64,000 nucleotides of DNA, from NCBI GenBank assembly GCA_024919195.1, contig CP103436.1, positions 744,001 through 808,000 on the forward strand, written 5' to 3'. The translations under genes and the position numbers were made by a program. The notes under the pieces are model-generated. The model made no database searches. It was not told the origin of the DNA and saw nothing but the letters and a program-made list of their open reading frames with translations. Every line of letters begins with the position of its first letter. Position 1 is the first letter of the stretch. Source of the DNA: Methylophilaceae bacterium LSUCC0717. GTDB lineage: Bacteria > Pseudomonadota > Gammaproteobacteria > Burkholderiales > Methylophilaceae. Positions 1-64,000 of this stretch are shown piece by piece.

Positions 1-369
1 AGCAAATTTCACACCAGGAGAAACATGCTTGAGCGACATTACATCTTCCCTGGATAATCCAACAGCACTGCCTAATTCGACCCAGGCTTCAATACCACCA
101 TAAGCATTTTCCATTGTTCCATCATGATCTGTGATTCGAACTATCCATTGTTTACGAGCTTCAACATCAGGACAGTTTGATAATATTGCTGCATCCTTTA
201 GGGGGATACTGATCTGATAATAAAAGCGATTTAACACCCATGCTTGCAACTGCTCTTTGCTTAGTTTGCCCTCATACATGGCAACGTGAAATGGATGGTA
301 AATATGATAACCCTGCCCCTTAGTCCTAAGTTTTTGTTCGAACTCTTCTCTACTCCATGGTGCTTCCAT
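1..369 (-). CDS. pqqC: PqqC, pyrroloquinoline-quinone synthase (N-terminal part)
   Basis: Cofactor-free oxidase that performs the final ring closure and eight-electron oxidation giving PQQ, the cofactor of periplasmic methanol dehydrogenases. The gene runs off the window edge; the first 123 residues are visible, about half of the usual ~250. Family-typical stretches are present: [17 protein letters not shown] near residues 20-37, then [15 protein letters not shown] and a DHDG motif, matching known PqqC N-termini. The ATG lies about 20 nt after the pqqB stop, so the two are very probably cotranscribed. pqqD and pqqE may follow outside the window. Confidence 0.93.
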
Positions 370-389
370 TTAAAACCTTTCTTGTATAT

Positions 390-1304
390 CTAGATAATTA
401 TATCCATACCATCATAGGACACTTCAATACCATGAGAATTCAAAACTTGCCTCTCAGGAGAGTCCTCGCGAAGGATTGGGTTTGTGTTATTAATATGAAT
501 CAATATTTTTCTTGGCTTTTCAAGCGAGGTGAGCGTATCGATAATTCCACCTTTGCTGGATTGATCCAAATGACCCATCTCACTCGCCAACTTATCATTT
601 ATTCCAAAACGGGACATCTCATCGTTTGTCCAAACAGTTCCATCTACAAGAATAACATCAGCATTTTTCATGAAATCATATACATGGTCTTCAATTACCC
701 CAAGGCCTGGAGCATAAAATAAATTTTTCCCTGTTTTTTTATCTAAAACACGGTAACCGACATTATCTCCAGGGACTGTATTGTGTCTGTGTGGTGAGTA
801 TGGTGGCGCTTCACTTTTTAGAGGGACTGCAGTAAATTCTAGATCATCAGCTTTAGGAATTTCAAAAGGCTTCAGATCAGTTTTAACTTCATGCCAATTA
901 ACTCCCCTAAAGTGACCTAAAATATTAAAGATTGGAAAACCTGTGGTCATATCCTCATGGACAGACTTTGTACAATATATATCCCACGGTTTATCATGTT
1001 CTCTTAGTATTAATAATCCCGTTGTGTGATCAATTTGTCCATCACAAATAATTATTGAAGCAATTCCGGTGTCTCTCACTTTTCTTGCTGGCTGAAGAGG
1101 TGGAAATGACTCAATTTGAGCCCGGATATCTGGAGATGCATTAAAAAGAATCCAATCTTCACCATTACTACTCACAGTAATCGATGACTGTGTTCGAGCA
1201 GAAGATTTTATGCTGTGCTGCCTTAAACCTTTACAATTTTCGCAATTACAATTCCACTGAGGAAAACCTCCTCCAGCACCAGAACCTAGAACCCTTATAT
1301 GCAT
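390..1304 (-). CDS. pqqB: PqqB, PQQ biosynthesis metallo-hydrolase-fold protein
   Basis: Metallo-beta-lactamase-fold protein of PQQ biosynthesis, thought to hydroxylate the tyrosine of the PqqA-derived glutamate-tyrosine dipeptide. The 304 residues match the family length. It opens with the hallmark RVLGSGAGGGFPQWNCNC, whose cysteines at about 19 and 21, with C24, form the structural zinc site; ICDGQIDHTTGL near 100 is the degenerate metal motif. An AAGGGT Shine-Dalgarno sits 5 nt before the ATG. It is followed by pqqC. No pqqA precursor ORF is present in the ~100 nt upstream, so the peptide must be encoded elsewhere. Confidence 0.96.
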   Translation of the reverse strand: MHIRVLGSGAGGGFPQWNCNCENCKGLRQHSIKSSARTQSSITVSSNGEDWILFNASPDIRAQIESFPPLQPARKVRDTGIASIIICDGQIDHTTGLLILREHDKPWDIYCTKSVHEDMTTGFPIFNILGHFRGVNWHEVKTDLKPFEIPKADDLEFTAVPLKSEAPPYSPHRHNTVPGDNVGYRVLDKKTGKNLFYAPGLGVIEDHVYDFMKNADVILVDGTVWTNDEMSRFGINDKLASEMGHLDQSSKGGIIDTLTSLEKPRKILIHINNTNPILREDSPERQVLNSHGIEVSYDGMDIII

Positions 1305-1339
1305 ACAATACCCTTAAAAAAATTTAGTGATGAGTATGA

Positions 1340-1345
1340 AGTATA
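1340..1345 (-). promoter_or_regulatory. candidate -10 of the pqqB promoter
   Basis: TATACT on the minus strand about 35 nt before the pqqB start. It is the best -10 in the short gap after the aroF terminator; no good -35 is seen. A small GCATA-TT-TATGC dyad lies just upstream. Weak, position-based evidence. Confidence 0.3.
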
Positions 1346-1374
1346 TTTGATTTAAAACTTAGGCATAAATATGC

Positions 1375-1399
1375 AAAAAAAACTCATGGAATTCATGAG
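1375..1399 (-). terminator. intrinsic terminator after aroF
   Basis: On the minus strand CTCATG pairs with CATGAG across a 5-nt AATTC loop, followed directly by eight T. It starts 7 nt after the aroF stop and separates the gyrA-aroF operon from pqqBC. Confidence 0.8.
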
Positions 1400-1405
1400 A
1401 TCAAA

Positions 1406-2422
1406 TTAGATTTTTCTATTTAATATGGACGCAATTTGAGTTAATTCAGACATTAATGTTTTTAATTCACTTGGGTCAATTGCTTGATCAGCATCACACC
1501 ATGCCTCACAGGGAGTAGGATGCATTTCAACCAACAACCCATCCGCTCCAGCAGCTATTGCCGCTCGGGCAAGTGATGGAACCATCCATGCTTTTCCACC
1601 AGCATGGGATGGATCAATAATTACTGGTAAATGAGTTTCACGTTTCAATACAGGGACTGCAGTTACATCCATTACATTTCTATAGGATGTCTCAAAAGTT
1701 CTGATACCTCGCTCACAGAAAATAATATTGTGATTACCTCCTGAGGCAATGTATTCAGCTGCCATGAGCCACTCAGATATCGTTGCAGACAATCCACGTT
1801 TTAATATAACAGGGACATGTACTTTTCCAACCTCTTTGAGAAGCTCAAAATTTTGCATATTGCGTGTACCGATTTGAATGACATCAACCCCTTTTTCAAG
1901 GAAGGTATCCAGATGTCTTACATCTAGAAGTTCGGTCACTATAGGAAGATCTTGAGCACTGGCTGCTTCTTTAAACATATCCAAACCTTCAAATCCTATT
2001 CCCTGAAAAGAATAAGGGCTTGTTCTAGGCTTAAATGCACCTCCCCTCATCAAACGTACGCCAGCAGCTTTTACTGCTTTTGCAGCGGCAGCCATTTGTG
2101 AAGGTGTTTCTACCGAACATGGACCAGAAATTATTTGTATGTTTTCACCACCAAGTAGGTGGCCATTAATATTTACAATTGTGTCTTCATTGTGCCATTC
2201 TCGAGCGACAATTTTATATGGCTTTACGATGTGTAAAGCTTGCTGAACTCCGGGAAGTGACTCCAATAATTCTGGATCAAGAATGCGTTCATCACCAATA
2301 GCGCCAATAACAGTTTTCTCAATACCCTTTGATACAGATGCATCTAGACCTTTATCTTTAATCTTATCGATAACATTATCAATCTGCTCTTGAGTGGCAG
2401 ATTTATCCATCACAATTATCAT
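1406..2422 (-). CDS. aroF: 3-deoxy-7-phosphoheptulonate synthase (type I-beta DAHP synthase)
   Basis: Condenses phosphoenolpyruvate and erythrose 4-phosphate, the committed step of the shikimate pathway. Residues 1-70 form a ferredoxin-like (ACT-like) regulatory domain (MIIVMDKSATQEQID...) as in Thermotoga-type enzymes; the rest is the TIM barrel with ISGPCSVET near 100, MRGGAFKPRTSPYSFQG near 125, LKRGLS and IDPSHAGG. It has 338 residues, usual for this class. Its ATG overlaps the hisC stop by 4 nt (ATGA), so it is the last gene of gyrA-serC-pheA-hisC-aroF, and a terminator follows. The fused domain suggests feedback control by tyrosine or phenylalanine (inference from family). Confidence 0.94.
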   Translation of the reverse strand: MIIVMDKSATQEQIDNVIDKIKDKGLDASVSKGIEKTVIGAIGDERILDPELLESLPGVQQALHIVKPYKIVAREWHNEDTIVNINGHLLGGENIQIISGPCSVETPSQMAAAAKAVKAAGVRLMRGGAFKPRTSPYSFQGIGFEGLDMFKEAASAQDLPIVTELLDVRHLDTFLEKGVDVIQIGTRNMQNFELLKEVGKVHVPVILKRGLSATISEWLMAAEYIASGGNHNIIFCERGIRTFETSYRNVMDVTAVPVLKRETHLPVIIDPSHAGGKAWMVPSLARAAIAAGADGLLVEMHPTPCEAWCDADQAIDPSELKTLMSELTQIASILNRKI

Positions 2423-3525
2423 TTATTCTTTCCCATAAATTCAGTTAAACAATTAATAAATATTTTATTTTCATCTTCTGTGCCTATGCTGACTCTTAAG
2501 AATTCTGGCATACCGTAATTGGCAATTGGCCGTAATATGATACCTTTATTTAATAAATAATCATAACAACCACGCGCATTTTCATCACTCTTAAGTGAAA
2601 AGCTTATAAAATTTCCATAGCTTTTAATGTATTTAATACCAAGATTATCAAAACTATTCTCTAAATATTTTTTTTGTTCTCGATTTTTTCTTGCGCCTTC
2701 TTTAACAAAATCAATATCCGATAGAGATAATAAAGCAGCCATTTGAGCAATTGAATTAACATTGAATGGTTGCCTAATCTGATTAATCTTGGCTATGATT
2801 TCTTTTGTGGCAGCTCCAAAACCAACCCTGAGAGACGCCAACCCGTAAGCTTTCGAAAAACTTCTACTTATTAATAAATTTTTAAATTTATTTAACCATT
2901 TAAACGAATCTGATCTTTGATTACCATCTAAATATTCTTCATAAGCTTCATCTAATACAACCAGAATATGGTCTGGTACTTTTTCCAAGAAGTTAAGCAA
3001 CGATAGCTTATCTATTAGGGTACCGGTCGGATTATTGGGGTTTGCTACAAATATTAATTTAGTTTTAGATGTAATTTTTTTAAGAAAACCGTCGAGATCA
3101 TGAGCGTAATTGATAGCAGGCACAGTTACCTCAGTTGCCCCAATAGCTTTTGTAACTAATCCATAGACTGCAAAGGCATGTTCAGAAAAAATTACTTCTG
3201 AATCTTGATCTAAAACGATACGAGCAGCAAGCTCTAAAATATCATTTGATCCATTACCAATAACAATCTGACTTGTTTCAAGCTCGAAATGCTCTGAAAT
3301 TTTATGAATTAAGTTATAACCAGATCCATCAGGATATAGCTCATACTCATTAAATTTCAATAGAGCTTTTTTTACAACAGGAGAAATACCGTAAGGATTT
3401 TCATTAGAAGCTAATTTAATAATTTTATCTTCTGGAATCCCAATTTTTCTGGACAGCTCCTCAATTGGCATACCGCCAATATACGGTTCTATATTATCTA
3501 GATTTTTTAAAAACTGTATTGTCAT
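2419..3525 (-). CDS. hisC: histidinol-phosphate / aromatic aminotransferase
   Basis: PLP-dependent fold-type I aminotransferase of the HisC family, 368 residues. Visible are NENPYG (41-46), VANPNNPTGT, DEAY (192-195) and the PLP lysine K225 in SRSFSKAYGLASLRVGFG. Lying between pheA and aroF, it probably serves as the aminotransferase of phenylalanine/tyrosine synthesis as well as, or instead of, histidine synthesis; sequence alone does not decide. It is 12 nt after pheA and shares an ATGA with aroF. Confidence 0.9.
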   Translation of the reverse strand: MTIQFLKNLDNIEPYIGGMPIEELSRKIGIPEDKIIKLASNENPYGISPVVKKALLKFNEYELYPDGSGYNLIHKISEHFELETSQIVIGNGSNDILELAARIVLDQDSEVIFSEHAFAVYGLVTKAIGATEVTVPAINYAHDLDGFLKKITSKTKLIFVANPNNPTGTLIDKLSLLNFLEKVPDHILVVLDEAYEEYLDGNQRSDSFKWLNKFKNLLISRSFSKAYGLASLRVGFGAATKEIIAKINQIRQPFNVNSIAQMAALLSLSDIDFVKEGARKNREQKKYLENSFDNLGIKYIKSYGNFISFSLKSDENARGCYDYLLNKGIILRPIANYGMPEFLRVSIGTEDENKIFINCLTEFMGKNK

Positions 3526-3537
3526 TAGATGAAAATT

Positions 3538-4596
3538 TTAATATTTTGGGTAGGAACCAAGATGCTTTAAGAAACTTGCTTTTGATTCCACTTCAGCCAA
3601 GGATTTCTTTATCTTCGGATCATCATGATGACCATCTAAATCAATAAAGAAAACATACTCCCACATACCAATCTTTGCAGGTCTTGATTCCAGCTTGGTC
3701 ATGCTTACTTTGTTTTTTGCGAAAGGTTGAACTAGATCTGCTATGGCACCTGGTTTATTTTTTGTTGCAACAACGATGGAGGTTTTATCGTCACCGCTTT
3801 TCTTCGTATCCTGTGAAGATAAGATAAGAAATCTTGTAGTATTTGTTTTTTCATCTTCAATATTTTCACGAATAACTTTTAATTTATATAAATTTGCTGC
3901 TCTTTCGCTAGCAATAGCTGCGCTTCCCTTTTCCTTTTTAGCTAACCTGACACCTTCAGAATTACTTAACACTGCTTGTGTTTCCACATTTGGTAAATGA
4001 TTCATCAACCAGTTATGACACTGAGCAAGAGATTGACCGTGAGAATATACTTTTTTAATGGACTTTAACTTACTTACTGAAGCCATCAAATTATGGTGAA
4101 TAGGCAAAATTACTTCGCCACAAATTTTAAGATCAGAGCTAAGAAGAAGATCAAGGGTACGACTTACGGCACCTTCAGTAGAATTTTCTACCGGGACAAC
4201 TCCATACTGACTCTCATTTGACTGCACATTGCTAAATACCTCATCGATACTTGCTGCTGGAACAAAATGAATATTATTACCAAATCTTTTAATAACAGCC
4301 TCTTCACTAAATGTGCCCTGAGGACCTAAAAAACTCACTGCCAATTTTTTTTCTAATGCCCTACAGCTTGAAATAATTGATGAGAAAATTGAACGAATCG
4401 ATTCCGAGGATAATGGACCTTTATTTTCTTCAATCAGCTTCCTGTAAATTTGTGCTTCGCGCTCAGGCTTATATATAACGCCATCTTTCTTTAAGGTACC
4501 AATTTTTTTTGCGCAGTCAGCTCTCTTAGAAACAAGCTCTAATATTTTTTTATCTAAATTATCAATCGAGATTCTTAATTTATCCAGATTGCTCAT
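3538..4596 (-). CDS. pheA: PheA, chorismate mutase / prephenate dehydratase
   Basis: Bifunctional P-protein making phenylpyruvate from chorismate. Residues 1-85 are an AroQ chorismate mutase helix bundle (LRISIDNLDKKILELVSKRA); 87-265 the prephenate dehydratase domain, beginning VSFLGPQGTFSEEA and containing the catalytic NTTRF motif; 273-352 a C-terminal ACT domain with KPGAIADL and ESRP, the phenylalanine-binding signatures, so feedback inhibition by phenylalanine is expected. At 352 residues it is full length. Its ATG overlaps the serC stop by 4 nt, indicating translational coupling. Confidence 0.97.
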   Translation of the reverse strand: MSNLDKLRISIDNLDKKILELVSKRADCAKKIGTLKKDGVIYKPEREAQIYRKLIEENKGPLSSESIRSIFSSIISSCRALEKKLAVSFLGPQGTFSEEAVIKRFGNNIHFVPAASIDEVFSNVQSNESQYGVVPVENSTEGAVSRTLDLLLSSDLKICGEVILPIHHNLMASVSKLKSIKKVYSHGQSLAQCHNWLMNHLPNVETQAVLSNSEGVRLAKKEKGSAAIASERAANLYKLKVIRENIEDEKTNTTRFLILSSQDTKKSGDDKTSIVVATKNKPGAIADLVQPFAKNKVSMTKLESRPAKIGMWEYVFFIDLDGHHDDPKIKKSLAEVESKASFLKHLGSYPKY

Positions 4597-5693
4597 TTGT
4601 TATTTATCTCAAAATCATTCATAAAGTTTAATAATTCTTCAATTCCTTCAATTGGCATAGCATTGTAAATAGAAGCTCTAAGACCTCCCACCAATCTATG
4701 GCCTTTTAACTGATATAGGCCAGCAGATTCTGCCTCCTCTACAAATTTCATGGTTAATTCATCATTCCTGATTCTGAAAGGAACATTCATTCTTGATCTA
4801 TAATCATTATTAATTTCATTATAATAAAAATCAGAGTTATCAATGTAATCATAAAGTAATTTTGATTTTTTAATGTTTAATTTTTCGATTTCACTCAGAC
4901 CACCACAACTCATTAACCATTCAAAAACCAAGCCTGCCATATAAATACTATAAGTTGTTGGAGTATTAATCATTGAATCATTTTCTGACTGAATCTTCCA
5001 ATTATAAGTCGTTGGAGTATCTATTCTTGAACGCTCAAGCAAGTCATCTCGAACGATTAAAATCGTTAAACCAGACGGCCCTACATTTTTTTGTGCCCCT
5101 GCATAAATGACTCCATATTTTGATATATCAACCTGTCTAGACAAAATTGTTGAGGACATATCAACCACTAGAGGAACATCTATACTTGGAGTATTAAAAT
5201 ACTCAACCCCATGAATTGTTTCGTTCTGACAGAAATGCACGTAACTATCATTATGTGAGAAATTCCAATCACAAAATTCTGGTGGTGATACATATTCTTC
5301 AGATTCTGAAGATGCGGCTAAATTAATATTCTGAAAGGCAAGTGCATCATTGTAAGTTCTTTTGGACCAATACCCAGACACCACATAAGATGCGGTACCG
5401 TTATTTAACAAATTCATTGGTACCATAAAATTTTGAGTGATTGCTCCACCTTGTAAAAATAAGATATGGTAATTTTTTGGTACTTGAAAAACTTTTCTAA
5501 AATCCTGTTCAGTTTTTCGAAAAATAGACATGTACTCTTTGCCACGATGAGACATTTCCATAACAGACATGCCTGTGTTATTCCAATCAAGGAATTCAGC
5601 AGATGCCTTTTTCATGACCTCTGATGGCAACATTGAAGGTCCAGCCGAAAAATTAAATTTACATGGATTCTTTGCTAAATTTTGATGACTCAC
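4593..5693 (-). CDS. serC: phosphoserine aminotransferase
   Basis: PLP enzyme converting 3-phosphohydroxypyruvate to phosphoserine (serine) and acting in pyridoxine synthesis. 366 residues, family length, with FNFSAGPS near the N-terminus, [10 protein letters not shown] and the PLP lysine K202 in [12 protein letters not shown]. The start is GTG, embedded in the gyrA stop as a GTGA overlap, and the reading begins [15 protein letters not shown] as in homologues. The end overlaps pheA by ATGA. The gyrA-serC-pheA order is common in beta- and some gammaproteobacteria. Confidence 0.97.
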
Positions 5694-8257
5694 GAATCTA
5701 AATCCCCATCCTCTTCATCATGATGTTCGCTTTCAGCTACCTTCTCTAAACCTCTCAACTTCTCATCATCACCAAGATTAATAAGGGTAACCCCTTGAGT
5801 GGCGCGACCAAGCTCGCGAATTTCACTTACTCTAGTTCTAATTAGCACTCCACCGGTCGTAATCAACATTAATTCATCATGATCACCCACAAGTTTTGCA
5901 CCAACCACCTGGCCATTTCTATCACTCACTTGGATTGCTTTAACGCCTTGAGTTCCTCTTCCAGATCTTCTAAATTCTGATAGCTGTGTTCTTTTTCCAT
6001 AGCCATTTTCTGTTGCCACCATAACAGACTGTGCATCATTTTCCGCTATTAACAATGATAGTACTTCACCACCATCAGTCAACTTCATACCTCTTACACC
6101 CCTGGCGTTTCTTCCCATACTTCTAACATCAGATTCACCAAACCACACTGCTTTACCGTGATTAGATACTAAAACAACATCGTTTTCACCCTTGGTTATT
6201 CCAGCACCAATCAAATAATCCCCATTGTCTAACTTAATGGCAATAATTCCTGATTTTCTTGGATTAGAGAAATCTGATAGAGGTGTTTTTTTAACAGTAC
6301 CTTTAGCGGTCGCCATGAAGATGTATTCATTATCAACAAATTCCTTGACCGTTAATATTGCATTTATTTTTTCACCGGGCATAAGTGGGAATAAGTTCAC
6401 TATTGGCTTACCACGACTGACTCTGCTTCCTTGAGGAACTTCATAAACCTTCAACCAATAGACTTGTCCGCGACTAGAAAAACATAAAATATTATCGTGG
6501 GAATTCGCAACAAACATCTGATCTATAAAATCATCATCTTTTGTTGCCGTAGCTTGCTTACCACGACCACCTCGTTTTTGAGCACGATAATCATCAAGTG
6601 CTTGAGCTTTAATATACCCCGTATGCGATAAAGTCACGACCATATCTTGAGGTGCAATCAGATCCTCGATTGACAAATCCTCTGCATTTTCAACTATCTC
6701 ACTTCGCCTTTCATCGCCATATGCATCTTTAATTTCTTCAAGCTCAGTTTTTATAATAGTAGTTACTCGATCTGGCTTGTTAAGAATATCTATCAAATCG
6801 GCAATAACATCCATTATTTCTTTATATTCGTTAACAATCTTATCTTGTTCAAGACCCGTCAATCTTTGCAGTCTCATTTGAAGAATTTCTTGTGCCTGAA
6901 TGTCAGATAACTTATAGCCATTTTCTTTTAAGCCATAAACTGACAATAAACCTTCTGGCCTGTATTGTGCGGCATCACCTTTCATAAGCATTGATGACAC
7001 AACGGTTGATTTCCACTCTCTTTGCATTAATTCAGTCTTTGCCTCTACTGGAGATGGAGATGATTTAATAATCTTAATCATCTCATCGACGTTCTCTAAT
7101 GCTACCGCTAAACCCTCAAGTATATGCCCTCTTTCTCTAGCCTTTCTTAATTCAAAAACAGTTCTTCTTGTGATGACTTCTCGTCTATGATTTAAAAAAG
7201 CATCTAGGACTTGTTTTAGATTTAACAGCTTCGGTTGACCATCAATTAATGCCACCATGTTAATTCCAAACGAATCTTGTAATTGGGTTTGTTTATAAAG
7301 ATTATTTAAAACAACATCAGGTATTTCACCTCTTTTTAACTCAATAACAACTCTCATTCCTGATTTGTCTGATTCATCTCTTAAATCAGAAATTCCTTCA
7401 AGTTTTTTATCATTGACTAATTCCGCAATTTTCTCGAGTAAGTTTTTCTTATTCACTTGATAAGGAAGCTCATCAATAATGATTGCCTCTCTCTTGCCCT
7501 TATCAGTTTCTTCAAAATGTGTTCTGGCCCGCATTACCACTCTGCCACGTCCAGTTCGATATCCCTCCTTAATTCCTGAATTTCCATGAATAATGCCTGC
7601 CGTTGGAAAGTCTGGACCAGGGATAAAGTTCAGAAGCTCATCAATTGATATATTTGGGTTATCAAGAATTTCAACGCAAGCGTTGATCACTTCAGTCAAA
7701 TTATGAGGGGGAATATTGGTTGCCATCCCAACAGCTATGCCAGAACTACCATTAATCAGAAGATTTGGTATTCTGGTGGGCATAATTAATGGTTCATTTT
7801 CTGATCCATCATAGTTTGGCCCAAAATCCACAGTATCTTTGTCAATATCCGCGAGAAGTTCGTGTGATATCTTAGACATCCTAATTTCTGTATATCGCAT
7901 AGCCGCTGCATTGTCACCATCAATGGAACCAAAGTTTCCTTGACCGTCGACGAGCATGTATCTCAAGCTAAAGTCTTGTGCCATCCTAACGATAGTGTCG
8001 TATGCGGCTGTATCACCATGTGGATGGTATTTACCAATCACATCACCAACAATTCTTGCAGACTTTTTATAGGGTCGGTTGTAGCTATTGCTGAGTTCAT
8101 GCATTGCATACAAGACACGTCTATGAACAGGTTTTAATCCATCTCGAACATCAGGTAGTGCCCTTCCAACGATAACGCTCATGGCGTAATCGAGATAAGA
8201 TTTTTTCATTTCATCTTCAAGGCTTACAGGTAAAGTTTCTTTGGCAAATTGATTCAT
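5690..8257 (-). CDS. gyrA: DNA gyrase subunit A
   Basis: Breakage-reunion subunit of the type II topoisomerase that introduces negative supercoils. The 855 residues hold the winged-helix/tower N-terminal domain and a six-bladed C-terminal pinwheel. Catalytic Tyr122 lies in [10 protein letters not shown], in register with E. coli. The quinolone-determining region reads [10 protein letters not shown], with Thr at position 83 where E. coli has Ser; Thr is the natural residue in several proteobacteria, so resistance should not be inferred. The GyrA box near residue 560 reads QKRGGRG. It is the first gene of its operon. Confidence 0.98.
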
Positions 8258-8293
8258 AATATTGACTGAAAAATTAGTTTGTTATTCCAGTAC

Positions 8294-8302
8294 ATTTTAG
8301 CA
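8294..8302 (-). promoter_or_regulatory. candidate extended -10 promoter for gyrA
   Basis: Minus strand TGCTAAAAT (TGn plus -10) about 40 nt before the gyrA ATG. It directly follows a small AGCAC-AGCC-GTGCT dyad that lacks a T-tract. No clear -35. The 94-nt gap between metZ and gyrA holds nothing else recognisable, so some readthrough from metZ is possible. Confidence 0.35.
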
Positions 8303-8351
8303 CGGCTGTGCTCATTTATAGGGGGTTATTAGCCTTTAGAATGAAGGTTTT

Positions 8352-9515
8352 TTAGATGTTTAAATCAGCAATAATGTCATCAATGTGTTCTAGTCCAACA
8401 GCAATACGAACTAAACCATCATCTATCCCGGCATCATCTCTTTGTTCTTGAGTTAAGCGAGAATGAGTCGTTGTTGCTGGATGAGTAATGGTCGTTTTTG
8501 TATCACCTAAATTAGCTGTGATGGACATTAACTTTGTTTTATTGATGATTTGCCATGCAGCCTTTTGTCCACCTTTTACAACAAAAGATAAAACAGCGCC
8601 ACCGGTGGATTGTTGTGCTAAGGCAATGTTATATTGTGGATGACTTTTTAGACCAGGATAATAAACTTTTGAAATGTTTTTATTTTTTTCAAGATAAGTT
8701 GCTAGCTTGATTGCATTATCAGATTGTTGGTCCATTCTAATTTTTAATGTTTCTAAGCCTTTTAAAAATACCCATGCATTAAAAGGGCTGAGAGTAACTC
8801 CTGAATTTCTTAAAAAAGTATAAATCTCATTCATTAGTCTTTTTTTACCAAGAACAGCACCGCCCAAACATCTTCCCTGACCATCTAAATACTTTGTTGC
8901 TGAATGAATAATAATGTCTGCGCCGTGATCAATCGGTTTTTGTAAGGCTGGGGTACAAAAACAATTATCAACAATTAATTTAACTTTTTTTGATTTAGCG
9001 AATTGAGATAACTTTTTTAAGTCTACAATTTCTGTTAATGGGTTTGACGGGGTTTCTAAAAAATAAAATTTAGTATTTTTAGTAGTTGCTGCTTCCCAAG
9101 CATTTAAATCAGGTAGATCAACAAAGCTAATACTTAGTCCCCACTTAGCTAAAAAATTGTTGAACAATTGAACAGAAGTACCAAAAATACTTTTGGACAC
9201 AACCACATGATCTCCAGGTTTACAAAGAGCCATAAATGTTGCCAGAATTGCAGACATTCCAGAGGACGTTGCAATACATTGTTCCGCCCCTTCAAGTGCA
9301 GCTAGCCTATCTTCAAAAGCTTTTACTGTTGGATTGGTAAATCGACTGTAGACATTTCCTGGCTGCTCGCCAGAAAAACGTTTTGCTGCCTCTTGAGCAT
9401 TCTTGAAAATAAAACTTGATGTAAGAAATAGTCCTTCAGAATGTTCTCCAAACTGAGATCGTTCAATTCCTGCTCGTACCGCATCAGTTTCAAAATTTTT
9501 ATTTTTATTTTTCAT
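8352..9515 (-). CDS. metZ: O-succinylhomoserine sulfhydrylase
   Basis: PLP-dependent Cys/Met-metabolism enzyme; forms homocysteine directly from O-succinylhomoserine and sulfide, bypassing cystathionine. 387 residues with YSRFTNPT (56-63), SSGMSAI, DNCFCTPALQKP and the PLP lysine K208 in HSATKYLDGQGRCLGG. MetB and MetY are related alternatives, but the purF-metZ neighbourhood and the sequence pattern are those of MetZ. It is separated from purF by 106 nt containing a strong promoter and a SAM-II-like aptamer, so expression probably falls when S-adenosylmethionine is plentiful. Confidence 0.92.
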   Translation of the reverse strand: MKNKNKNFETDAVRAGIERSQFGEHSEGLFLTSSFIFKNAQEAAKRFSGEQPGNVYSRFTNPTVKAFEDRLAALEGAEQCIATSSGMSAILATFMALCKPGDHVVVSKSIFGTSVQLFNNFLAKWGLSISFVDLPDLNAWEAATTKNTKFYFLETPSNPLTEIVDLKKLSQFAKSKKVKLIVDNCFCTPALQKPIDHGADIIIHSATKYLDGQGRCLGGAVLGKKRLMNEIYTFLRNSGVTLSPFNAWVFLKGLETLKIRMDQQSDNAIKLATYLEKNKNISKVYYPGLKSHPQYNIALAQQSTGGAVLSFVVKGGQKAAWQIINKTKLMSITANLGDTKTTITHPATTTHSRLTQEQRDDAGIDDGLVRIAVGLEHIDDIIADLNI

Positions 9516-9518
9516 AAC

Positions 9519-9531
9519 TCTGTTTAACAGA
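9519..9531 (-). repeat. 13-nt dyad just before the metZ start
   Basis: TCTGTT and AACAGA arms around one central base, lying between the riboswitch GAGG and the metZ ATG. It could fold as a small hairpin shortening the 19-nt distance from GAGG to the ATG, or be a protein site. Function unknown. Confidence 0.5.
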
Positions 9532-9534
9532 ATT

Positions 9535-9588
9535 CCTCAGTTTAGCTAAATTATGTTTGCGCTAGCAAGCTGGTGCAAATCGACGCGA
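9535..9588 (-). promoter_or_regulatory. SAM-II (SAM-alpha) riboswitch upstream of metZ
   Basis: Read 5' to 3' on the minus strand, the element shows the conserved SAM-II blocks in order: CGCG, GATTT, a 10-nt loop, GCTAGCGC, 11 nt containing ATAAT, AGCTAAA, then CT and GAGG. Compared from memory with the crystallised marine metagenome metX aptamer, the motifs agree, the GCGC-to-AGCTAAA spacing is the same (11 nt) and the loop is 1 nt longer. The P1 helix is weaker, three GC pairs plus a GU. In this class SAM binding stabilises an H-type pseudoknot that hides the ribosome binding site. The gene controlled, metZ, is a typical target. Confidence 0.8.
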
Positions 9589-9592
9589 TGTC

Positions 9593-9621
9593 ATTATCTA
9601 AAAAAAAATTGAGTCGGTCAA
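9593..9621 (-). promoter_or_regulatory. sigma70-type promoter of metZ
   Basis: Minus strand TTGACC, exactly 17 nt, then GATAAT. The start point expected ~7 nt downstream falls at the first CGCG of the aptamer, so the transcript would begin with the riboswitch. The -35 begins right after the purF stop. The spacer's T9 run preceded by TTGA-CCGAC-TCAA could also act as a weak purF terminator. Confidence 0.75.
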
Positions 9622-11175
9622 CTAAAGCTCAAGAACCTCGTCAACGTCATCGCTATCTTGATTGGTGATTAAATTTAAATCAAGTTGGGTAATTGAGTTT
9701 TTTGGTTTAAAACTGGCTGATGAATCTGCTCTTACTGACTCAATCAAATTAAGATAATTTTCATCAATGTCATCCGTGACGTAACGACCATCAAAACAAG
9801 ATGCATCAAACTCAGTTAATTGTTTATTTTCTTTGGTTACGTTCTTTTTTAGAGCATCTAACTCTTGATATATCACACCATCAGCACCAATTTCCTCACA
9901 GATCTCAGCCTCTGATTTATCGAAAGCAATTAGTTCATTTCGAGATGGCATGTCAATCCCATACACATTTGGAAATTTTACAGGTGGTGCAGCCGAGGCC
10001 AGAAAAACTTTCTTTGCACCGGCATCGCGAGCCATTTCAACAATTTCTTTTGATGTGGTTCCTCTGACGATTGAATCATCGATCAGCAGCACACTTTTTC
10101 CTTTGAATTCGATTGCAATTGGATTCAATTTTTGTCTGACTGATTTTTTTCTTGTCGCCTGACCAGGCATGATAAATGTTCGACCTATGTATCTATTCTT
10201 AACAAACCCTTCTTTAAAATCTGTTTTTAACTTTTGCGCAACTTGCAAAGCTGTAGGTCTACTGGTGTCAGGAATTGGGATCACCACATCAATCTTTTCG
10301 TCTTTTAGTACAGATTTAATTTTTTCTGCTAATGTTTCCCCCATATTTAGACGAGTTTGGTAAACAGAAACCCCATCGATTACCGAATCAGGTCTTGCCA
10401 GGTATACATACTCAAATATGCAAGGGCTAACTTTATTATCACTCACACATTTTTTTGAATAAAAGTTTCCATTTAGATCAATAAATATTGCCTCTCCCGG
10501 TTCTACGTCTCTCAATAACTCAAAACCTAATACATCTAAAGCCACACTCTCTGAAGCAACAATGTATTCTGGACCATCGCCCATTTCTCTTTTACCGATA
10601 ACCAAAGGTCTAATTCCATGGGGATCTCTAAAAGCAAGTAAGCCAAAATTAGCAATCATAGATACCACTGCAAAAGCGCCACTACATCTGCTATAAAGAG
10701 AGCTTACAGCATCAAATATCATATCCGTTGTTAGTACACTTTTTTTAGATGAATCAACAAGCTCATGAGCCAATACGTTTATGAGAACCTCAGAGTCAGA
10801 GTTGGTATTGATATGTCTTAAATCTTGTTTAAACATATCTTGTTTTAGCTTGCTAGAGTTAGTTAAATTACCATTATGACCAAGAACAATGCCATAGGGT
10901 GAGTTTACATAGAATGGTTGAGCTTCAGCTGCGGAAGAAGATCCAGCCGTCGGATACCTAACATGAGCTATTCCTGCATTTCCAATCAAATTTCTCATAT
11001 GTCGGGTTTGAAATACGTCTTTTACAAGACCATTATTTTTATGCATGTAAAATCTATTGCCGTCTGTGGTAACAATTCCAGCGGCATCTTGACCTCTATG
11101 CTGCAATACTAAAAGTCCATCATATAGCATCTGATTGACAGGGTTATTAGAAACAATTCCAATGACTCCACACAT
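9622..11175 (-). CDS. purF: amidophosphoribosyltransferase
   Basis: First committed step of purine synthesis: glutamine amide nitrogen is transferred to PRPP. The N-terminal nucleophile hydrolase domain begins MCGVIGIV, so Cys2 becomes the catalytic N-terminus without a propeptide. RGQDAAGI and the GNLTN glutamine-site motif follow; the C-terminal phosphoribosyltransferase domain has the PRPP loop VLLIDDSIVRGTTS near residue 365. 517 residues, normal length. It ends the 19-gene run; its ATG shares one base with the cvpA stop (TAATG), and cvpA-purF is a classical pair. Confidence 0.97.
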   Translation of the reverse strand: MCGVIGIVSNNPVNQMLYDGLLVLQHRGQDAAGIVTTDGNRFYMHKNNGLVKDVFQTRHMRNLIGNAGIAHVRYPTAGSSSAAEAQPFYVNSPYGIVLGHNGNLTNSSKLKQDMFKQDLRHINTNSDSEVLINVLAHELVDSSKKSVLTTDMIFDAVSSLYSRCSGAFAVVSMIANFGLLAFRDPHGIRPLVIGKREMGDGPEYIVASESVALDVLGFELLRDVEPGEAIFIDLNGNFYSKKCVSDNKVSPCIFEYVYLARPDSVIDGVSVYQTRLNMGETLAEKIKSVLKDEKIDVVIPIPDTSRPTALQVAQKLKTDFKEGFVKNRYIGRTFIMPGQATRKKSVRQKLNPIAIEFKGKSVLLIDDSIVRGTTSKEIVEMARDAGAKKVFLASAAPPVKFPNVYGIDMPSRNELIAFDKSEAEICEEIGADGVIYQELDALKKNVTKENKQLTEFDASCFDGRYVTDDIDENYLNLIESVRADSSASFKPKNSITQLDLNLITNQDSDDVDEVLEL

Positions 11176-11690
11176 TAGATGAGCTCCTCCGTTATGATTG
11201 CATAGTCATATTCTACATGGGTAGACTGATAATTTGGTAAATACTCCAAAACAATTGAAAAAATAGGATCTAAAAAAGGTATAAGCGTGGACTCTGTAGG
11301 GTCTATTAAATTTATAAAAGGAATAAGTTGATTTAAATAAAGGATTACCAAAACTACCACCAAACCTCTTGCCATACCAAAGATAAAACCAAAAAATCTA
11401 TTCAAAATGGAAAGACCGGCAAACTTTAGAACTTTACTAATTATTTTTATTAATAATGAGGTTAATATTAAAGTAGAAACAAATATCAAAATAAAAGCCG
11501 AGATAATTAAGAAATCAGACTTATTTTCTATTGGAATAAGGTTGGCGAGTGAGTTATCAAAATTGGATGCTAAGTAAAAAGATAACACTAAACCCGTAAG
11601 GGATAAGACCTCTTTAATTAATCCACGGTACACACCATAAATTGAGGATACGATTAAAACCGTTAAGATAAAATAATCAAATGGGCTCAT
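11175..11690 (-). CDS. cvpA: CvpA family membrane protein
   Basis: Small inner-membrane protein of the CvpA (colicin V production) family, 171 residues, with four predicted membrane segments around residues 4-24, 28-47, 62-86 and 101-123. The N-terminal FDYFILTVLIVSSIYGVYRGLIKEVLSL and the central GFIFGMARG motif are typical. The biochemical role is unsettled; in enterobacteria it affects colicin V export, envelope homeostasis and purF expression by cotranscription. It overlaps the SPOR gene by ATGA and purF by one base. Confidence 0.92.
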   Translation of the reverse strand: MSPFDYFILTVLIVSSIYGVYRGLIKEVLSLTGLVLSFYLASNFDNSLANLIPIENKSDFLIISAFILIFVSTLILTSLLIKIISKVLKFAGLSILNRFFGFIFGMARGLVVVLVILYLNQLIPFINLIDPTESTLIPFLDPIFSIVLEYLPNYQSTHVEYDYAIITEELI

Positions 11691-12145
11691 GAATTATATT
11701 TTTTTATAATCCCGCTAAATTTATTAGATTTTAAAATTTCTAGCGCAGTTTCTGCATCAGTGTAAGACTCGAAAATCCCTGTTTTAACCCGAAACATTTT
11801 TTTTCCATCTAATTCAACAGTCTCCAGGGTGCAATCGATGCCAAAAGATTGTATGGATGATAAAAGATTTAAAGTTTTTTCTTTATCTGAAAAGATACCA
11901 ACTTGGATAAAGAAATTATCTACTTCAAAATTTTCTGATGACTGATCAATACTGTTATTAATGGAACTATCACTTTCATCAATAAATGATATCTTGATGT
12001 TTTGGTTATGAGTTAATGAACGGTCTTCAAGAAAAAAATACGATAAGATAAGTAAACCAATCAGTATTATTAAGGCGCCTAACAATCTTTTTTTTGCTTT
12101 TTTAAGCTGAATCGCTTCTGAGAAAGGATCTTCATTACTCGGCAT
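11687..12145 (-). CDS. SPOR-domain (DedD-like) membrane protein
   Basis: Bitopic protein: short cytoplasmic N-terminus, one membrane helix (about residues 21-39, LLGALIILIGLLILSYFFL), a linker, and a C-terminal SPOR domain (FFIQVGIFSDKEKTLNLL ... YTDAETALEIL). SPOR domains bind denuded septal peptidoglycan, and the folC-dedD-cvpA-purF order matches E. coli dedD, a divisome-associated protein. I start it at the ATG giving MPSNEDPF (152 residues, 11-nt overlap with folC) rather than 7 codons upstream, which would overlap folC by 32 nt. Shorter linker than E. coli DedD. Confidence 0.85.
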   Translation of the reverse strand: MPSNEDPFSEAIQLKKAKKRLLGALIILIGLLILSYFFLEDRSLTHNQNIKISFIDESDSSINNSIDQSSENFEVDNFFIQVGIFSDKEKTLNLLSSIQSFGIDCTLETVELDGKKMFRVKTGIFESYTDAETALEILKSNKFSGIIKKYNS

Positions 12146-13343
12146 AATTACCCTCAAAAATCTCACTGATTACATAAAAACTTCCGAACACGACAATTCT
12201 ATCATTATTTGCAGCCTTATTTAATGCTAATTCATAAGCTTTTTTAATAGAATCTGAAGATTCAAAATTAAAATTATTTTTTTCAAGGTTTTGTTCAATT
12301 AAAGTCAATGTTTGTGCTCTTGGATTATTCAATTCTGAAACCAACCATTCGGACTGATAAGGAAATTTTTCAAATAATTGAATAATTGATGATAAATCTT
12401 TATCTTTTAGTATTGAAAATACAAAATAGGTTTTTTTATTACCTAGCTTTATAAGTGACTGAACTAAATTTTTAACACTATCAAGGTTATGCGCAACATC
12501 GATTATAACTTCAGGTGTTGTAGAAATTCTATTGAACCGTCCAAAAAAATTCTGCTGCAACAATTCCTCTTTTAAATTAGAAGTAAGCTCAGTTAATCCA
12601 AGCTGTTGGAGGGAAAAAATTGCACACGAAAGATTCTTTTGTTGGACATATGTTAAATTGCTTTTATCAAATGGAATAACGCTACTATCGAAGTCTTTAT
12701 TAAAAAAATAAGGGATTGAATTAATATCTGAAGCTTGTTTTTTTATAATATCAATGCAATCTTCTTCCCCTATGACACAAGGTTTAGTTGCTCTCATTAC
12801 ACCTGATTTTTCAACTGCTATTTTCTCTAATGTTTCACCTAAAAATTCAGTATGATCCAATCCAATTGAAGTGATCACAGAAATATCAGGTTCAAAAGCA
12901 TTCACAGCATCAAGTCTTCCACCTAAGCCCACTTCAAGAATAGCGACATCAATATTGTGATTATCAAATATTAATACTGCCGCTAATGTAGTGATCTCAA
13001 AAAAAGTAAGGGTGTCGCTATTTTCAAAACCTAAAATATATTCCAATGATTTTAGAATTTCAGTTTCGGAACACTTTTCATTATTAATTACAATTCTTTC
13101 ATTAAAATTAAAAAAATGAGGTGAGGTATATAGGCCAATTTTATTGTTAGTATGTTTTAAAATTTGGTTAATATAAAAACATACACTCCCTTTTCCATTT
13201 GTTCCAGCAACAGTGATAATTTTAAATTTAGGTTTTAGGCTGAGTTTTTGTTTAAATTCTTTTACTCTTTCTAATGACAAATCAATTGGATTACTATGAC
13301 GAGTCTCCAAACTTCTGAGAAGGAGATTTAATTTTTCTTTCAA
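12135..13343 (-). CDS. folC: bifunctional dihydrofolate synthase / folylpolyglutamate synthase
   Basis: Mur-ligase-family enzyme adding glutamate to dihydropteroate and then to folates. The ATP loop ITVAGTNGKGS is at about residues 43-53, followed by GLGGRLDAVN near 140, TSIGLDHTEFLG near 160 and the C-terminal FGRFNRI ... DVAHN motifs. Start: a stop codon lies in frame just two codons upstream and the conserved N-terminus begins at once, with no ATG before the ATP loop, so the TTG three bases after the accD stop is effectively forced. 402 residues, slightly short for the family. Confidence 0.93.
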   Translation of the reverse strand: MKEKLNLLLRSLETRHSNPIDLSLERVKEFKQKLSLKPKFKIITVAGTNGKGSVCFYINQILKHTNNKIGLYTSPHFFNFNERIVINNEKCSETEILKSLEYILGFENSDTLTFFEITTLAAVLIFDNHNIDVAILEVGLGGRLDAVNAFEPDISVITSIGLDHTEFLGETLEKIAVEKSGVMRATKPCVIGEEDCIDIIKKQASDINSIPYFFNKDFDSSVIPFDKSNLTYVQQKNLSCAIFSLQQLGLTELTSNLKEELLQQNFFGRFNRISTTPEVIIDVAHNLDSVKNLVQSLIKLGNKKTYFVFSILKDKDLSSIIQLFEKFPYQSEWLVSELNNPRAQTLTLIEQNLEKNNFNFESSDSIKKAYELALNKAANNDRIVVFGSFYVISEIFEGNYAE

Positions 13344-13346
13344 GAA

Positions 13347-14198
13347 TTATTTATGTAGTTTGGTGATTATGTTAACAAGTGATTTTCTCATCTCTCTTCG
13401 ATCAACAATAAAATCAATTGCGCCATGTTCTAACAAAAATTCCGCTCTCTGAAATCCAGTTGGTAATTTTTCTCTTACAGTCTGCTCAATAACTCGTGGG
13501 CCAGCGAAACCAATTAAGGCATTAGGTTCAGCAATAATAATGTCACCTAACATTGCAAAGCTTGCAGAAACCCCACCCATGGTTGGGTCAGTTAAAATTG
13601 AGATAAATGGAATTTTCTCTTTACTTAACTTAGTCAATGCAGCGCTAGTTTTGGCCATTTGCATTAAAGAAAAAAGACCCTCTTGCATCCTTGCCCCACC
13701 GCTGGCGGAAAAACATATAAATGGAGTCTTATTTTCAATAGCATAATCAATGGCTCGCACAAACTTCTCACCAACCACAGAACCCATTGAGCCTCCCATG
13801 AAAGAAAATTCAAATGCAGCTGCTGTTATGTTCAAAGACTCAATTTTTCCATTAATTACTATTAATGCATCTCCTGTTTTATGTTTTTCTTGAGCCTCTT
13901 TAAGTTTTTCGTCATAAGGTTTTGAATCGACAAACCGAAGTGGGTCTTTCGGTAAGATATCTGTAAAAATTTCACGCTGACCTATGGAATCAAATAGTAG
14001 CTTTAATCTCTCTCTAGCAGGTAGTCTATGATGGTGATCGCATTTTGGACACACATGAAGATTTTTTTCTAAGTCACTATTATAAAGTGTTGTTTGGCAT
14101 GAATTACACTTCTGCCACACTCCATCTGGTACTCTCTTTTTTTCTGCGCCAACAATTCTTTTAATTTTAGGAGGAATGACGTTTTTTAACCAACTCAT
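13347..14198 (-). CDS. accD: acetyl-CoA carboxylase carboxyltransferase subunit beta
   Basis: Beta subunit of the carboxyltransferase that forms malonyl-CoA. An N-terminal zinc ribbon uses C31, C34, C50 and C53 (CNSC ... CPKC); the crotonase-like domain follows with [12 protein letters not shown] near 163 and [12 protein letters not shown] near 205. 283 residues, usual size. The ATG directly abuts the trpA stop, zero gap. The trpFBA-accD-folC order is widely conserved in beta- and gammaproteobacteria. Confidence 0.98.
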
Positions 14199-14990
14199 TT
14201 AAATGACCTCGCGAATAGATTTAATAATCTTTGAAATATTTTCCAACATATTATTTTCATTGGATTTTTCAATCTCTTGAATAATCCTACTGCCAATGAC
14301 AATAGCGTCAGAAAAGCTGGCAACAGCTTTTGCTGTTTCTGGATCCCTTACCCCGAAACCAACACCAACTGGTAAATCCGTTAATGACTTAATTTCAGCT
14401 ACACGATGTTTCACTTGATCGATATCGATATTTTGCGCCCCAGTTACCCCCTTTAAAGAAACATAATATAAAAAACCAGTAGCTTGTTTTATGATTTGTT
14501 GAATTCTTTCTTTCTCAGTCGTTGGTGCTAACAAAAATATGGCATCAATGTCATTTTCTTTAAGCTTGCCAACATACTCTTTTGACTCTTCCGGAGGATA
14601 ATCGACTGTAATAATTCCATCTACATCAGCCTCTTTACATAATCTTAAAAATTCATCGAACCCAATAGCCTCAATAGGATTGGCGTAACCCATTAAGATA
14701 AGAGGGGTGTCTTGATCAGTATTTCTAAATTCTTTAGCAATTTCAAATGTTTTTCTTATTCCAACATTGTTTGCGAGCGCCCTTTCGCTTGCTCTTTGAA
14801 TCACAGGTCCATCAGCCATTGGATCCGAAAATGGAATACCTAGCTCAATCATATCTGCACCTGACTCTACCAGTTGATGAAGAATTTTTTTTGTCATTTC
14901 GACAGATGGGTCACCAGCAGTGATAAAAGGAATTAGTGCTTTTTTATTATTTGACTTTAATGATGCAAATGTTTTTGAAATTCTACTCAT
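14199..14990 (-). CDS. trpA: tryptophan synthase alpha chain
   Basis: Cleaves indole-3-glycerol phosphate to indole, which is channelled to the beta subunit. TIM barrel of 263 residues. The catalytic acids E49 and D60 occur in MIELGIPFSDPMADGP, in the same positions as the Salmonella enzyme; phosphate binding is at VGVGFGV and IGSRI near the C-terminus. It lies 4 nt after trpB and abuts accD. Confidence 0.98.
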   Translation of the reverse strand: MSRISKTFASLKSNNKKALIPFITAGDPSVEMTKKILHQLVESGADMIELGIPFSDPMADGPVIQRASERALANNVGIRKTFEIAKEFRNTDQDTPLILMGYANPIEAIGFDEFLRLCKEADVDGIITVDYPPEESKEYVGKLKENDIDAIFLLAPTTEKERIQQIIKQATGFLYYVSLKGVTGAQNIDIDQVKHRVAEIKSLTDLPVGVGFGVRDPETAKAVASFSDAIVIGSRIIQEIEKSNENNMLENISKIIKSIREVI

Positions 14991-14994
14991 GATT

Positions 14995-16197
14995 CTAAAT
15001 TTTTATACCAGCAATGTTAGCAACTGTATTGATGTCTTTATCGCCTCTTCCAGAAAGGTTGACTAAAATAGTTTTGTCTTTAGGAAGCTCTTTGGCCAAT
15101 TTTTCTGCATAAGCAATAGCATGGCTTGTCTCAAGTGCAGGGATAATACCCTCTGTTTTACAAAGATTATGGAAGGCTGCCAGAGCTTCATCATCATTCA
15201 CGGCCACATACTCCGCTCTGCCAGTATCTTTTAGCCATGAATGCTCTGGACCAACACCCGGATAATCTAAACCTGCTGATACAGAATGTGTCTCTATAAT
15301 TTGTCCCTCTTCATTTTGCATCATATAAGTTCTGTTTCCATGAAGGATTCCTACTGGACTATTTGCAGTTAATGGAGCCGCATGTTTACCTGTCTCAATA
15401 CCATGTCCAGCTGCCTCAACACCAATCAATCTAGTTTCTTTATATGGAATATATGGATAAAAAATACCCATAGCATTTGAACCGCCACCAACGCATGCAA
15501 TAACTGCGTCTGGTTGTTTACCCTCTAATTCATCCATTTGTCCAATAGCCTCTTTTCCAACAACAGAATTGAAGTCTCTGACCATCATTGGATATGGATG
15601 AGGGCCAGCTACTGTACCTATGATATAAAAAGTATTGCTGACATTTGTTACCCAGTCTCTAAGTGCTTCATTAAGCGCATCTTTAAGAGTTTTCGATCCA
15701 CTCTCGACAGGAACTACTTTAGCTCCTAATAATTTCATTCTATATACATTCGGGCTTTGTCTTTTAACGTCTTCAGCACCCATATATACTACACACTCAA
15801 GACCAAGACGTGCTGCAATAGTAGCTGTAGCCACGCCATGTTGACCTGCTCCAGTTTCAGCAATCACCCTGGGTTTACCCATTTTTTTTGCTAACAAAGC
15901 CTGTCCAACAGTATTGTTCACTTTGTGAGCACCTGTATGGTTAAGGTCTTCTCTTTTGAAGTAAATTTTTGCACCGCCTATTTTTTGAGTTAATCTCTCA
16001 GCAAAGTAAATTGGGCTCGGTCTGCCAACAAAATGTTTTAAGTCGTGATGAAATTCATTTAAGAACTCTTTGTCATCCTTAAACTGGTTATACATTTCTT
16101 TGAGTTCATCAAGTGCCTCAATTAATGTCTCAGCAACAAACGTACCTCCATAGGGGCCGAAGTGTCCATTTTGATCAGGGAAATTATAATTATCCAT
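14995..16197 (-). CDS. trpB: tryptophan synthase beta chain
   Basis: PLP enzyme joining indole and serine. 400 residues, TrpB1 type. The PLP lysine is K92 in [15 protein letters not shown]; the phosphate-binding loop GGGSNAMG occurs near residue 235 and the substrate motif [11 protein letters not shown] near 113. The start overlaps the end of trpF by 8 nt. The catalytic partner trpA follows. Confidence 0.98.
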
Positions 16198-16813
16198 TTT
16201 TCACAGCCTTAATAAATTGTTTCATAAGCTCTTCGCTTTTTTTACCTTTCGTTTCACTTTCTACCCCGCCACTTACATCAACCGCGTAGGGTTGGTATTC
16301 TTTTATCAGAGTTGATACATTATCAGGCGTCAACCCCCCTGCAATTATAATTGGTTTTTTTAAATTTCTTGGAATTAGGGACCAATCAAAAGACTTACCT
16401 GTACCGCCAAAGTGATCTGTATCAAAAGTATCAAGCAGAATTGCTGATGCGTCAACAAAATCATCACATATTTTTTCAATATTTGTATCTTTTTTGACAG
16501 AAATAACTTTAATAAAAGGAAACTTAAATGAAGAACAAAACTCAGGGGTTTCAGATCCGTGAAATTGAATGATATCTATAACATTTTCAGAAATTACTGA
16601 ACGAACAAATTCGGCTTCAGGATTCACAAACAATCCAACTTTTGAAATGAAAGGGGGAAGTGTTCGATTAATTTGGATTGCCTGTTCAATCGAGCAAAAT
16701 CTTGGGCTGTCTTTATAAAAAACATAACCAATTGCATCTGCGCCTGCATTACTAGCATTTATTGCATCATCGCAATTGGTGATACCACATATTTTTACTT
16801 TTACGTTATTCAT
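16190..16813 (-). CDS. trpF: phosphoribosylanthranilate isomerase
   Basis: Amadori rearrangement step of tryptophan synthesis. TIM barrel of 207 residues with catalytic Cys9 in KICGIT, the general-acid Asp in LLDTFD near 128, and phosphate-binding [15 protein letters not shown] and VDVSGGVES. It overlaps truA at its start by 4 nt (ATGA) and trpB by 8 nt. The rest of the tryptophan pathway is not in this window. Confidence 0.97.
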
Positions 16814-17586
16814 ATAATGATTGTATTTTTTAAATCAACTATCTTGAATTTCTTTTCATACTTAATGTTGGTTAGGTAAAGACCATTTGGTGAAAATGTA
16901 TTCGATGCCTTCGTTCTATCCTTTACCTCAAATAGATATTGTACATAATCCAATGGCTTTTTTCCTGAAACGATATCTAGAATAACACTCATCATATTTC
17001 TAATTTGGTGATGAAGAAAACCATCGGCAGTAAATTTAAAAAGGATAAAATTTTCTTTTTTTTGATAGCTCGCACCATGCATAATTCTTTCTGGCTTTTT
17101 TGATTGACACTCACTGGATCGGAAACTACTAAAGTCATGTTTACCAATAAATTCTCTTAATACTTTATCAAGAAGTTTAAAGTTTATTTCATAGCCATAA
17201 TGACCCGCCTTTTGATACCAAATGGCTGAAGGTGTTTCATTATGGTGAAGCAGGTACTGATACTCTCTCTCTATGACGTTAAATCGTGCATGAAAATTCT
17301 CATCAACTTCTGAGACCCATTTGATAGAAATATCATGGGGCAAAAAAGAATTAGCTCCCTTTTTCCATGAGCTTAAAGGCCTTTGTGATTCTGTATCAAA
17401 ATGAAATACTTGACCAAGTGCATGAACACCAGCATCGGTTCTCCCTGATGCTTCAATCTTGACATCATGGTTAGCAATCTTTGATAAAGCATTTTGTATG
17501 CACAATTGTATGGTATTCTGATTGGGCTGAATTTGAAAACCAGCATAATTAGTTCCTAGGTATTCGACGATTGCGGCAATTCTCAT
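16810..17586 (-). CDS. truA: tRNA pseudouridine(38-40) synthase
   Basis: Isomerises uridines 38-40 in the anticodon arm of many tRNAs. 258 residues from the ATG giving MRIAAIVEYLGTNYAGFQ; that ATG overlaps the previous stop as ATGA. A 9-codon upstream extension would overlap the neighbouring gene by 31 nt and lacks homology, so I reject it. The catalytic aspartate is D51 in ASGRTDAGVHALGQ; the HHQIRNM motif marks the C-terminal lobe. The asd-fimV-truA-trpF order is a betaproteobacterial and pseudomonad signature. Confidence 0.96.
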   Translation of the reverse strand: MRIAAIVEYLGTNYAGFQIQPNQNTIQLCIQNALSKIANHDVKIEASGRTDAGVHALGQVFHFDTESQRPLSSWKKGANSFLPHDISIKWVSEVDENFHARFNVIEREYQYLLHHNETPSAIWYQKAGHYGYEINFKLLDKVLREFIGKHDFSSFRSSECQSKKPERIMHGASYQKKENFILFKFTADGFLHHQIRNMMSVILDIVSGKKPLDYVQYLFEVKDRTKASNTFSPNGLYLTNIKYEKKFKIVDLKNTIII

Positions 17587-18179
17587 ACGATAAATAAAAC
17601 TAATAAATAACAAAAAACAAAAAAATAGCCATAATGATTCAGTTCAAATGTATCTATCCTGACTTTCAAATTTTCTTGAGAAAATAAAAAATTTTTAAAA
17701 GAATTTACAGGGCTTTTATAATTAAATTTTTTCCTAGAAAACAGTCTGAAATAACTAAAAGTCAAAATTATAATCTTATACAATTTATTAACGTTCAAAC
17801 CCATATATTTAAATGGGTAGATAAAATACATGATTGAATTTACCACCGCTATTTCTTGAGTTTTTATTAAATAAATTTTTGCGACTAAAAAGATGTTCAT
17901 TAAGAGTAATGATTGTTTTAGTCCTGCATAAAATCCATCATAAGTGACCGAAAAATTATAAAACTGAGTCACTATTTCCCCCGGGACTGATAGTGGAAAG
18001 ATAATAAAGATACTCACGAGGAAATATTTTATTTTAAAGAAAAAAATAAATGGGTTGTACTTAATAATAAAACAAACCAATATTAAAAAAAGAAGGAGGT
18101 AAAAATTAAGGGTTATTGATAAGTAATATATGAACTTCAGTGATATAAGGGTAGCTAATAATTTGAGAAGCTCAGTCAC
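17583..18179 (-). CDS. putative ECF transporter T-component-like (CbiQ/EcfT-like) membrane protein
   Basis: 198 residues, strongly hydrophobic, with about five or six predicted membrane helices, at roughly 5-25, 26-45, 50-68, 87-104 and 178-198, plus a cytoplasmic part at 140-175. The middle resembles the EcfT/CbiQ pattern: helix, TQEIAVVNSIMYFIYPFKYMG, then a helix ending FSYFRLF, where T-components have 'elt.al..ll.Plk..g' and 'lRfip'. Such subunits couple ATPases to vitamin or metal S-components. No ATPase or S-component lies nearby, so the call rests on pattern only. Very AT-rich. It sits 3 nt after fimV and overlaps truA by ATGA. Confidence 0.4.
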   Translation of the reverse strand: MTELLKLLATLISLKFIYYLSITLNFYLLLFLILVCFIIKYNPFIFFFKIKYFLVSIFIIFPLSVPGEIVTQFYNFSVTYDGFYAGLKQSLLLMNIFLVAKIYLIKTQEIAVVNSIMYFIYPFKYMGLNVNKLYKIIILTFSYFRLFSRKKFNYKSPVNSFKNFLFSQENLKVRIDTFELNHYGYFFVFCYLLVLFIV

Positions 18180-18182
18180 TTA

Positions 18183-19628
18183 TTAAAATGAGTTTTTATC
18201 CTCACGAGACAAGTTATCAATAACATCAGGTTCAGTTTGTTGATTATTATTAATCTCAGATGAAAATATTGGTTTTTCGTTTTTCTTCTTTCTGGAGATG
18301 AAAAAGATAATTCCTGCTACTGCAGTTATTAGGAATAGAAGGACCAATACAATCATTAAGTTATTTTTTTGATTTTTAACATCGTCTTTTAATACAACCT
18401 GATTAATTTCTGAATCAGCAGATATGGAGGATGTGAACACATCATCGCTAGCTTCTTTGGCATCCTCATCTAAGACAATCTCCTCGATTTCGAAATCGTC
18501 TCCTTTGATATCTATTACTTCTTTTTGTTCAGAGTTTACCTCCGAAGGTTTATTTTTATTTTCAGCATCAGGTGTTAAATTATTTTTCTTTCCCTCCGCC
18601 AGTTCTTTTAACTTCTGTTCCGCCTCAGCAAGCTTAAGCTCTAACTTCTCAATCTTTTCTTTTTCTTTATTATTTTCTGGTTTTTTTGTAGATTTATTCT
18701 CACTCGCTTTTGGTTGAGTCAGCTTTTTCCATTCATCATTTTGAGATTTCAAAATCTTTCTTGCTTCCAAATGACTTAAGTCCGAAAAATATGATTTATT
18801 CGGTACTGTTAGAATCTGATTTTTATTCAACCCATTAATATTTCCTTCAGCAAATGCTTTTTTGTTATTTTGATAAATACCAACTACCATTTGCTCTAAT
18901 GTAATTCCTGATAGGCTATTTTCACGAGCAATTTGGTACAAAGTTTTACCTGGTACAGATTTGACTGTTTTTTGCTCATCGGTATCTTGATCATCAATGG
19001 CTTCTTTTTTGGTGTTTTTAACTTCCTCCTTAGGCTGCTCTTTTTTAGCAGTTTTTTGCTCTTCCTCTACCACCTCTTCTTTTTGTGTCTCGATTAAGTC
19101 TTGATTTTCTTTGGATTTTTTTTCTGAATCAATTTCACGTTTTTTTCCTTCAGCCAAATCTTTTGCAGGAAGTTTATTGTTATCTTTCTTTGCAGAATCT
19201 TTTTCAAGGGTTTCATTTATCATCTTGTCCATCGGGTCTGGTGGATCAAGAAGCACTGTGTATTCACGATAATTTCTACCCTTAGGTGAATCAATCTGGA
19301 TTAACAAATCTAGGAAAGGGTCTTTAACCGGCTTATCACTTTTTAATTTTAAGTAAATCTTACCCTCAGAGTTTTTTACAAAATTAGCATCAATGTTTGC
19401 ATGGACAGGAAGTCTTTCAATACCCTGGGATTCAAAGTCTTCTTTTGAGGCAATGCTCGGCACTAACTCAGTCACATCATCAGCCTTAGTAAGAATGACC
19501 TCGATATCAGCATTCAGAGGTTGTTCTTGTTTCGAGTTGATCGAGATTTTTCCTAGCTGCAACGCGTGAGCTGAAAAAATAAATGTGAATGCAGTAGCAA
19601 AAAGAAATAATTTAATTAATCTAATCAT
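18183..19628 (-). CDS. fimV: FimV-like peptidoglycan-binding protein
   Basis: Inner-membrane hub protein of the FimV/TspA family, linked to polarity, type IV pili and cell-wall assembly. Order: signal peptide (1-22, ending AHA); conserved N-terminal domain (LQLGKISINSKQEQPLNADIEV ... REYTVLLDPP, 23-130); charged Lys/Glu-rich linker; LysM domain (about 222-285, PGKTLYQIARENS ... LNKNQILTVP); coiled coil (about 318-345); acidic stretch; membrane helix (about 425-446). After that only some 35 residues remain, so the large cytoplasmic TPR region of Pseudomonas FimV is missing. It overlaps asd by 4 nt. Confidence 0.88.
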   Translation of the reverse strand: MIRLIKLFLFATAFTFIFSAHALQLGKISINSKQEQPLNADIEVILTKADDVTELVPSIASKEDFESQGIERLPVHANIDANFVKNSEGKIYLKLKSDKPVKDPFLDLLIQIDSPKGRNYREYTVLLDPPDPMDKMINETLEKDSAKKDNNKLPAKDLAEGKKREIDSEKKSKENQDLIETQKEEVVEEEQKTAKKEQPKEEVKNTKKEAIDDQDTDEQKTVKSVPGKTLYQIARENSLSGITLEQMVVGIYQNNKKAFAEGNINGLNKNQILTVPNKSYFSDLSHLEARKILKSQNDEWKKLTQPKASENKSTKKPENNKEKEKIEKLELKLAEAEQKLKELAEGKKNNLTPDAENKNKPSEVNSEQKEVIDIKGDDFEIEEIVLDEDAKEASDDVFTSSISADSEINQVVLKDDVKNQKNNLMIVLVLLFLITAVAGIIFFISRKKKNEKPIFSSEINNNQQTEPDVIDNLSREDKNSF

Positions 19629-20743
19629 TTGTTGGCTATTATACTCAAGATTCGTCTTAATGGTTCAGCCGCACCCCATAATAATTGATCCCCAATGGTA
19701 AATAGAGAGATCATATTGCTATCAAGGTTTAGTTTTTTTATTCGACCTACTAAAATATCTAACTTACCAGATGCATTGGTTGGAGATAACTGATTTATGG
19801 TCGCATCTCGTTCATTAGTAATCAATTTTACCCACTGGTTTCCTGCAGAAATTTTTTCATTAATCTGCTCAATTGATAAATTTTCCTTCATTTTGATCGT
19901 TAACGCTTGGCTATGACATCTCATGGTACCAATTCGAACACATAATCCATCAACCTTGACTGGTGTGTATTGTGATTCCAGAATTTTCAAGGTCTCATTT
20001 TGTCCTTTCCACTCTTCCTTGCTGCTGCCATTTTTAAGATCTGAGTCAATCCATGGAATTACACTACCAGCAAGAGGAACCCCAAAATTATTTATTGGCA
20101 TATTTTTATCTAACATTGCACTAGTTATTTTATGATCTATATCAAGAATTGATCCTTGTCGATTCTCCAACATATCAGAGACTGAGTTAAATAAATAACC
20201 CATTTGAGACAAGAGCTCTCTCATGTTATTTGCCCCAGCACCACTCGCTGCTTGATAGGTCATGGATGAGACCCATTCAACTAAGTTTTCTTTAATTAAT
20301 CCATGTATTGCAAGCAACATAAGCGAAACGGTACAATTTCCTCCAACCCATGTCTTGACACCAACTGAGTATGATTTGTCGATCAAATCTGAGTTAATTG
20401 GATCAAGCACAATAACTGCATTTTTTTCCATTCTAAGATGTGATGCTGCATCGATCCAGTGTCCGTCCCAGTTTTGATTTTTTAACTTGTCGTATACATC
20501 TATCGTAAATTGGCTTCCTTGACATGTGAGGATGACATCCATATTCGATAGCTCCTCAAGATTATTAGCATCAATAAGATATTCTGATTCTGCAAAATCA
20601 AAAGGACATTTTTCGCCAGCTTGTGAAGTAGAAAAGAAAAAAGAGGTGTAATTTTTAAAATCATTTTCCTCGAGCATTCGCTGCATTAGAACTGATCCAA
20701 CCATGCCTCTCCAGCCAACAAAACCAACTTTTAACTTATTCAT
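19625..20743 (-). CDS. asd: aspartate-semialdehyde dehydrogenase
   Basis: NADPH-dependent reduction of aspartyl phosphate to aspartate semialdehyde, feeding lysine/DAP, threonine and methionine. 372 residues, gram-negative type. The nucleotide-binding start is VGFVGWRGMVGSVLMQRM; catalytic Cys137 lies in WVGGNCTVSLML and the active-site His in VRIGTMRCHSQALT. It abuts leuB with zero gap, and fimV starts inside its stop. Confidence 0.97.
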   Translation of the reverse strand: MNKLKVGFVGWRGMVGSVLMQRMLEENDFKNYTSFFFSTSQAGEKCPFDFAESEYLIDANNLEELSNMDVILTCQGSQFTIDVYDKLKNQNWDGHWIDAASHLRMEKNAVIVLDPINSDLIDKSYSVGVKTWVGGNCTVSLMLLAIHGLIKENLVEWVSSMTYQAASGAGANNMRELLSQMGYLFNSVSDMLENRQGSILDIDHKITSAMLDKNMPINNFGVPLAGSVIPWIDSDLKNGSSKEEWKGQNETLKILESQYTPVKVDGLCVRIGTMRCHSQALTIKMKENLSIEQINEKISAGNQWVKLITNERDATINQLSPTNASGKLDILVGRIKKLNLDSNMISLFTIGDQLLWGAAEPLRRILSIIANK

Positions 20744-21799
20744 TTATAAATTTCCTAAAATACGGTCACCCATCTCTTCGCATCCAATTTTCGTAGAGTT
20801 GTCATCCATTATGTCAGCAGTTCGATAACCTTGTTGAAGTGTTTTTTCAACCGCTTCTTCGATCCTAATGGCTTCATTAGGCTGTTTAAAAGTGTATTTA
20901 TACATCATTGCTGCTGATAAAATCGTGGCAATTGGGTTTGCAATGTCTTGACCAGCTATATCTGGAGCCGAACCATGACTTGGCTCATATAAGCCTTTGT
21001 TGTTAATATCTAAGGATGCAGAAGGAAGCATGCCAATAGAACCTGTCAGCATGGATGCCTCATCAGATAAAATATCTCCAAAAATATTTCCTGTAACCAT
21101 GACGTCAAATTGTTTTGGTGCCCTGACTAATTGCATTGCCGCGTTATCTACATACATATGCGACAGGGATACATCTGGATAATTTGCTGATAAATCTACC
21201 ATCACTTCTCGCCATAGTTCTGTTGCCTCAAGAACGTTGGCTTTATCTACAGAACATAATTTTTTATTTCTTAATTGAGCAAGCTGAAAGGCAACATTTC
21301 CTATCCTGCGGATCTCACTCTCTGAATAACGCATGGTATTAAAACCCTCACGTTCTCCGTTTTCAAGGTTATGAATTCCCCTTGGCTGGCCAAAATAAAT
21401 GTCCCCAGTTAATTCACGAACTATTAAGATATCCAAGCCAGAAACAATATTAGGTTTAAGTGAAGACGCATCCACCAACTGATCAAACAGCATGGCAGGT
21501 CTTAAATTGGCGAATAAATTAAGCTCCGACCTTATTCGCAATAATCCCCTCTCTGGTCTCAACTCTCTTGGTAATTGATCGTACTTCCAATCACCGACTG
21601 AACCCATCAGGATCGCATCAGCGTCTTTAGCTTTTTGGAGGGTAGTTTGTGGTAATGGATCTCCATCTGCATCATAACCAGCACCTCCTATGGGTGCCTC
21701 ATCAATATTAAAATTAGGAGACAATGCCTTAATTATCTTTACAGCTTGTTTTGTTATTTCTGGGCCGATACCATCGCCGGGGAGGGTTAATATGTTCAT
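20744..21799 (-). CDS. leuB: 3-isopropylmalate dehydrogenase
   Basis: NAD-dependent oxidative decarboxylation of 3-isopropylmalate, third step of leucine synthesis. 351 residues with [10 protein letters not shown] at the N-terminus, [10 protein letters not shown] near residue 80, [11 protein letters not shown] near 128, [15 protein letters not shown] near 185 and the NAD site [12 protein letters not shown] near 268. It follows leuD by 2 nt. Confidence 0.98.
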
Positions 21800-21801
21800 T
21801 T

Positions 21802-22434
21802 TTATTCCTGTTTAAGCCACGGATAATTTGAAAAATAACTTTTCTCAAAATTTGCTATTACACTTTTATTCTCAAGAGTTAATCCAATCTCATCTAAGCC
21901 ATTCAACAATGAGCTCTTTTTGAATTCATCGATTTCAAAGGAATATGATTTTGAAGATTTAACAAATTGTTTTTCTAAATTAACTTCAACTTCAAGAGTT
22001 TTGGTCTCAGTTCCAGAAAATAACTCTTCAATTTCATCCTTTTGTAAAGTGATTGGCAAAATACCATTTTTAAAACAGTTGTTGTAAAAAATGTCAGCAA
22101 AACTTTCTGCGATAATGACCTTAATACCAAAATCTAATAGTGCCCAAGGTGCATGCTCTCGGCTAGACCCGCACCCAAAATTTTCTCTAACCAATAGAAT
22201 CTTGCTGTCTTTAAATTGTGGTTTATTTAAAACAAAATCAGGGTTGATCGATCTTTTAGAATTATCCATACCAGGCTCACCATGATCTAGGTATCGCCAT
22301 TCATCAAACAAATTTGGCCCGAAACCAGTTCTTTTGATTGACTTTAAAAATTGTTTTGGAATGATTGCATCAGTATCAACATTAGATCGATCAAGTGGGA
22401 TAACTTTACTAATGATATGTTTAAACTTATCCAC
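21802..22434 (-). CDS. leuD: 3-isopropylmalate dehydratase small subunit
   Basis: Swivel-domain subunit of isopropylmalate isomerase, partner of LeuC. I start at the GTG giving [16 protein letters not shown] (210 residues): this matches family N-termini, the GTG overlaps the leuC stop by 8 nt (GTGGATAA), and a GAGG lies 6 nt before it. The longer frame adds 12 hydrophobic residues from inside leuC. Motifs: [15 protein letters not shown] near the start, [15 protein letters not shown] near 80 and [12 protein letters not shown] near 115. Confidence 0.95.
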
Positions 22435-23833
22435 TGATTTCCTCATTTCTAATATCAACAAAATGGCCATGAACTGCTGCTGCTGCTGCCATCGCAGGAC
22501 TAACTAAATGGGTTCTTCCACCCTGCCCTTGCCTTCCTTCAAAATTACGATTTGACGTTGATGCACATCTCTCACCACTTTCAAGACGGTCTGCATTCAT
22601 TGCAAGACACATTGAGCAACCTGGATCTCTCCATTGAAAACCTGATTCTATAAAAATTTTATCTAACCCTTCGGACTCCGCTTGTTTTTTTACAATACCC
22701 GACCCAGGAACAGCCATGGCTAACCTAATACTCGGATTAATTTTTTTACCTTTCAAATACCGCGCTGCCTCTCTTAAATCCTCTATTCTTGAGTTTGTGC
22801 ATGAACCAATAAACACTTTATCCACAGATATCTCATTGATTGGAGTATTTTCATTCAGGCCCATGTATTCAAGAGCCCTTTGGAAATCAAGGTGCTTGTC
22901 GGATGTTAAATTACTTTTTTTAGGAATAGATTCGGAAATTCCCTTCACCATTTCAGGAGATGTTCCCCAGCTCACCTGAGGCTCTATCATGTTCGCATCA
23001 ATTTCAACTACTTTGTCAAAAACTGCGTCTGAATCAGAGTGAAGTGTTCTCCATTCTTTTTCTGCCAGATCCCACATTCCATTTTTTGGAGCAAAGGGCT
23101 TATTTTTTAAATAGTTAATTGTAGTATCATCAACAGCAACCATCCCCGAACGAGCGCCGGCTTCAATTGCCATATTGCACAGCGTCATTCTTCCTTCCAT
23201 CGATAACTGCTGAATGGCATCTCCACAAAATTCAATAGCATAACCGGTGCCGCCAGCAGTTCCAATTTGCCCGATAACAAATAAAGCAATATCTTTTGCT
23301 GAAACAAGAGGATGAGTTTTACCCTGAACGTCAATTTTCATTGTTTTAAGCTTTTTTTGAATTAAGCATTGTGTGGCCATGACATGCTCAACTTCCGAGG
23401 TGCCAATGCCCATTGCTAAGGCTCCAAAAGCTCCATGAGTGCTTGTGTGAGAATCGCCGCAAACGATCGTCATACCTGGAAGAGTCAAACCTTGCTCAGG
23501 TCCAATAACATGAACAATGCCCTGTCTCACATCGGACATATCAAACTGAAGCAAGTTATGATCTTTACAGTTCTGATCGAGAGTCTCCACTTGGATTTTC
23601 GAAATAGGGTCCTGGATTCCCTTATCCCGATCTGTTGTTGGCACATTGTGATCAGGAACAGCCACGATAGATTCCTTACGCCACAATGGGCGATCATGGA
23701 TTTTTAAACCCTCGAATGCTTGCGGGCTAGTCACCTCATGAATTAAATGCCGATCGATGTATATGAGATAGGTGTCTTCCTGAGCTAGAACAACATGTTT
23801 ATCAAAAATTTTCTCATATAGAGTCTTTGCCAT
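22427..23833 (-). CDS. leuC: 3-isopropylmalate dehydratase large subunit
   Basis: Aconitase-family subunit isomerising 2- to 3-isopropylmalate, with a [4Fe-4S] cluster held by the cysteine in [13 protein letters not shown] and the two in [11 protein letters not shown]. 468 residues, full length, starting [41 protein letters not shown] and [18 protein letters not shown] are also conserved. It lies 3 nt after yajQ; the entericidin gene often found near leuC-leuD in larger betaproteobacteria is absent here. Confidence 0.98.
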
Positions 23834-23836
23834 AAA

Positions 23837-24331
23837 CTAATCCCTAAAATTACCAAAATTCAGAGGGTAGTCAGACACATTTGCTTTTACCAACGCAATC
23901 GACTCCTGCAAAATATCTCTCTTTGCACCAGTAACTCTAACTGTATCGCCTTGGATTGAGGCCTGGACCTTTAATTTACTGTCCTTTAATAATTTGATAA
24001 TTTTTTTACCAAGTTCTTGATCAATTCCATCCGATACTTCGACATCAAGTTTGACATTGTTTCCTGAAATACTCTCAAGATTTTTATCCATCAATCTTTT
24101 AGTTGAGTCAGGTTCTTTTTTTTCGAGTGATGGAAATAAAATATCTTTAATTTGATTAATCTGAAAATCATTATCTCCAAATAAAGTGATAATTAAATCC
24201 TTCTCGTTAAATTCAATATTTGCAGATGTGCCTTTAAAGTCATAGCGATTTTGTATTTGCCTTTTAACAACATCAACCGCATTTGCTAAATTAACCTTAT
24301 CTGCAGAAGAGCTTATATCGAAACTGGGCAT
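23837..24331 (-). CDS. yajQ: YajQ family nucleotide-binding protein
   Basis: DUF520 protein of 164 residues with two ferredoxin-like folds; family members bind nucleotides and, in Xanthomonas and Pseudomonas, cyclic di-GMP. The N-terminal MPSFDISSSADKVNLANAVD and IQNRYDFKGTSANIEF are diagnostic. The C-terminus (VRVTGAKRDILQESIALVKA ... PLNFGNFRD) is also conserved. It sits between argG and leuC with 3-nt gaps on both sides; no metabolic link to its neighbours is evident. Confidence 0.96.
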   Translation of the reverse strand: MPSFDISSSADKVNLANAVDVVKRQIQNRYDFKGTSANIEFNEKDLIITLFGDNDFQINQIKDILFPSLEKKEPDSTKRLMDKNLESISGNNVKLDVEVSDGIDQELGKKIIKLLKDSKLKVQASIQGDTVRVTGAKRDILQESIALVKANVSDYPLNFGNFRD

Positions 24332-24334
24332 AAT

Positions 24335-25549
24335 TTAATCCTTCTTATTTCTACCTAAAGTTTTAAGTCTTAATGCGTTCAGCTTAATAAAACCTTCCGC
24401 ATCATATTGATTATAGGATCCTCCATCATCTTCAAATGTGGCGATATTTTCGTCAAATAGACTGTGAGGACTGCTTCGACCAACAACCTGAACAGATCCC
24501 TTGTAGCATACTAAATTAACCACGCCGGTAACATTTTTTTGCGTATGGTCAATCAGGGTTTGTAATGCTTCTCTTTCCGGAGCAAACCAAAATCCGTTAT
24601 ATATTAACTTCGCATACCTCGGCATTAATTCGTCTTTTAAGTGAGCCACTTCACGATCAAGTGTAATGGATTCAATGGCTCGATGAGCTTTTAATAGAAT
24701 GGTTCCACCAGGAGTTTCATAACATCCTCTGGACTTCATGCCAACAAATCTGTTTTCAACTAAATCTAGTCGACCAATTCCATTTCTTGAGCCCACCTGA
24801 TTTAGATAATGAAACACTTCATGAGGTTTCATGGTTTCATTATTAATGGCTACAGGGTCTCCATTCTCAAAAGAAATTGATAATGATTCTAGTTCATCAT
24901 TTGCTGCTTCAGGCGACTTAGTCCATCTCCACATCGAGTCTTCTGGTGGATTGCTAGGATTTTCTAGATGTCTACCCTCATAAGAAATGTGAAGAAGATT
25001 AGCATCCATGCTATATGGACTTCCTCCATTTTTATGCTTCATTTCTACAGGAATGCCATGTTTTTCAGCAAAACTTAATAATTTTTCACGACTTAAAAGA
25101 TCCCACTCTCTCCATGGAGCAATCACTTTAATATCAGGATTTAATGCATATGCATTCAATTCGAATCTAACCTGATCATTACCCTTGCCGGTAGCTCCAT
25201 GAGCTATTGCATCAGCTCCTGTTTCAGCAGCTATCTCAATTAGTCTTTTTGCAATCAGAGGTCGAGCTATTGATGTTCCAAGTAAGTATTCACCCTCATA
25301 AATAGCATTGGCTCTAAACATTGGAAAAATATAGTTTTTTGCAAAATCTTCCTCAAGATTTTCAATATAAATTTCTTTAATTCCAGCTTGTTTTGCTTTT
25401 TCTCTGGCTGGCTCAATTTCTTCACCTTGGCCAATATCGGCCGTAAAGGTAACCACTTCACAATCATATTTTTCTTGTAGCCATTTCAAAATTACAGAGG
25501 TATCTAATCCACCTGAGTATGCCAAAACAACTTTTTTAATTGATTTCAT
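24335..25549 (-). CDS. argG: argininosuccinate synthase
   Basis: ATP-dependent ligation of citrulline and aspartate, penultimate step of arginine synthesis. The N-type ATP pyrophosphatase loop is [10 protein letters not shown] at residues 9-18. I start at the ATG giving [14 protein letters not shown] (404 residues), 4 nt after the argF stop; the frame also extends upstream to a TTG that would overlap argF by 14 nt, which is less likely. Conserved [13 protein letters not shown] near 115 and [22 protein letters not shown] near 175. Confidence 0.97.
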
Positions 25550-25553
25550 AAAA

Positions 25554-26468
25554 TTAAACTTTCCCAATAAGAAGATATTCTAGTAAAGCTTTTTGAACAT
25601 GCAAACGATTTTCTGCCTCATCCCAAACCACAGACTTAGGTCCATCAATAACATCAGATGTAACCTCCTCTCCTCTGTGCGCCGGCAAACAATGCATGAA
25701 TAAAGAATCTTTTGCTGAAACATCCATCATTTCTTGATCAACTTGCCAATCTGCAAAAACTGATTTTCTTTCTGACTGCTCTGACTCGTACCCCATGCTT
25801 GTCCATACATCTGTAGTGACAAGATGAGCATCTTTAGCTGCATCCATAGGATTTTCAAATTGTTCAAAATGAGAATCATCGTATAAGCCTGCTCTCTCAA
25901 CCTCAACCTCATATCCTTTTGGGGTTGAAACGTGCATATTAAAATCTAATAACTCTGCAGCTTGTAACCAGGTATTGCATACATTATTAGAATCCCCAAT
26001 CCAAGCGACTGTTTTTCCCTCAATTGAGCCTCTATGCTCGATAAAAGTAAATATATCCGCCAAAATTTGACAAGGATGGTACTCGTTCGTCAGACCATTG
26101 ATCACAGGAACCCTAGAGTTCTGAGCAAACCTTTCAATAATTTCCTGCTCAAAAGTCCTAATCATGACGACATCACTCATTCTGGAAATAACTTGAGCTG
26201 CATCCTCAACAGGCTCTCCCCTTCCTAGTTGAGAATCTTTTGTGTTTAAGTAAATAGCGGCACCGCCGAGTTGATGCATGCCTGACTCAAAAGATAATCT
26301 TGTTCTAGTGCTAGCTTTTTCAAAAATCATCACCAGAGTTCTATCTTCAAGCGGCCAATGTTTTTGATACTCTTTAAATTGTTTTTTTAACCATTTTGCT
26401 CGATCGAATAAGTAATATATTTCGTCTTTTGTAAGGTCATTAAATTGCAAAAAGTGTTTAATCGTCAT
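25554..26468 (-). CDS. argF: ornithine carbamoyltransferase
   Basis: Makes citrulline from ornithine and carbamoyl phosphate. 304 residues, anabolic type. Carbamoyl phosphate binding STRTR at 53-57, [12 protein letters not shown] near 130, and the ornithine-side [12 protein letters not shown] near 260 are intact. Its ATG overlaps the argD stop by 4 nt, and argG follows 4 nt later, giving an argD-argF-argG run. Confidence 0.97.
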
Positions 26469-27661
26469 ACTTTATTTTCTTTCAAATAATCCTTTAGCAT
26501 CAATATTAAATTTGATACTAAAAATTCTGACTCATCATCATTGATAACTAAAGGGGGAACGATTCTTATGACATTTCCAGATGTCACGCTGATCAGTAAA
26601 TTATATTTTAAAGCAAGCGTCATCAGTTCTGGGCAATCATGACCAAGCTCAATGCCAATCATCAAGCCTTGCTGCCTGACGTCAATCACAAAATCTAAAG
26701 ATTGTGTTTGCTCTCTTACAGCATGAGCAATTTTTGAGCCTTGGATTGTTGCATTTAAATAAAGATTTTCTTGCTCTAAAACATCGAGAGTTAAATTCCC
26801 TGCACGACATGCTAAGGGATTTCCGCCAAATGTTGAGCCGTGCTGTCCTGGTTTAATGATGTTTGTTATCTTTTCATTCACTAAAGTGGCGCCTATAGGA
26901 ACCCCTGAACCAAGGCCTTTTGCACTAGTTAGAACATCAGGCTTAATATCTGAATATTGAAAAGCATACAAACGTCCAGTTCGACCCACACCGGTCTGAA
27001 CTTCATCCAACATAAGAAGCCATTCATTTTGATCGCATATTTTTCTCAAATCGTTTAGATAAGATGAAAGGTTTTTTGGGAGCCTTATTCCTCCCTCACC
27101 CTGAATAGGTTCAACTAAGATAGCAACAACATTTTTATTTTGATCTGCAATTTTTTTTATAGAATCTAAATCATCAAAAGGAACTCGGATAAATCCTTTT
27201 AAAAGTGGCTCAAAGCCAGCCTGAACTTTTCTACTTCCGGTAGCGGATAAGGTTGCCATGGTTCTGCCATGGAAAGAATTCTCCATCACAATAATTTGTG
27301 GATCTGTAACTTTTTTTGAATTGGCAAATAGTCTTGCAAACTTGATAGCAGCTTCATTCGCCTCACAACCAGAATTGGAGAAAAATACTGCACCCATACC
27401 CGTCATTGAGGCAAGTCTTTCCGCCAGTTTTTCTTGTTCACCTATATTGACATAATTAGATAAATGAATAAATTGATCAAGTTGATCTTTTAGTCCTGAT
27501 GTAAAGTACGGGTGAGCATGGCCTAGAGTATTAACAGCAACGCCTGCTAAGGCATCAAGGTATTTATTTCCTTGTTTATCAAACAGCCAGACACCCTCGC
27601 CTTTTTCAAAAGAAATAGGAAGTCTTCCGTAAGTTTTTAAAATTGAATATTTTGATTCCAT
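26465..27661 (-). CDS. argD: acetylornithine aminotransferase
   Basis: Class III PLP aminotransferase making N-acetylornithine; may double as succinyldiaminopimelate aminotransferase. 398 residues from the ATG (a TTG one codon upstream is possible). PLP lysine K248 in TSAKGLGSGVPIG; NSGCEANEAAIK at 96-107; LDEVQTGVGRTG near 219. First gene of the 19-gene run, yet its ATG lies only 7 nt after the last T of a strong hairpin/T-tract and has no visible Shine-Dalgarno sequence, so transcription must read through this element or start in it. Confidence 0.96.
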   Translation of the reverse strand: MESKYSILKTYGRLPISFEKGEGVWLFDKQGNKYLDALAGVAVNTLGHAHPYFTSGLKDQLDQFIHLSNYVNIGEQEKLAERLASMTGMGAVFFSNSGCEANEAAIKFARLFANSKKVTDPQIIVMENSFHGRTMATLSATGSRKVQAGFEPLLKGFIRVPFDDLDSIKKIADQNKNVVAILVEPIQGEGGIRLPKNLSSYLNDLRKICDQNEWLLMLDEVQTGVGRTGRLYAFQYSDIKPDVLTSAKGLGSGVPIGATLVNEKITNIIKPGQHGSTFGGNPLACRAGNLTLDVLEQENLYLNATIQGSKIAHAVREQTQSLDFVIDVRQQGLMIGIELGHDCPELMTLALKYNLLISVTSGNVIRIVPPLVINDDESEFLVSNLILMLKDYLKENKV

Positions 27662-27668
27662 CAAGAAT

Positions 27669-27698
27669 AAAAAACGGCGGCTAATGCCGCCGGTTTTT
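27669..27698. terminator. strong bidirectional hairpin/terminator directly before argD
   Basis: Seven-base GC-only stem CGGCGGC/GCCGCCG with a 4-nt loop, six A on one side and five T on the other, so it reads as an intrinsic terminator in both directions. On the minus strand it would end the PuuD-like transcript, or act as an attenuator in the argD leader. Confidence 0.8.
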
Positions 27699-27718
27699 AC
27701 AAAGTTATTAAAGATAGA

Positions 27719-28216
27719 TTATAAACCAATTAAGCCTTTATGTGATAGTCCGTTTGTCATTAAGAATAACATCGGAATAGATAACATAGTGTTGGTTCGA
27801 GATGCTAGAAAAGCAATTCTTCTGGCAGCAGTTTTTTCCGCATCACTCGCTGGTTTTAAACCAAGTATTTTCTGTTGATTTGGCCAAATAAGAACCCAAA
27901 CATTGAATAACATGATTGTACCCAACCATGATCCTAATCCAATAGCCTCATAACCTCCACTCAATGAGAAAGCAGGAACAAAGTTACCACCTAAAAGTGC
28001 GGCACCTGCAATCCATGTGGCTAATGCAGCCCAACGAAACCAAAGAAGCGCTAAAGGGGCAACATGTTTAGTGATACCAGCCGCTGTTCCATCCGCATTA
28101 GCATTTTTCAAAGCTGGGACTTGAACAAAGTTGAAATAATAAAGTAGGCCTATCCAGGCAACCCCCACAATAACATGTAGAAATCTTACAATCGCGGTGA
28201 AATAATCATACTCCAT
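27719..28216 (-). CDS. PuuD/urate-oxidase N-terminal-like integral membrane protein
   Basis: 165 residues with about four membrane helices and conserved His and Trp residues (VRFLHVIVGVAWIGLLYYFNF at the N-terminus, HVAPLALLWFRWAA near 52, GTIMLFNVWVLIWPNQQ near 100). This resembles the membrane domain of the PuuD urate hydroxylase family (Urate_ox_N), but the C-terminal cytochrome c domain is absent. Substrate unknown; urate oxidation should not be assumed. An AGGAG site precedes the ATG. A 30-residue membrane ORF lies 29 nt upstream in the same direction, and a strong terminator follows. Confidence 0.62.
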   Translation of the reverse strand: MEYDYFTAIVRFLHVIVGVAWIGLLYYFNFVQVPALKNANADGTAAGITKHVAPLALLWFRWAALATWIAGAALLGGNFVPAFSLSGGYEAIGLGSWLGTIMLFNVWVLIWPNQQKILGLKPASDAEKTAARRIAFLASRTNTMLSIPMLFLMTNGLSHKGLIGL

Positions 28217-28245
28217 AATAATCTCCTAATATTTAGTAATGTAAA

Positions 28246-28338
28246 TTAAAAAAAGTTTTTCAAGAGATATACAAATACAAAAGTAAGTATAACGCCTGCG
28301 ACAATGGTTCCGAGAATTGAATCTAATGGATTTTTCAT
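28246..28338 (-). CDS. 30-residue single-helix membrane peptide
   Basis: Short ORF beginning MKNPLDSILGTIVAG and ending LLKNFF: a short polar start, one hydrophobic helix (about residues 8-26) and a lysine near the C-terminus. A perfect GGAGG lies 9 nt before the ATG, much better than most sites in this window. It is 29 nt upstream of the PuuD-like gene on the same strand, so probably its operon partner, possibly a small accessory subunit. I do not recognise a family. Coding status is inferred from the ribosome binding site and hydrophobicity. Confidence 0.6.
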   Translation of the reverse strand: MKNPLDSILGTIVAGVILTFVFVYLLKNFF

Positions 28339-28347
28339 AAAAATTTT

Positions 28348-28352
28348 CCTCC
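28348..28352 (-). promoter_or_regulatory. Shine-Dalgarno site of the small membrane ORF
   Basis: GGAGG on the minus strand, 9 nt before the ATG of the 30-residue ORF; this decides the start and supports translation. Confidence 0.65.
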
Positions 28353-28418
28353 AAATTTTAAGAATAGACTATATTATTTACCAACATTGTCAAGATTGAA
28401 AAGATTTCATTACTAACT

Positions 28419-29285
28419 GTGAAAAAATTACCTTCAAAATATAAAAGTTTTCGATGGATGTTATTAGCGACATTTTCATTCAGCGTAATGGGTTTATGCG
28501 TGAAATTAAACTCCTCTTCATTTAATGAATATGAATTAGTTTTTTATCGTTCGTTTGTGAGTCTAATAATCATTATTGTGTTGATGAAAAAAAATAACAT
28601 TACAATTAAAACGAAATACGCATGGTTTCATTTCTTAAGATCGTTTATTGGATTCATTAGCCTTTTGTTATTTTTTTACGCCATCACAAAACTCCCTCTT
28701 AGCACATCTATGACACTTAATTACACATCCCCAATTTTTTTAGGACTTTTGATTCCATTTTTAATGAAACAAAAATTTAACAGCTCTAAGCTATTTCTCT
28801 TATTAATTGGTTTTTTAGGAATTGTGTTTATTCTCAAACCTGTTCTCAATCACAACTGGTTCGCAGGTTTAATGGGTGTTCTATCAGGGTTTGGTGCAGC
28901 AATTGCTTATATTATGGTGGCCAAATTAGGTCAACTAAAAGAGCCAGATTTAAGAACAGTTTATTTTTTCACCCTGGTATCATCGATCTTATCTTTCGGT
29001 TTGATGTTAAAAGAGGATATCAGTCCGATCTCTTTTGACATCAATTTAATTTATCTATTGCTCTTAGGGGTTAGTGCGACTATTGCCCAATTAGCTATTA
29101 CAAGGGCCTATCGGGAAGGAAAAACATTAAACAATGCCGCTTACTCTTATATGACGGTAATCTTTTCAGTGGGATGGGGAGTATGGATATTTCAGGAAAA
29201 TCTCGATTGGCTTACTTTAATGGGAATCTTGCTGATTTTTTTAGCTGGAATATTTATCAACAAAACTAAGTTAAGGCTCAAGTAA
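28419..29285 (+). CDS. EamA-family (DMT superfamily) transporter
   Basis: Ten predicted membrane helices in two EamA repeats over 288 residues, typical of drug/metabolite transporters. The first repeat includes LATFSFSVMGLCVKL and NEYELVFYRSFVSL; the second begins NWFAGLMGVLSGFGAAIAYI and contains ITRAYREGKTLNNAAYSYM. Substrate unknown. The start is GTG without an obvious Shine-Dalgarno site; the next ATG, 13 codons in, would cut into the first helix. It is divergent from the PuuD-like pair and its end overlaps the response regulator gene by 15 nt, convergently. Confidence 0.85.
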   Translation: MKKLPSKYKSFRWMLLATFSFSVMGLCVKLNSSSFNEYELVFYRSFVSLIIIIVLMKKNNITIKTKYAWFHFLRSFIGFISLLLFFYAITKLPLSTSMTLNYTSPIFLGLLIPFLMKQKFNSSKLFLLLIGFLGIVFILKPVLNHNWFAGLMGVLSGFGAAIAYIMVAKLGQLKEPDLRTVYFFTLVSSILSFGLMLKEDISPISFDINLIYLLLLGVSATIAQLAITRAYREGKTLNNAAYSYMTVIFSVGWGVWIFQENLDWLTLMGILLIFLAGIFINKTKLRLK

Positions 29286-29909
29286 TCCACACCGAATTGC
29301 AATAAGAGCTATTTCTGCTGAGTTATTCGCATTTAATTTTTGTTTGATGTTGTAGAGATGAGTTCCGACAGTACGCGGACTTAAACACATAGTATCCGCA
29401 ATCTCGTTAGTGCTCTTTCCTTTAGCCAGTGATATGAACACTTCAAACTCACGGTCCGATAACACTTCAGTAGGATCATTTTCTCCAGATAATTGGGTAA
29501 TCGCTAATTGTTGAGCAACGGAAGATTCGATGTATTTTTTCCCGCTTCCTACAGTTCTGATTGCATTAATCAACTCTTCTGCAGCACTCCTTTTTGTCAA
29601 ATAACCGATTGCGCCTGCACTTAAAACTCTCTTTGGATGGACGGAATCTTCATGAGCTGATAGCACCAGTATTTTTGCATTTTTGTCTTTTGCAATTATT
29701 CTCTCAATTGCTTCAAGGCCACCAATGCCTGGCATAGTAATGTCCATCACTATTACATCTGGTTTAATTTCTTGGAACTTAATGATGCCATCTTCACCTG
29801 TTTCGGCTTCGGCAATTACCTGCATATCTTTTTCACTATCGATAAGCATTTTAAAACCCATCCTAACTACAGAGTGATCATCGACTAAAAGCACATTTAA
29901 ATTTGACAT
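29271..29909 (-). CDS. NarL/FixJ-family response regulator
   Basis: 212 residues: receiver domain at 1-120 with acidic pair D10/D11, phosphoacceptor D56 in VIVMDITMPG and the conserved Ser/Lys positions (VLSAHED, LTKRS); a LuxR-type helix-turn-helix at about 145-205 (LSDREFEVFISLAKGKSTNEIA ... LSPRTVGTHL). It starts 7 nt after its sensor kinase gene, so they form one two-component system. It lies next to the divergent acs, suggesting control of acetate or C2 metabolism, but only by position. Confidence 0.93.
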   Translation of the reverse strand: MSNLNVLLVDDHSVVRMGFKMLIDSEKDMQVIAEAETGEDGIIKFQEIKPDVIVMDITMPGIGGLEAIERIIAKDKNAKILVLSAHEDSVHPKRVLSAGAIGYLTKRSAAEELINAIRTVGSGKKYIESSVAQQLAITQLSGENDPTEVLSDREFEVFISLAKGKSTNEIADTMCLSPRTVGTHLYNIKQKLNANNSAEIALIAIRCGLLEP

Positions 29910-29916
29910 AGAATTC

Positions 29917-31620
29917 CTATTTCTTTTTTATTGGAATTAATCCAGTGATTATGGTTCCTTTTTCGTTCGATTGTAACTCAAATTTTCCATTTAAGCCTTG
30001 AATTCTTTCTCTCATGCCAACAATTCCAAATTGCTTTGAAGATTTCAAAATTTTTGTATCAAACCCCTTACCATTATCTCTAAAAGAAATCTTTAAATAC
30101 CTTTTGTCAGCTATTAGATCAATATGAACTTCAGAAGCATCTGCATGTTTTAAGCAATTATTCATGCCCTCTTGAATGATTCTATAAATATTGATACTGA
30201 TCTCCTCAGATAAATTCTCAACTTTATTGTGTTTGAAAGTTATTTTCATTGAAGGGTATTGCTTTTGCCAAACTCCAACTAAATCATTGATTGTTTCAAC
30301 CAATCCAAGATTGTCTAATGAGCCAGGTCTTAATTTACGAATGATATTATGCATGCCATCATATATTTGATTAGCAGCTGATGTTACAGACTCGGCACTT
30401 GTTGCTATCAAATCATTTCCTTTGGCTTGATTTTTAATATTTTGCGTGAAAATTTTTATGGCAGAAACATACTGACCGAGTTCGTCATGAAGTTCTCGGG
30501 CCAGACTTCTTCTTTCGTCCTCAATTTTTTCCTGAATAATCCCAGTCAATTTTCTGTTCTGGTCTAAAGCTTTCTTTGATCTTTCTGCTTTTAATTTTTC
30601 AGATATGTCTCTCATGCTAACAATATCACCAATTACTTCTTTTCTATCGGGATCATACAATGGAGAAATTGAAATAGAGACGTCTATAATTTTCTTAGAT
30701 TTGGTAACACGTCTTGTATCGAGATTTTGAATCTTTTTATTCTTGTGTGTATAGGATAAATTAGACTTAAGTTCGCCCAATTTATTTTTTGGAACAATCA
30801 ATTTTACTGACTTACCCACTACTTCTTTTTTTTTGTAACCAAACATGTTCTCAGCAGAATGATTCCAAAAATTAATTTTTTGATCTGCATCCAAGATCAT
30901 TATGGCATCGGCTGTTTGTTGAGATATCAGCGCTAATTTTTTATTTTCATTTAAAAATTTTTCCAAAGACTGGCCCATCTTGTTGAAGTTTGTGGCGATT
31001 TTTTGAAAATCTGGAACATCAAATTTTGGCAACCTTGTTTTTAAATTGCCTTGGCCAAAATCTTCTATCCCCTTTAACAATGGATTGATTGAGGATAGCC
31101 ATCTTCCCAACAACATGTAAATAAATATGTTCATTAATAAAAACACAATCAATGAAATATACATAAAACTTCTTGTGTGATACCAAGCCTCCCTAATTGC
31201 ACCTTCAGGGGCTGATTCCACAATCAACCTTCCGTATCTAATAATTTTTGCATTTAATTCTTGTGGTGGAGTCATGTAATTTTTAAACCATAAAGGAGGA
31301 GTAATTTCTTGACGGTAGGTCGACTCAGGTGATTGATACAATAAATGGTTATTTAAATCATAGAGCGAGATGATGTTGCTGCGAACATGCCCCAATTCAA
31401 CAAGGAATGGTTGAATCACCTGATGCGTATATCCCCACTCTGGATTTTGTACTGAACTAGTGATAAATGTATCTAATAATTGCAAAGTCACTCTATGAGA
31501 TGATTCCACGCCCTCCTCAATCGCTTTTTTTGAGGATTTCATGAGCGTAATGGATAATCCAATTAAAAAAAGGATCATTATTAATGCAATTAATAGATTT
31601 AATCTTACTCTTAAGCTCAT
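29917..31620 (-). CDS. NarX-type sensor histidine kinase with HAMP and PAS domains
   Basis: 567 residues. TM1 at about 7-27, a periplasmic sensor region of ~120 residues, TM2 at about 150-171, HAMP at 172-225, PAS at about 228-340 (ADAIMILDADQKINFWNHSAENMFGY), then a HisKA_3 dimerisation helix with H378 in RSLARELHDELGQY, and a HATPase_c domain from ~450 (RIIQEGMNNCLKHADA, DNGKGFD, GIVGMRERI). The signal is unknown; the periplasmic domain matches nothing I recognise. It is divergent from acs across 122 nt. Confidence 0.93.
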   Translation of the reverse strand: MSLRVRLNLLIALIMILFLIGLSITLMKSSKKAIEEGVESSHRVTLQLLDTFITSSVQNPEWGYTHQVIQPFLVELGHVRSNIISLYDLNNHLLYQSPESTYRQEITPPLWFKNYMTPPQELNAKIIRYGRLIVESAPEGAIREAWYHTRSFMYISLIVFLLMNIFIYMLLGRWLSSINPLLKGIEDFGQGNLKTRLPKFDVPDFQKIATNFNKMGQSLEKFLNENKKLALISQQTADAIMILDADQKINFWNHSAENMFGYKKKEVVGKSVKLIVPKNKLGELKSNLSYTHKNKKIQNLDTRRVTKSKKIIDVSISISPLYDPDRKEVIGDIVSMRDISEKLKAERSKKALDQNRKLTGIIQEKIEDERRSLARELHDELGQYVSAIKIFTQNIKNQAKGNDLIATSAESVTSAANQIYDGMHNIIRKLRPGSLDNLGLVETINDLVGVWQKQYPSMKITFKHNKVENLSEEISINIYRIIQEGMNNCLKHADASEVHIDLIADKRYLKISFRDNGKGFDTKILKSSKQFGIVGMRERIQGLNGKFELQSNEKGTIITGLIPIKKK

Positions 31621-31655
31621 AGAAATAAAATTTGGGAAATCAAAAAAACACTTGT

Positions 31656-31695
31656 ATTATAGTTCATAACAATGACTGTAATTTAATTTTATAAT
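31656..31695. promoter_or_regulatory. divergent promoter region between the sensor kinase and acs
   Basis: Two perfect TATAAT boxes back to back: minus strand at 31656-31661 for the kinase, plus strand at 31690-31695 for acs. Neither has a strong -35, which would fit activator-dependent promoters. acs also has GGGAGG shortly before its ATG. Confidence 0.5.
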
Positions 31696-31742
31696 TCACA
31701 TCAACACACTTAATCTAACGAAATTCAAAAAGGGAGGTTTGA

Positions 31743-33716
31743 ATGGCGATTGAATCAGTGATGCATGAAAATAGGGTCTTTAACCCGCCTAAAACATTAA
31801 GTGAAAATGCATATGTTAAAAATCTAGAAGAATATCAACAACTTTGCGATGCGGCAGAAGCTGACTATGAGGGTTATTGGGGTAATCTGGCAAAAAATTT
31901 AATTGAATGGAAAAAGCCATTTACCAAAATTCTTAATGAAGATGACGCACCATTTTATAAATGGTTTGATGATGGTGAATTGAACGTTTCTTATAATTGT
32001 ATCGATCGACACCTTCCACACAAAAAAGACAAAGTAGCAATTATCTTTGAATCAGATGATGGTCAAACAACTGAAGTTACTTACCAAGAGCTATATGAAA
32101 AAGTTTGTCAGTTCGCGAACGGCTTAAAAACGCTTAACTTAAATTTAGGCGACCGTGTCATTATTTACCTCCCCATGGGTATTGAAGCTGTTGTGGCTAT
32201 GCAGGCTTGTGCACGAATTGGTTTAACACACTCTGTTGTTTTTGGTGGATTCTCTGCAAAAAGTATTCAAGAGAGAGTTATAGATGCTGGAGCAAAACTT
32301 ATCATCACAGCCGACTATCAAAATAGAGGGGGTAAAGAGCTCCCACTAAAAACCGCTGTTGATGATGCCATTCTTCTAGGTGGTTGTGATTCGGTTGAAA
32401 AAGTTATTGTTTTAAATCGAACCGGTAAAGAAGCAGCTCTAAAAGAAAATGAAATTGATTGGCATGCATTATGTAAGAATCAAAAAGAAGAATGTGAGCC
32501 AGTGTGGGTAAATGCAGAACATCCGCTCTTTCTTTTGTACACCTCAGGATCAACAGGAAAGCCAAAAGGAGTTCAACATTCATCAGGGGGATATCTGCTT
32601 CATGCGATCAACACCACCAAATGGACGTTTGATTTAAAAGATGACGATATCTTTTGGTGTACCGCGGACGTGGGTTGGATTACCGGTCATACTTATGTGG
32701 CGTATGGTCCACTAGCACTGGGTGGAACACAAATTATCTTTGAAGGAGTGCCTACCTTCCCCAATGCAGGTCGTTTTTGGGAGATCGTACAAAAGTACAA
32801 AGCAACTATATTTTATACAGCGCCAACTGCCATAAGAGCATTGATAAAAGCCTCTGAAAGTGATGAGGCTGTTCATCCAAAATCATTTGACCTAAGTTCA
32901 TTAAGGATTTTGGGGACAGTTGGGGAGCCAATTAACCCTGAAGCCTGGATGTGGTACTACGAAAATGTAGGCAATTCAAAATGTCCAATTGCTGATACCT
33001 TTTGGCAAACTGAAACTGGCGGGCATGTCATCACACCCCTTCCTGGCAGCACTCCCCTAGTTCCAGGCTCTTGTACACTCCCTTTTCCAGGAATTGCAAT
33101 TGATGTAGTGGATGAGATTGGACAAAACCTAGAATGGGGGCAAGGTGGGCTGCTAGTAATAAAAAAACCATGGCCATCTATGATCCGAACAATATGGGGT
33201 GATCCAGAACGATTTAAAAATAGTTACTTCCCCAGTGAATTAGGTGGAAAATTATATTTGGCCGGTGATGGTGCGGTAAGAGATGCTGAATCAGGCTACT
33301 TTACTATCATGGGTAGAATTGATGATGTGCTAAATGTCTCAGGTCATAGACTAGGAACAATGGAAATTGAATCTGCATTAGTTGCCAATGACCTGGTCGC
33401 TGAAGCAGCTGTTGTTGGAAGACCCCATGACGTCAAAGGGGAATCCATCATCGCCTTTGTCGTTTTAAAATCCGATCGACCTAATGCCGAGAAAGCGACA
33501 GAAATAGTCAATGAATTACGCGCATGGGTAGGGAATGAAATCGGGCCTATTGCTAAACCTGATGAAATTAGATTCGGTGATAATTTACCTAAAACGAGAT
33601 CTGGAAAAATCATGAGAAGGCTACTTCGATCAATTGCTAAAGACGAAGAAATCACCGCAGATATTTCTACTCTGGAAAATCCTGCAATCCTGGATCAACT
33701 TAAGCAAAAAGTTTAA
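31743..33716 (+). CDS. acs: acetyl-CoA synthetase (AMP-forming)
   Basis: Activates acetate to acetyl-CoA via acetyl-AMP. 657 residues, ANL superfamily. Signature [11 protein letters not shown] at 266-276; [11 protein letters not shown] near 420; [20 protein letters not shown] near 530; and the A10 motif [12 protein letters not shown] with catalytic, acetylation-regulated K622. A strong GGGAGG precedes the ATG. Divergent from a two-component system; yhdP and tldD follow closely. No Pat acetyltransferase is nearby. Confidence 0.97.
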
Positions 33717-33725
33717 AATGTTTTA

Positions 33726-36700
33726 ATGCTAAAAACAATTAATGCCGTTTTAAAATCCAAAAAGATAAAATATTTTTATTACGGCATTTTTTCACTGGTA
33801 TCAATTCTCATTTTATCTGCATTCATTGCCTACCATTTTTTCCTCATTCCTAATGTAGAGAACTACAAACAAAATATTGAAAGCTTTATCGCCAAAGAAA
33901 CAGGTGGTGAGGTTTCGATTGATAAGCTTAACATTGTATGGAATGTCACTAACCCCCGTTTTCAGTTGCGAAATTTTTCTATTACTGACCGAGATAACAA
34001 TAAAACCATTAATTTAAATGCTATCGACTTTGAAATATCATGGCTTAGCATACTCAAATTTGAACCCATCTTAAATCAAATTATTATTGGTGATCTTGAT
34101 ATCTTAGTTGAACGGACTGTTAATAATAAATTAAAAATTGCAGGAATTGAGATCATCGAATCTACTGAATCATCTCTTTCTGATTGGCTACTTAACCAAC
34201 ATGAAGTCAGGATAATCAATGGAAAAATAATTTGGAGGGATGAATATAGAGCAGCAAAAGATTTAACAATTAGCGGTATAAATCTGACCTACACAAGTCC
34301 TACATATCTCACCTACCTGGATCGCCATAAATTTAATTTAAATGCATTAATGTCAGAGGGAACAAAAGAAAGAGTCTATGTAAATGGATTCTTTGATTTG
34401 GATTCTATTGATCACTTTGATCATGTTAAAACAAAGATGAAGGTGAATATTTCGCAAGCATTTCTGCCGGCATTTAAACCCTGGATTGACTACCCCTTCG
34501 ATGTCAAACAAGGCTATGGTGACCTAAAACTAAACCTTGTATTTGATAAGAATAAAATTCAAGAAGTTAAAACGTCTTTCAGTATAGAGAATTACATTGG
34601 TAACTTTAATGATAATCAAGATAAGTACATTAATATTTCTGAATTATCTGGTAGTGCAATTTTTGACAACAGTAATAATGTAAAAAAAATAGCCTCCACA
34701 AATTTAAACTTTAAAACAAATAATATTGATATCCAAAACAGTGCATTTGAAATCCTAGTCAAAGAAAATGTAGCGCAATCTTTTAAATTAAAATTAAATC
34801 AGTTGAATATTGATGCAGCTGAATCAATTATTAATCAGACTCCATTTTTTGAAGAGTTAAAATCTTATCTTGACGACTATAGCCCCACAGGTGATATTAA
34901 AAATCTACAGTTATCATGGAAAAAAAATAAAGAACTTATAGCGGCTGGATCTCTAATAAATTTTGGTATTAATTCACATAATGAATTTCCTGGATTTAAA
35001 AATCTTACAGCTAGCTTTGATATTAAAAATAATAAAGGTTTTCTTGATATTGCTAGTAAAAATATCTCTTTTAATCAAGAGGATAAACTTAGAACAAATT
35101 TAACCTTCAATAATTTTAATGGTGTAATCAAGATTGATGGAGAAAATTATAAATTTACAAATGTGTTACTTAATAACAATGATCTGAATTTATTAACATC
35201 TGGAACAGTCAATCTTAAAAATTTAAAACAACCGGATCTAGATCTAGCTATCACTTTATCTGTTCCAGACATCTCTAAAATAAAAAAATACTACCCAAAA
35301 AATACCGACCCAGATCTACTAAATTGGCTCGATACATCTTTGCTTGCAGGTAGCATTGAAAATACAAAGATCGCCATCAAAGGTAAGCTTGATAAACTCT
35401 TCGACAAAAATACAAATTCAAATATTAAAATCACCGGCAATTACAATAATGCAAACATCGAGTACGCGACAGGTTATCCAGAGATTGAAAAGGCAAACAT
35501 ATTATTCAATCTTGATTCTAATATCCTCAAATTATTAGCAAATGATGGAACAGTGGCTGATCAGAATATTTCGTCATTAGAGGTCATATCTGATCTGTCT
35601 GAAGCAGATCTAATGATAAATACCCACTGGATTACCAGCGGGGGCACTAATAGTTTAATTCAGGCCATTAATAACTCGCCTCTATACGAAGATACTCAAG
35701 AATTCACAAATCAGCTGATTACGAATGGAAATGCAATACTTAACCTTAAAATTAATTTCCCAATCACGAATCCAGATGAAATTAACTTTGATGCAAAGTA
35801 TGAACTAAATAATGTAGTCATACAAAATCCAAGAATAGGTCTTCCGCAAATAAACAATCTAAATGGAATTCTCAATATTAAACCAAACTTCTATGAGCTT
35901 AAAAATGCATCAGGATCGGTTTTTGAAATGCCGATAAGTATAGATGTTTTGAATGAGGATGATGTAACTAAAATTAATGCTAAAGGAAAAATTGATGAAA
36001 CATTCTTTATTAATAATTTAGGATCAGGTTGGGCTAATAAGGTCCAAGGGTCAGCAGAGTGGATTTTAAAATCTAATATTACTGAACAATCAAATTCCTT
36101 GTCTTTAGAAACTGATTTAAAAGGAATTGAAATTAATGGGCCCCACCCATTAAATAAAAAACAGGATGAGGTAAAAATCTTATCTATTGTTAAAAAACCA
36201 TCAAAGAATAACTTAACAAACTATGTTATTAGGCTAGACAATGACGTCAACGGCAAAATTTACATGAACAAAAATGGTTGGTCCGGTCAGATTAATGTCC
36301 TGTCCAATGAAGAGTTCCAAGACAGGAACGGAATATCAATTTTTGCAAACTTCAAAGATGTTGACCTTGATGATTTCTCATCACTATTTAATTTGAAATC
36401 AGATAATAAGCAAGAAACATTTAGGATTGGTAAATCAAAACTAAATTTTGAAAAATTAGTTGTAAATGGTTTCAACCTTCATCGATTGGAGACCGTTGTT
36501 TTTCCATCCAATAATAATCTTAAAGTTTCCTTATATTCAAATGAAATTAAAGGTAATGCATTATGGGATAACAACGAAAGAAAGCTAACAGGGAGATTTA
36601 ATAAATTTATCATTTCAAAAGATAAACAAATAGGTAAATTAAATGACGAAGATAATTTACCAACCACAGCACAGCCAGTATCCATTGATTTGATGATCGA

Positions 36701-37568
36701 TGAAGTTATCCTTAATGATAAAAGTATGGGCAAATTTAATATCCAGGCATCAAATATAAATAATCAAATTTGGAAAATAGGAAATTTCACTATCACCAAC
36801 CCTCATCATGAATTTAAAGCAGACGGGGAATGGCAGGCAAAAGAAACTGGCACACAAACCAAAATGGATTTCAAATGGAAGGTGGATGACCTGGAAAAAA
36901 CTTTAGAACAACTTGGTTATCCTAATTTGGTTAAAAAAGGAAATGCCAGATTTAATGGATTTGCAAATTGGGAAGGAAGTCCATTTGATTTTTCCTCTGA
37001 CCTTATTAATGGAAATTTTTCTATGGATATCCAAAAAGGAGAAATCCTCGAGGCCGAACCAGGCATTGGGAGATTATTTGGATTACTGACATTGCAAAAT
37101 TTACCGAAAAGATTAAGTCTGGACTTTAGTGACTTATTTTCTAAGGGCTTTATATTTGACTCAATTAATGCAGGGGTCCGAATCAATTCTGGAGTAATGA
37201 GTTCAAACAATTTTAAAATGATTGGTCCTGCTGCAGAGGTCTTAATGGATGGTGAAGTTGATATTATCGAAGAAACCCAAAATTTGCATGTCACAGTTAA
37301 ACCCTTTGTGAGTGATTCATTATCCCTTGCTGCACTGGCCGGAGGCCCTCTTGCCGGCGCTGCTGCCTTTATTGCTCAAAAAATACTTAAAGATCCTCTA
37401 AACAAAGTATTGACTGATGAATATCAAATCATAGGAACGTGGGATGACCCAATTGAAGTAGACAAACCAAAATCAGAAGAATTATCTGAACTGGTGGATG
37501 AAGAGGTCATCCAACCATCAGAAAGTATTCTGGAAAAACTAAATATATTTAAAAATAAAGATGAATAA
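33726..37568 (+). CDS. yhdP: YhdP-family AsmA-like protein
   Basis: Very large (1280 residues) inner-membrane-anchored periplasmic protein of the AsmA-like group. Membrane helix at about 15-37, then the conserved start FLIPNVENYKQNIESFIAKETGGEVSI, a long beta-rich groove of repeated strands, and a C-terminal AsmA-type region (PGIGRLFGLLTLQNLPKRLSLDF near 1115; GGPLAGAAAFIAQKIL near 1205). E. coli YhdP carries phospholipid to the outer membrane together with TamB and YdbH. 9 nt after acs and overlapping tldD by 8 nt; yhdP-tldD adjacency is common. Confidence 0.9.
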   Translation: MLKTINAVLKSKKIKYFYYGIFSLVSILILSAFIAYHFFLIPNVENYKQNIESFIAKETGGEVSIDKLNIVWNVTNPRFQLRNFSITDRDNNKTINLNAIDFEISWLSILKFEPILNQIIIGDLDILVERTVNNKLKIAGIEIIESTESSLSDWLLNQHEVRIINGKIIWRDEYRAAKDLTISGINLTYTSPTYLTYLDRHKFNLNALMSEGTKERVYVNGFFDLDSIDHFDHVKTKMKVNISQAFLPAFKPWIDYPFDVKQGYGDLKLNLVFDKNKIQEVKTSFSIENYIGNFNDNQDKYINISELSGSAIFDNSNNVKKIASTNLNFKTNNIDIQNSAFEILVKENVAQSFKLKLNQLNIDAAESIINQTPFFEELKSYLDDYSPTGDIKNLQLSWKKNKELIAAGSLINFGINSHNEFPGFKNLTASFDIKNNKGFLDIASKNISFNQEDKLRTNLTFNNFNGVIKIDGENYKFTNVLLNNNDLNLLTSGTVNLKNLKQPDLDLAITLSVPDISKIKKYYPKNTDPDLLNWLDTSLLAGSIENTKIAIKGKLDKLFDKNTNSNIKITGNYNNANIEYATGYPEIEKANILFNLDSNILKLLANDGTVADQNISSLEVISDLSEADLMINTHWITSGGTNSLIQAINNSPLYEDTQEFTNQLITNGNAILNLKINFPITNPDEINFDAKYELNNVVIQNPRIGLPQINNLNGILNIKPNFYELKNASGSVFEMPISIDVLNEDDVTKINAKGKIDETFFINNLGSGWANKVQGSAEWILKSNITEQSNSLSLETDLKGIEINGPHPLNKKQDEVKILSIVKKPSKNNLTNYVIRLDNDVNGKIYMNKNGWSGQINVLSNEEFQDRNGISIFANFKDVDLDDFSSLFNLKSDNKQETFRIGKSKLNFEKLVVNGFNLHRLETVVFPSNNNLKVSLYSNEIKGNALWDNNERKLTGRFNKFIISKDKQIGKLNDEDNLPTTAQPVSIDLMIDEVILNDKSMGKFNIQASNINNQIWKIGNFTITNPHHEFKADGEWQAKETGTQTKMDFKWKVDDLEKTLEQLGYPNLVKKGNARFNGFANWEGSPFDFSSDLINGNFSMDIQKGEILEAEPGIGRLFGLLTLQNLPKRLSLDFSDLFSKGFIFDSINAGVRINSGVMSSNNFKMIGPAAEVLMDGEVDIIEETQNLHVTVKPFVSDSLSLAALAGGPLAGAAAFIAQKILKDPLNKVLTDEYQIIGTWDDPIEVDKPKSEELSELVDEEVIQPSESILEKLNIFKNKDE

Positions 37569-38994
37569 CGAAATAAACAATCTCATATTAAACCCAGCAG
37601 AACTTGATAATCAAAAAATTCAAAAAGTGATCAATAATTTGAATCATAAAAATATCGATTACAGCGACTTGTATTTTCAATACTCTAAAAATGAATTTTT
37701 TGCTATTGAGGACGGTGCAGTAAAAAATGCTTCATTTAACATCGATAATGGTTGTGGAGTCAGGGCGGTGTCTGGTGACAAAACTGCATATGCGTATACC
37801 GACGAAGTAAATTTTCAAACACTAACTCAATCCTGTGAAATCATAAATGCACTTAGATCTCAAGGTCAGAATAAATCTGTTCCTCAAATTAATTCAAATA
37901 AACCCCGACAACTTTACCAAAGTATTGACCCAATCATAAATACGGGCGAGAAAAAAATTGAAATATTAAAAAAACTCGAAAGTTTAGCTTTTTCTCGAGA
38001 TAAACGGATTATTAAAGTCAGTGCTTCGATTGCGGCAGAATATGATGCGATTTTAATTGTAAATAAATTCTCTGATATGAAGAGTGATATTCGCCCTCTT
38101 GTCCGATTATCACTAAGCATAATTATCGAAGATAAAAAAAGAAGGGAAATCGGAACAGCTGGAGGTGGCGGACGATTTAGTATTGATTATTTTACTGACG
38201 ATGTTCTTAATCTTTACATTGATGAAGCATACCACCAGGCTGTAACCAACCTTGAAGCCATCCCATCCCCCGCTGGACTGATGCCTGTCGTTCTAGGACC
38301 TGGTTGGCCAGGTATTCTCCTCCATGAGGCTATTGGACATGGTTTGGAGGGAGACTTTAATCGTAAGGGTACCTCAGCTTTTTCTAAACTGATGGGAAAA
38401 CAAGTGGCTCATAGTGATATCACCATTGTTGACGATGGAACAATCCAGGACAGACGAGGTTCATTAAATATTGATGATGAAGGTAACCCCACGCAGCGAA
38501 CTGTTTTAATTGAAAATGGGATTCTAAAAAATTATCTACAAGACACACTTAATGCAAAACTAATGAATATGGACATTACTGGTAATGGCCGAAGAGAGTC
38601 TTATGCCCATATTCCTATGCCCAGAATGACCAATACCATTATGACCAATGGTAAACATAACCCAGATGAAATCATTAAATCAGTAAAAAAAGGAATCTAT
38701 GCTCCAAATTTTGGTGGTGGGCAGGTAGATATCACCAGTGGTAAATTTGTCTTCTCCTCTTCGCTTGCTTGGTTGATTGAAGATGGAAAAATTACCCAAC
38801 CAATTAAAGGAGCTTCCATTGTTGGCAATGGTCCAGATATCCTTAAAAAGGTTTCAATGGTGGGAAATGACTCGTCATTAGATACTGGTGTTGGTACATG
38901 CGGCAAAGATGGGCAAAGCGTACCAGTCGGGGTTGGGCAACCTACTTTAAAAATTGATGAAATACTTGTTGGTGGATCAGATACCCAGGGTTAA
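37561..38994 (+). CDS. tldD: metalloprotease TldD
   Basis: Zinc protease subunit that, with TldE/PmbA, processes small modified peptides and antitoxins in other bacteria. 477 residues; the HEAIGH zinc motif is at 255-260 in GILLHEAIGHGLEGDFNRKG, and the C-terminal GTCGKDGQSVPVGVGQPTL is conserved. The partner tldE is not in the window. The ATG overlaps the yhdP end by 8 nt. Its last codons form the left arm of an intrinsic terminator. Confidence 0.96.
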   Translation: MNNEINNLILNPAELDNQKIQKVINNLNHKNIDYSDLYFQYSKNEFFAIEDGAVKNASFNIDNGCGVRAVSGDKTAYAYTDEVNFQTLTQSCEIINALRSQGQNKSVPQINSNKPRQLYQSIDPIINTGEKKIEILKKLESLAFSRDKRIIKVSASIAAEYDAILIVNKFSDMKSDIRPLVRLSLSIIIEDKKRREIGTAGGGGRFSIDYFTDDVLNLYIDEAYHQAVTNLEAIPSPAGLMPVVLGPGWPGILLHEAIGHGLEGDFNRKGTSAFSKLMGKQVAHSDITIVDDGTIQDRRGSLNIDDEGNPTQRTVLIENGILKNYLQDTLNAKLMNMDITGNGRRESYAHIPMPRMTNTIMTNGKHNPDEIIKSVKKGIYAPNFGGGQVDITSGKFVFSSSLAWLIEDGKITQPIKGASIVGNGPDILKKVSMVGNDSSLDTGVGTCGKDGQSVPVGVGQPTLKIDEILVGGSDTQG

Positions 38995-39017
38995 TTTTAT
39001 TTATTAACCCTGTTTTT
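38986..39017 (+). terminator. intrinsic terminator shared by the tldD and efp coding ends
   Basis: A perfect 10-bp stem, CAGGGTTAAT with ATTAACCCTG, a 7-nt loop, then five T on the plus strand. The left arm contains the last tldD codons and stop; the efp stop lies in the loop and the right arm encodes the last efp residues (NRVN). It should stop transcription from tldD only, since the minus strand has no T-tract. Confidence 0.82.
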
Positions 39018-39560
39018 ATATTCAAGTGTTCTGGTGTCGATCTCTATCATATCGCCAGTATCGCAAAATAACGGTACCATCAGTTCAAAGCCAGTATTAA
39101 TCGAAGCTGTTTTCATAACCTTACCAGAAGATGTGTCTCCCTTAACTGCAGGTTCAGTATAAGTAATTTCCCGAGTAACTGAATTTGGTAACTCGACTGA
39201 AATTGCTTTTCCTTCATAAAAAACAACCTCACACGACATTCCATCCTCTAAAAATTTCAAAGCATCTTCCATGCTGTCTGGCCCTACTTCGTATTGATTG
39301 TATTCCTCATCCATAAATACATAAGCTGGATCGGCGAAGTAAGAATAGGTAACTTCCTTCTTTTCTAAAACAACTACATCAAATTTATCGGATGCATTAA
39401 AAACTGATTCAGTAGCAGATTCGTTGAGTAAGTTCTTTAATTTCATTTTTACTACCGCCGCATTTCGTCCAGATTTATTGTATTCACATTTCAATGCAAC
39501 CATTGGATTGCCATCCACCATAATGACGTTCCCTGCTCTAACTTCCTGTGCTGTTTTCAT
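38997..39560 (-). CDS. efp: elongation factor P
   Basis: Rescues ribosomes stalled at polyproline. 187 residues in three OB-like domains. The tip of the loop in domain I reads [10 protein letters not shown], placing Arg32 at the modification site, so this is the rhamnosylated class; its modifier earP is the next gene upstream. No proline is seen next to the loop, as usual for the Arg class. A private TATAAT and an AAGGA ribosome site precede the ATG, fitting a need for more product than greB-earP. Confidence 0.97.
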
Positions 39561-39587
39561 AACTATCCTTGAAAAAAATTTTTGATG

Positions 39588-39593
39588 ATTATA
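39588..39593 (-). promoter_or_regulatory. candidate -10 of an efp promoter
   Basis: TATAAT on the minus strand in the 38-nt earP-efp gap, about 28 nt before the efp start; the -35 region inside the earP end is weak. Confidence 0.4.
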
Positions 39594-39598
39594 CTAAA

Positions 39599-40567
39599 TT
39601 ATTTAATAAATAATGAATAAATTTGAGCAATCCCAGTGCCTCTTTTTATAAAATTATCTCTTGCTTCTAAATAACAATCTTTCAGATTTTCAATATTTTC
39701 AAATATATATCGCCAGTGTTCGAAATTTAGGCTCTGATTATTCCATATTAAAAAAATTTCTCTCAACTGTGGTGGCAAAGAAATAAAGTAATGATCAAGA
39801 AAAGCATTTAATTTTGTAATATGAAGACCATTTTCTTGAATGTATGGTTGCCAAATAAAAGGAGATCCAGCCAAAATAGCACGGATTAGACTATCCTCGC
39901 CACGAACAAAGTTTATTAAACTATTAGATAAAGCTTTATCAAAATCATTAAAACTCAATAAGTTTTTACCTCTGCTCTTATCTTTCTCAAATCGATCATG
40001 CAATACATAATCATATTGTGGAAAGTTGCCTCGGAGAACTTCGATTGAAGCTTCAATCTTCTCATTAAAATAGCAAAAAAAATTGATGTTGTTTTTATTT
40101 TTTAACTTTTCAGTTCGATACAAACCTTTATCATTTTTAGCAAATATTGCGGCACCTGAATGTTCGCTAACGCCTGGAATATAAAATATTTTTTTATATT
40201 TTTTGTTTATTGACTCTCGAAGATGATAGTCGTCAACCCATTGTTCAGCTGAGAAATACTCATAGTTGATTAATAAATTTTTGTTTGTGAGTTTAGCTTC
40301 ATAAGATATGGGCAACTGAGTATCAAAAATAGTAACAATATTAGCATTTGGTAAAAAGTTGTTATCTATTTCATCAATATCAAAAATATTAATATTCTCA
40401 TTAAATAAATTTTTATCTAATACTTTTTGTGTAAGGTCATTGGAGGTAAGAAATACATTACTGGTGACCCCATGATCAATGAAAAGGCCATGAGCAAGCC
40501 TTAATGGAATTGAAATATCTCCATAGTTATCGATAAACCTTGAAAATATGTCTACAGAAAATCTCAT
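39599..40567 (-). CDS. earP: EF-P arginine rhamnosyltransferase EarP
   Basis: Inverting GT-B glycosyltransferase that transfers rhamnose from dTDP-rhamnose to EF-P Arg32. 322 residues, shorter than the usual ~370. The N-terminus reads DIFSRFIDNYGDISIPLRLA, with D13 and D17 at the positions reported as catalytic in Pseudomonas EarP; EYFSAEQWV (103-111) and FVRGEDSLIRA (220-230, with E224) are also diagnostic. Between greB (ATGA overlap) and efp. dTDP-rhamnose genes are not in the window but must exist if the system works. Confidence 0.93.
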   Translation of the reverse strand: MRFSVDIFSRFIDNYGDISIPLRLAHGLFIDHGVTSNVFLTSNDLTQKVLDKNLFNENINIFDIDEIDNNFLPNANIVTIFDTQLPISYEAKLTNKNLLINYEYFSAEQWVDDYHLRESINKKYKKIFYIPGVSEHSGAAIFAKNDKGLYRTEKLKNKNNINFFCYFNEKIEASIEVLRGNFPQYDYVLHDRFEKDKSRGKNLLSFNDFDKALSNSLINFVRGEDSLIRAILAGSPFIWQPYIQENGLHITKLNAFLDHYFISLPPQLREIFLIWNNQSLNFEHWRYIFENIENLKDCYLEARDNFIKRGTGIAQIYSLFIK

Positions 40568-41046
40568 CGGTAAATGATAGACATAATTTCTATTTCTTTT
40601 TGTCCGGAAGGACTTTCATAGGAAACGATTTCTCCAACTTTCTTGCCTAGAATAGCTTTAGAAAGTGGAGACAACCAGCTTATCTTATTTTCTTTAGGGT
40701 CAACTTCAGGGACGCCAACAATCTGAATCTGATTAATCTGGTTTGTATTTAAATCCTCATACTCAACTGTTGCTCCAAAAAAAACTTTATCTTTATTTTC
40801 TTGCTCAAGTGGATCAATAATCTTTGAATCTTCAATGGCGGTAAGTAAATATTTTACTCTAGAATCAATTTGCCTTAACCTCTTCTTACCATAAATGTAA
40901 TCACCATTTTCCGACCGATCCCCATTGCTTGCTGCCCACGAAACGTCTTTCACAACCCTTGGTCGATCAACCTTTAGGAGATAATTTAACTCCTCCCTCA
41001 AATGCATAAAACCATTTTTTGTAAGATAAGATGATTGCTCGCTCAT
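40564..41046 (-). CDS. greB: transcription elongation factor GreB
   Basis: Stimulates transcript cleavage by backtracked RNA polymerase. 160 residues: an N-terminal coiled-coil finger (about 10-75) with the acidic tip in NGDRSENGDYIYGKKRLRQID, and a C-terminal FKBP-like domain with ISWLSPLSKAILGKKVGE. The pattern YIYGKKRLREID and ISWISP is GreB rather than GreA. It shares an ATGA with earP. The gap to the divergent helicase operon is only 27 nt. Confidence 0.94.
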   Translation of the reverse strand: MSEQSSYLTKNGFMHLREELNYLLKVDRPRVVKDVSWAASNGDRSENGDYIYGKKRLRQIDSRVKYLLTAIEDSKIIDPLEQENKDKVFFGATVEYEDLNTNQINQIQIVGVPEVDPKENKISWLSPLSKAILGKKVGEIVSYESPSGQKEIEIMSIIYR

Positions 41047-41073
41047 AATATAGTTTTACTATAAAATTTAAAT

Positions 41074-43563
41074 GTGAAAGATAACATAATTACAATTTGT
41101 AAAAATGACATTTACTTCAAAAGATTCATTCACACAAATAATTCAACACATTTTAATACCTTCACTCTATTTGAATTTATTTCAAACGAATTAAGCATTT
41201 ATTATCTTTCATCCAATGCAATTAGTAAAAAAATAGTTAATAAATTAGAGGAATATATTATTCTTGAAGAGATTGTATCCAATGAAATTGTTGGGTACGG
41301 AAATCATTTTCTTCATGATATCGAATCACTCGTGTTTTTTGTTCAAAATGCAATAAAGAACATTCATGAGTACGACATAGATTACCAGGATGGATCATTC
41401 AATCTATCCATCGAAAATAAATTTCTATACTCTGTAATTGATAAATTTAATCAATATTTAATTGACAATGATTTATTTACATATCACCAGGCAATTTATT
41501 TCTTTATTAAAAATATCGAATTTGATAAAAAAGTCCAACTAATTGGTTTTAACGTTGATACACCACTGAATAAATTAATTCAGAATAAGTTTAAAACAAA
41601 TGATATTTTTTTTGAAAAAGAGAGTAAAAACAATATCATTCAGCAGTTTGATAATGAACACCAAGAATTTAACTTCATAAGTGATGAAATTATTCGCAAA
41701 CATTCACAAGGGAAAAAAATTGCAATTATTTCTGAAGATATAAATAAGATTGCAACAACCTTCCATCCTGTACTCACAGGTCTGCAAACTTACAACAAAG
41801 ATGCAAAAGGACAAGAGCCAATAGGGTTAAATATCCCCAATCAAATATCGTTATCAAAATCACCGATCATTCGAAGTATTTTTACTTTTTTTGATTTGCA
41901 CTACGGCCATTATGTTGCAGTCGAAAAAATACGTCATTTTGTGGTCACCTGCTTTCAAAATGATCTATTACTGGTGAGCGACATGGATGAAAAGATCAAG
42001 ATATTTAAGAAAAATGGAATCAGAAAAATTAACCTAAAAAGGTTTAATGAAATTATAGAATCTTCTTCTTTAAATAAATCTTCTTTTGAAGAAATTAATA
42101 ATTTACAAAATAACTTAGCGATAACAGAATGGGGAACCTACCTTGTCAGACTATTAAAAAATTATTTATTTCGTAATGAACTGAAATTAAGTGATTCATT
42201 AATCGAGGACTTGAATAATTTTATTGACCTTATTAATAACATTGGGTCGATTAGAAAACATAAAATTATTAATTATTCGGAGTTTAAAAAATACCTAAAT
42301 ATTATCCTAAGCCAGATTCAAAAAAACTTTTTTGTTTCAAACAATGCAATTGATATTTATTCATTTAAAGATGAAGTGATCGCAGAGTATGATGATATAT
42401 ACCTCATGGATTTTATCGATCGAAAAAATCAAACCAGCTTAAGAAATCCCTTACTCCCCTTTTATCATCTAAATAAAATAAATGATTTCAATAGGAGAAA
42501 AACTTTTACAGCCAATCAATTAAATAAACTATCAGAAAAAGGTAATTTATCGATCTCTTATTCTTTATTAACTGACAATGTAGAAAATACAATCTCATCA
42601 TCCGTCACATTTAGTGAGATTATCGAAAAAAAATATAAAAAAAAATATGATTTTCTTCATGAAAATAAGACATTATCAATTGATAATGACCACACAGACA
42701 AGGCACTACCCAAAGGGATAAAAAATATTCGTGGTTTCCTCGAGCGTCTACAAACTTGTCCTCGATGGGCCTTTTATGAAGATGTCCTTCACTGCAAGGA
42801 TGAGTCAGACCATCTCACAGCAGAGTATAGTTCACGCTTAAGAGGTATTCTAATTCACGAGGTACTCCATAAAACCTGGTTAAAGCTAAGAAATTATCAG
42901 AGTCTCTTTGAAATTAATAACTTAATTGAATTCATAAAACCTATTGTTGAAGAGTCCCTAGACTCAAAATATGAATTTTCCATAATAGGTGAATCGGTAA
43001 AAAAGTTTGAAGTAGTACGATGCACTTTGCTGATTAAAGAGCTGCTTGAGATTGAAAAGAAGAGATTGCCTTTTACTATTCATAGTTTAGAGGTAAAACA
43101 ACAATTTATTCATGGAGAATATTCATTTGATCTTATTAAGGATAGGATTGATAAAGATGATGATGGAATCCATGTTATTGACTATAAAACGGGCAAATTA
43201 CCTACAGCAAAGTCTTGGACAGAATCACCAATTAAAAATTTTCAAATCCCCTTATATTTTTTATTTACAGAATCCAAAGTCAGTACGTTATTGCTTTATG
43301 AGATAAATCAAAAAAATATTTCGATCAAGAGATATACTTTTAAGGAAAATGATTCTCAAATATCTGACAACATTCCCCAACAGGTGATTAATAAAAGTTA
43401 CGAGGATCTCAAAAAAATATGGTTGTATGAGATCAACAGCTTGATGCTTCTATACGAACAAGGATATTTCCCAAACATATTCGAAAAAGAGGATGATCTG
43501 ACATATTGTGGCAGCAAAATTCTTCTTCGCCTTCCAGAAAAAAAATACCAGTATGAGTTATGA
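41074..43563 (+). CDS. AddB-like recombination/repair nuclease (betaproteobacterial 'probable DNA repair protein' family)
   Basis: 829 residues, very AT-rich. The N-terminal ~550 residues look like the inactivated helicase of AddB-type proteins and show no ATP-binding loop. The C-terminal region begins FLERLQTCPRWAFYEDVLHC, then HEVLHKTW near 605, and a PD-(D/E)XK nuclease core with D690 and D703-x-K705 (VIDYKTGKLP). Of the four AddB iron-sulfur cysteines only the first (C562) and one C-terminal Cys (C812) have counterparts. GTG start; 3 nt before the helicase gene, so the two probably form a RecBCD-like double-strand-break resection complex. Confidence 0.78.
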   Translation: MKDNIITICKNDIYFKRFIHTNNSTHFNTFTLFEFISNELSIYYLSSNAISKKIVNKLEEYIILEEIVSNEIVGYGNHFLHDIESLVFFVQNAIKNIHEYDIDYQDGSFNLSIENKFLYSVIDKFNQYLIDNDLFTYHQAIYFFIKNIEFDKKVQLIGFNVDTPLNKLIQNKFKTNDIFFEKESKNNIIQQFDNEHQEFNFISDEIIRKHSQGKKIAIISEDINKIATTFHPVLTGLQTYNKDAKGQEPIGLNIPNQISLSKSPIIRSIFTFFDLHYGHYVAVEKIRHFVVTCFQNDLLLVSDMDEKIKIFKKNGIRKINLKRFNEIIESSSLNKSSFEEINNLQNNLAITEWGTYLVRLLKNYLFRNELKLSDSLIEDLNNFIDLINNIGSIRKHKIINYSEFKKYLNIILSQIQKNFFVSNNAIDIYSFKDEVIAEYDDIYLMDFIDRKNQTSLRNPLLPFYHLNKINDFNRRKTFTANQLNKLSEKGNLSISYSLLTDNVENTISSSVTFSEIIEKKYKKKYDFLHENKTLSIDNDHTDKALPKGIKNIRGFLERLQTCPRWAFYEDVLHCKDESDHLTAEYSSRLRGILIHEVLHKTWLKLRNYQSLFEINNLIEFIKPIVEESLDSKYEFSIIGESVKKFEVVRCTLLIKELLEIEKKRLPFTIHSLEVKQQFIHGEYSFDLIKDRIDKDDDGIHVIDYKTGKLPTAKSWTESPIKNFQIPLYFLFTESKVSTLLLYEINQKNISIKRYTFKENDSQISDNIPQQVINKSYEDLKKIWLYEINSLMLLYEQGYFPNIFEKEDDLTYCGSKILLRLPEKKYQYEL

Positions 43564-43566
43564 CAA

Positions 43567-46500
43567 ATGAGTAGCAATGACATACAAAATAGGATTAATT
43601 GTCTTGAATTAAAGTCCATAATCGTTCAAGCTCCTGCAGGATCTGGAAAAACTGAACTACTGACACAAAGATTCATAAAACTACTCGCTCATGTCAATTC
43701 ACCAAGAGAGATATTGGCTGTTACTTTTACAAATAAAGCTGCAGCTGAGATGAAAAACAGAATAACGAATTATCTTCAAAATAAAACTACGCCAAAAAAT
43801 GAGACGACAAAAAGATTAATTGATCTTTTAAATAAGGAAATAGCAAAAAGAGGTGTAACTGTGGATGAAATCATCTCAGAGTTTAATATCCTAACCATTG
43901 ATGCACTTAACCAACAAATTATCAATTCCACCCCCCTGCTGACTCAATATGGATACCAATCTTCTATTGTCGAGGATCCCGAGCCTATCTATTCTGAGAT
44001 CATAAAAAAAGTTATTTATGCAGATAGCAATTCAGATAGCATTCATAAAATTCTTCATACTTTAAATATTGAATATACCCAACTCGAAAAATATTTATTG
44101 GAGCTAATAACAAACAGGGATAAATGGATCCACTATATCTTTGATAATGAAAATAGTGATGAATTTAATAGATATATACAACAAGAAGAAGAAAATTCAC
44201 TCACACACTTACAAAAACTTTTCAAACTAAACGATTCAATTCATTCCAAAAAAAAGGAATTACTCCACTTTATTGAATCGATTTACACCAAACAAAAAAG
44301 TATAAGAAAAAATATCAAAGAAGAGGATTTGTTGTTCTTTAAACTAAATTCAGTCAGCAATGAGATTACAAATGTAGAGTGGCCAGATTTTGAAAGATTC
44401 GAGAAAGAGTACTACTTTCTAAATATTTCAAACTTACAGCAGAACGATATCATGCAAACGTTATCGCCAATTCTTAAAGAGGCATATGCAAGAATCAAAT
44501 TGTACTTTAGTCAAAATAAAGTAATTGATTTCCCTGAAATCACATTGCAGGCATTACTAGCTCTTAAAAATGAATCAGGATTTACTGATTTAAAAAGCTA
44601 CCTCAATATAAAGTATTCTCATATCCTAGTCGATGAATTTCAGGATACAAATAAAAACCAGTTACAATTATTTGAATACCTCACACATGAATGGGGGCCA
44701 GAAAATACCTTTTTTTGTGTAGGTGACCCAATGCAGTCAATTTACCGATTTCGTCAATCAGACGTTAGAATTTTTTTGGATGTTATAAAAAATGGGATTG
44801 GGAAGATAAAATTAAATCATATTATCCTTTCAGTAAATAACAGATCTAAAAGTCGTCTAATTCATTGGTTTAACTCACGCTTTTCTAAAATTTTTACAGA
44901 ACAAGATATTGACCATGGAAGCATTCAATATCAGTTATGCAGTCCTAAAATTGAGGATGATAGTGGCTCAATAAATTTTTTATCATACAGTTCTGAGTCA
45001 TCTTCAAAATCTTCAGGCATCGAGGCAGAGCTAATCTGCCAACAGATATTAGCTAGTCAGCATGAATCTATTGCGGTAATTGCAAGGTCGCGAAATCATT
45101 TGAAACCAATTGTTTCTTATATCAAAAAAAAATATGCCAAAGAGATTCCAATCAATGCGATCGAGCTTGAATCTTTAATTAACCACCAATGTGTGCAAGA
45201 TATTCTTGCATTGACATTAGCGATCTTTGATTTTAGTGACCGTACACATTGGATTGCCACAATCCAGTCACCCTTATGTGGTCTAACAATCAAAGATCTC
45301 CATATCCTTTTTGATAATAAGGATGAGAATATTTGGAAACTGATTAATTCTGAAAAAGTTAATGAATTAAATAGTGAGAGCCAAAAACGAATTAAGAATT
45401 TAATTAAGATAATTAAAATTCACTATTCTTCTATGCACACGGCTAAGTGGAGTGAAATTATTAGAGCATTGTGGGTAGACTTAGCCGGAATTAAATCTTT
45501 ATATATAAAAGAGGACATCGAATACATAGATTACTATTTACGCATCCTACAGAATTTCGATACGAATGAAATTGATAAAGAAGTTTTGATTAAGACCGTT
45601 ACTGAAACCATGGTATCCGATGTAAATAGTAATAAAAAAGCTGTTTCTTTTTTAACCATCCACAAATCAAAAGGATTAGAATTCGATCACGTCATTATTC
45701 CGGGTGTAGATAAATCCACCCGACCTAATATCCCCTCATTAGTCAATTTTGATCACATGGATGGGGCAAATATAAATATCTCATCCATTAAAATCAATGA
45801 TGATGAAATCTACTCATTACACGGTTACCACGAACGAAAAAATAAAATTAGAGAACATAATGAATTAAAAAGATTGCTCTATGTTGCTGTTACCCGAGCT
45901 GTTAATCAGCTGGACCTTGTAACTGAAATAAATCAAACTACCAAGAAAAATACTTTCTTACATTTTCTGTGGGATGATTTTTATACAACAGATCCTCAAA
46001 GTGTTGATGTTGATGCCCCTACCAGCAAATATGAAAAATTTTCACCAAAATTATTTAATATTCCCTTATCGGAATATATTAACGACAAAAAAGAAAGCCT
46101 AAAGGAATTTTCACCTATTTCAGTTAAAGAAAACTATAGCATTGAGACCGAAGAAATCTATGTGGGTATCATCGTTCATAAATATCTTGAGTTGATACAT
46201 AAAAATATAACAGTACATCACCATGGCCAATTTATAGAAAAAATGCTGAATAGTATGAATATTGATAAATCTCTGAATCACAAGGAGATCGTTAATGAAT
46301 CTATGATTTGTATTAACAATATTCATCAAACTGAATCAGGAGAAAAAATATTAAAAAAGTATGATGACGATCAATGTGAACTCAAGATTTCAGTTCCAAA
46401 TAAAGATCAAATAAATTACCGTGTAGATAGGACGTTTTTAATTAATAACGAACGTTGGATTATTGACTACAAATACCACAAAGAAGAACACAACTTAAAC

Positions 46501-46614
46501 TCATTGGCGCAAAATTATAAGAATCAATTGAATCGGTACGCTTCTTTTTTCAATGATCACAACATAAGACAATTTATTTATTTCTTAAAACAAGGTGAGT
46601 TAATTGAGATTTAA
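43567..46614 (+). CDS. UvrD/Rep-type helicase-nuclease (AddA-like)
   Basis: 1015 residues, superfamily 1A helicase. Walker A APAGSGKT at 22-29, motif Ia AVTFTNKAAAEMKNR, Walker B ILVDEFQDTNKNQ near 355, motif III VGDPMQSIYRFRQSD, motif V FLTIHKSKGLEFDHVIIPG near 700, motif VI RLLYVAVTRA near 770. A C-terminal PD-(D/E)XK nuclease is suggested by VDRTFLINNERWIIDYKYHK. With the upstream AddB-like gene it forms an AddAB-type break-processing pair. Its stop overlaps the convergent mfd stop by 4 nt. Confidence 0.87.
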   Translation: MSSNDIQNRINCLELKSIIVQAPAGSGKTELLTQRFIKLLAHVNSPREILAVTFTNKAAAEMKNRITNYLQNKTTPKNETTKRLIDLLNKEIAKRGVTVDEIISEFNILTIDALNQQIINSTPLLTQYGYQSSIVEDPEPIYSEIIKKVIYADSNSDSIHKILHTLNIEYTQLEKYLLELITNRDKWIHYIFDNENSDEFNRYIQQEEENSLTHLQKLFKLNDSIHSKKKELLHFIESIYTKQKSIRKNIKEEDLLFFKLNSVSNEITNVEWPDFERFEKEYYFLNISNLQQNDIMQTLSPILKEAYARIKLYFSQNKVIDFPEITLQALLALKNESGFTDLKSYLNIKYSHILVDEFQDTNKNQLQLFEYLTHEWGPENTFFCVGDPMQSIYRFRQSDVRIFLDVIKNGIGKIKLNHIILSVNNRSKSRLIHWFNSRFSKIFTEQDIDHGSIQYQLCSPKIEDDSGSINFLSYSSESSSKSSGIEAELICQQILASQHESIAVIARSRNHLKPIVSYIKKKYAKEIPINAIELESLINHQCVQDILALTLAIFDFSDRTHWIATIQSPLCGLTIKDLHILFDNKDENIWKLINSEKVNELNSESQKRIKNLIKIIKIHYSSMHTAKWSEIIRALWVDLAGIKSLYIKEDIEYIDYYLRILQNFDTNEIDKEVLIKTVTETMVSDVNSNKKAVSFLTIHKSKGLEFDHVIIPGVDKSTRPNIPSLVNFDHMDGANINISSIKINDDEIYSLHGYHERKNKIREHNELKRLLYVAVTRAVNQLDLVTEINQTTKKNTFLHFLWDDFYTTDPQSVDVDAPTSKYEKFSPKLFNIPLSEYINDKKESLKEFSPISVKENYSIETEEIYVGIIVHKYLELIHKNITVHHHGQFIEKMLNSMNIDKSLNHKEIVNESMICINNIHQTESGEKILKKYDDDQCELKISVPNKDQINYRVDRTFLINNERWIIDYKYHKEEHNLNSLAQNYKNQLNRYASFFNDHNIRQFIYFLKQGELIEI

Positions 46615-49600
46615 TCTTTAAGTTCGTCTACAAGCGATTTAATCTTATTCAGCTTATCTAATGGGTCCTCAAAATCACCTGCTAAAGTTATCTTATTTGG
46701 CCCATCAAGCTTAATGTGTTTATTTGTCTGGACCAGATCAATGATCTTTAATGGGTCGATGTTATTCTTTTCCCTAAAATTCAAACTAATAGCTTTCTTT
46801 CCAGCATCAATTTTGGTCACGTCTAAATCTTTAGTTATTATGCGGATATGATGAATGATAAACAAATTTTCAGTCTGCTCAGGAGCGACTCCGAAACGAT
46901 CAATAAGCTCTTCCTGAATCATTTGTAAATCTTCTAATGACCCACATGAAGACAGTCTTTTATAGATCACAAGACGTTCATTAGGGTCACCACAGTATTG
47001 ATTAGTCAGTATTGCTGGGGCATGGATATTAATCTCATTGTTCTCGTTATAGTCGGCATTAATATCAAGCGTCTCATTATTTTTTAGGTGAGCCACGGCT
47101 CGATTCAGCATTTTTAAATACATTGAAAAACCAATTTCATGAATTTCACCACTTTGTTGATCTCCTAATATTTCTCCAGCACCACGAATCTCAAGATCAT
47201 GCATCGCTAAGAAATAGCCAGAGCCTAAATCTTCAAGATACTGGATGGCTTCTAATCTTTTTTTGGCTTTACTTGTAAGGCTTCGATTTTCGTCAATTAA
47301 TAAGTATGCAAAGGCTTGATGATGCGAACGACCCACACGACCCCTTAATTGATGCAATTGGGATAACCCAAAGCGGTCTGCATTGTTGATTATAATTGTA
47401 TTTGAGGTTGGTATATCGATACCTGTTTCAATAATGGTTGTACACAGTAACAAATTAAATCTTTGCTGATGGAAATCTTGCATAACTCTTTCAAGCTCTT
47501 TCTCTTTCATCTGACCATGAGCAATGGCCACTTTTGCATCAGGCATAATTTTTGTTAATTTTTCACTGATTGCATAGATGGAATTTACATCATTATGTAA
47601 AAAGTAAGCTTGTCCTCCTCGATTAAATTCCCTTGTTAGAGCTTCTTTGATTATTCCCTCTGAAAAATTCTTAACCATGGTCTTAATTGACAATCTCTTT
47701 TGAGGAGGTGTGGATATGATTGAAAAATCTCTTAAGCCTTCAAGCGACATAGACAGAGTTCGTGGTATGGGTGTAGCGGTTAAAGCCAGGAAGTCGGTAT
47801 TTGTTTTAAATTTCTTAAGCATTTCCTTTTGACGAACGCCAAAACGATGCTCTTCATCAACAATAATAAGGCCAATATTATCGATTTTGATGTCTTTTTG
47901 TAATAAACGGTGAGTGCCGATAACAATATCTACTTTTCCATTAGCCAGTTTTTCTAGAACCTCATTTTGCTGCTTATTACTTTTAAATCTTGAGATTTCC
48001 TCAATCTCAACAGGAAATGAGCTAAATCGATCAACAAAATTATTATAATGTTGACTAGCAAGCAAGGTTGTTGGCACTAATATGATTACCTGACGATTGT
48101 TCATGATAGATATAAACGCTGCTCGCATTGCTACCTCAGTTTTACCAAAACCAACATCACCACAGATAAGGCGATCCATTGGTCTTGCAGATTCCATATC
48201 TTTGATTACAGACTCAATTGCCTGCATTTGATCTGGAGTTTCCTCAAAAGGAAATTCGTTCGCAAATTTCTGATACTCAAGCAAGTCAATTTTTGACACC
48301 AGACCCTTCTTCTTTTCTCTTAGTGCATATAAATTTAAAAGCTCTGCTGCTGTGTCATAGACTTGTTTTAACGCTTTTCTTTTTTCTTTTTCCCATTGCC
48401 CTGAACCCAATTTATGCAATGGCGCCGATTCGATGGGTCCGCCTGTATATCTAGAAATGGAATTTAACTGGGTGACGGGGACATACAACTTGTCCTCTTT
48501 TTCATAAGTTAACAATAAAAATTCATTTATTGAGCCCAGCATATCCAATTGGACAAGGCCTTGATATCGTCCAACTCCATGATTCTCATGGACAACAGGA
48601 TCACCAACTGATATCTCAGAAAGGTCTTTAATTACAACCTCGGCGTTATAATCCTTACTTTTATATTTTGATTTTTCTTGATGGATGAAATCAGGAAATA
48701 AGTCATACTCGGTGAATACCTCAAAATATTCATCAGCAAATCCCTCTTTTAAAGGAGATTGAATAAGCTGATGCTCAATTACTGGATCTAAGATATTAAT
48801 ACTTTCAGATCTCTTTAAATTAAGGTCACACTCAGTGAGCATCTTATGAATTGTTTCTCTTCGACCTAAGCTCTCAGCGGAAATGATTATTTTTTTGGGG
48901 CATTGGTTAATGTAATCAGCTATATTTTTATAGCCGTCCCTATAATCAATAGTGATTTTAGGTAGCGGGTTATCAATTACATCAAAATTAAGATTTTTAA
49001 AACGATTTAAGTCCTGATGAAATTTAACAGAATCCATCATAATTTCTTCTGGATTTAATATAGGTCGCTCAATGTCGTAAGCATACATTTTGAATCTTGT
49101 TTGAGCGTCAAGCCAATAGTGATCTATGCTGGATGATAATTTAAAAGGGACATCAATAAATGTTTCATCGGGAAGATAATCAAAAATTGTATTCGTTTCT
49201 TGAAAGAAAAGTGGTAAGTACCATTCCATTCCAGCAAAGGGGATCTTATTCGATATGTTTGTATAAATCGGCGACTTACTTGGATCACCAGAAAATCTTT
49301 CACGATAATTTTTTCTAAAAGTTTCAATAGATAATTCAGTCAGCGGACATTCTCGCGCCGGTAATATTTCAATCTTGTTTGTTGGGTAAATACTTTTTTG
49401 AGTTTCAACATCAAAGGTTTTTATACTTTCTATTTCAGTATCAAAAAAATCTATCCTGTACGGAATGGTAGATCCCATGGGAAATAAATCAATCAACCCT
49501 CCCCTTACCGCAAACTCACCTGGGTGAAAAACCTTCTGGACATTGATGTATCCATTTTCTATCAAAACTGTTTTTAAGGACTCTAGATCGACCTTTTGCC

Positions 49601-49973
49601 CCTTGCTATAAAAAAAACTATTCTGTGTGATGTATTGTTTTGGAGGCAAATAATTTAATGCTGATGTTGCTGGAATAATTAAAATATCAAAAGCTTTCTG
49701 GGTGACTAAAAACAGTGACTTTAAACGATCTGAGATTAAGTCAGGATGGGGTGAAACGGTATCATAAGGCAATGTTTCCCAATCTGGGATCATAGAAACC
49801 ACAAGATTTTGATTAAACCAAAGCATCTCCTGCTGAAGCCGCGCAGCAACATAACTGTCTTTAGTAAAAATAACTAACGGAGTATTTTTTGCGCTTAGTT
49901 CAGAACAATAAAATTTTATTATCTGGTAAGCGTAAGATGTGTAATTCAGTATATTTTTTGTATTTGTATTCAT
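46611..49973 (-). CDS. mfd: transcription-repair coupling factor Mfd
   Basis: Removes RNA polymerase stalled at DNA lesions and recruits UvrA. 1120 residues: UvrB-like N-terminal domains (PGEFAVRGGLIDLFP near 151), RNA polymerase-interacting CarD-like domain (GDPVVHENHGVGRYQGL at 457-473), RecG-like translocase with Walker A GDVGFGKT at 605-612 and DEEHRFG near 705, a TRG motif and the C-terminal UvrA-inhibiting domain (LVIYKRLSSC onwards). Full length. Divergent from rpiA across 44 nt. Confidence 0.97.
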   Translation of the reverse strand: MNTNTKNILNYTSYAYQIIKFYCSELSAKNTPLVIFTKDSYVAARLQQEMLWFNQNLVVSMIPDWETLPYDTVSPHPDLISDRLKSLFLVTQKAFDILIIPATSALNYLPPKQYITQNSFFYSKGQKVDLESLKTVLIENGYINVQKVFHPGEFAVRGGLIDLFPMGSTIPYRIDFFDTEIESIKTFDVETQKSIYPTNKIEILPARECPLTELSIETFRKNYRERFSGDPSKSPIYTNISNKIPFAGMEWYLPLFFQETNTIFDYLPDETFIDVPFKLSSSIDHYWLDAQTRFKMYAYDIERPILNPEEIMMDSVKFHQDLNRFKNLNFDVIDNPLPKITIDYRDGYKNIADYINQCPKKIIISAESLGRRETIHKMLTECDLNLKRSESINILDPVIEHQLIQSPLKEGFADEYFEVFTEYDLFPDFIHQEKSKYKSKDYNAEVVIKDLSEISVGDPVVHENHGVGRYQGLVQLDMLGSINEFLLLTYEKEDKLYVPVTQLNSISRYTGGPIESAPLHKLGSGQWEKEKRKALKQVYDTAAELLNLYALREKKKGLVSKIDLLEYQKFANEFPFEETPDQMQAIESVIKDMESARPMDRLICGDVGFGKTEVAMRAAFISIMNNRQVIILVPTTLLASQHYNNFVDRFSSFPVEIEEISRFKSNKQQNEVLEKLANGKVDIVIGTHRLLQKDIKIDNIGLIIVDEEHRFGVRQKEMLKKFKTNTDFLALTATPIPRTLSMSLEGLRDFSIISTPPQKRLSIKTMVKNFSEGIIKEALTREFNRGGQAYFLHNDVNSIYAISEKLTKIMPDAKVAIAHGQMKEKELERVMQDFHQQRFNLLLCTTIIETGIDIPTSNTIIINNADRFGLSQLHQLRGRVGRSHHQAFAYLLIDENRSLTSKAKKRLEAIQYLEDLGSGYFLAMHDLEIRGAGEILGDQQSGEIHEIGFSMYLKMLNRAVAHLKNNETLDINADYNENNEINIHAPAILTNQYCGDPNERLVIYKRLSSCGSLEDLQMIQEELIDRFGVAPEQTENLFIIHHIRIITKDLDVTKIDAGKKAISLNFREKNNIDPLKIIDLVQTNKHIKLDGPNKITLAGDFEDPLDKLNKIKSLVDELKD

Positions 49974-50017
49974 TTAGCTTTAAAATTAAGCAGTCATTAT
50001 AAACACATTCAATCCAC

Positions 50018-53241
<3,224 letters not shown>

Positions 53242-53244
53242 ACT

Positions 53245-53853
53245 TTAATTTTTGATGACCTCCACATTGTCTGGAACATTAAAAAGGAATGATGCCTCAT
53301 CGATGTTGGGATTTTGTGAGATATTAACAAAATTTATGATGATCTTATTCTGAAGGCCATCAATGACTCTCATACCCTGAATCTTGTCTTCATTGAATGA
53401 AATTTCTATAGATTGATAATCGATATCCTTTGATTTTGATTCGCAACGATACCAAGTCTCATCCTCAATAAGAATTTTTGTCACCTTAAACGACTCCTCA
53501 ATATTATTTAGAAAAAAAATATTAGCAGGATTATTACTTTTAGATTGACTGAATTTAGACATAATCACTTGAGATAAGTCAGGGTCATAAATATAAACTG
53601 TCTCTCCGTCACCAATAATTTGATTTTGATGAGGAGCATTGTATATCCATTTAAAAAAGTGAGGTTTTTTGAAAACAACCTTACCATTCGCTTCTTCAAT
53701 TAATTGGGATTTATTGTCATATACCGATTGACTAAATTGCCCGGAAAAAGCTATTGTTTTGTTCAGAAGATTTGATAACTCATCAGCAGGCGAAGCCCAT
53801 AATAAATTGATATTTAAATAAAAAAGCAGGATGAATGTGAAGGTTCTAATCAC
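53245..53853 (-). CDS. lolA: outer-membrane lipoprotein carrier LolA
   Basis: Periplasmic chaperone ferrying lipoproteins from LolCDE to the outer membrane. 202 residues: signal peptide of about 20 residues ([16 protein letters not shown]), then the LolA beta-barrel fold with [27 protein letters not shown] and [12 protein letters not shown]. Overlaps ftsK by ATGA and is 3 nt before rarA. Confidence 0.94.
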
Positions 53854-56153
53854 TCTTGATTTGGCTGGATAACCTCTCGGTTTCCGTTGCTTTGCATTGG
53901 TGAAACAAGTCCAGCTTTTTCCATGTCTTCGATTATTCGTGCCGCACGATTATAGCCGATACGTAAATTTCGTTGCACGTATGAGATTGAAGGTTTTTTG
54001 GATTCAATAACCAATTGAACTGCTTGATCGTATAGCGGATCTTTTTCTCCATTTGCATCACCTGACGAGCCTGAAGTAAACTCTACGGATTCTTGTGAGT
54101 TTATTACCTCCTCCACATAGTTAGGCTTACCTTGCTGTTTGAGAAAACTTACCACTTTATGAACTTCTTGATCTGAAACAAATGCTCCATGAACTCTTGA
54201 GGGGTATCCTGATCCAGCCGGCAGATAAAGCATATCCCCTTGCCCTAAAAGATTTTCTGCTCCCATTTGATCCAAAATCGTTCTCGAATCCACGCGGCTC
54301 GATACTTGAAATGCAACCCTTACAGGAACGTTGGCTTTGATTAATCCGGTAATTACGTCAACAGATGGTCTTTGGGTGGCCAACACCAGGTGAATACCAG
54401 CAGCCCTGGCTTTTTGTGCAATTCTGGCAATTAACTCTTCTGCCTTTTTACCGACAACCATCATTAAATCTGCAAGCTCATCGATCACAATCACTATTAA
54501 TGGCATTGATTCAAGGACTTCTGGATTTTCAGGATCAGTAGAAAAAGGATTGGTCAGTGGGGACCCAGAATCTGAAGCTTGTTTTAACTTTTCATTAAAC
54601 CCTGAAATATTTCTCACACCAAATTCTGCCATTAACCTATATCGTCGATCCATTTCTTTGACCGACCAGTTAAGTGCATGTCCGGCCTCTCTCATATCTG
54701 TTACTACAGGAGTGAGGAGATGAGGTATGTCCTGATAGACAGATAACTCCAACATTTTTGGGTCAATCATGATTAACTTCACTTCATTTGCTTTAGCTTT
54801 ATACAAAAAGCTCAGTATCAAAGCGTTAATGGCGACAGACTTACCAGACCCTGTTGTACCGGCTATTAAAACGTGTGGCATTTTGCCTAGATCAGCAACC
54901 ACCGGCTTTCCTGAAATATCTTTACCAAGCGCTATGGTCGTCAGCGAGGCAGTGTCTGCAAACGTTTTTGAACTCATAATTTCTGAAAGATAAACAATCT
55001 GTCTTTTATTATTTGGAATCTCAAGGCCCATGTATGTTTTACCAGGAATGGTTTCAACAACCCTCACACTAGTCACAGATAATGATCTAGCCAGATCTTT
55101 TGAAAGGTTTGTCACCTGACTGCCTTTCACTCCCGCAGAAGGTTCAATCTCGTAGCGAGTAATTACAGGGCCAGGTTGCGCTGAAATAACTTTTGCCTCG
55201 ATTCCAAAATCTAATAATTTCTTTTCAATTAAACGTGAAATGAATTCTATTGTTTCAGGTGATTGCTGATCGACTTCTTTAGGTGGTTGATCAAGTAAAT
55301 GTAAAGGAGGTAAATCTCCATCTGAGCTTAATTCATCAAACAAAGTAGTTTGTTTTTCTTTTTTAACTCTGGTGCTTTCTTTGATTTCATTCTTTGGTAT
55401 TAATATTTCAACAGGCTTGCGATCCTCAAGTTTTTTTCTTTCATTTTCAACATACTCAATTCTTTGTTGCTCAAATTTTTTACCGGCTCTTCTATCAAAA
55501 AAATCATTTACCTTGATAGAAATTTTATTTATCAGTTGCAAACATATCTCGCCAATTTTTTCACTTATAGTTAACCATGACCAACCAGTAAAAAGACTTA
55601 GCCCCGATGCAAGGCTGATCACTAAAAGTAAAAGTGATCCTATATAACCGATAATTCCTCTAAGCAATGAATCAATTGATGAACCAGCCAACCCCCCCTG
55701 TATAGAAGCATAGGATGCTTGAAGGTTGATCACATGCCCGGCCTCAAAAGCTGAGGATGACAAAAGAAAAACAGCAAAACCAAGATAGTTAATCCACAAT
55801 ACTCTTCTAGAATTTTCAGTATCTTCAATTCTTTTGTAAATTAAATTTATAGAATAAAAAAGCAAAAAAACAAACCACCATGATGATAAACCAAAGAGAT
55901 AAATCAATATGTCAGATAAGTATGCTCCAAAAGCACCGCCAAGATTAAAAATTTGATCTTGAGACTGAGTTGTATGTGACCAGGATGGATCTAATGGATT
56001 GTATGTAGCTAAAGCAATGATTAAATAAATACCACTAAATAAGAGAAGTAAAAAAACAATTTCTCTTAATACACGATCAATCGTTTTTTTTTCGAGTAAG
56101 GCTTGATTTAGCAAGTCATTAGACTTTTTTTTATTTTTTTTATTAAAAATCAA
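53850..56153 (-). CDS. ftsK: DNA translocase FtsK
   Basis: Septal motor that pumps chromosome ends and activates XerCD at dif. 767 residues: four or five membrane helices within 30-190, a short linker (about 200-290) instead of the long E. coli one, the translocase core with Walker A GTTGSGKS at 432-439 and Walker [13 protein letters not shown] near 550, and a C-terminal winged-helix gamma domain ([36 protein letters not shown]) that reads KOPS sites. Divergent from trxB across 132 nt. Confidence 0.98.
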
Positions 56154-57727
<1,574 letters not shown>

Positions 57728-57747
<20 letters not shown>

Positions 57748-58222
57748 TTTTGATAAGGCAAACAACTTCTACTGCAATACCCTCTCCCCTTCCAATTGCA
57801 CCCAATTTTTCCATTGTCTTTGCTTTAATATTTATGTCATTAACTGAACACATCAAATCATTAGAAATATTTACTTTCATCTGATTAGAAAAATTCAAAA
57901 TCTTTGGAGCTTCACATATGATCGTTGCATCGATGTTTGATACTGTATATTTCAATTCCTCCATCTTTTGATAAACCTCTTGTAACAAGACTCTTGAGTT
58001 AATGTCTTTATACCTTTGATCGTTGTCAGGAAATAGTTGCCCTATATCACCTAGACCCATAGCGCCAATCAGGGCGTCGCATATAGCATGTAATAAAACA
58101 TCTGCATCAGAATGACCCTGTAAGCCCTTATTAAAAGGAATATGAACTCCTCCAATAATGCAAGGGCGACCCTCAACCAGAGGGTGAATATCAAAACCAT
58201 GTCCAATTTTTAATTTATTCAT
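57728..58222 (-). CDS. ispF: 2-C-methyl-D-erythritol 2,4-cyclodiphosphate synthase
   Basis: Fifth enzyme of the MEP isoprenoid pathway. 164 residues; zinc ligands D11 and H13 in GHGFDIHP and H45 in ADVLLHAICDA. GHSDADV, GDIGQLFPD and EKLGAIGRGEGIAVE are conserved. 6 nt after ispD. The C-terminus is a few residues longer than in E. coli and overlaps the convergent Smr gene. Confidence 0.97.
57740..57770. repeat. hairpin at the convergent Smr/ispF ends
   Basis: AGAAGT pairs with ACTTCT, and inside it GTTT(T)G with CAAAC, giving a roughly 11-bp stem with small defects and a 6-nt loop. It lacks a T-tract in either direction but sits where both transcripts should end. Confidence 0.45.
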
Positions 58223-58228
58223 AATATT

Positions 58229-58879
58229 TTACAAATCTTCAGGGAAAGTAATTTTTTTGTTATCAGTAGGGCCTTTGATCACAACTGGCTTAAATCCTGC
58301 ATATTCTAAAGCTTGAGATTCATCAGTTGGATTTCCTGGAAAATTCTCTAATGCTTCACGCAGGATATTGTATGGAAACATTTGTGGAGTTTGCGCTAGC
58401 CATATTTTATTTCGATCAATTGTGGAGGTAATTTGCATGGACTCATTTACTTCCTTAACGGTATCCACACATGGTACAGCCATGATTGATCCATGATCTG
58501 TTTTTAATGTTTGATCTATATAATTGGATAATTGAGAACTTGTTAAATATGGTCTTACGGCATCATGCACTAAAACCCAGTCCTCGTCGCCTACATCATT
58601 AGCAATCATCTTCAGAGCATTTTTTACTGTATCTGATCGATTGTCCCCACCACACAAAATAAACTCAGACTTGGAGCAGAAATTTTTTTTCAATGGAAGC
58701 AGTAAATCTAAAACAACTCGATTAACGGCAATGTAAATTTTGTGAATAACTTCTATATCAAAAATACGGTGGGTTTTTTCCAGAATCACCTCATCATCGA
58801 TATGGCAGAGTTGTTTTGGAACTGAGGAGCCAAAACGTTGACCTAAGCCTGATGCAGGAATTATGGTGAAGATCTTCAT
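58229..58879 (-). CDS. ispD: 2-C-methyl-D-erythritol 4-phosphate cytidylyltransferase
   Basis: MEP-pathway enzyme making CDP-methylerythritol. 216 residues from the ATG giving MKIFTIIPASGLGQRFGSSVPKQ; upstream GTG and TTG codons are possible but less likely. The nucleotide loop reads PASGLGQRFG rather than the usual AAGxGxRxG; VLVHDAVRPYLT near 105 and QTPQMF are intact. The protein stops at ITFPEDL, so the last helix usual after this motif is missing. Paired with ispF, as in most betaproteobacteria. Confidence 0.95.
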   Translation of the reverse strand: MKIFTIIPASGLGQRFGSSVPKQLCHIDDEVILEKTHRIFDIEVIHKIYIAVNRVVLDLLLPLKKNFCSKSEFILCGGDNRSDTVKNALKMIANDVGDEDWVLVHDAVRPYLTSSQLSNYIDQTLKTDHGSIMAVPCVDTVKEVNESMQITSTIDRNKIWLAQTPQMFPYNILREALENFPGNPTDESQALEYAGFKPVVIKGPTDNKKITFPEDL

Positions 58880-58899
58880 CACCAAATTCTAGCATGAGA

Positions 58900-60096
58900 T
58901 TAGCGATCGATATCCGGGGAAGCAGTGATTTTATGAATAGATATATCAGCCCCATTGTACTCAGACTCTTGATCAAGTCTTAAATTACTAATTGAGTTAA
59001 TTACTTTGTAAACAATGTATCCAAAAACAAAAGCAAAACCAACGCCGATTAGAGAACCTACTAATTGCGCCATAAATGAAACACCACCAAGTCCACCTAA
59101 CATCTCAAGTCCAAAGATACCCGCGGCTACACCGCCCCATAAACCGCACAATCCATGCAGAGGCCAAACACCCAGCACGTCATCAATCTTCCACTTATTT
59201 TGTGTCATGTTAAAGGTCACAACAAACAATGCACCTGCTACTCCGCCGGTTATCAGCGCACCAATTGGATGGAATAAGTCAGAACCCGCACAGACGGCAA
59301 CAAGGCCAGCCAAAGGTCCGTTGTATAAAAACCCAGGGTCATTTTTTCCTACCAACAACGCTGCCAAAGTGCCGCCCACCATAGCCATCAGCGAATTAAC
59401 TGCAACCAGTCCTGATACGCCAGATAGCTCTTGCGCGGACATCACATTAAATCCAAACCATCCTACGGTTAGGATCCATGAACCGAGTGCTAAAAAAGGT
59501 ATGCTGGATGGAGGAAAAGCCACCAAAGAACCATCTTTTTTATATCTTCCGTATCTGGAACCCAAGATCAAAACTGCAGCCAGTGCTAACCAACCACCAA
59601 AGCCATGAACAACAATGGAACCTGCAAAGTCATGAAACTCATAACCAAAAATTGCTTCAAACATAGATTGAATAGAAAAGTTACCGTTCCACACGATACC
59701 TTCAAACGTTGGGTAAATAAAACCAACAATAATAAAAGAAGCTATTAATTGAGGTTTAAAACAGGCTCTCTCAGCAATACCGCCAGAAATAATTGCCGGG
59801 ATTGCGGCAGCAAAGGTAAGCAAAAAGAAAAATTTAACTAATTCATAGGCGCTTTTTTCTGAGATTGCAGTAGCGGAATCAAAGAAATTCAATCCATACG
59901 CTAAAGAATAGCCTATAAAAAAATAGGCGATCGTTGATATCGCAAAGTCAGCGATAATTTTAGCGAGAGCATTAACCTGATTTTTTTCCCTCACAGTGCC
60001 AACCTCTAAAAAAGCAAATCCTGCATGCATTGCCAAAACCATTATTGCGCCTAAAAGCACAAATAACACATTACTTTGATCAACTAAATTTTCCAT
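58900..60096 (-). CDS. amt: ammonium transporter (Amt/MEP/Rh family)
   Basis: Ammonium channel, 398 residues from the ATG giving MENLVDQSNV; a TTG five codons upstream is possible. About eleven membrane helices. Pore histidines H164 (DFAGSIVVHGFGG) and H314 (WPLHGLCGLWGG) are present, as is the aromatic gate region near 100-140. There is no cleavable signal peptide. No glnK/PII gene lies beside it, unlike the usual glnK-amtB pair; 20 nt separate it from ispD downstream. Confidence 0.95.
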   Translation of the reverse strand: MENLVDQSNVLFVLLGAIMVLAMHAGFAFLEVGTVREKNQVNALAKIIADFAISTIAYFFIGYSLAYGLNFFDSATAISEKSAYELVKFFFLLTFAAAIPAIISGGIAERACFKPQLIASFIIVGFIYPTFEGIVWNGNFSIQSMFEAIFGYEFHDFAGSIVVHGFGGWLALAAVLILGSRYGRYKKDGSLVAFPPSSIPFLALGSWILTVGWFGFNVMSAQELSGVSGLVAVNSLMAMVGGTLAALLVGKNDPGFLYNGPLAGLVAVCAGSDLFHPIGALITGGVAGALFVVTFNMTQNKWKIDDVLGVWPLHGLCGLWGGVAAGIFGLEMLGGLGGVSFMAQLVGSLIGVGFAFVFGYIVYKVINSISNLRLDQESEYNGADISIHKITASPDIDR

Positions 60097-60165
60097 TGCC
60101 TGTACCTGCAAAAATTAATAAAGGATAAACATTACCTTTTGATAAGATAAAATAAAAACTAAAGT

Positions 60166-60184
60166 ATCTTAATACTCTTAAGAT
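60166..60184. repeat. 19-nt perfect dyad between amt and the DUF3301 gene
   Basis: ATCTTAA-TACTC-TTAAGAT, 7-bp arms and a 5-nt centre, in the ~118-nt divergent region. It is not followed by T, so an operator is more likely than a terminator. No sigma54 -24/-12 element is seen near amt. Confidence 0.45.
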
Positions 60185-60214
60185 GCACAATATTAAAACA
60201 TTAAAATTACATTT

Positions 60215-60538
60215 TTGACATATTTTGGTGCAATTTTGAATACATTATTTTTCATTCTATTAATTTCAGGTCTGATGTTTTTTGTTGACAGTTTAGCGAA
60301 ACAAGAAAAAGCAAAAAAATATGCCAAAAAACTCGTGTCTGACTTTAACCTTCAGTTCTTGGATGATTCAATATACTGCGGAAAGATATCGATCGTTCAA
60401 GGCAGTAAATATCCTTTTAACATCCAAAGAAAATATCATTTTTATGCCTCACCATTTAATGAAAGAAAGCTTGCCTGTAATTTAGTCATGATCGGTTCAG
60501 ATATGACTGATTGGTATATCGAGCCTTACCGTGAGTGA
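60215..60538 (+). CDS. DUF3301 family membrane-anchored protein
   Basis: 107 residues: one N-terminal membrane helix (about 8-25), then a basic segment (DSLAKQEKAKKYAKKLVSDFNLQFLDDSIYCGKI) and a small beta-rich domain. This matches the DUF3301 pattern found in beta- and gammaproteobacteria; function unknown. No ATG exists near the start, so TTG is used, either the first or the one 7 codons on. It overlaps gluQ by 8 nt (GTGAGTGA), suggesting coupling to the tRNA-modifying enzyme. Confidence 0.78.
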   Translation: MTYFGAILNTLFFILLISGLMFFVDSLAKQEKAKKYAKKLVSDFNLQFLDDSIYCGKISIVQGSKYPFNIQRKYHFYASPFNERKLACNLVMIGSDMTDWYIEPYRE

Positions 60539-61403
60539 TAATTTCTACATTGGTCGATTTGCTCCCAGCCCTTCAGGCAAACTTCACATTGGCTCTTTTT
60601 TGAGTGCGATAACTAGTTACATTGATGCAAAACATAACAATGGGCTATGGAAACTGAGAATCGATGACATTGATTCTGAGCGATCAAAAAAAATTTACTC
60701 AGAAAACATAATTAAAATTTTAAAAGATTTTCATTTAGACCCTGATGAGATCTATTATCAGACTGATCATCTGAATGACTATGTGAGCTATCTAGATCGT
60801 ATTCCCAAAGAGAAAACTTATTTTTGTGAATGTACCAGGAAAATTATTAGCACATTGCCTCAGCATGACATTGGTGCAATTTATGATGGACGCTGTTTAA
60901 ATAAAAATCTAAAGGATGGTGCGCTCAGGATGCAAATGAAAAAAATTAATTGTTCATTTAATGACCTTAACCTAGGTTTAATTGAATTGGATAAAGCATA
61001 CGTAAGTGACTTTATAATTCGAGGGAAAAACCAATTTGCATATGTCTTTTGTTGCGTCATTGATGACTATTTGCAGGGAATAAATACCATTGTAAGAGGT
61101 TCAGACCTTGTATTTCAAACCTTTCAACAAAGCTATCTTCAAGAACTTTTTTCATTTCCCAAGTTATCCTATCTCCATCATCCCGTGCTATATGACGGAG
61201 TAAGAAAAATTAGCAAAAGTGATCAAGATAAAGAGATCCACCCTGATAACCGAACTGAAATTTTAATCAGGGTATTAAAAATACTGAAACAAAAAATCGC
61301 ACCTAATATTAAGAGTTATAAATCAATTCTTGAGCATGCGATTGACAGTTGGGATATTAGAGCCATTCCTAAGTCCACCAAGATCAACATTAAAAGTCTC
61401 TGA
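60531..61403 (+). CDS. gluQ: glutamyl-Q tRNA(Asp) synthetase
   Basis: Truncated glutamyl-tRNA synthetase that loads glutamate onto queuosine in tRNA-Asp rather than onto tRNA ends. 290 residues, without an anticodon-binding domain. HIGH-like motif RFAPSPSGKLHIGS at 8-21; zinc ligands in YFCECTRK and YDGRC near 95-120; KMSKS-like KISKSDQDKE near 223. GTG start. The last codons overlap the convergent TonB-receptor gene by 14 nt. Confidence 0.94.
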   Translation: MSDNFYIGRFAPSPSGKLHIGSFLSAITSYIDAKHNNGLWKLRIDDIDSERSKKIYSENIIKILKDFHLDPDEIYYQTDHLNDYVSYLDRIPKEKTYFCECTRKIISTLPQHDIGAIYDGRCLNKNLKDGALRMQMKKINCSFNDLNLGLIELDKAYVSDFIIRGKNQFAYVFCCVIDDYLQGINTIVRGSDLVFQTFQQSYLQELFSFPKLSYLHHPVLYDGVRKISKSDQDKEIHPDNRTEILIRVLKILKQKIAPNIKSYKSILEHAIDSWDIRAIPKSTKINIKSL

Positions 61404-63471
61404 TCCAGGTTATTTTGGCATTTAACGGCATCCCCACCATAATGTTATCCACATTATGAGCAGAGGAGAAATAGGTCTTGTCTAGCAAGTTCTCTATATT
61501 AAATTGCACACTGGTCTTTTCATCAATTTTGGCATAAGCCGCCGCATCCATCCTAACCCAGCCAGGAATGGTGACACTCGTGGAGCTGGTCGGTGTGGCC
61601 GCATACATCTCACCACGTCCAATCATGCCGAGTGCAGCAGACCACGTGGAATTAAATTCATACTTATTCCATATTGAAAAATTATGACTAGCCACATTAC
61701 CGAGACGCGTTCCCTCAGAGATAGCACTTGAACCAACACCCTGATCTTTCGTGATTTCCGCGTTGACATAGTTATAGCCAGCCAGGACAGTATATCGATC
61801 GGTTAAATTACCATTCAGCGTAAACTCCAAACCTCTTGATCTTTGACCATCAACAATTATTTTTTTGGTCACGTCATCAGGGTCGGTGATTTGCATCCTC
61901 TCACGCTCTAACTGATAAAGGGCAAACGTACCAAACAGCTGCTCATGAAATTGAATTTTTGTCCCCACCTCATAATTCACAAATTTTTCAGGGTCCTGAT
62001 TGACATTATCATTACTGATGCCGTCCAGCTGATCTCCATTTCTTGGCTGGTAGGCGTTACTGTATGAAACGTAATAAGAAATATTCTCGTTAGGCTTAAA
62101 AATATAACCGATTCGACTGGACATCATGTTGTCCTTAATATTAAATTTCAATGAATCTTTAACGTTGTTAAAGTCCGTCTCATAATGGTCTTTTCTTAAG
62201 CCCAGAACAAACTGGTGTTGGTCATTAATTTTGATTTGATCTTGAATATAGACGGATGTGTACCGAATGTCTGTTTTTTTGTCGCGGTCGTAAGTATTAA
62301 AATTCCAGCCAGAACTCACTGGGCTATGAACAGAAACAGTTTGATTGGCAGCGGTTAATCGATATCTTCTGTTATCCTGACTTCCAACCTCTAATCCAGT
62401 TAGGAGTGTGTGCTCGAAACCTCCCATTTCAAAGTTCCAAGTCACATCAGTCTGATTGAAGAAATTCTGTCTTTGCGTGTTGTCGTAATATCCCTTTAAA
62501 GTCAACGTATCAGATGAGCTTACTGAACTTCCTGCATAAACGTTTTGATAATATTTATCGTAATCGGTGTATCGGGTCGTATTCTTGATCATCACATTGT
62601 CAGAAAAATAATGTTCGATATTAAAGAATGTTGAGTTCACACTGACCTCGTTGGGGCTTACGCTTGCTGTACCATAATATGTGCCTCGATTCCCATTGTA
62701 AGGTCGCCCATTCTGGGATGGGATGCCCCTGTAACCAATCCTCTGGTCATGGAAATATTCCCTGCCAAATTTTATGGTTGTTTTATCATCAAGCAAGTAT
62801 GTAAACACAGGATTAATGCCTTGCTTCTCATAATTAACTCCCTTGATGAAAGAGTCACCCTTGTCTGCTAAAACATTGAGCCTAACTGCAAAACGATCTG
62901 TTATTTTTCTATTAATGTCTAATGTGGCACGCTTCGAATCAAAGCTTCCGAGTTGCAAAGTGTAGCTATTAATATCGATAAAGGATGCCTGCTTGCTGAC
63001 TCGGTTAACAATACCTCCACTTCCACCCTTGCCAAATAGTATGCCATTGGCACCCATCAGCACATCAACCCTCTCAATGTTGTAAAGATCTCTATAGTAC
63101 TCTGCATCATCCTTAACACCGTCCAGAAATATATCTGCTGTGGTTTTATTACCTCTGATAATAAAGGCATCACGGTTCCCCTCACCTTGATCGAGATCAA
63201 TTCCTGGCGCATAAGTAATCGATTGGCCCAGACTGGTGGCTTGCTGATCTTTTAATTGCTCTTGATTAATCACGTTGACTGACTGAGGAAGGTCTATTAA
63301 TTTTGTATTAGTCTTGGTGGCTGATCCTGAATATGAGTTTGAATATTTACTTACCGGTGCAGTGACATCAATATTTTCTAAGCCAAGATCTCCAGCCTTT
63401 GTTTGCGTATTAATCACTAAAGTCAGAGTTAAGCAAATCATCACTCCACGTAAATTTATTTTTTTTGACAT
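61390..63471 (-). CDS. TonB-dependent siderophore receptor
   Basis: Outer-membrane importer of ferric siderophore, 693 residues. Signal peptide 1-26 (ending TKA), a short TonB-box region near LENIDVTAP, plug domain at about 50-155 (DLPQSVNVINQEQL; FIIRGNKTTADIFLDGVKDDAEYYRDLYNIERVDVLMG), then a 22-strand barrel ending with an aromatic residue (ITWIRDF). Resembles the FhuE/FpvA/Fiu group; the ligand cannot be told. Under a perfect Fur box. Parts look less AT-rich than the neighbours, which may mean later acquisition. No tonB-exbBD or siderophore synthesis genes are here. Confidence 0.94.
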   Translation of the reverse strand: MSKKINLRGVMICLTLTLVINTQTKAGDLGLENIDVTAPVSKYSNSYSGSATKTNTKLIDLPQSVNVINQEQLKDQQATSLGQSITYAPGIDLDQGEGNRDAFIIRGNKTTADIFLDGVKDDAEYYRDLYNIERVDVLMGANGILFGKGGSGGIVNRVSKQASFIDINSYTLQLGSFDSKRATLDINRKITDRFAVRLNVLADKGDSFIKGVNYEKQGINPVFTYLLDDKTTIKFGREYFHDQRIGYRGIPSQNGRPYNGNRGTYYGTASVSPNEVSVNSTFFNIEHYFSDNVMIKNTTRYTDYDKYYQNVYAGSSVSSSDTLTLKGYYDNTQRQNFFNQTDVTWNFEMGGFEHTLLTGLEVGSQDNRRYRLTAANQTVSVHSPVSSGWNFNTYDRDKKTDIRYTSVYIQDQIKINDQHQFVLGLRKDHYETDFNNVKDSLKFNIKDNMMSSRIGYIFKPNENISYYVSYSNAYQPRNGDQLDGISNDNVNQDPEKFVNYEVGTKIQFHEQLFGTFALYQLERERMQITDPDDVTKKIIVDGQRSRGLEFTLNGNLTDRYTVLAGYNYVNAEITKDQGVGSSAISEGTRLGNVASHNFSIWNKYEFNSTWSAALGMIGRGEMYAATPTSSTSVTIPGWVRMDAAAYAKIDEKTSVQFNIENLLDKTYFSSAHNVDNIMVGMPLNAKITWIRDF

Positions 63472-63500
63472 AGGTTTATTAAAAATTAACAGGGAAACAC

Positions 63501-63529
63501 ATTCTAAATGAGAATGATTCTCATTACAA
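63501..63529 (-). promoter_or_regulatory. promoter of the TonB receptor gene
   Basis: Minus strand TTGTAA, 17 nt, TAGAAT. The spacer is filled by the Fur box, the classical arrangement for iron repression. Confidence 0.65.
63507..63525. promoter_or_regulatory. Fur box
   Basis: A perfect 9-1-9 palindrome, AATGAGAATGATTCTCATT, very close to the 19-bp Fur consensus, 36 nt before the receptor start and 42 nt before hslO. Fe-Fur would cover the receptor promoter; an effect on hslO is possible. Confidence 0.9.
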
Positions 63530-63567
63530 GAAATTTTTTATACTTAAATGTTGATATAATTCTGCAA

Positions 63568-64000
63568 ATGAAAACAGACCTTATAACCAGATTTGTTATT
63601 AATAACTCCTCTATTCGAGGCAATATTATTCGCATAAAAAACAGCTTAGCTGAGTTAAAAAAATCTTTAGCAATACCAAAACAGATTGCTTCCTCTTTTA
63701 ATGAAATTGTCACGGTGTGTCCGATGCTAGCCGCAACGCTGAAGTTTGAAGGCGGTCTAATTTTGCAAATACAGGGGAAAAAATCCTTAAAACTAATCAT
63801 CGCAGAGTCCGATAATGATTTTAAAATCCGTGGCACCATCAAACTTACAGAAAATACAAAAGAGACATTTCAGGATTTGATTCAAGATGCAATTGTTGCT
63901 CTAACTGTTGTTCATAAAGATCAAAAAACACCCTATCAGGGAATTATTGAAGTCGGGTCAGGTGAGATCAAGGCCATGATTGAGCATTATCTAACCCAAT
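63568..64000 (+). CDS. hslO: Hsp33 redox-regulated chaperone (N-terminal part)
   Basis: Redox-activated holdase. 144 residues are visible before the window ends; the C-terminal zinc domain (CxC...CxxC) is outside. The N-terminal domain matches Hsp33: FVINNSSIRGNIIRI, then MLAATLKFEGGLILQIQGKKSLKLIIAE and PYQGIIEVGSGEIKAMIEHYL. Candidate -10 boxes are TATACT (63539-63544) and TATAAT (63555-63560); the second would give a nearly leaderless mRNA. Divergent from the TonB receptor and sharing its Fur-box region. Confidence 0.88.
   Translation, partial: MKTDLITRFVINNSSIRGNIIRIKNSLAELKKSLAIPKQIASSFNEIVTVCPMLAATLKFEGGLILQIQGKKSLKLIIAESDNDFKIRGTIKLTENTKETFQDLIQDAIVALTVVHKDQKTPYQGIIEVGSGEIKAMIEHYLTQ

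Follow-up and report, generated by a model that had tools for sequence, protein, structure and literature searches.

SAM-II riboswitches are already known from betaproteobacteria. A figure legend in Corbino 2005 (PMC1273637) lists Bordetella bronchiseptica for SAM-II, Barrick and Breaker 2007 (PMC2258182) place the class in alpha- and beta-proteobacteria, and PMC2704228 gives its range as 'Alpha-, Beta- and Gammaproteobacteria'. Most members act on transcription and a minority on translation, including the crystallised metX riboswitch (PMC6061858), and 44 tandem SAM-II, some with mixed platforms, are reported in PMC9481103. The metXZ RNA element of Leyn et al. 2014 (PMC4239095), found before metZ in three Methylophilales, is treated there as a new element. 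That study reports SAM_alpha from no orders but Rhizobiales and Rhodobacterales, and the two mentions of SAM-II found in its text belong to the introduction. Its genes and its description, together with betaproteobacterial leaders that score as SAM-II, suggest that the published metXZ is SAM-II. For OM43 strain H5P1, a single cobalamin riboswitch is the only one reported in the cited part of PMC9004378, and among titles and abstract openings, with subscription journals mostly outside the search, we found no literature on a SAM riboswitch of OM43.

Here we analyse a metZ leader within a 64 kb stretch of DNA (the window). An earlier note had recognised a SAM-II riboswitch in it and expected the find to widen the range of the class or to indicate transfer. 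The publications above had already covered that range, and the MetZ tree described below fits vertical descent; what is new is a variant without a terminator. We consider it likely that a SAM-II-type riboswitch, inherited within the Methylophilaceae, was remodelled in a marine genus: once a switch acting through a transcription terminator, it would now turn translation OFF.

Results

The metZ locus belongs to a complete genome of 1.27 Mb, and the element lies at 9586–9535 on the minus strand of the window. On this strand the gene order is purF, a 106-nt leader, metZ and gyrA. The purF-metZ context described in the earlier note was confirmed, as both PurF upstream (9622–11175, minus strand; TIGR01134, 527.3 bits, cut-off 350) and MetZ downstream (O-succinylhomoserine sulfhydrylase, 8352–9515, minus strand; NCBIfam NF006003, 656.6 bits, cut-off 522), the product of the putatively controlled gene, score above their cut-offs. 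The proposed betaproteobacterial host was borne out as well: MetZ is 96% identical to that of 'beta proteobacterium KB13' and 93% identical to that of Methylophilaceae bacterium LSUCC0665. We call the host genus OM43-like, on the basis of KB13 standing among the OM43 strains in PMC9004378. The leader begins at the purF stop codon, which abuts a sigma-70-like promoter predicted by sequence inspection (9593–9621, minus strand), with a -35 box TTGACC at 9621–9616, a 17-nt spacer and a -10 box GATAAT at 9598–9593. P1 starts six bases past GATAAT, and TTGACC and TATAAT-like boxes are visible in relatives with the same leader type (type A, see below), too. Judged by these motifs, metZ would have its own promoter, and its expected transcription start would fall at about the first P1 base.

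All conserved SAM-II blocks claimed earlier were found in order before metZ on the minus strand: GCGTC (9586–9582), GATTT (9581–9577), CACCAGC (9575–9569), TTGC (9568–9565), AGCGC (9563–9559), GCTAAA (9546–9541), CTGAGG (9540–9535) and the ATG of metZ (9515). The RNA thus reads GCGUC GAUUU GCACCAGC UUGC U AGCGC, a 12-nt linker, GCUAAA CUGAGG, a possible hairpin of 19 nt and AUG. The P1 hairpin (9559–9586, minus strand) pairs GCGU 9586–9583 with GCGC 9562–9559 and includes one U.G pair; C9582 and A9563 do not make a standard pair. GAUUU (9577–9581, minus strand), the putative third strand of the SAM pocket, contains three U that are invariant in 27/27 rows and corresponds, in our mapping, to G8 and U10–U12 as numbered in the SAM-II crystal. 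The 5′ strand of the pseudoknot (9563–9573, minus strand) comprises CCAG 9573–9570 (P2a) and UUGC-U-A 9568–9563 (P2), and its 3′ strand (9535–9548, minus strand) comprises U9548, A9547, GCUAAA 9546–9541 and CUGAGG 9540–9535. UUGC and GCUAAA are likewise invariant in 27/27 rows, and the pairs U9564-A9547 and A9563-U9548 are possible in 5/5 distinct type-A rows. By its sequence, GAGG (9535–9538, minus strand) is Shine-Dalgarno-like, and it adjoins P2a or lies inside it.

Between GAGG and AUG, RNAfold predicts a possible 8-bp hairpin, AAUUCUGU-UAA-ACAGAGUU (9516–9534, minus strand), which fills the whole gap up to the metZ start codon. Folded alone, the spacer reaches -6.0 kcal/mol in the window, -6.5 in L014 and L015 (one common sequence) and -2.8 in L013; the hairpin at -6.0 or -6.5 occurs in two different sequences and 3/4 distinct type-A spacers, the fourth giving the -2.8 kcal/mol. 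In whole-leader folds it is kept in the window, L011 and L015 and absent from L013 and L014. The distance from GAGG to AUG is 19–26 nt in type A, which appears long for a Shine-Dalgarno sequence unless the spacer hairpin folds. In the unliganded RNAfold structure of the whole leader, part of GAGG is bound by UUUAG and AUG stays open, which leaves the ON/OFF logic uncertain. The same leader fold, searched for a P3, contained no hairpin between 9558 and 9549. We rejected the spacer hairpin as an intrinsic terminator because it has no U tract; the terminator test was negative.

At gathering cut-offs, Rfam gave no match in the 64 kb window and 0 matches at 20 relatives' loci. RF00521 scored 12.0 bits (E 1.8; cut-off 36) on the 181 nt around the element; over the whole genome, the element was absent among the 14 matches listed, and seven other places scored at least 12.0 bits (best 15.5), which is chance level. 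Neither RF01726 nor, at E<=10, SAM_V (RF01826) was among the Rfam matches of the window. A scan of 299 genomes of the phylum with RF01826 gave no match in any genome, and no positive among them, and is uninformative. We then used R1, a covariance model of 28 sequences, none from the window's genus and ten of them the best RF00521 loci of Burkholderiales. In the 1.27 Mb genome R1 gave 14 matches at E<=10, of which the window element was the best (9533–9590, 29.2 bits, E 6.6e-5, where E-values of such short-calibrated models may be off about fivefold) and the next scored 18.6 bits. The covariance-model check suggested in the earlier note therefore came out negative for RF00521 and positive for the hold-out model R1, and the two scores agree with its guess of a divergent variant. 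With RF00521 below its cut-off, we file the element as a divergent beta SAM-II and not under the curated family.

Among five weak places inspected in the genome (ranks two to four of R1 plus two from RF00521), three coincide with ORFs of at least 100 codons, on the same or the opposite strand. The remaining two share sequence in a region that lacks an ORF of this length, and no methionine gene was recognised behind any of the five. Because the window element is the best R1 match in its genome and such an element precedes metZ in 26/26 genus genomes with a metZ match (31 genomes searched), we regard it as more than a chance hit. Across the order, R1 matched 109/150 genomes at E<=0.001 (12/28 training sequences come from genomes of this sample), and RF00521 exceeded its cut-off in 26/150 Burkholderiales genomes. 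The ten best of these loci re-scanned at 41.7–52.5 bits; their next genes, assigned by eye, were four MetZ-like, three MetX-like, one MetK-like and two not assigned. Among Methylophilaceae metZ leaders, 9/14 matched RF00521 at E<=1 and 1/14 was above the cut-off, the non-genus leader L072 scoring 36.9 bits against 36. Such intermediates, L072 and the Burkholderiales loci, appear to link the window element to Rfam's SAM-II family. As a separate observation, RF02424 (Bp2_287, 'Burkholderia sRNA') matches the antisense of the beta SAM-II element at 9/15 loci at E<=1 (L044, L049, L051, L052, L054, L065, L067, L072 and L075), none above the RF02424 cut-off; L051 has one extra weak match on the other strand. 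A figure legend in PMC3521395 shows this sRNA among purF, metZ and metX genes, and RF02424 appears to be antisense to the riboswitch.

Of the 144 Methylophilaceae genomes in which MetZ was matched, we read the metZ leader in 70 (22 genus, 48 non-genus), delimiting the elements of L015 and L038 by hand-written patterns. In 46/48 non-genus leaders there is an element resembling UGCGC[CU]GAUUUGA...CUCAGCUUGCGGGCGC...AAAUACNGCUAAAGCGAG, and none was found in L057 and L061. L1 measures 5 to 41 nt in these relatives and is short in the window. In L048, the metZ leader of G007, an otherwise canonical element has GCAAAA in place of GCUAAA, which alters a base expected to contact the SAM adenine. Within the genus, type T (8 genomes) has a terminator and type A, the window's (8 genomes), has none. 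Type B (6 genomes) has a P1 of GGGUG/CACCC, no terminator and AAGGA shortly 5′ of AUG; judged by sequence, UCC of its pseudoknot can pair directly with GGA of the Shine-Dalgarno. Type C (4 genomes) has two tandem aptamers, C1 with a terminator and then C2 with a P1 of AGGU/ACCU and a ribosome-binding site. These tandem leaders (L025, L031, L032 and L038; 4/26 genus genomes) carry SAM-II plus terminator and then, at the ribosome-binding site, a second, SAM-V-like aptamer. R1 match pairs on one strand, 73–109 nt apart, at G180:C39, G224:C7 and G266:C15 may be further tandem SAM-II in other Burkholderiales. The R1 scores by type were 21.5–34.0 bits for the other seven type-A genomes, 45.5–71.0 for all eight terminator-type genomes and 32.9–40.7 for the first element of 4/4 tandem genomes; the six type-B leaders gave no match at E<=1, one of them reaching 9.0 bits (E 2.8).

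The terminator test was positive for 50/56 non-genus elements (45/46 Methylophilaceae, 5/10 other Burkholderiales). Within the genus, where some rows are repeat copies of a locus from the same genome, it was positive in 8/9 rows of T and 4/4 of C1, and in 0/10 rows of A (8 genomes), 0/8 of B and 0/4 of C2. In type A, GAGG can be covered by CAG/CUG and a C-G pair. A translational OFF switch is favoured because these pairs and a hairpin between GAGG and AUG are possible; with no terminator and a Shine-Dalgarno at the pseudoknot, the window's type is probably such a switch. That the type-A element instead acts by transcription, whether Rho-dependent or through an atypical hairpin, seems unlikely to us, even though its nearest relatives are terminator switches and a hairpin can follow the aptamer. 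The hairpin at hand, however, stops at the start codon without any U tract, none of the type-A rows has a terminator, and GAGG adjoins the pseudoknot.

Pairing was assessed in a MAFFT alignment of 27 distinct rows (A3), with a P1 of 4 bp, P2 and an outer pair 29-50 as its structure. In 96.3% of cells the partners pair, compared to 22.9–45.6% with partners slid by 1–3 columns; the 96.3% is somewhat favoured, since this structure was chosen after a first count (95.3%), pair 18-61, which failed in 11/27 rows with all type A among them, being dropped and 5-29 replaced by 29-50. P1 (columns 1-4/30-33) is paired in 100% of cells and covaries, three of its four pairs (1, 2 and 4) being altered on both sides across the 27 sequences. 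The earlier proposal to look before metZ in related genomes for the same element with compensatory P1 changes was thus answered in the affirmative. In shuffles that kept relatedness, 'pairs changed' and 'further types' were not above chance (reached by 111 and 500 of 500) because whole types change together. The P2 pairing UUGC/GCUAA is possible in 27/27 rows; its inner pairs never vary, so core P2 is silent on covariation, and P2a (CAG/CUG) has no covariation of its own because it is invariant within type A.

The earlier note had called P1 weak for a GU pair and a mismatch. The U.G pair is there, but the supposed mismatch C9582.A9563 can be read differently, as A9563 faces U9548 in P2. Read as a P1 pair, column 29 (A9563) fails in 2/5 distinct type-A rows (C.A, G.A); read as a P2 pair, it holds in 5/5 A, 8/8 T and 4/4 C1 and fails in the ten rows of B and C2. 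The outer pair 29-50 is G-C in 12 rows, A-U in 5 and unpaired in 10 (types B and C2); the terminator types have the G-C form, the window's type the A-U form. C9582.A9563 is accordingly better read as no P1 pair, and A9563 may pair into P2. A decaying, functionless SAM-II relic in a streamlined genus would suit the low RF00521 score, the missing terminator and the U.G and C.A in P1. We think it improbable, however: 8/8 type-A genomes keep GAUUUGCACCAGCUUGCUAGCGC and GCUAAACUGAGGA intact, with a variable linker in between and MetZ identity as low as 78%, and the P1 changes are compensated between types.

A model built from type B (R2) gave no match in the window genome at E<=0.1. In other genus genomes it finds further elements that resemble C2 and lie just 5′ of small ORFs without assignment. 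These SAM-V-like elements have P1, a 7-bp P2 with rich covariation, often P3, an AGGAG-like site and a start codon; they precede non-methionine genes and lie in L105 (289–348 and 556–615), L107 (1390–1441, minus strand), L108 (247–306 and 473–531) and L109 (290–349), with further loci in L110, L111, L121, L122, L123–L128 and L139–L145. The R2 matches L119 and L120, which face a long ORF, and L112, which falls within an ORF, were put down to chance and are left out of alignment A6, as are L110 (nearly identical to L111) and four C2 elements. In 22 side elements, 98.1% of the P2 cells are paired and a single column shows up to five pair types; the paired share is 83.7% for P1 and 73.3% for P3, compared to 29–54% overall for slid partners. 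RF01826 scored 23.9–32.6 bits at five of these places (E 0.04–2.8; cut-off 41) and 15.9 bits (E 4) on the C2 element of L038; because these scores are below the cut-off, Rfam does not establish SAM-V membership. The first element of L038 scored 24.0 bits with RF01726 (cut-off 44).

Model R3, built from ten side elements and four C2 with P1 and P3, not P2, in its structure, matched 21/187 family genomes and 10/250 order genomes at E<=0.001. It also matches the six type-B metZ leaders, which are outside R3 (E 6e-10 to 1e-8), a result not fully independent because other R3 members were found with the type-B model. A start codon lies 1–4 nt past the R3 end in 12/13 further places (11 of the 13 order places and two family places; outside this check are G623 and G256 of the order and the weak or second family places G301:C1, G074:C1:1008325, G007, G057 and G080). 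Pfam scans of eight proteins behind R3 places gave a match for four (DUF3293, SNF2-related, histone deacetylase, TY-Chap/YbjN-like) and nothing for the other four. The L107 element stands beside a tRNA and a weak integrase match (below the Pfam cut-off), the L108 element near a SinI endonuclease and the L121 element near GmrSD_N. L105 contains a short tmRNA-like piece (1614–1694; RF00023, 57.4 bits, middle missing) about 1 kb from its two SAM-V-like elements, perhaps an attachment-site remnant. Viral contigs searched by pattern and by one protein, and phages searched by one protein, gave no relative of the side elements or their genes. Given the integrase match, tRNA, tmRNA-like piece and restriction genes beside some elements, mobile elements possibly sense SAM.

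The MetZ tree comprises 37/38 rows (L026 missing; midpoint root, for drawing only). Types A (100/100), B (100/100) and C (99/97) each form a clade, B and C are sisters (100/99), and T is held together weakly as one group (61/74). All genus rows form a single clade (100/99) that adjoins eight of the nine other family rows; the ninth, L033, groups with the four rows from other families. This fits vertical inheritance of metZ, in a tree of the gene and not of the leader, and by parsimony terminator control would be ancestral and lost in A and in B. Transfer of the window element is not favoured because the gene tree fits vertical descent.

We give little credence to the view that the element is SAM-V rather than SAM-II, or came from marine alphaproteobacteria. 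It resembles SAM-V in its 4-bp P1, in a P2 that can be extended by U9564-A9547 and A9563-U9548 and in the Shine-Dalgarno at its 3′ end, and the type-A leader of G114 is a weak R3 match (27.8 bits, E 7.9e-4). Against this, SAM_V is missing from the window's Rfam matches, the leader fold has no P3, R3 has no match in the window genome at E<=0.001 while the beta SAM-II model does match, and the tree of the gene speaks against transfer. The base triples of the SAM-II pocket, G8-C23-G42, U11-U21-A45 and U12-U20-A46 (PMC3764141), are all possible in the window, and U44, assigned by analogy with U47 of SAM-V, is present. The same fold with another ligand, such as SAH, is very improbable: sequence cannot reveal a ligand and type-A junction bases depart from the family norm, but the positions that contact SAM in SAM-II and SAM-V crystals are kept and a methionine gene lies downstream.

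Discussion

For the translational OFF switch that we prefer, with SAM as its presumed ligand, the following course can be proposed. When SAM is plentiful, the leader would fold as an H-type pseudoknot (P1 9586–9583/9562–9559, P2 9568–9563/9548–9542), with UUU of GAUUU as a third strand around SAM. The pseudoknot would hold CUGAGG in P2a and cover GAGG, so that less metZ is translated; at low SAM, P2a would open and ribosomes would start.

More tentatively, and with somewhat less than even confidence, we suggest that a native SAM-II terminator switch became translational twice within this one streamlined marine genus. Type A would have lost the terminator and lengthened P2, ending up midway between SAM-II and SAM-V. 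The B and C lineage would have acquired a second aptamer, of SAM-V-like form; its probable source would be mobile elements in which aptamers of this sort precede non-methionine genes of the elements' own, and type B would later have lost the first aptamer. If true, SAM-II and SAM-V would be the ends of one continuum observable in evolution, and SAM sensing would be a trait of betaproteobacterial mobile elements. The SAM-V-like elements, some of which lie on apparent mobile DNA, raise the question of why they would read host SAM. As for the window, annotation that relies on thresholds overlooks the metZ switch of its genome, and the 26 genomes of one genus offer a closely sampled case of a riboswitch output that would have changed from transcription to translation.

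Among the known systems, SAM-II with long loops (RF01726, PMC2864571) is, like the window element, a SAM-II variant; the window element differs in its short L1. The SAM-II/SAM-V tandem (PMC6061858, PMC9481103) places a terminator before a ribosome site, an order that matches type C of the sister lineage and is absent from the window. SAM-V (RF01826; PMC6061858, PMC9481103) shares the longer P2 and the translational OFF logic inferred for the window, but the window lacks P3 and a SAM_V score. The translational metX SAM-II (crystal, PMC6061858) has an H-type pseudoknot, a short P2a and translational control, as the window appears to have; it differs in lineage and gene, and the window may have a hairpin between GAGG and AUG. 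With SAM-II/SAM_alpha (RF00521; PMC1273637, PMC2258182) the window shares P1 and pseudoknot, GAUUU, CUUGC, GCUAAA, a methionine gene and a promoter just 5′ of P1, but it scores far below the cut-off, its P2a and junction are rewired and its terminator is absent. The metXZ element (PMC4239095) is a leader of metX or metZ in betaproteobacteria, before metZ in Methylophilales as in the window, and is described with six conserved regions, a pseudoknot of regions 1-4 and 2-6 and a terminator; the window's type, in contrast, stands before metZ without one.
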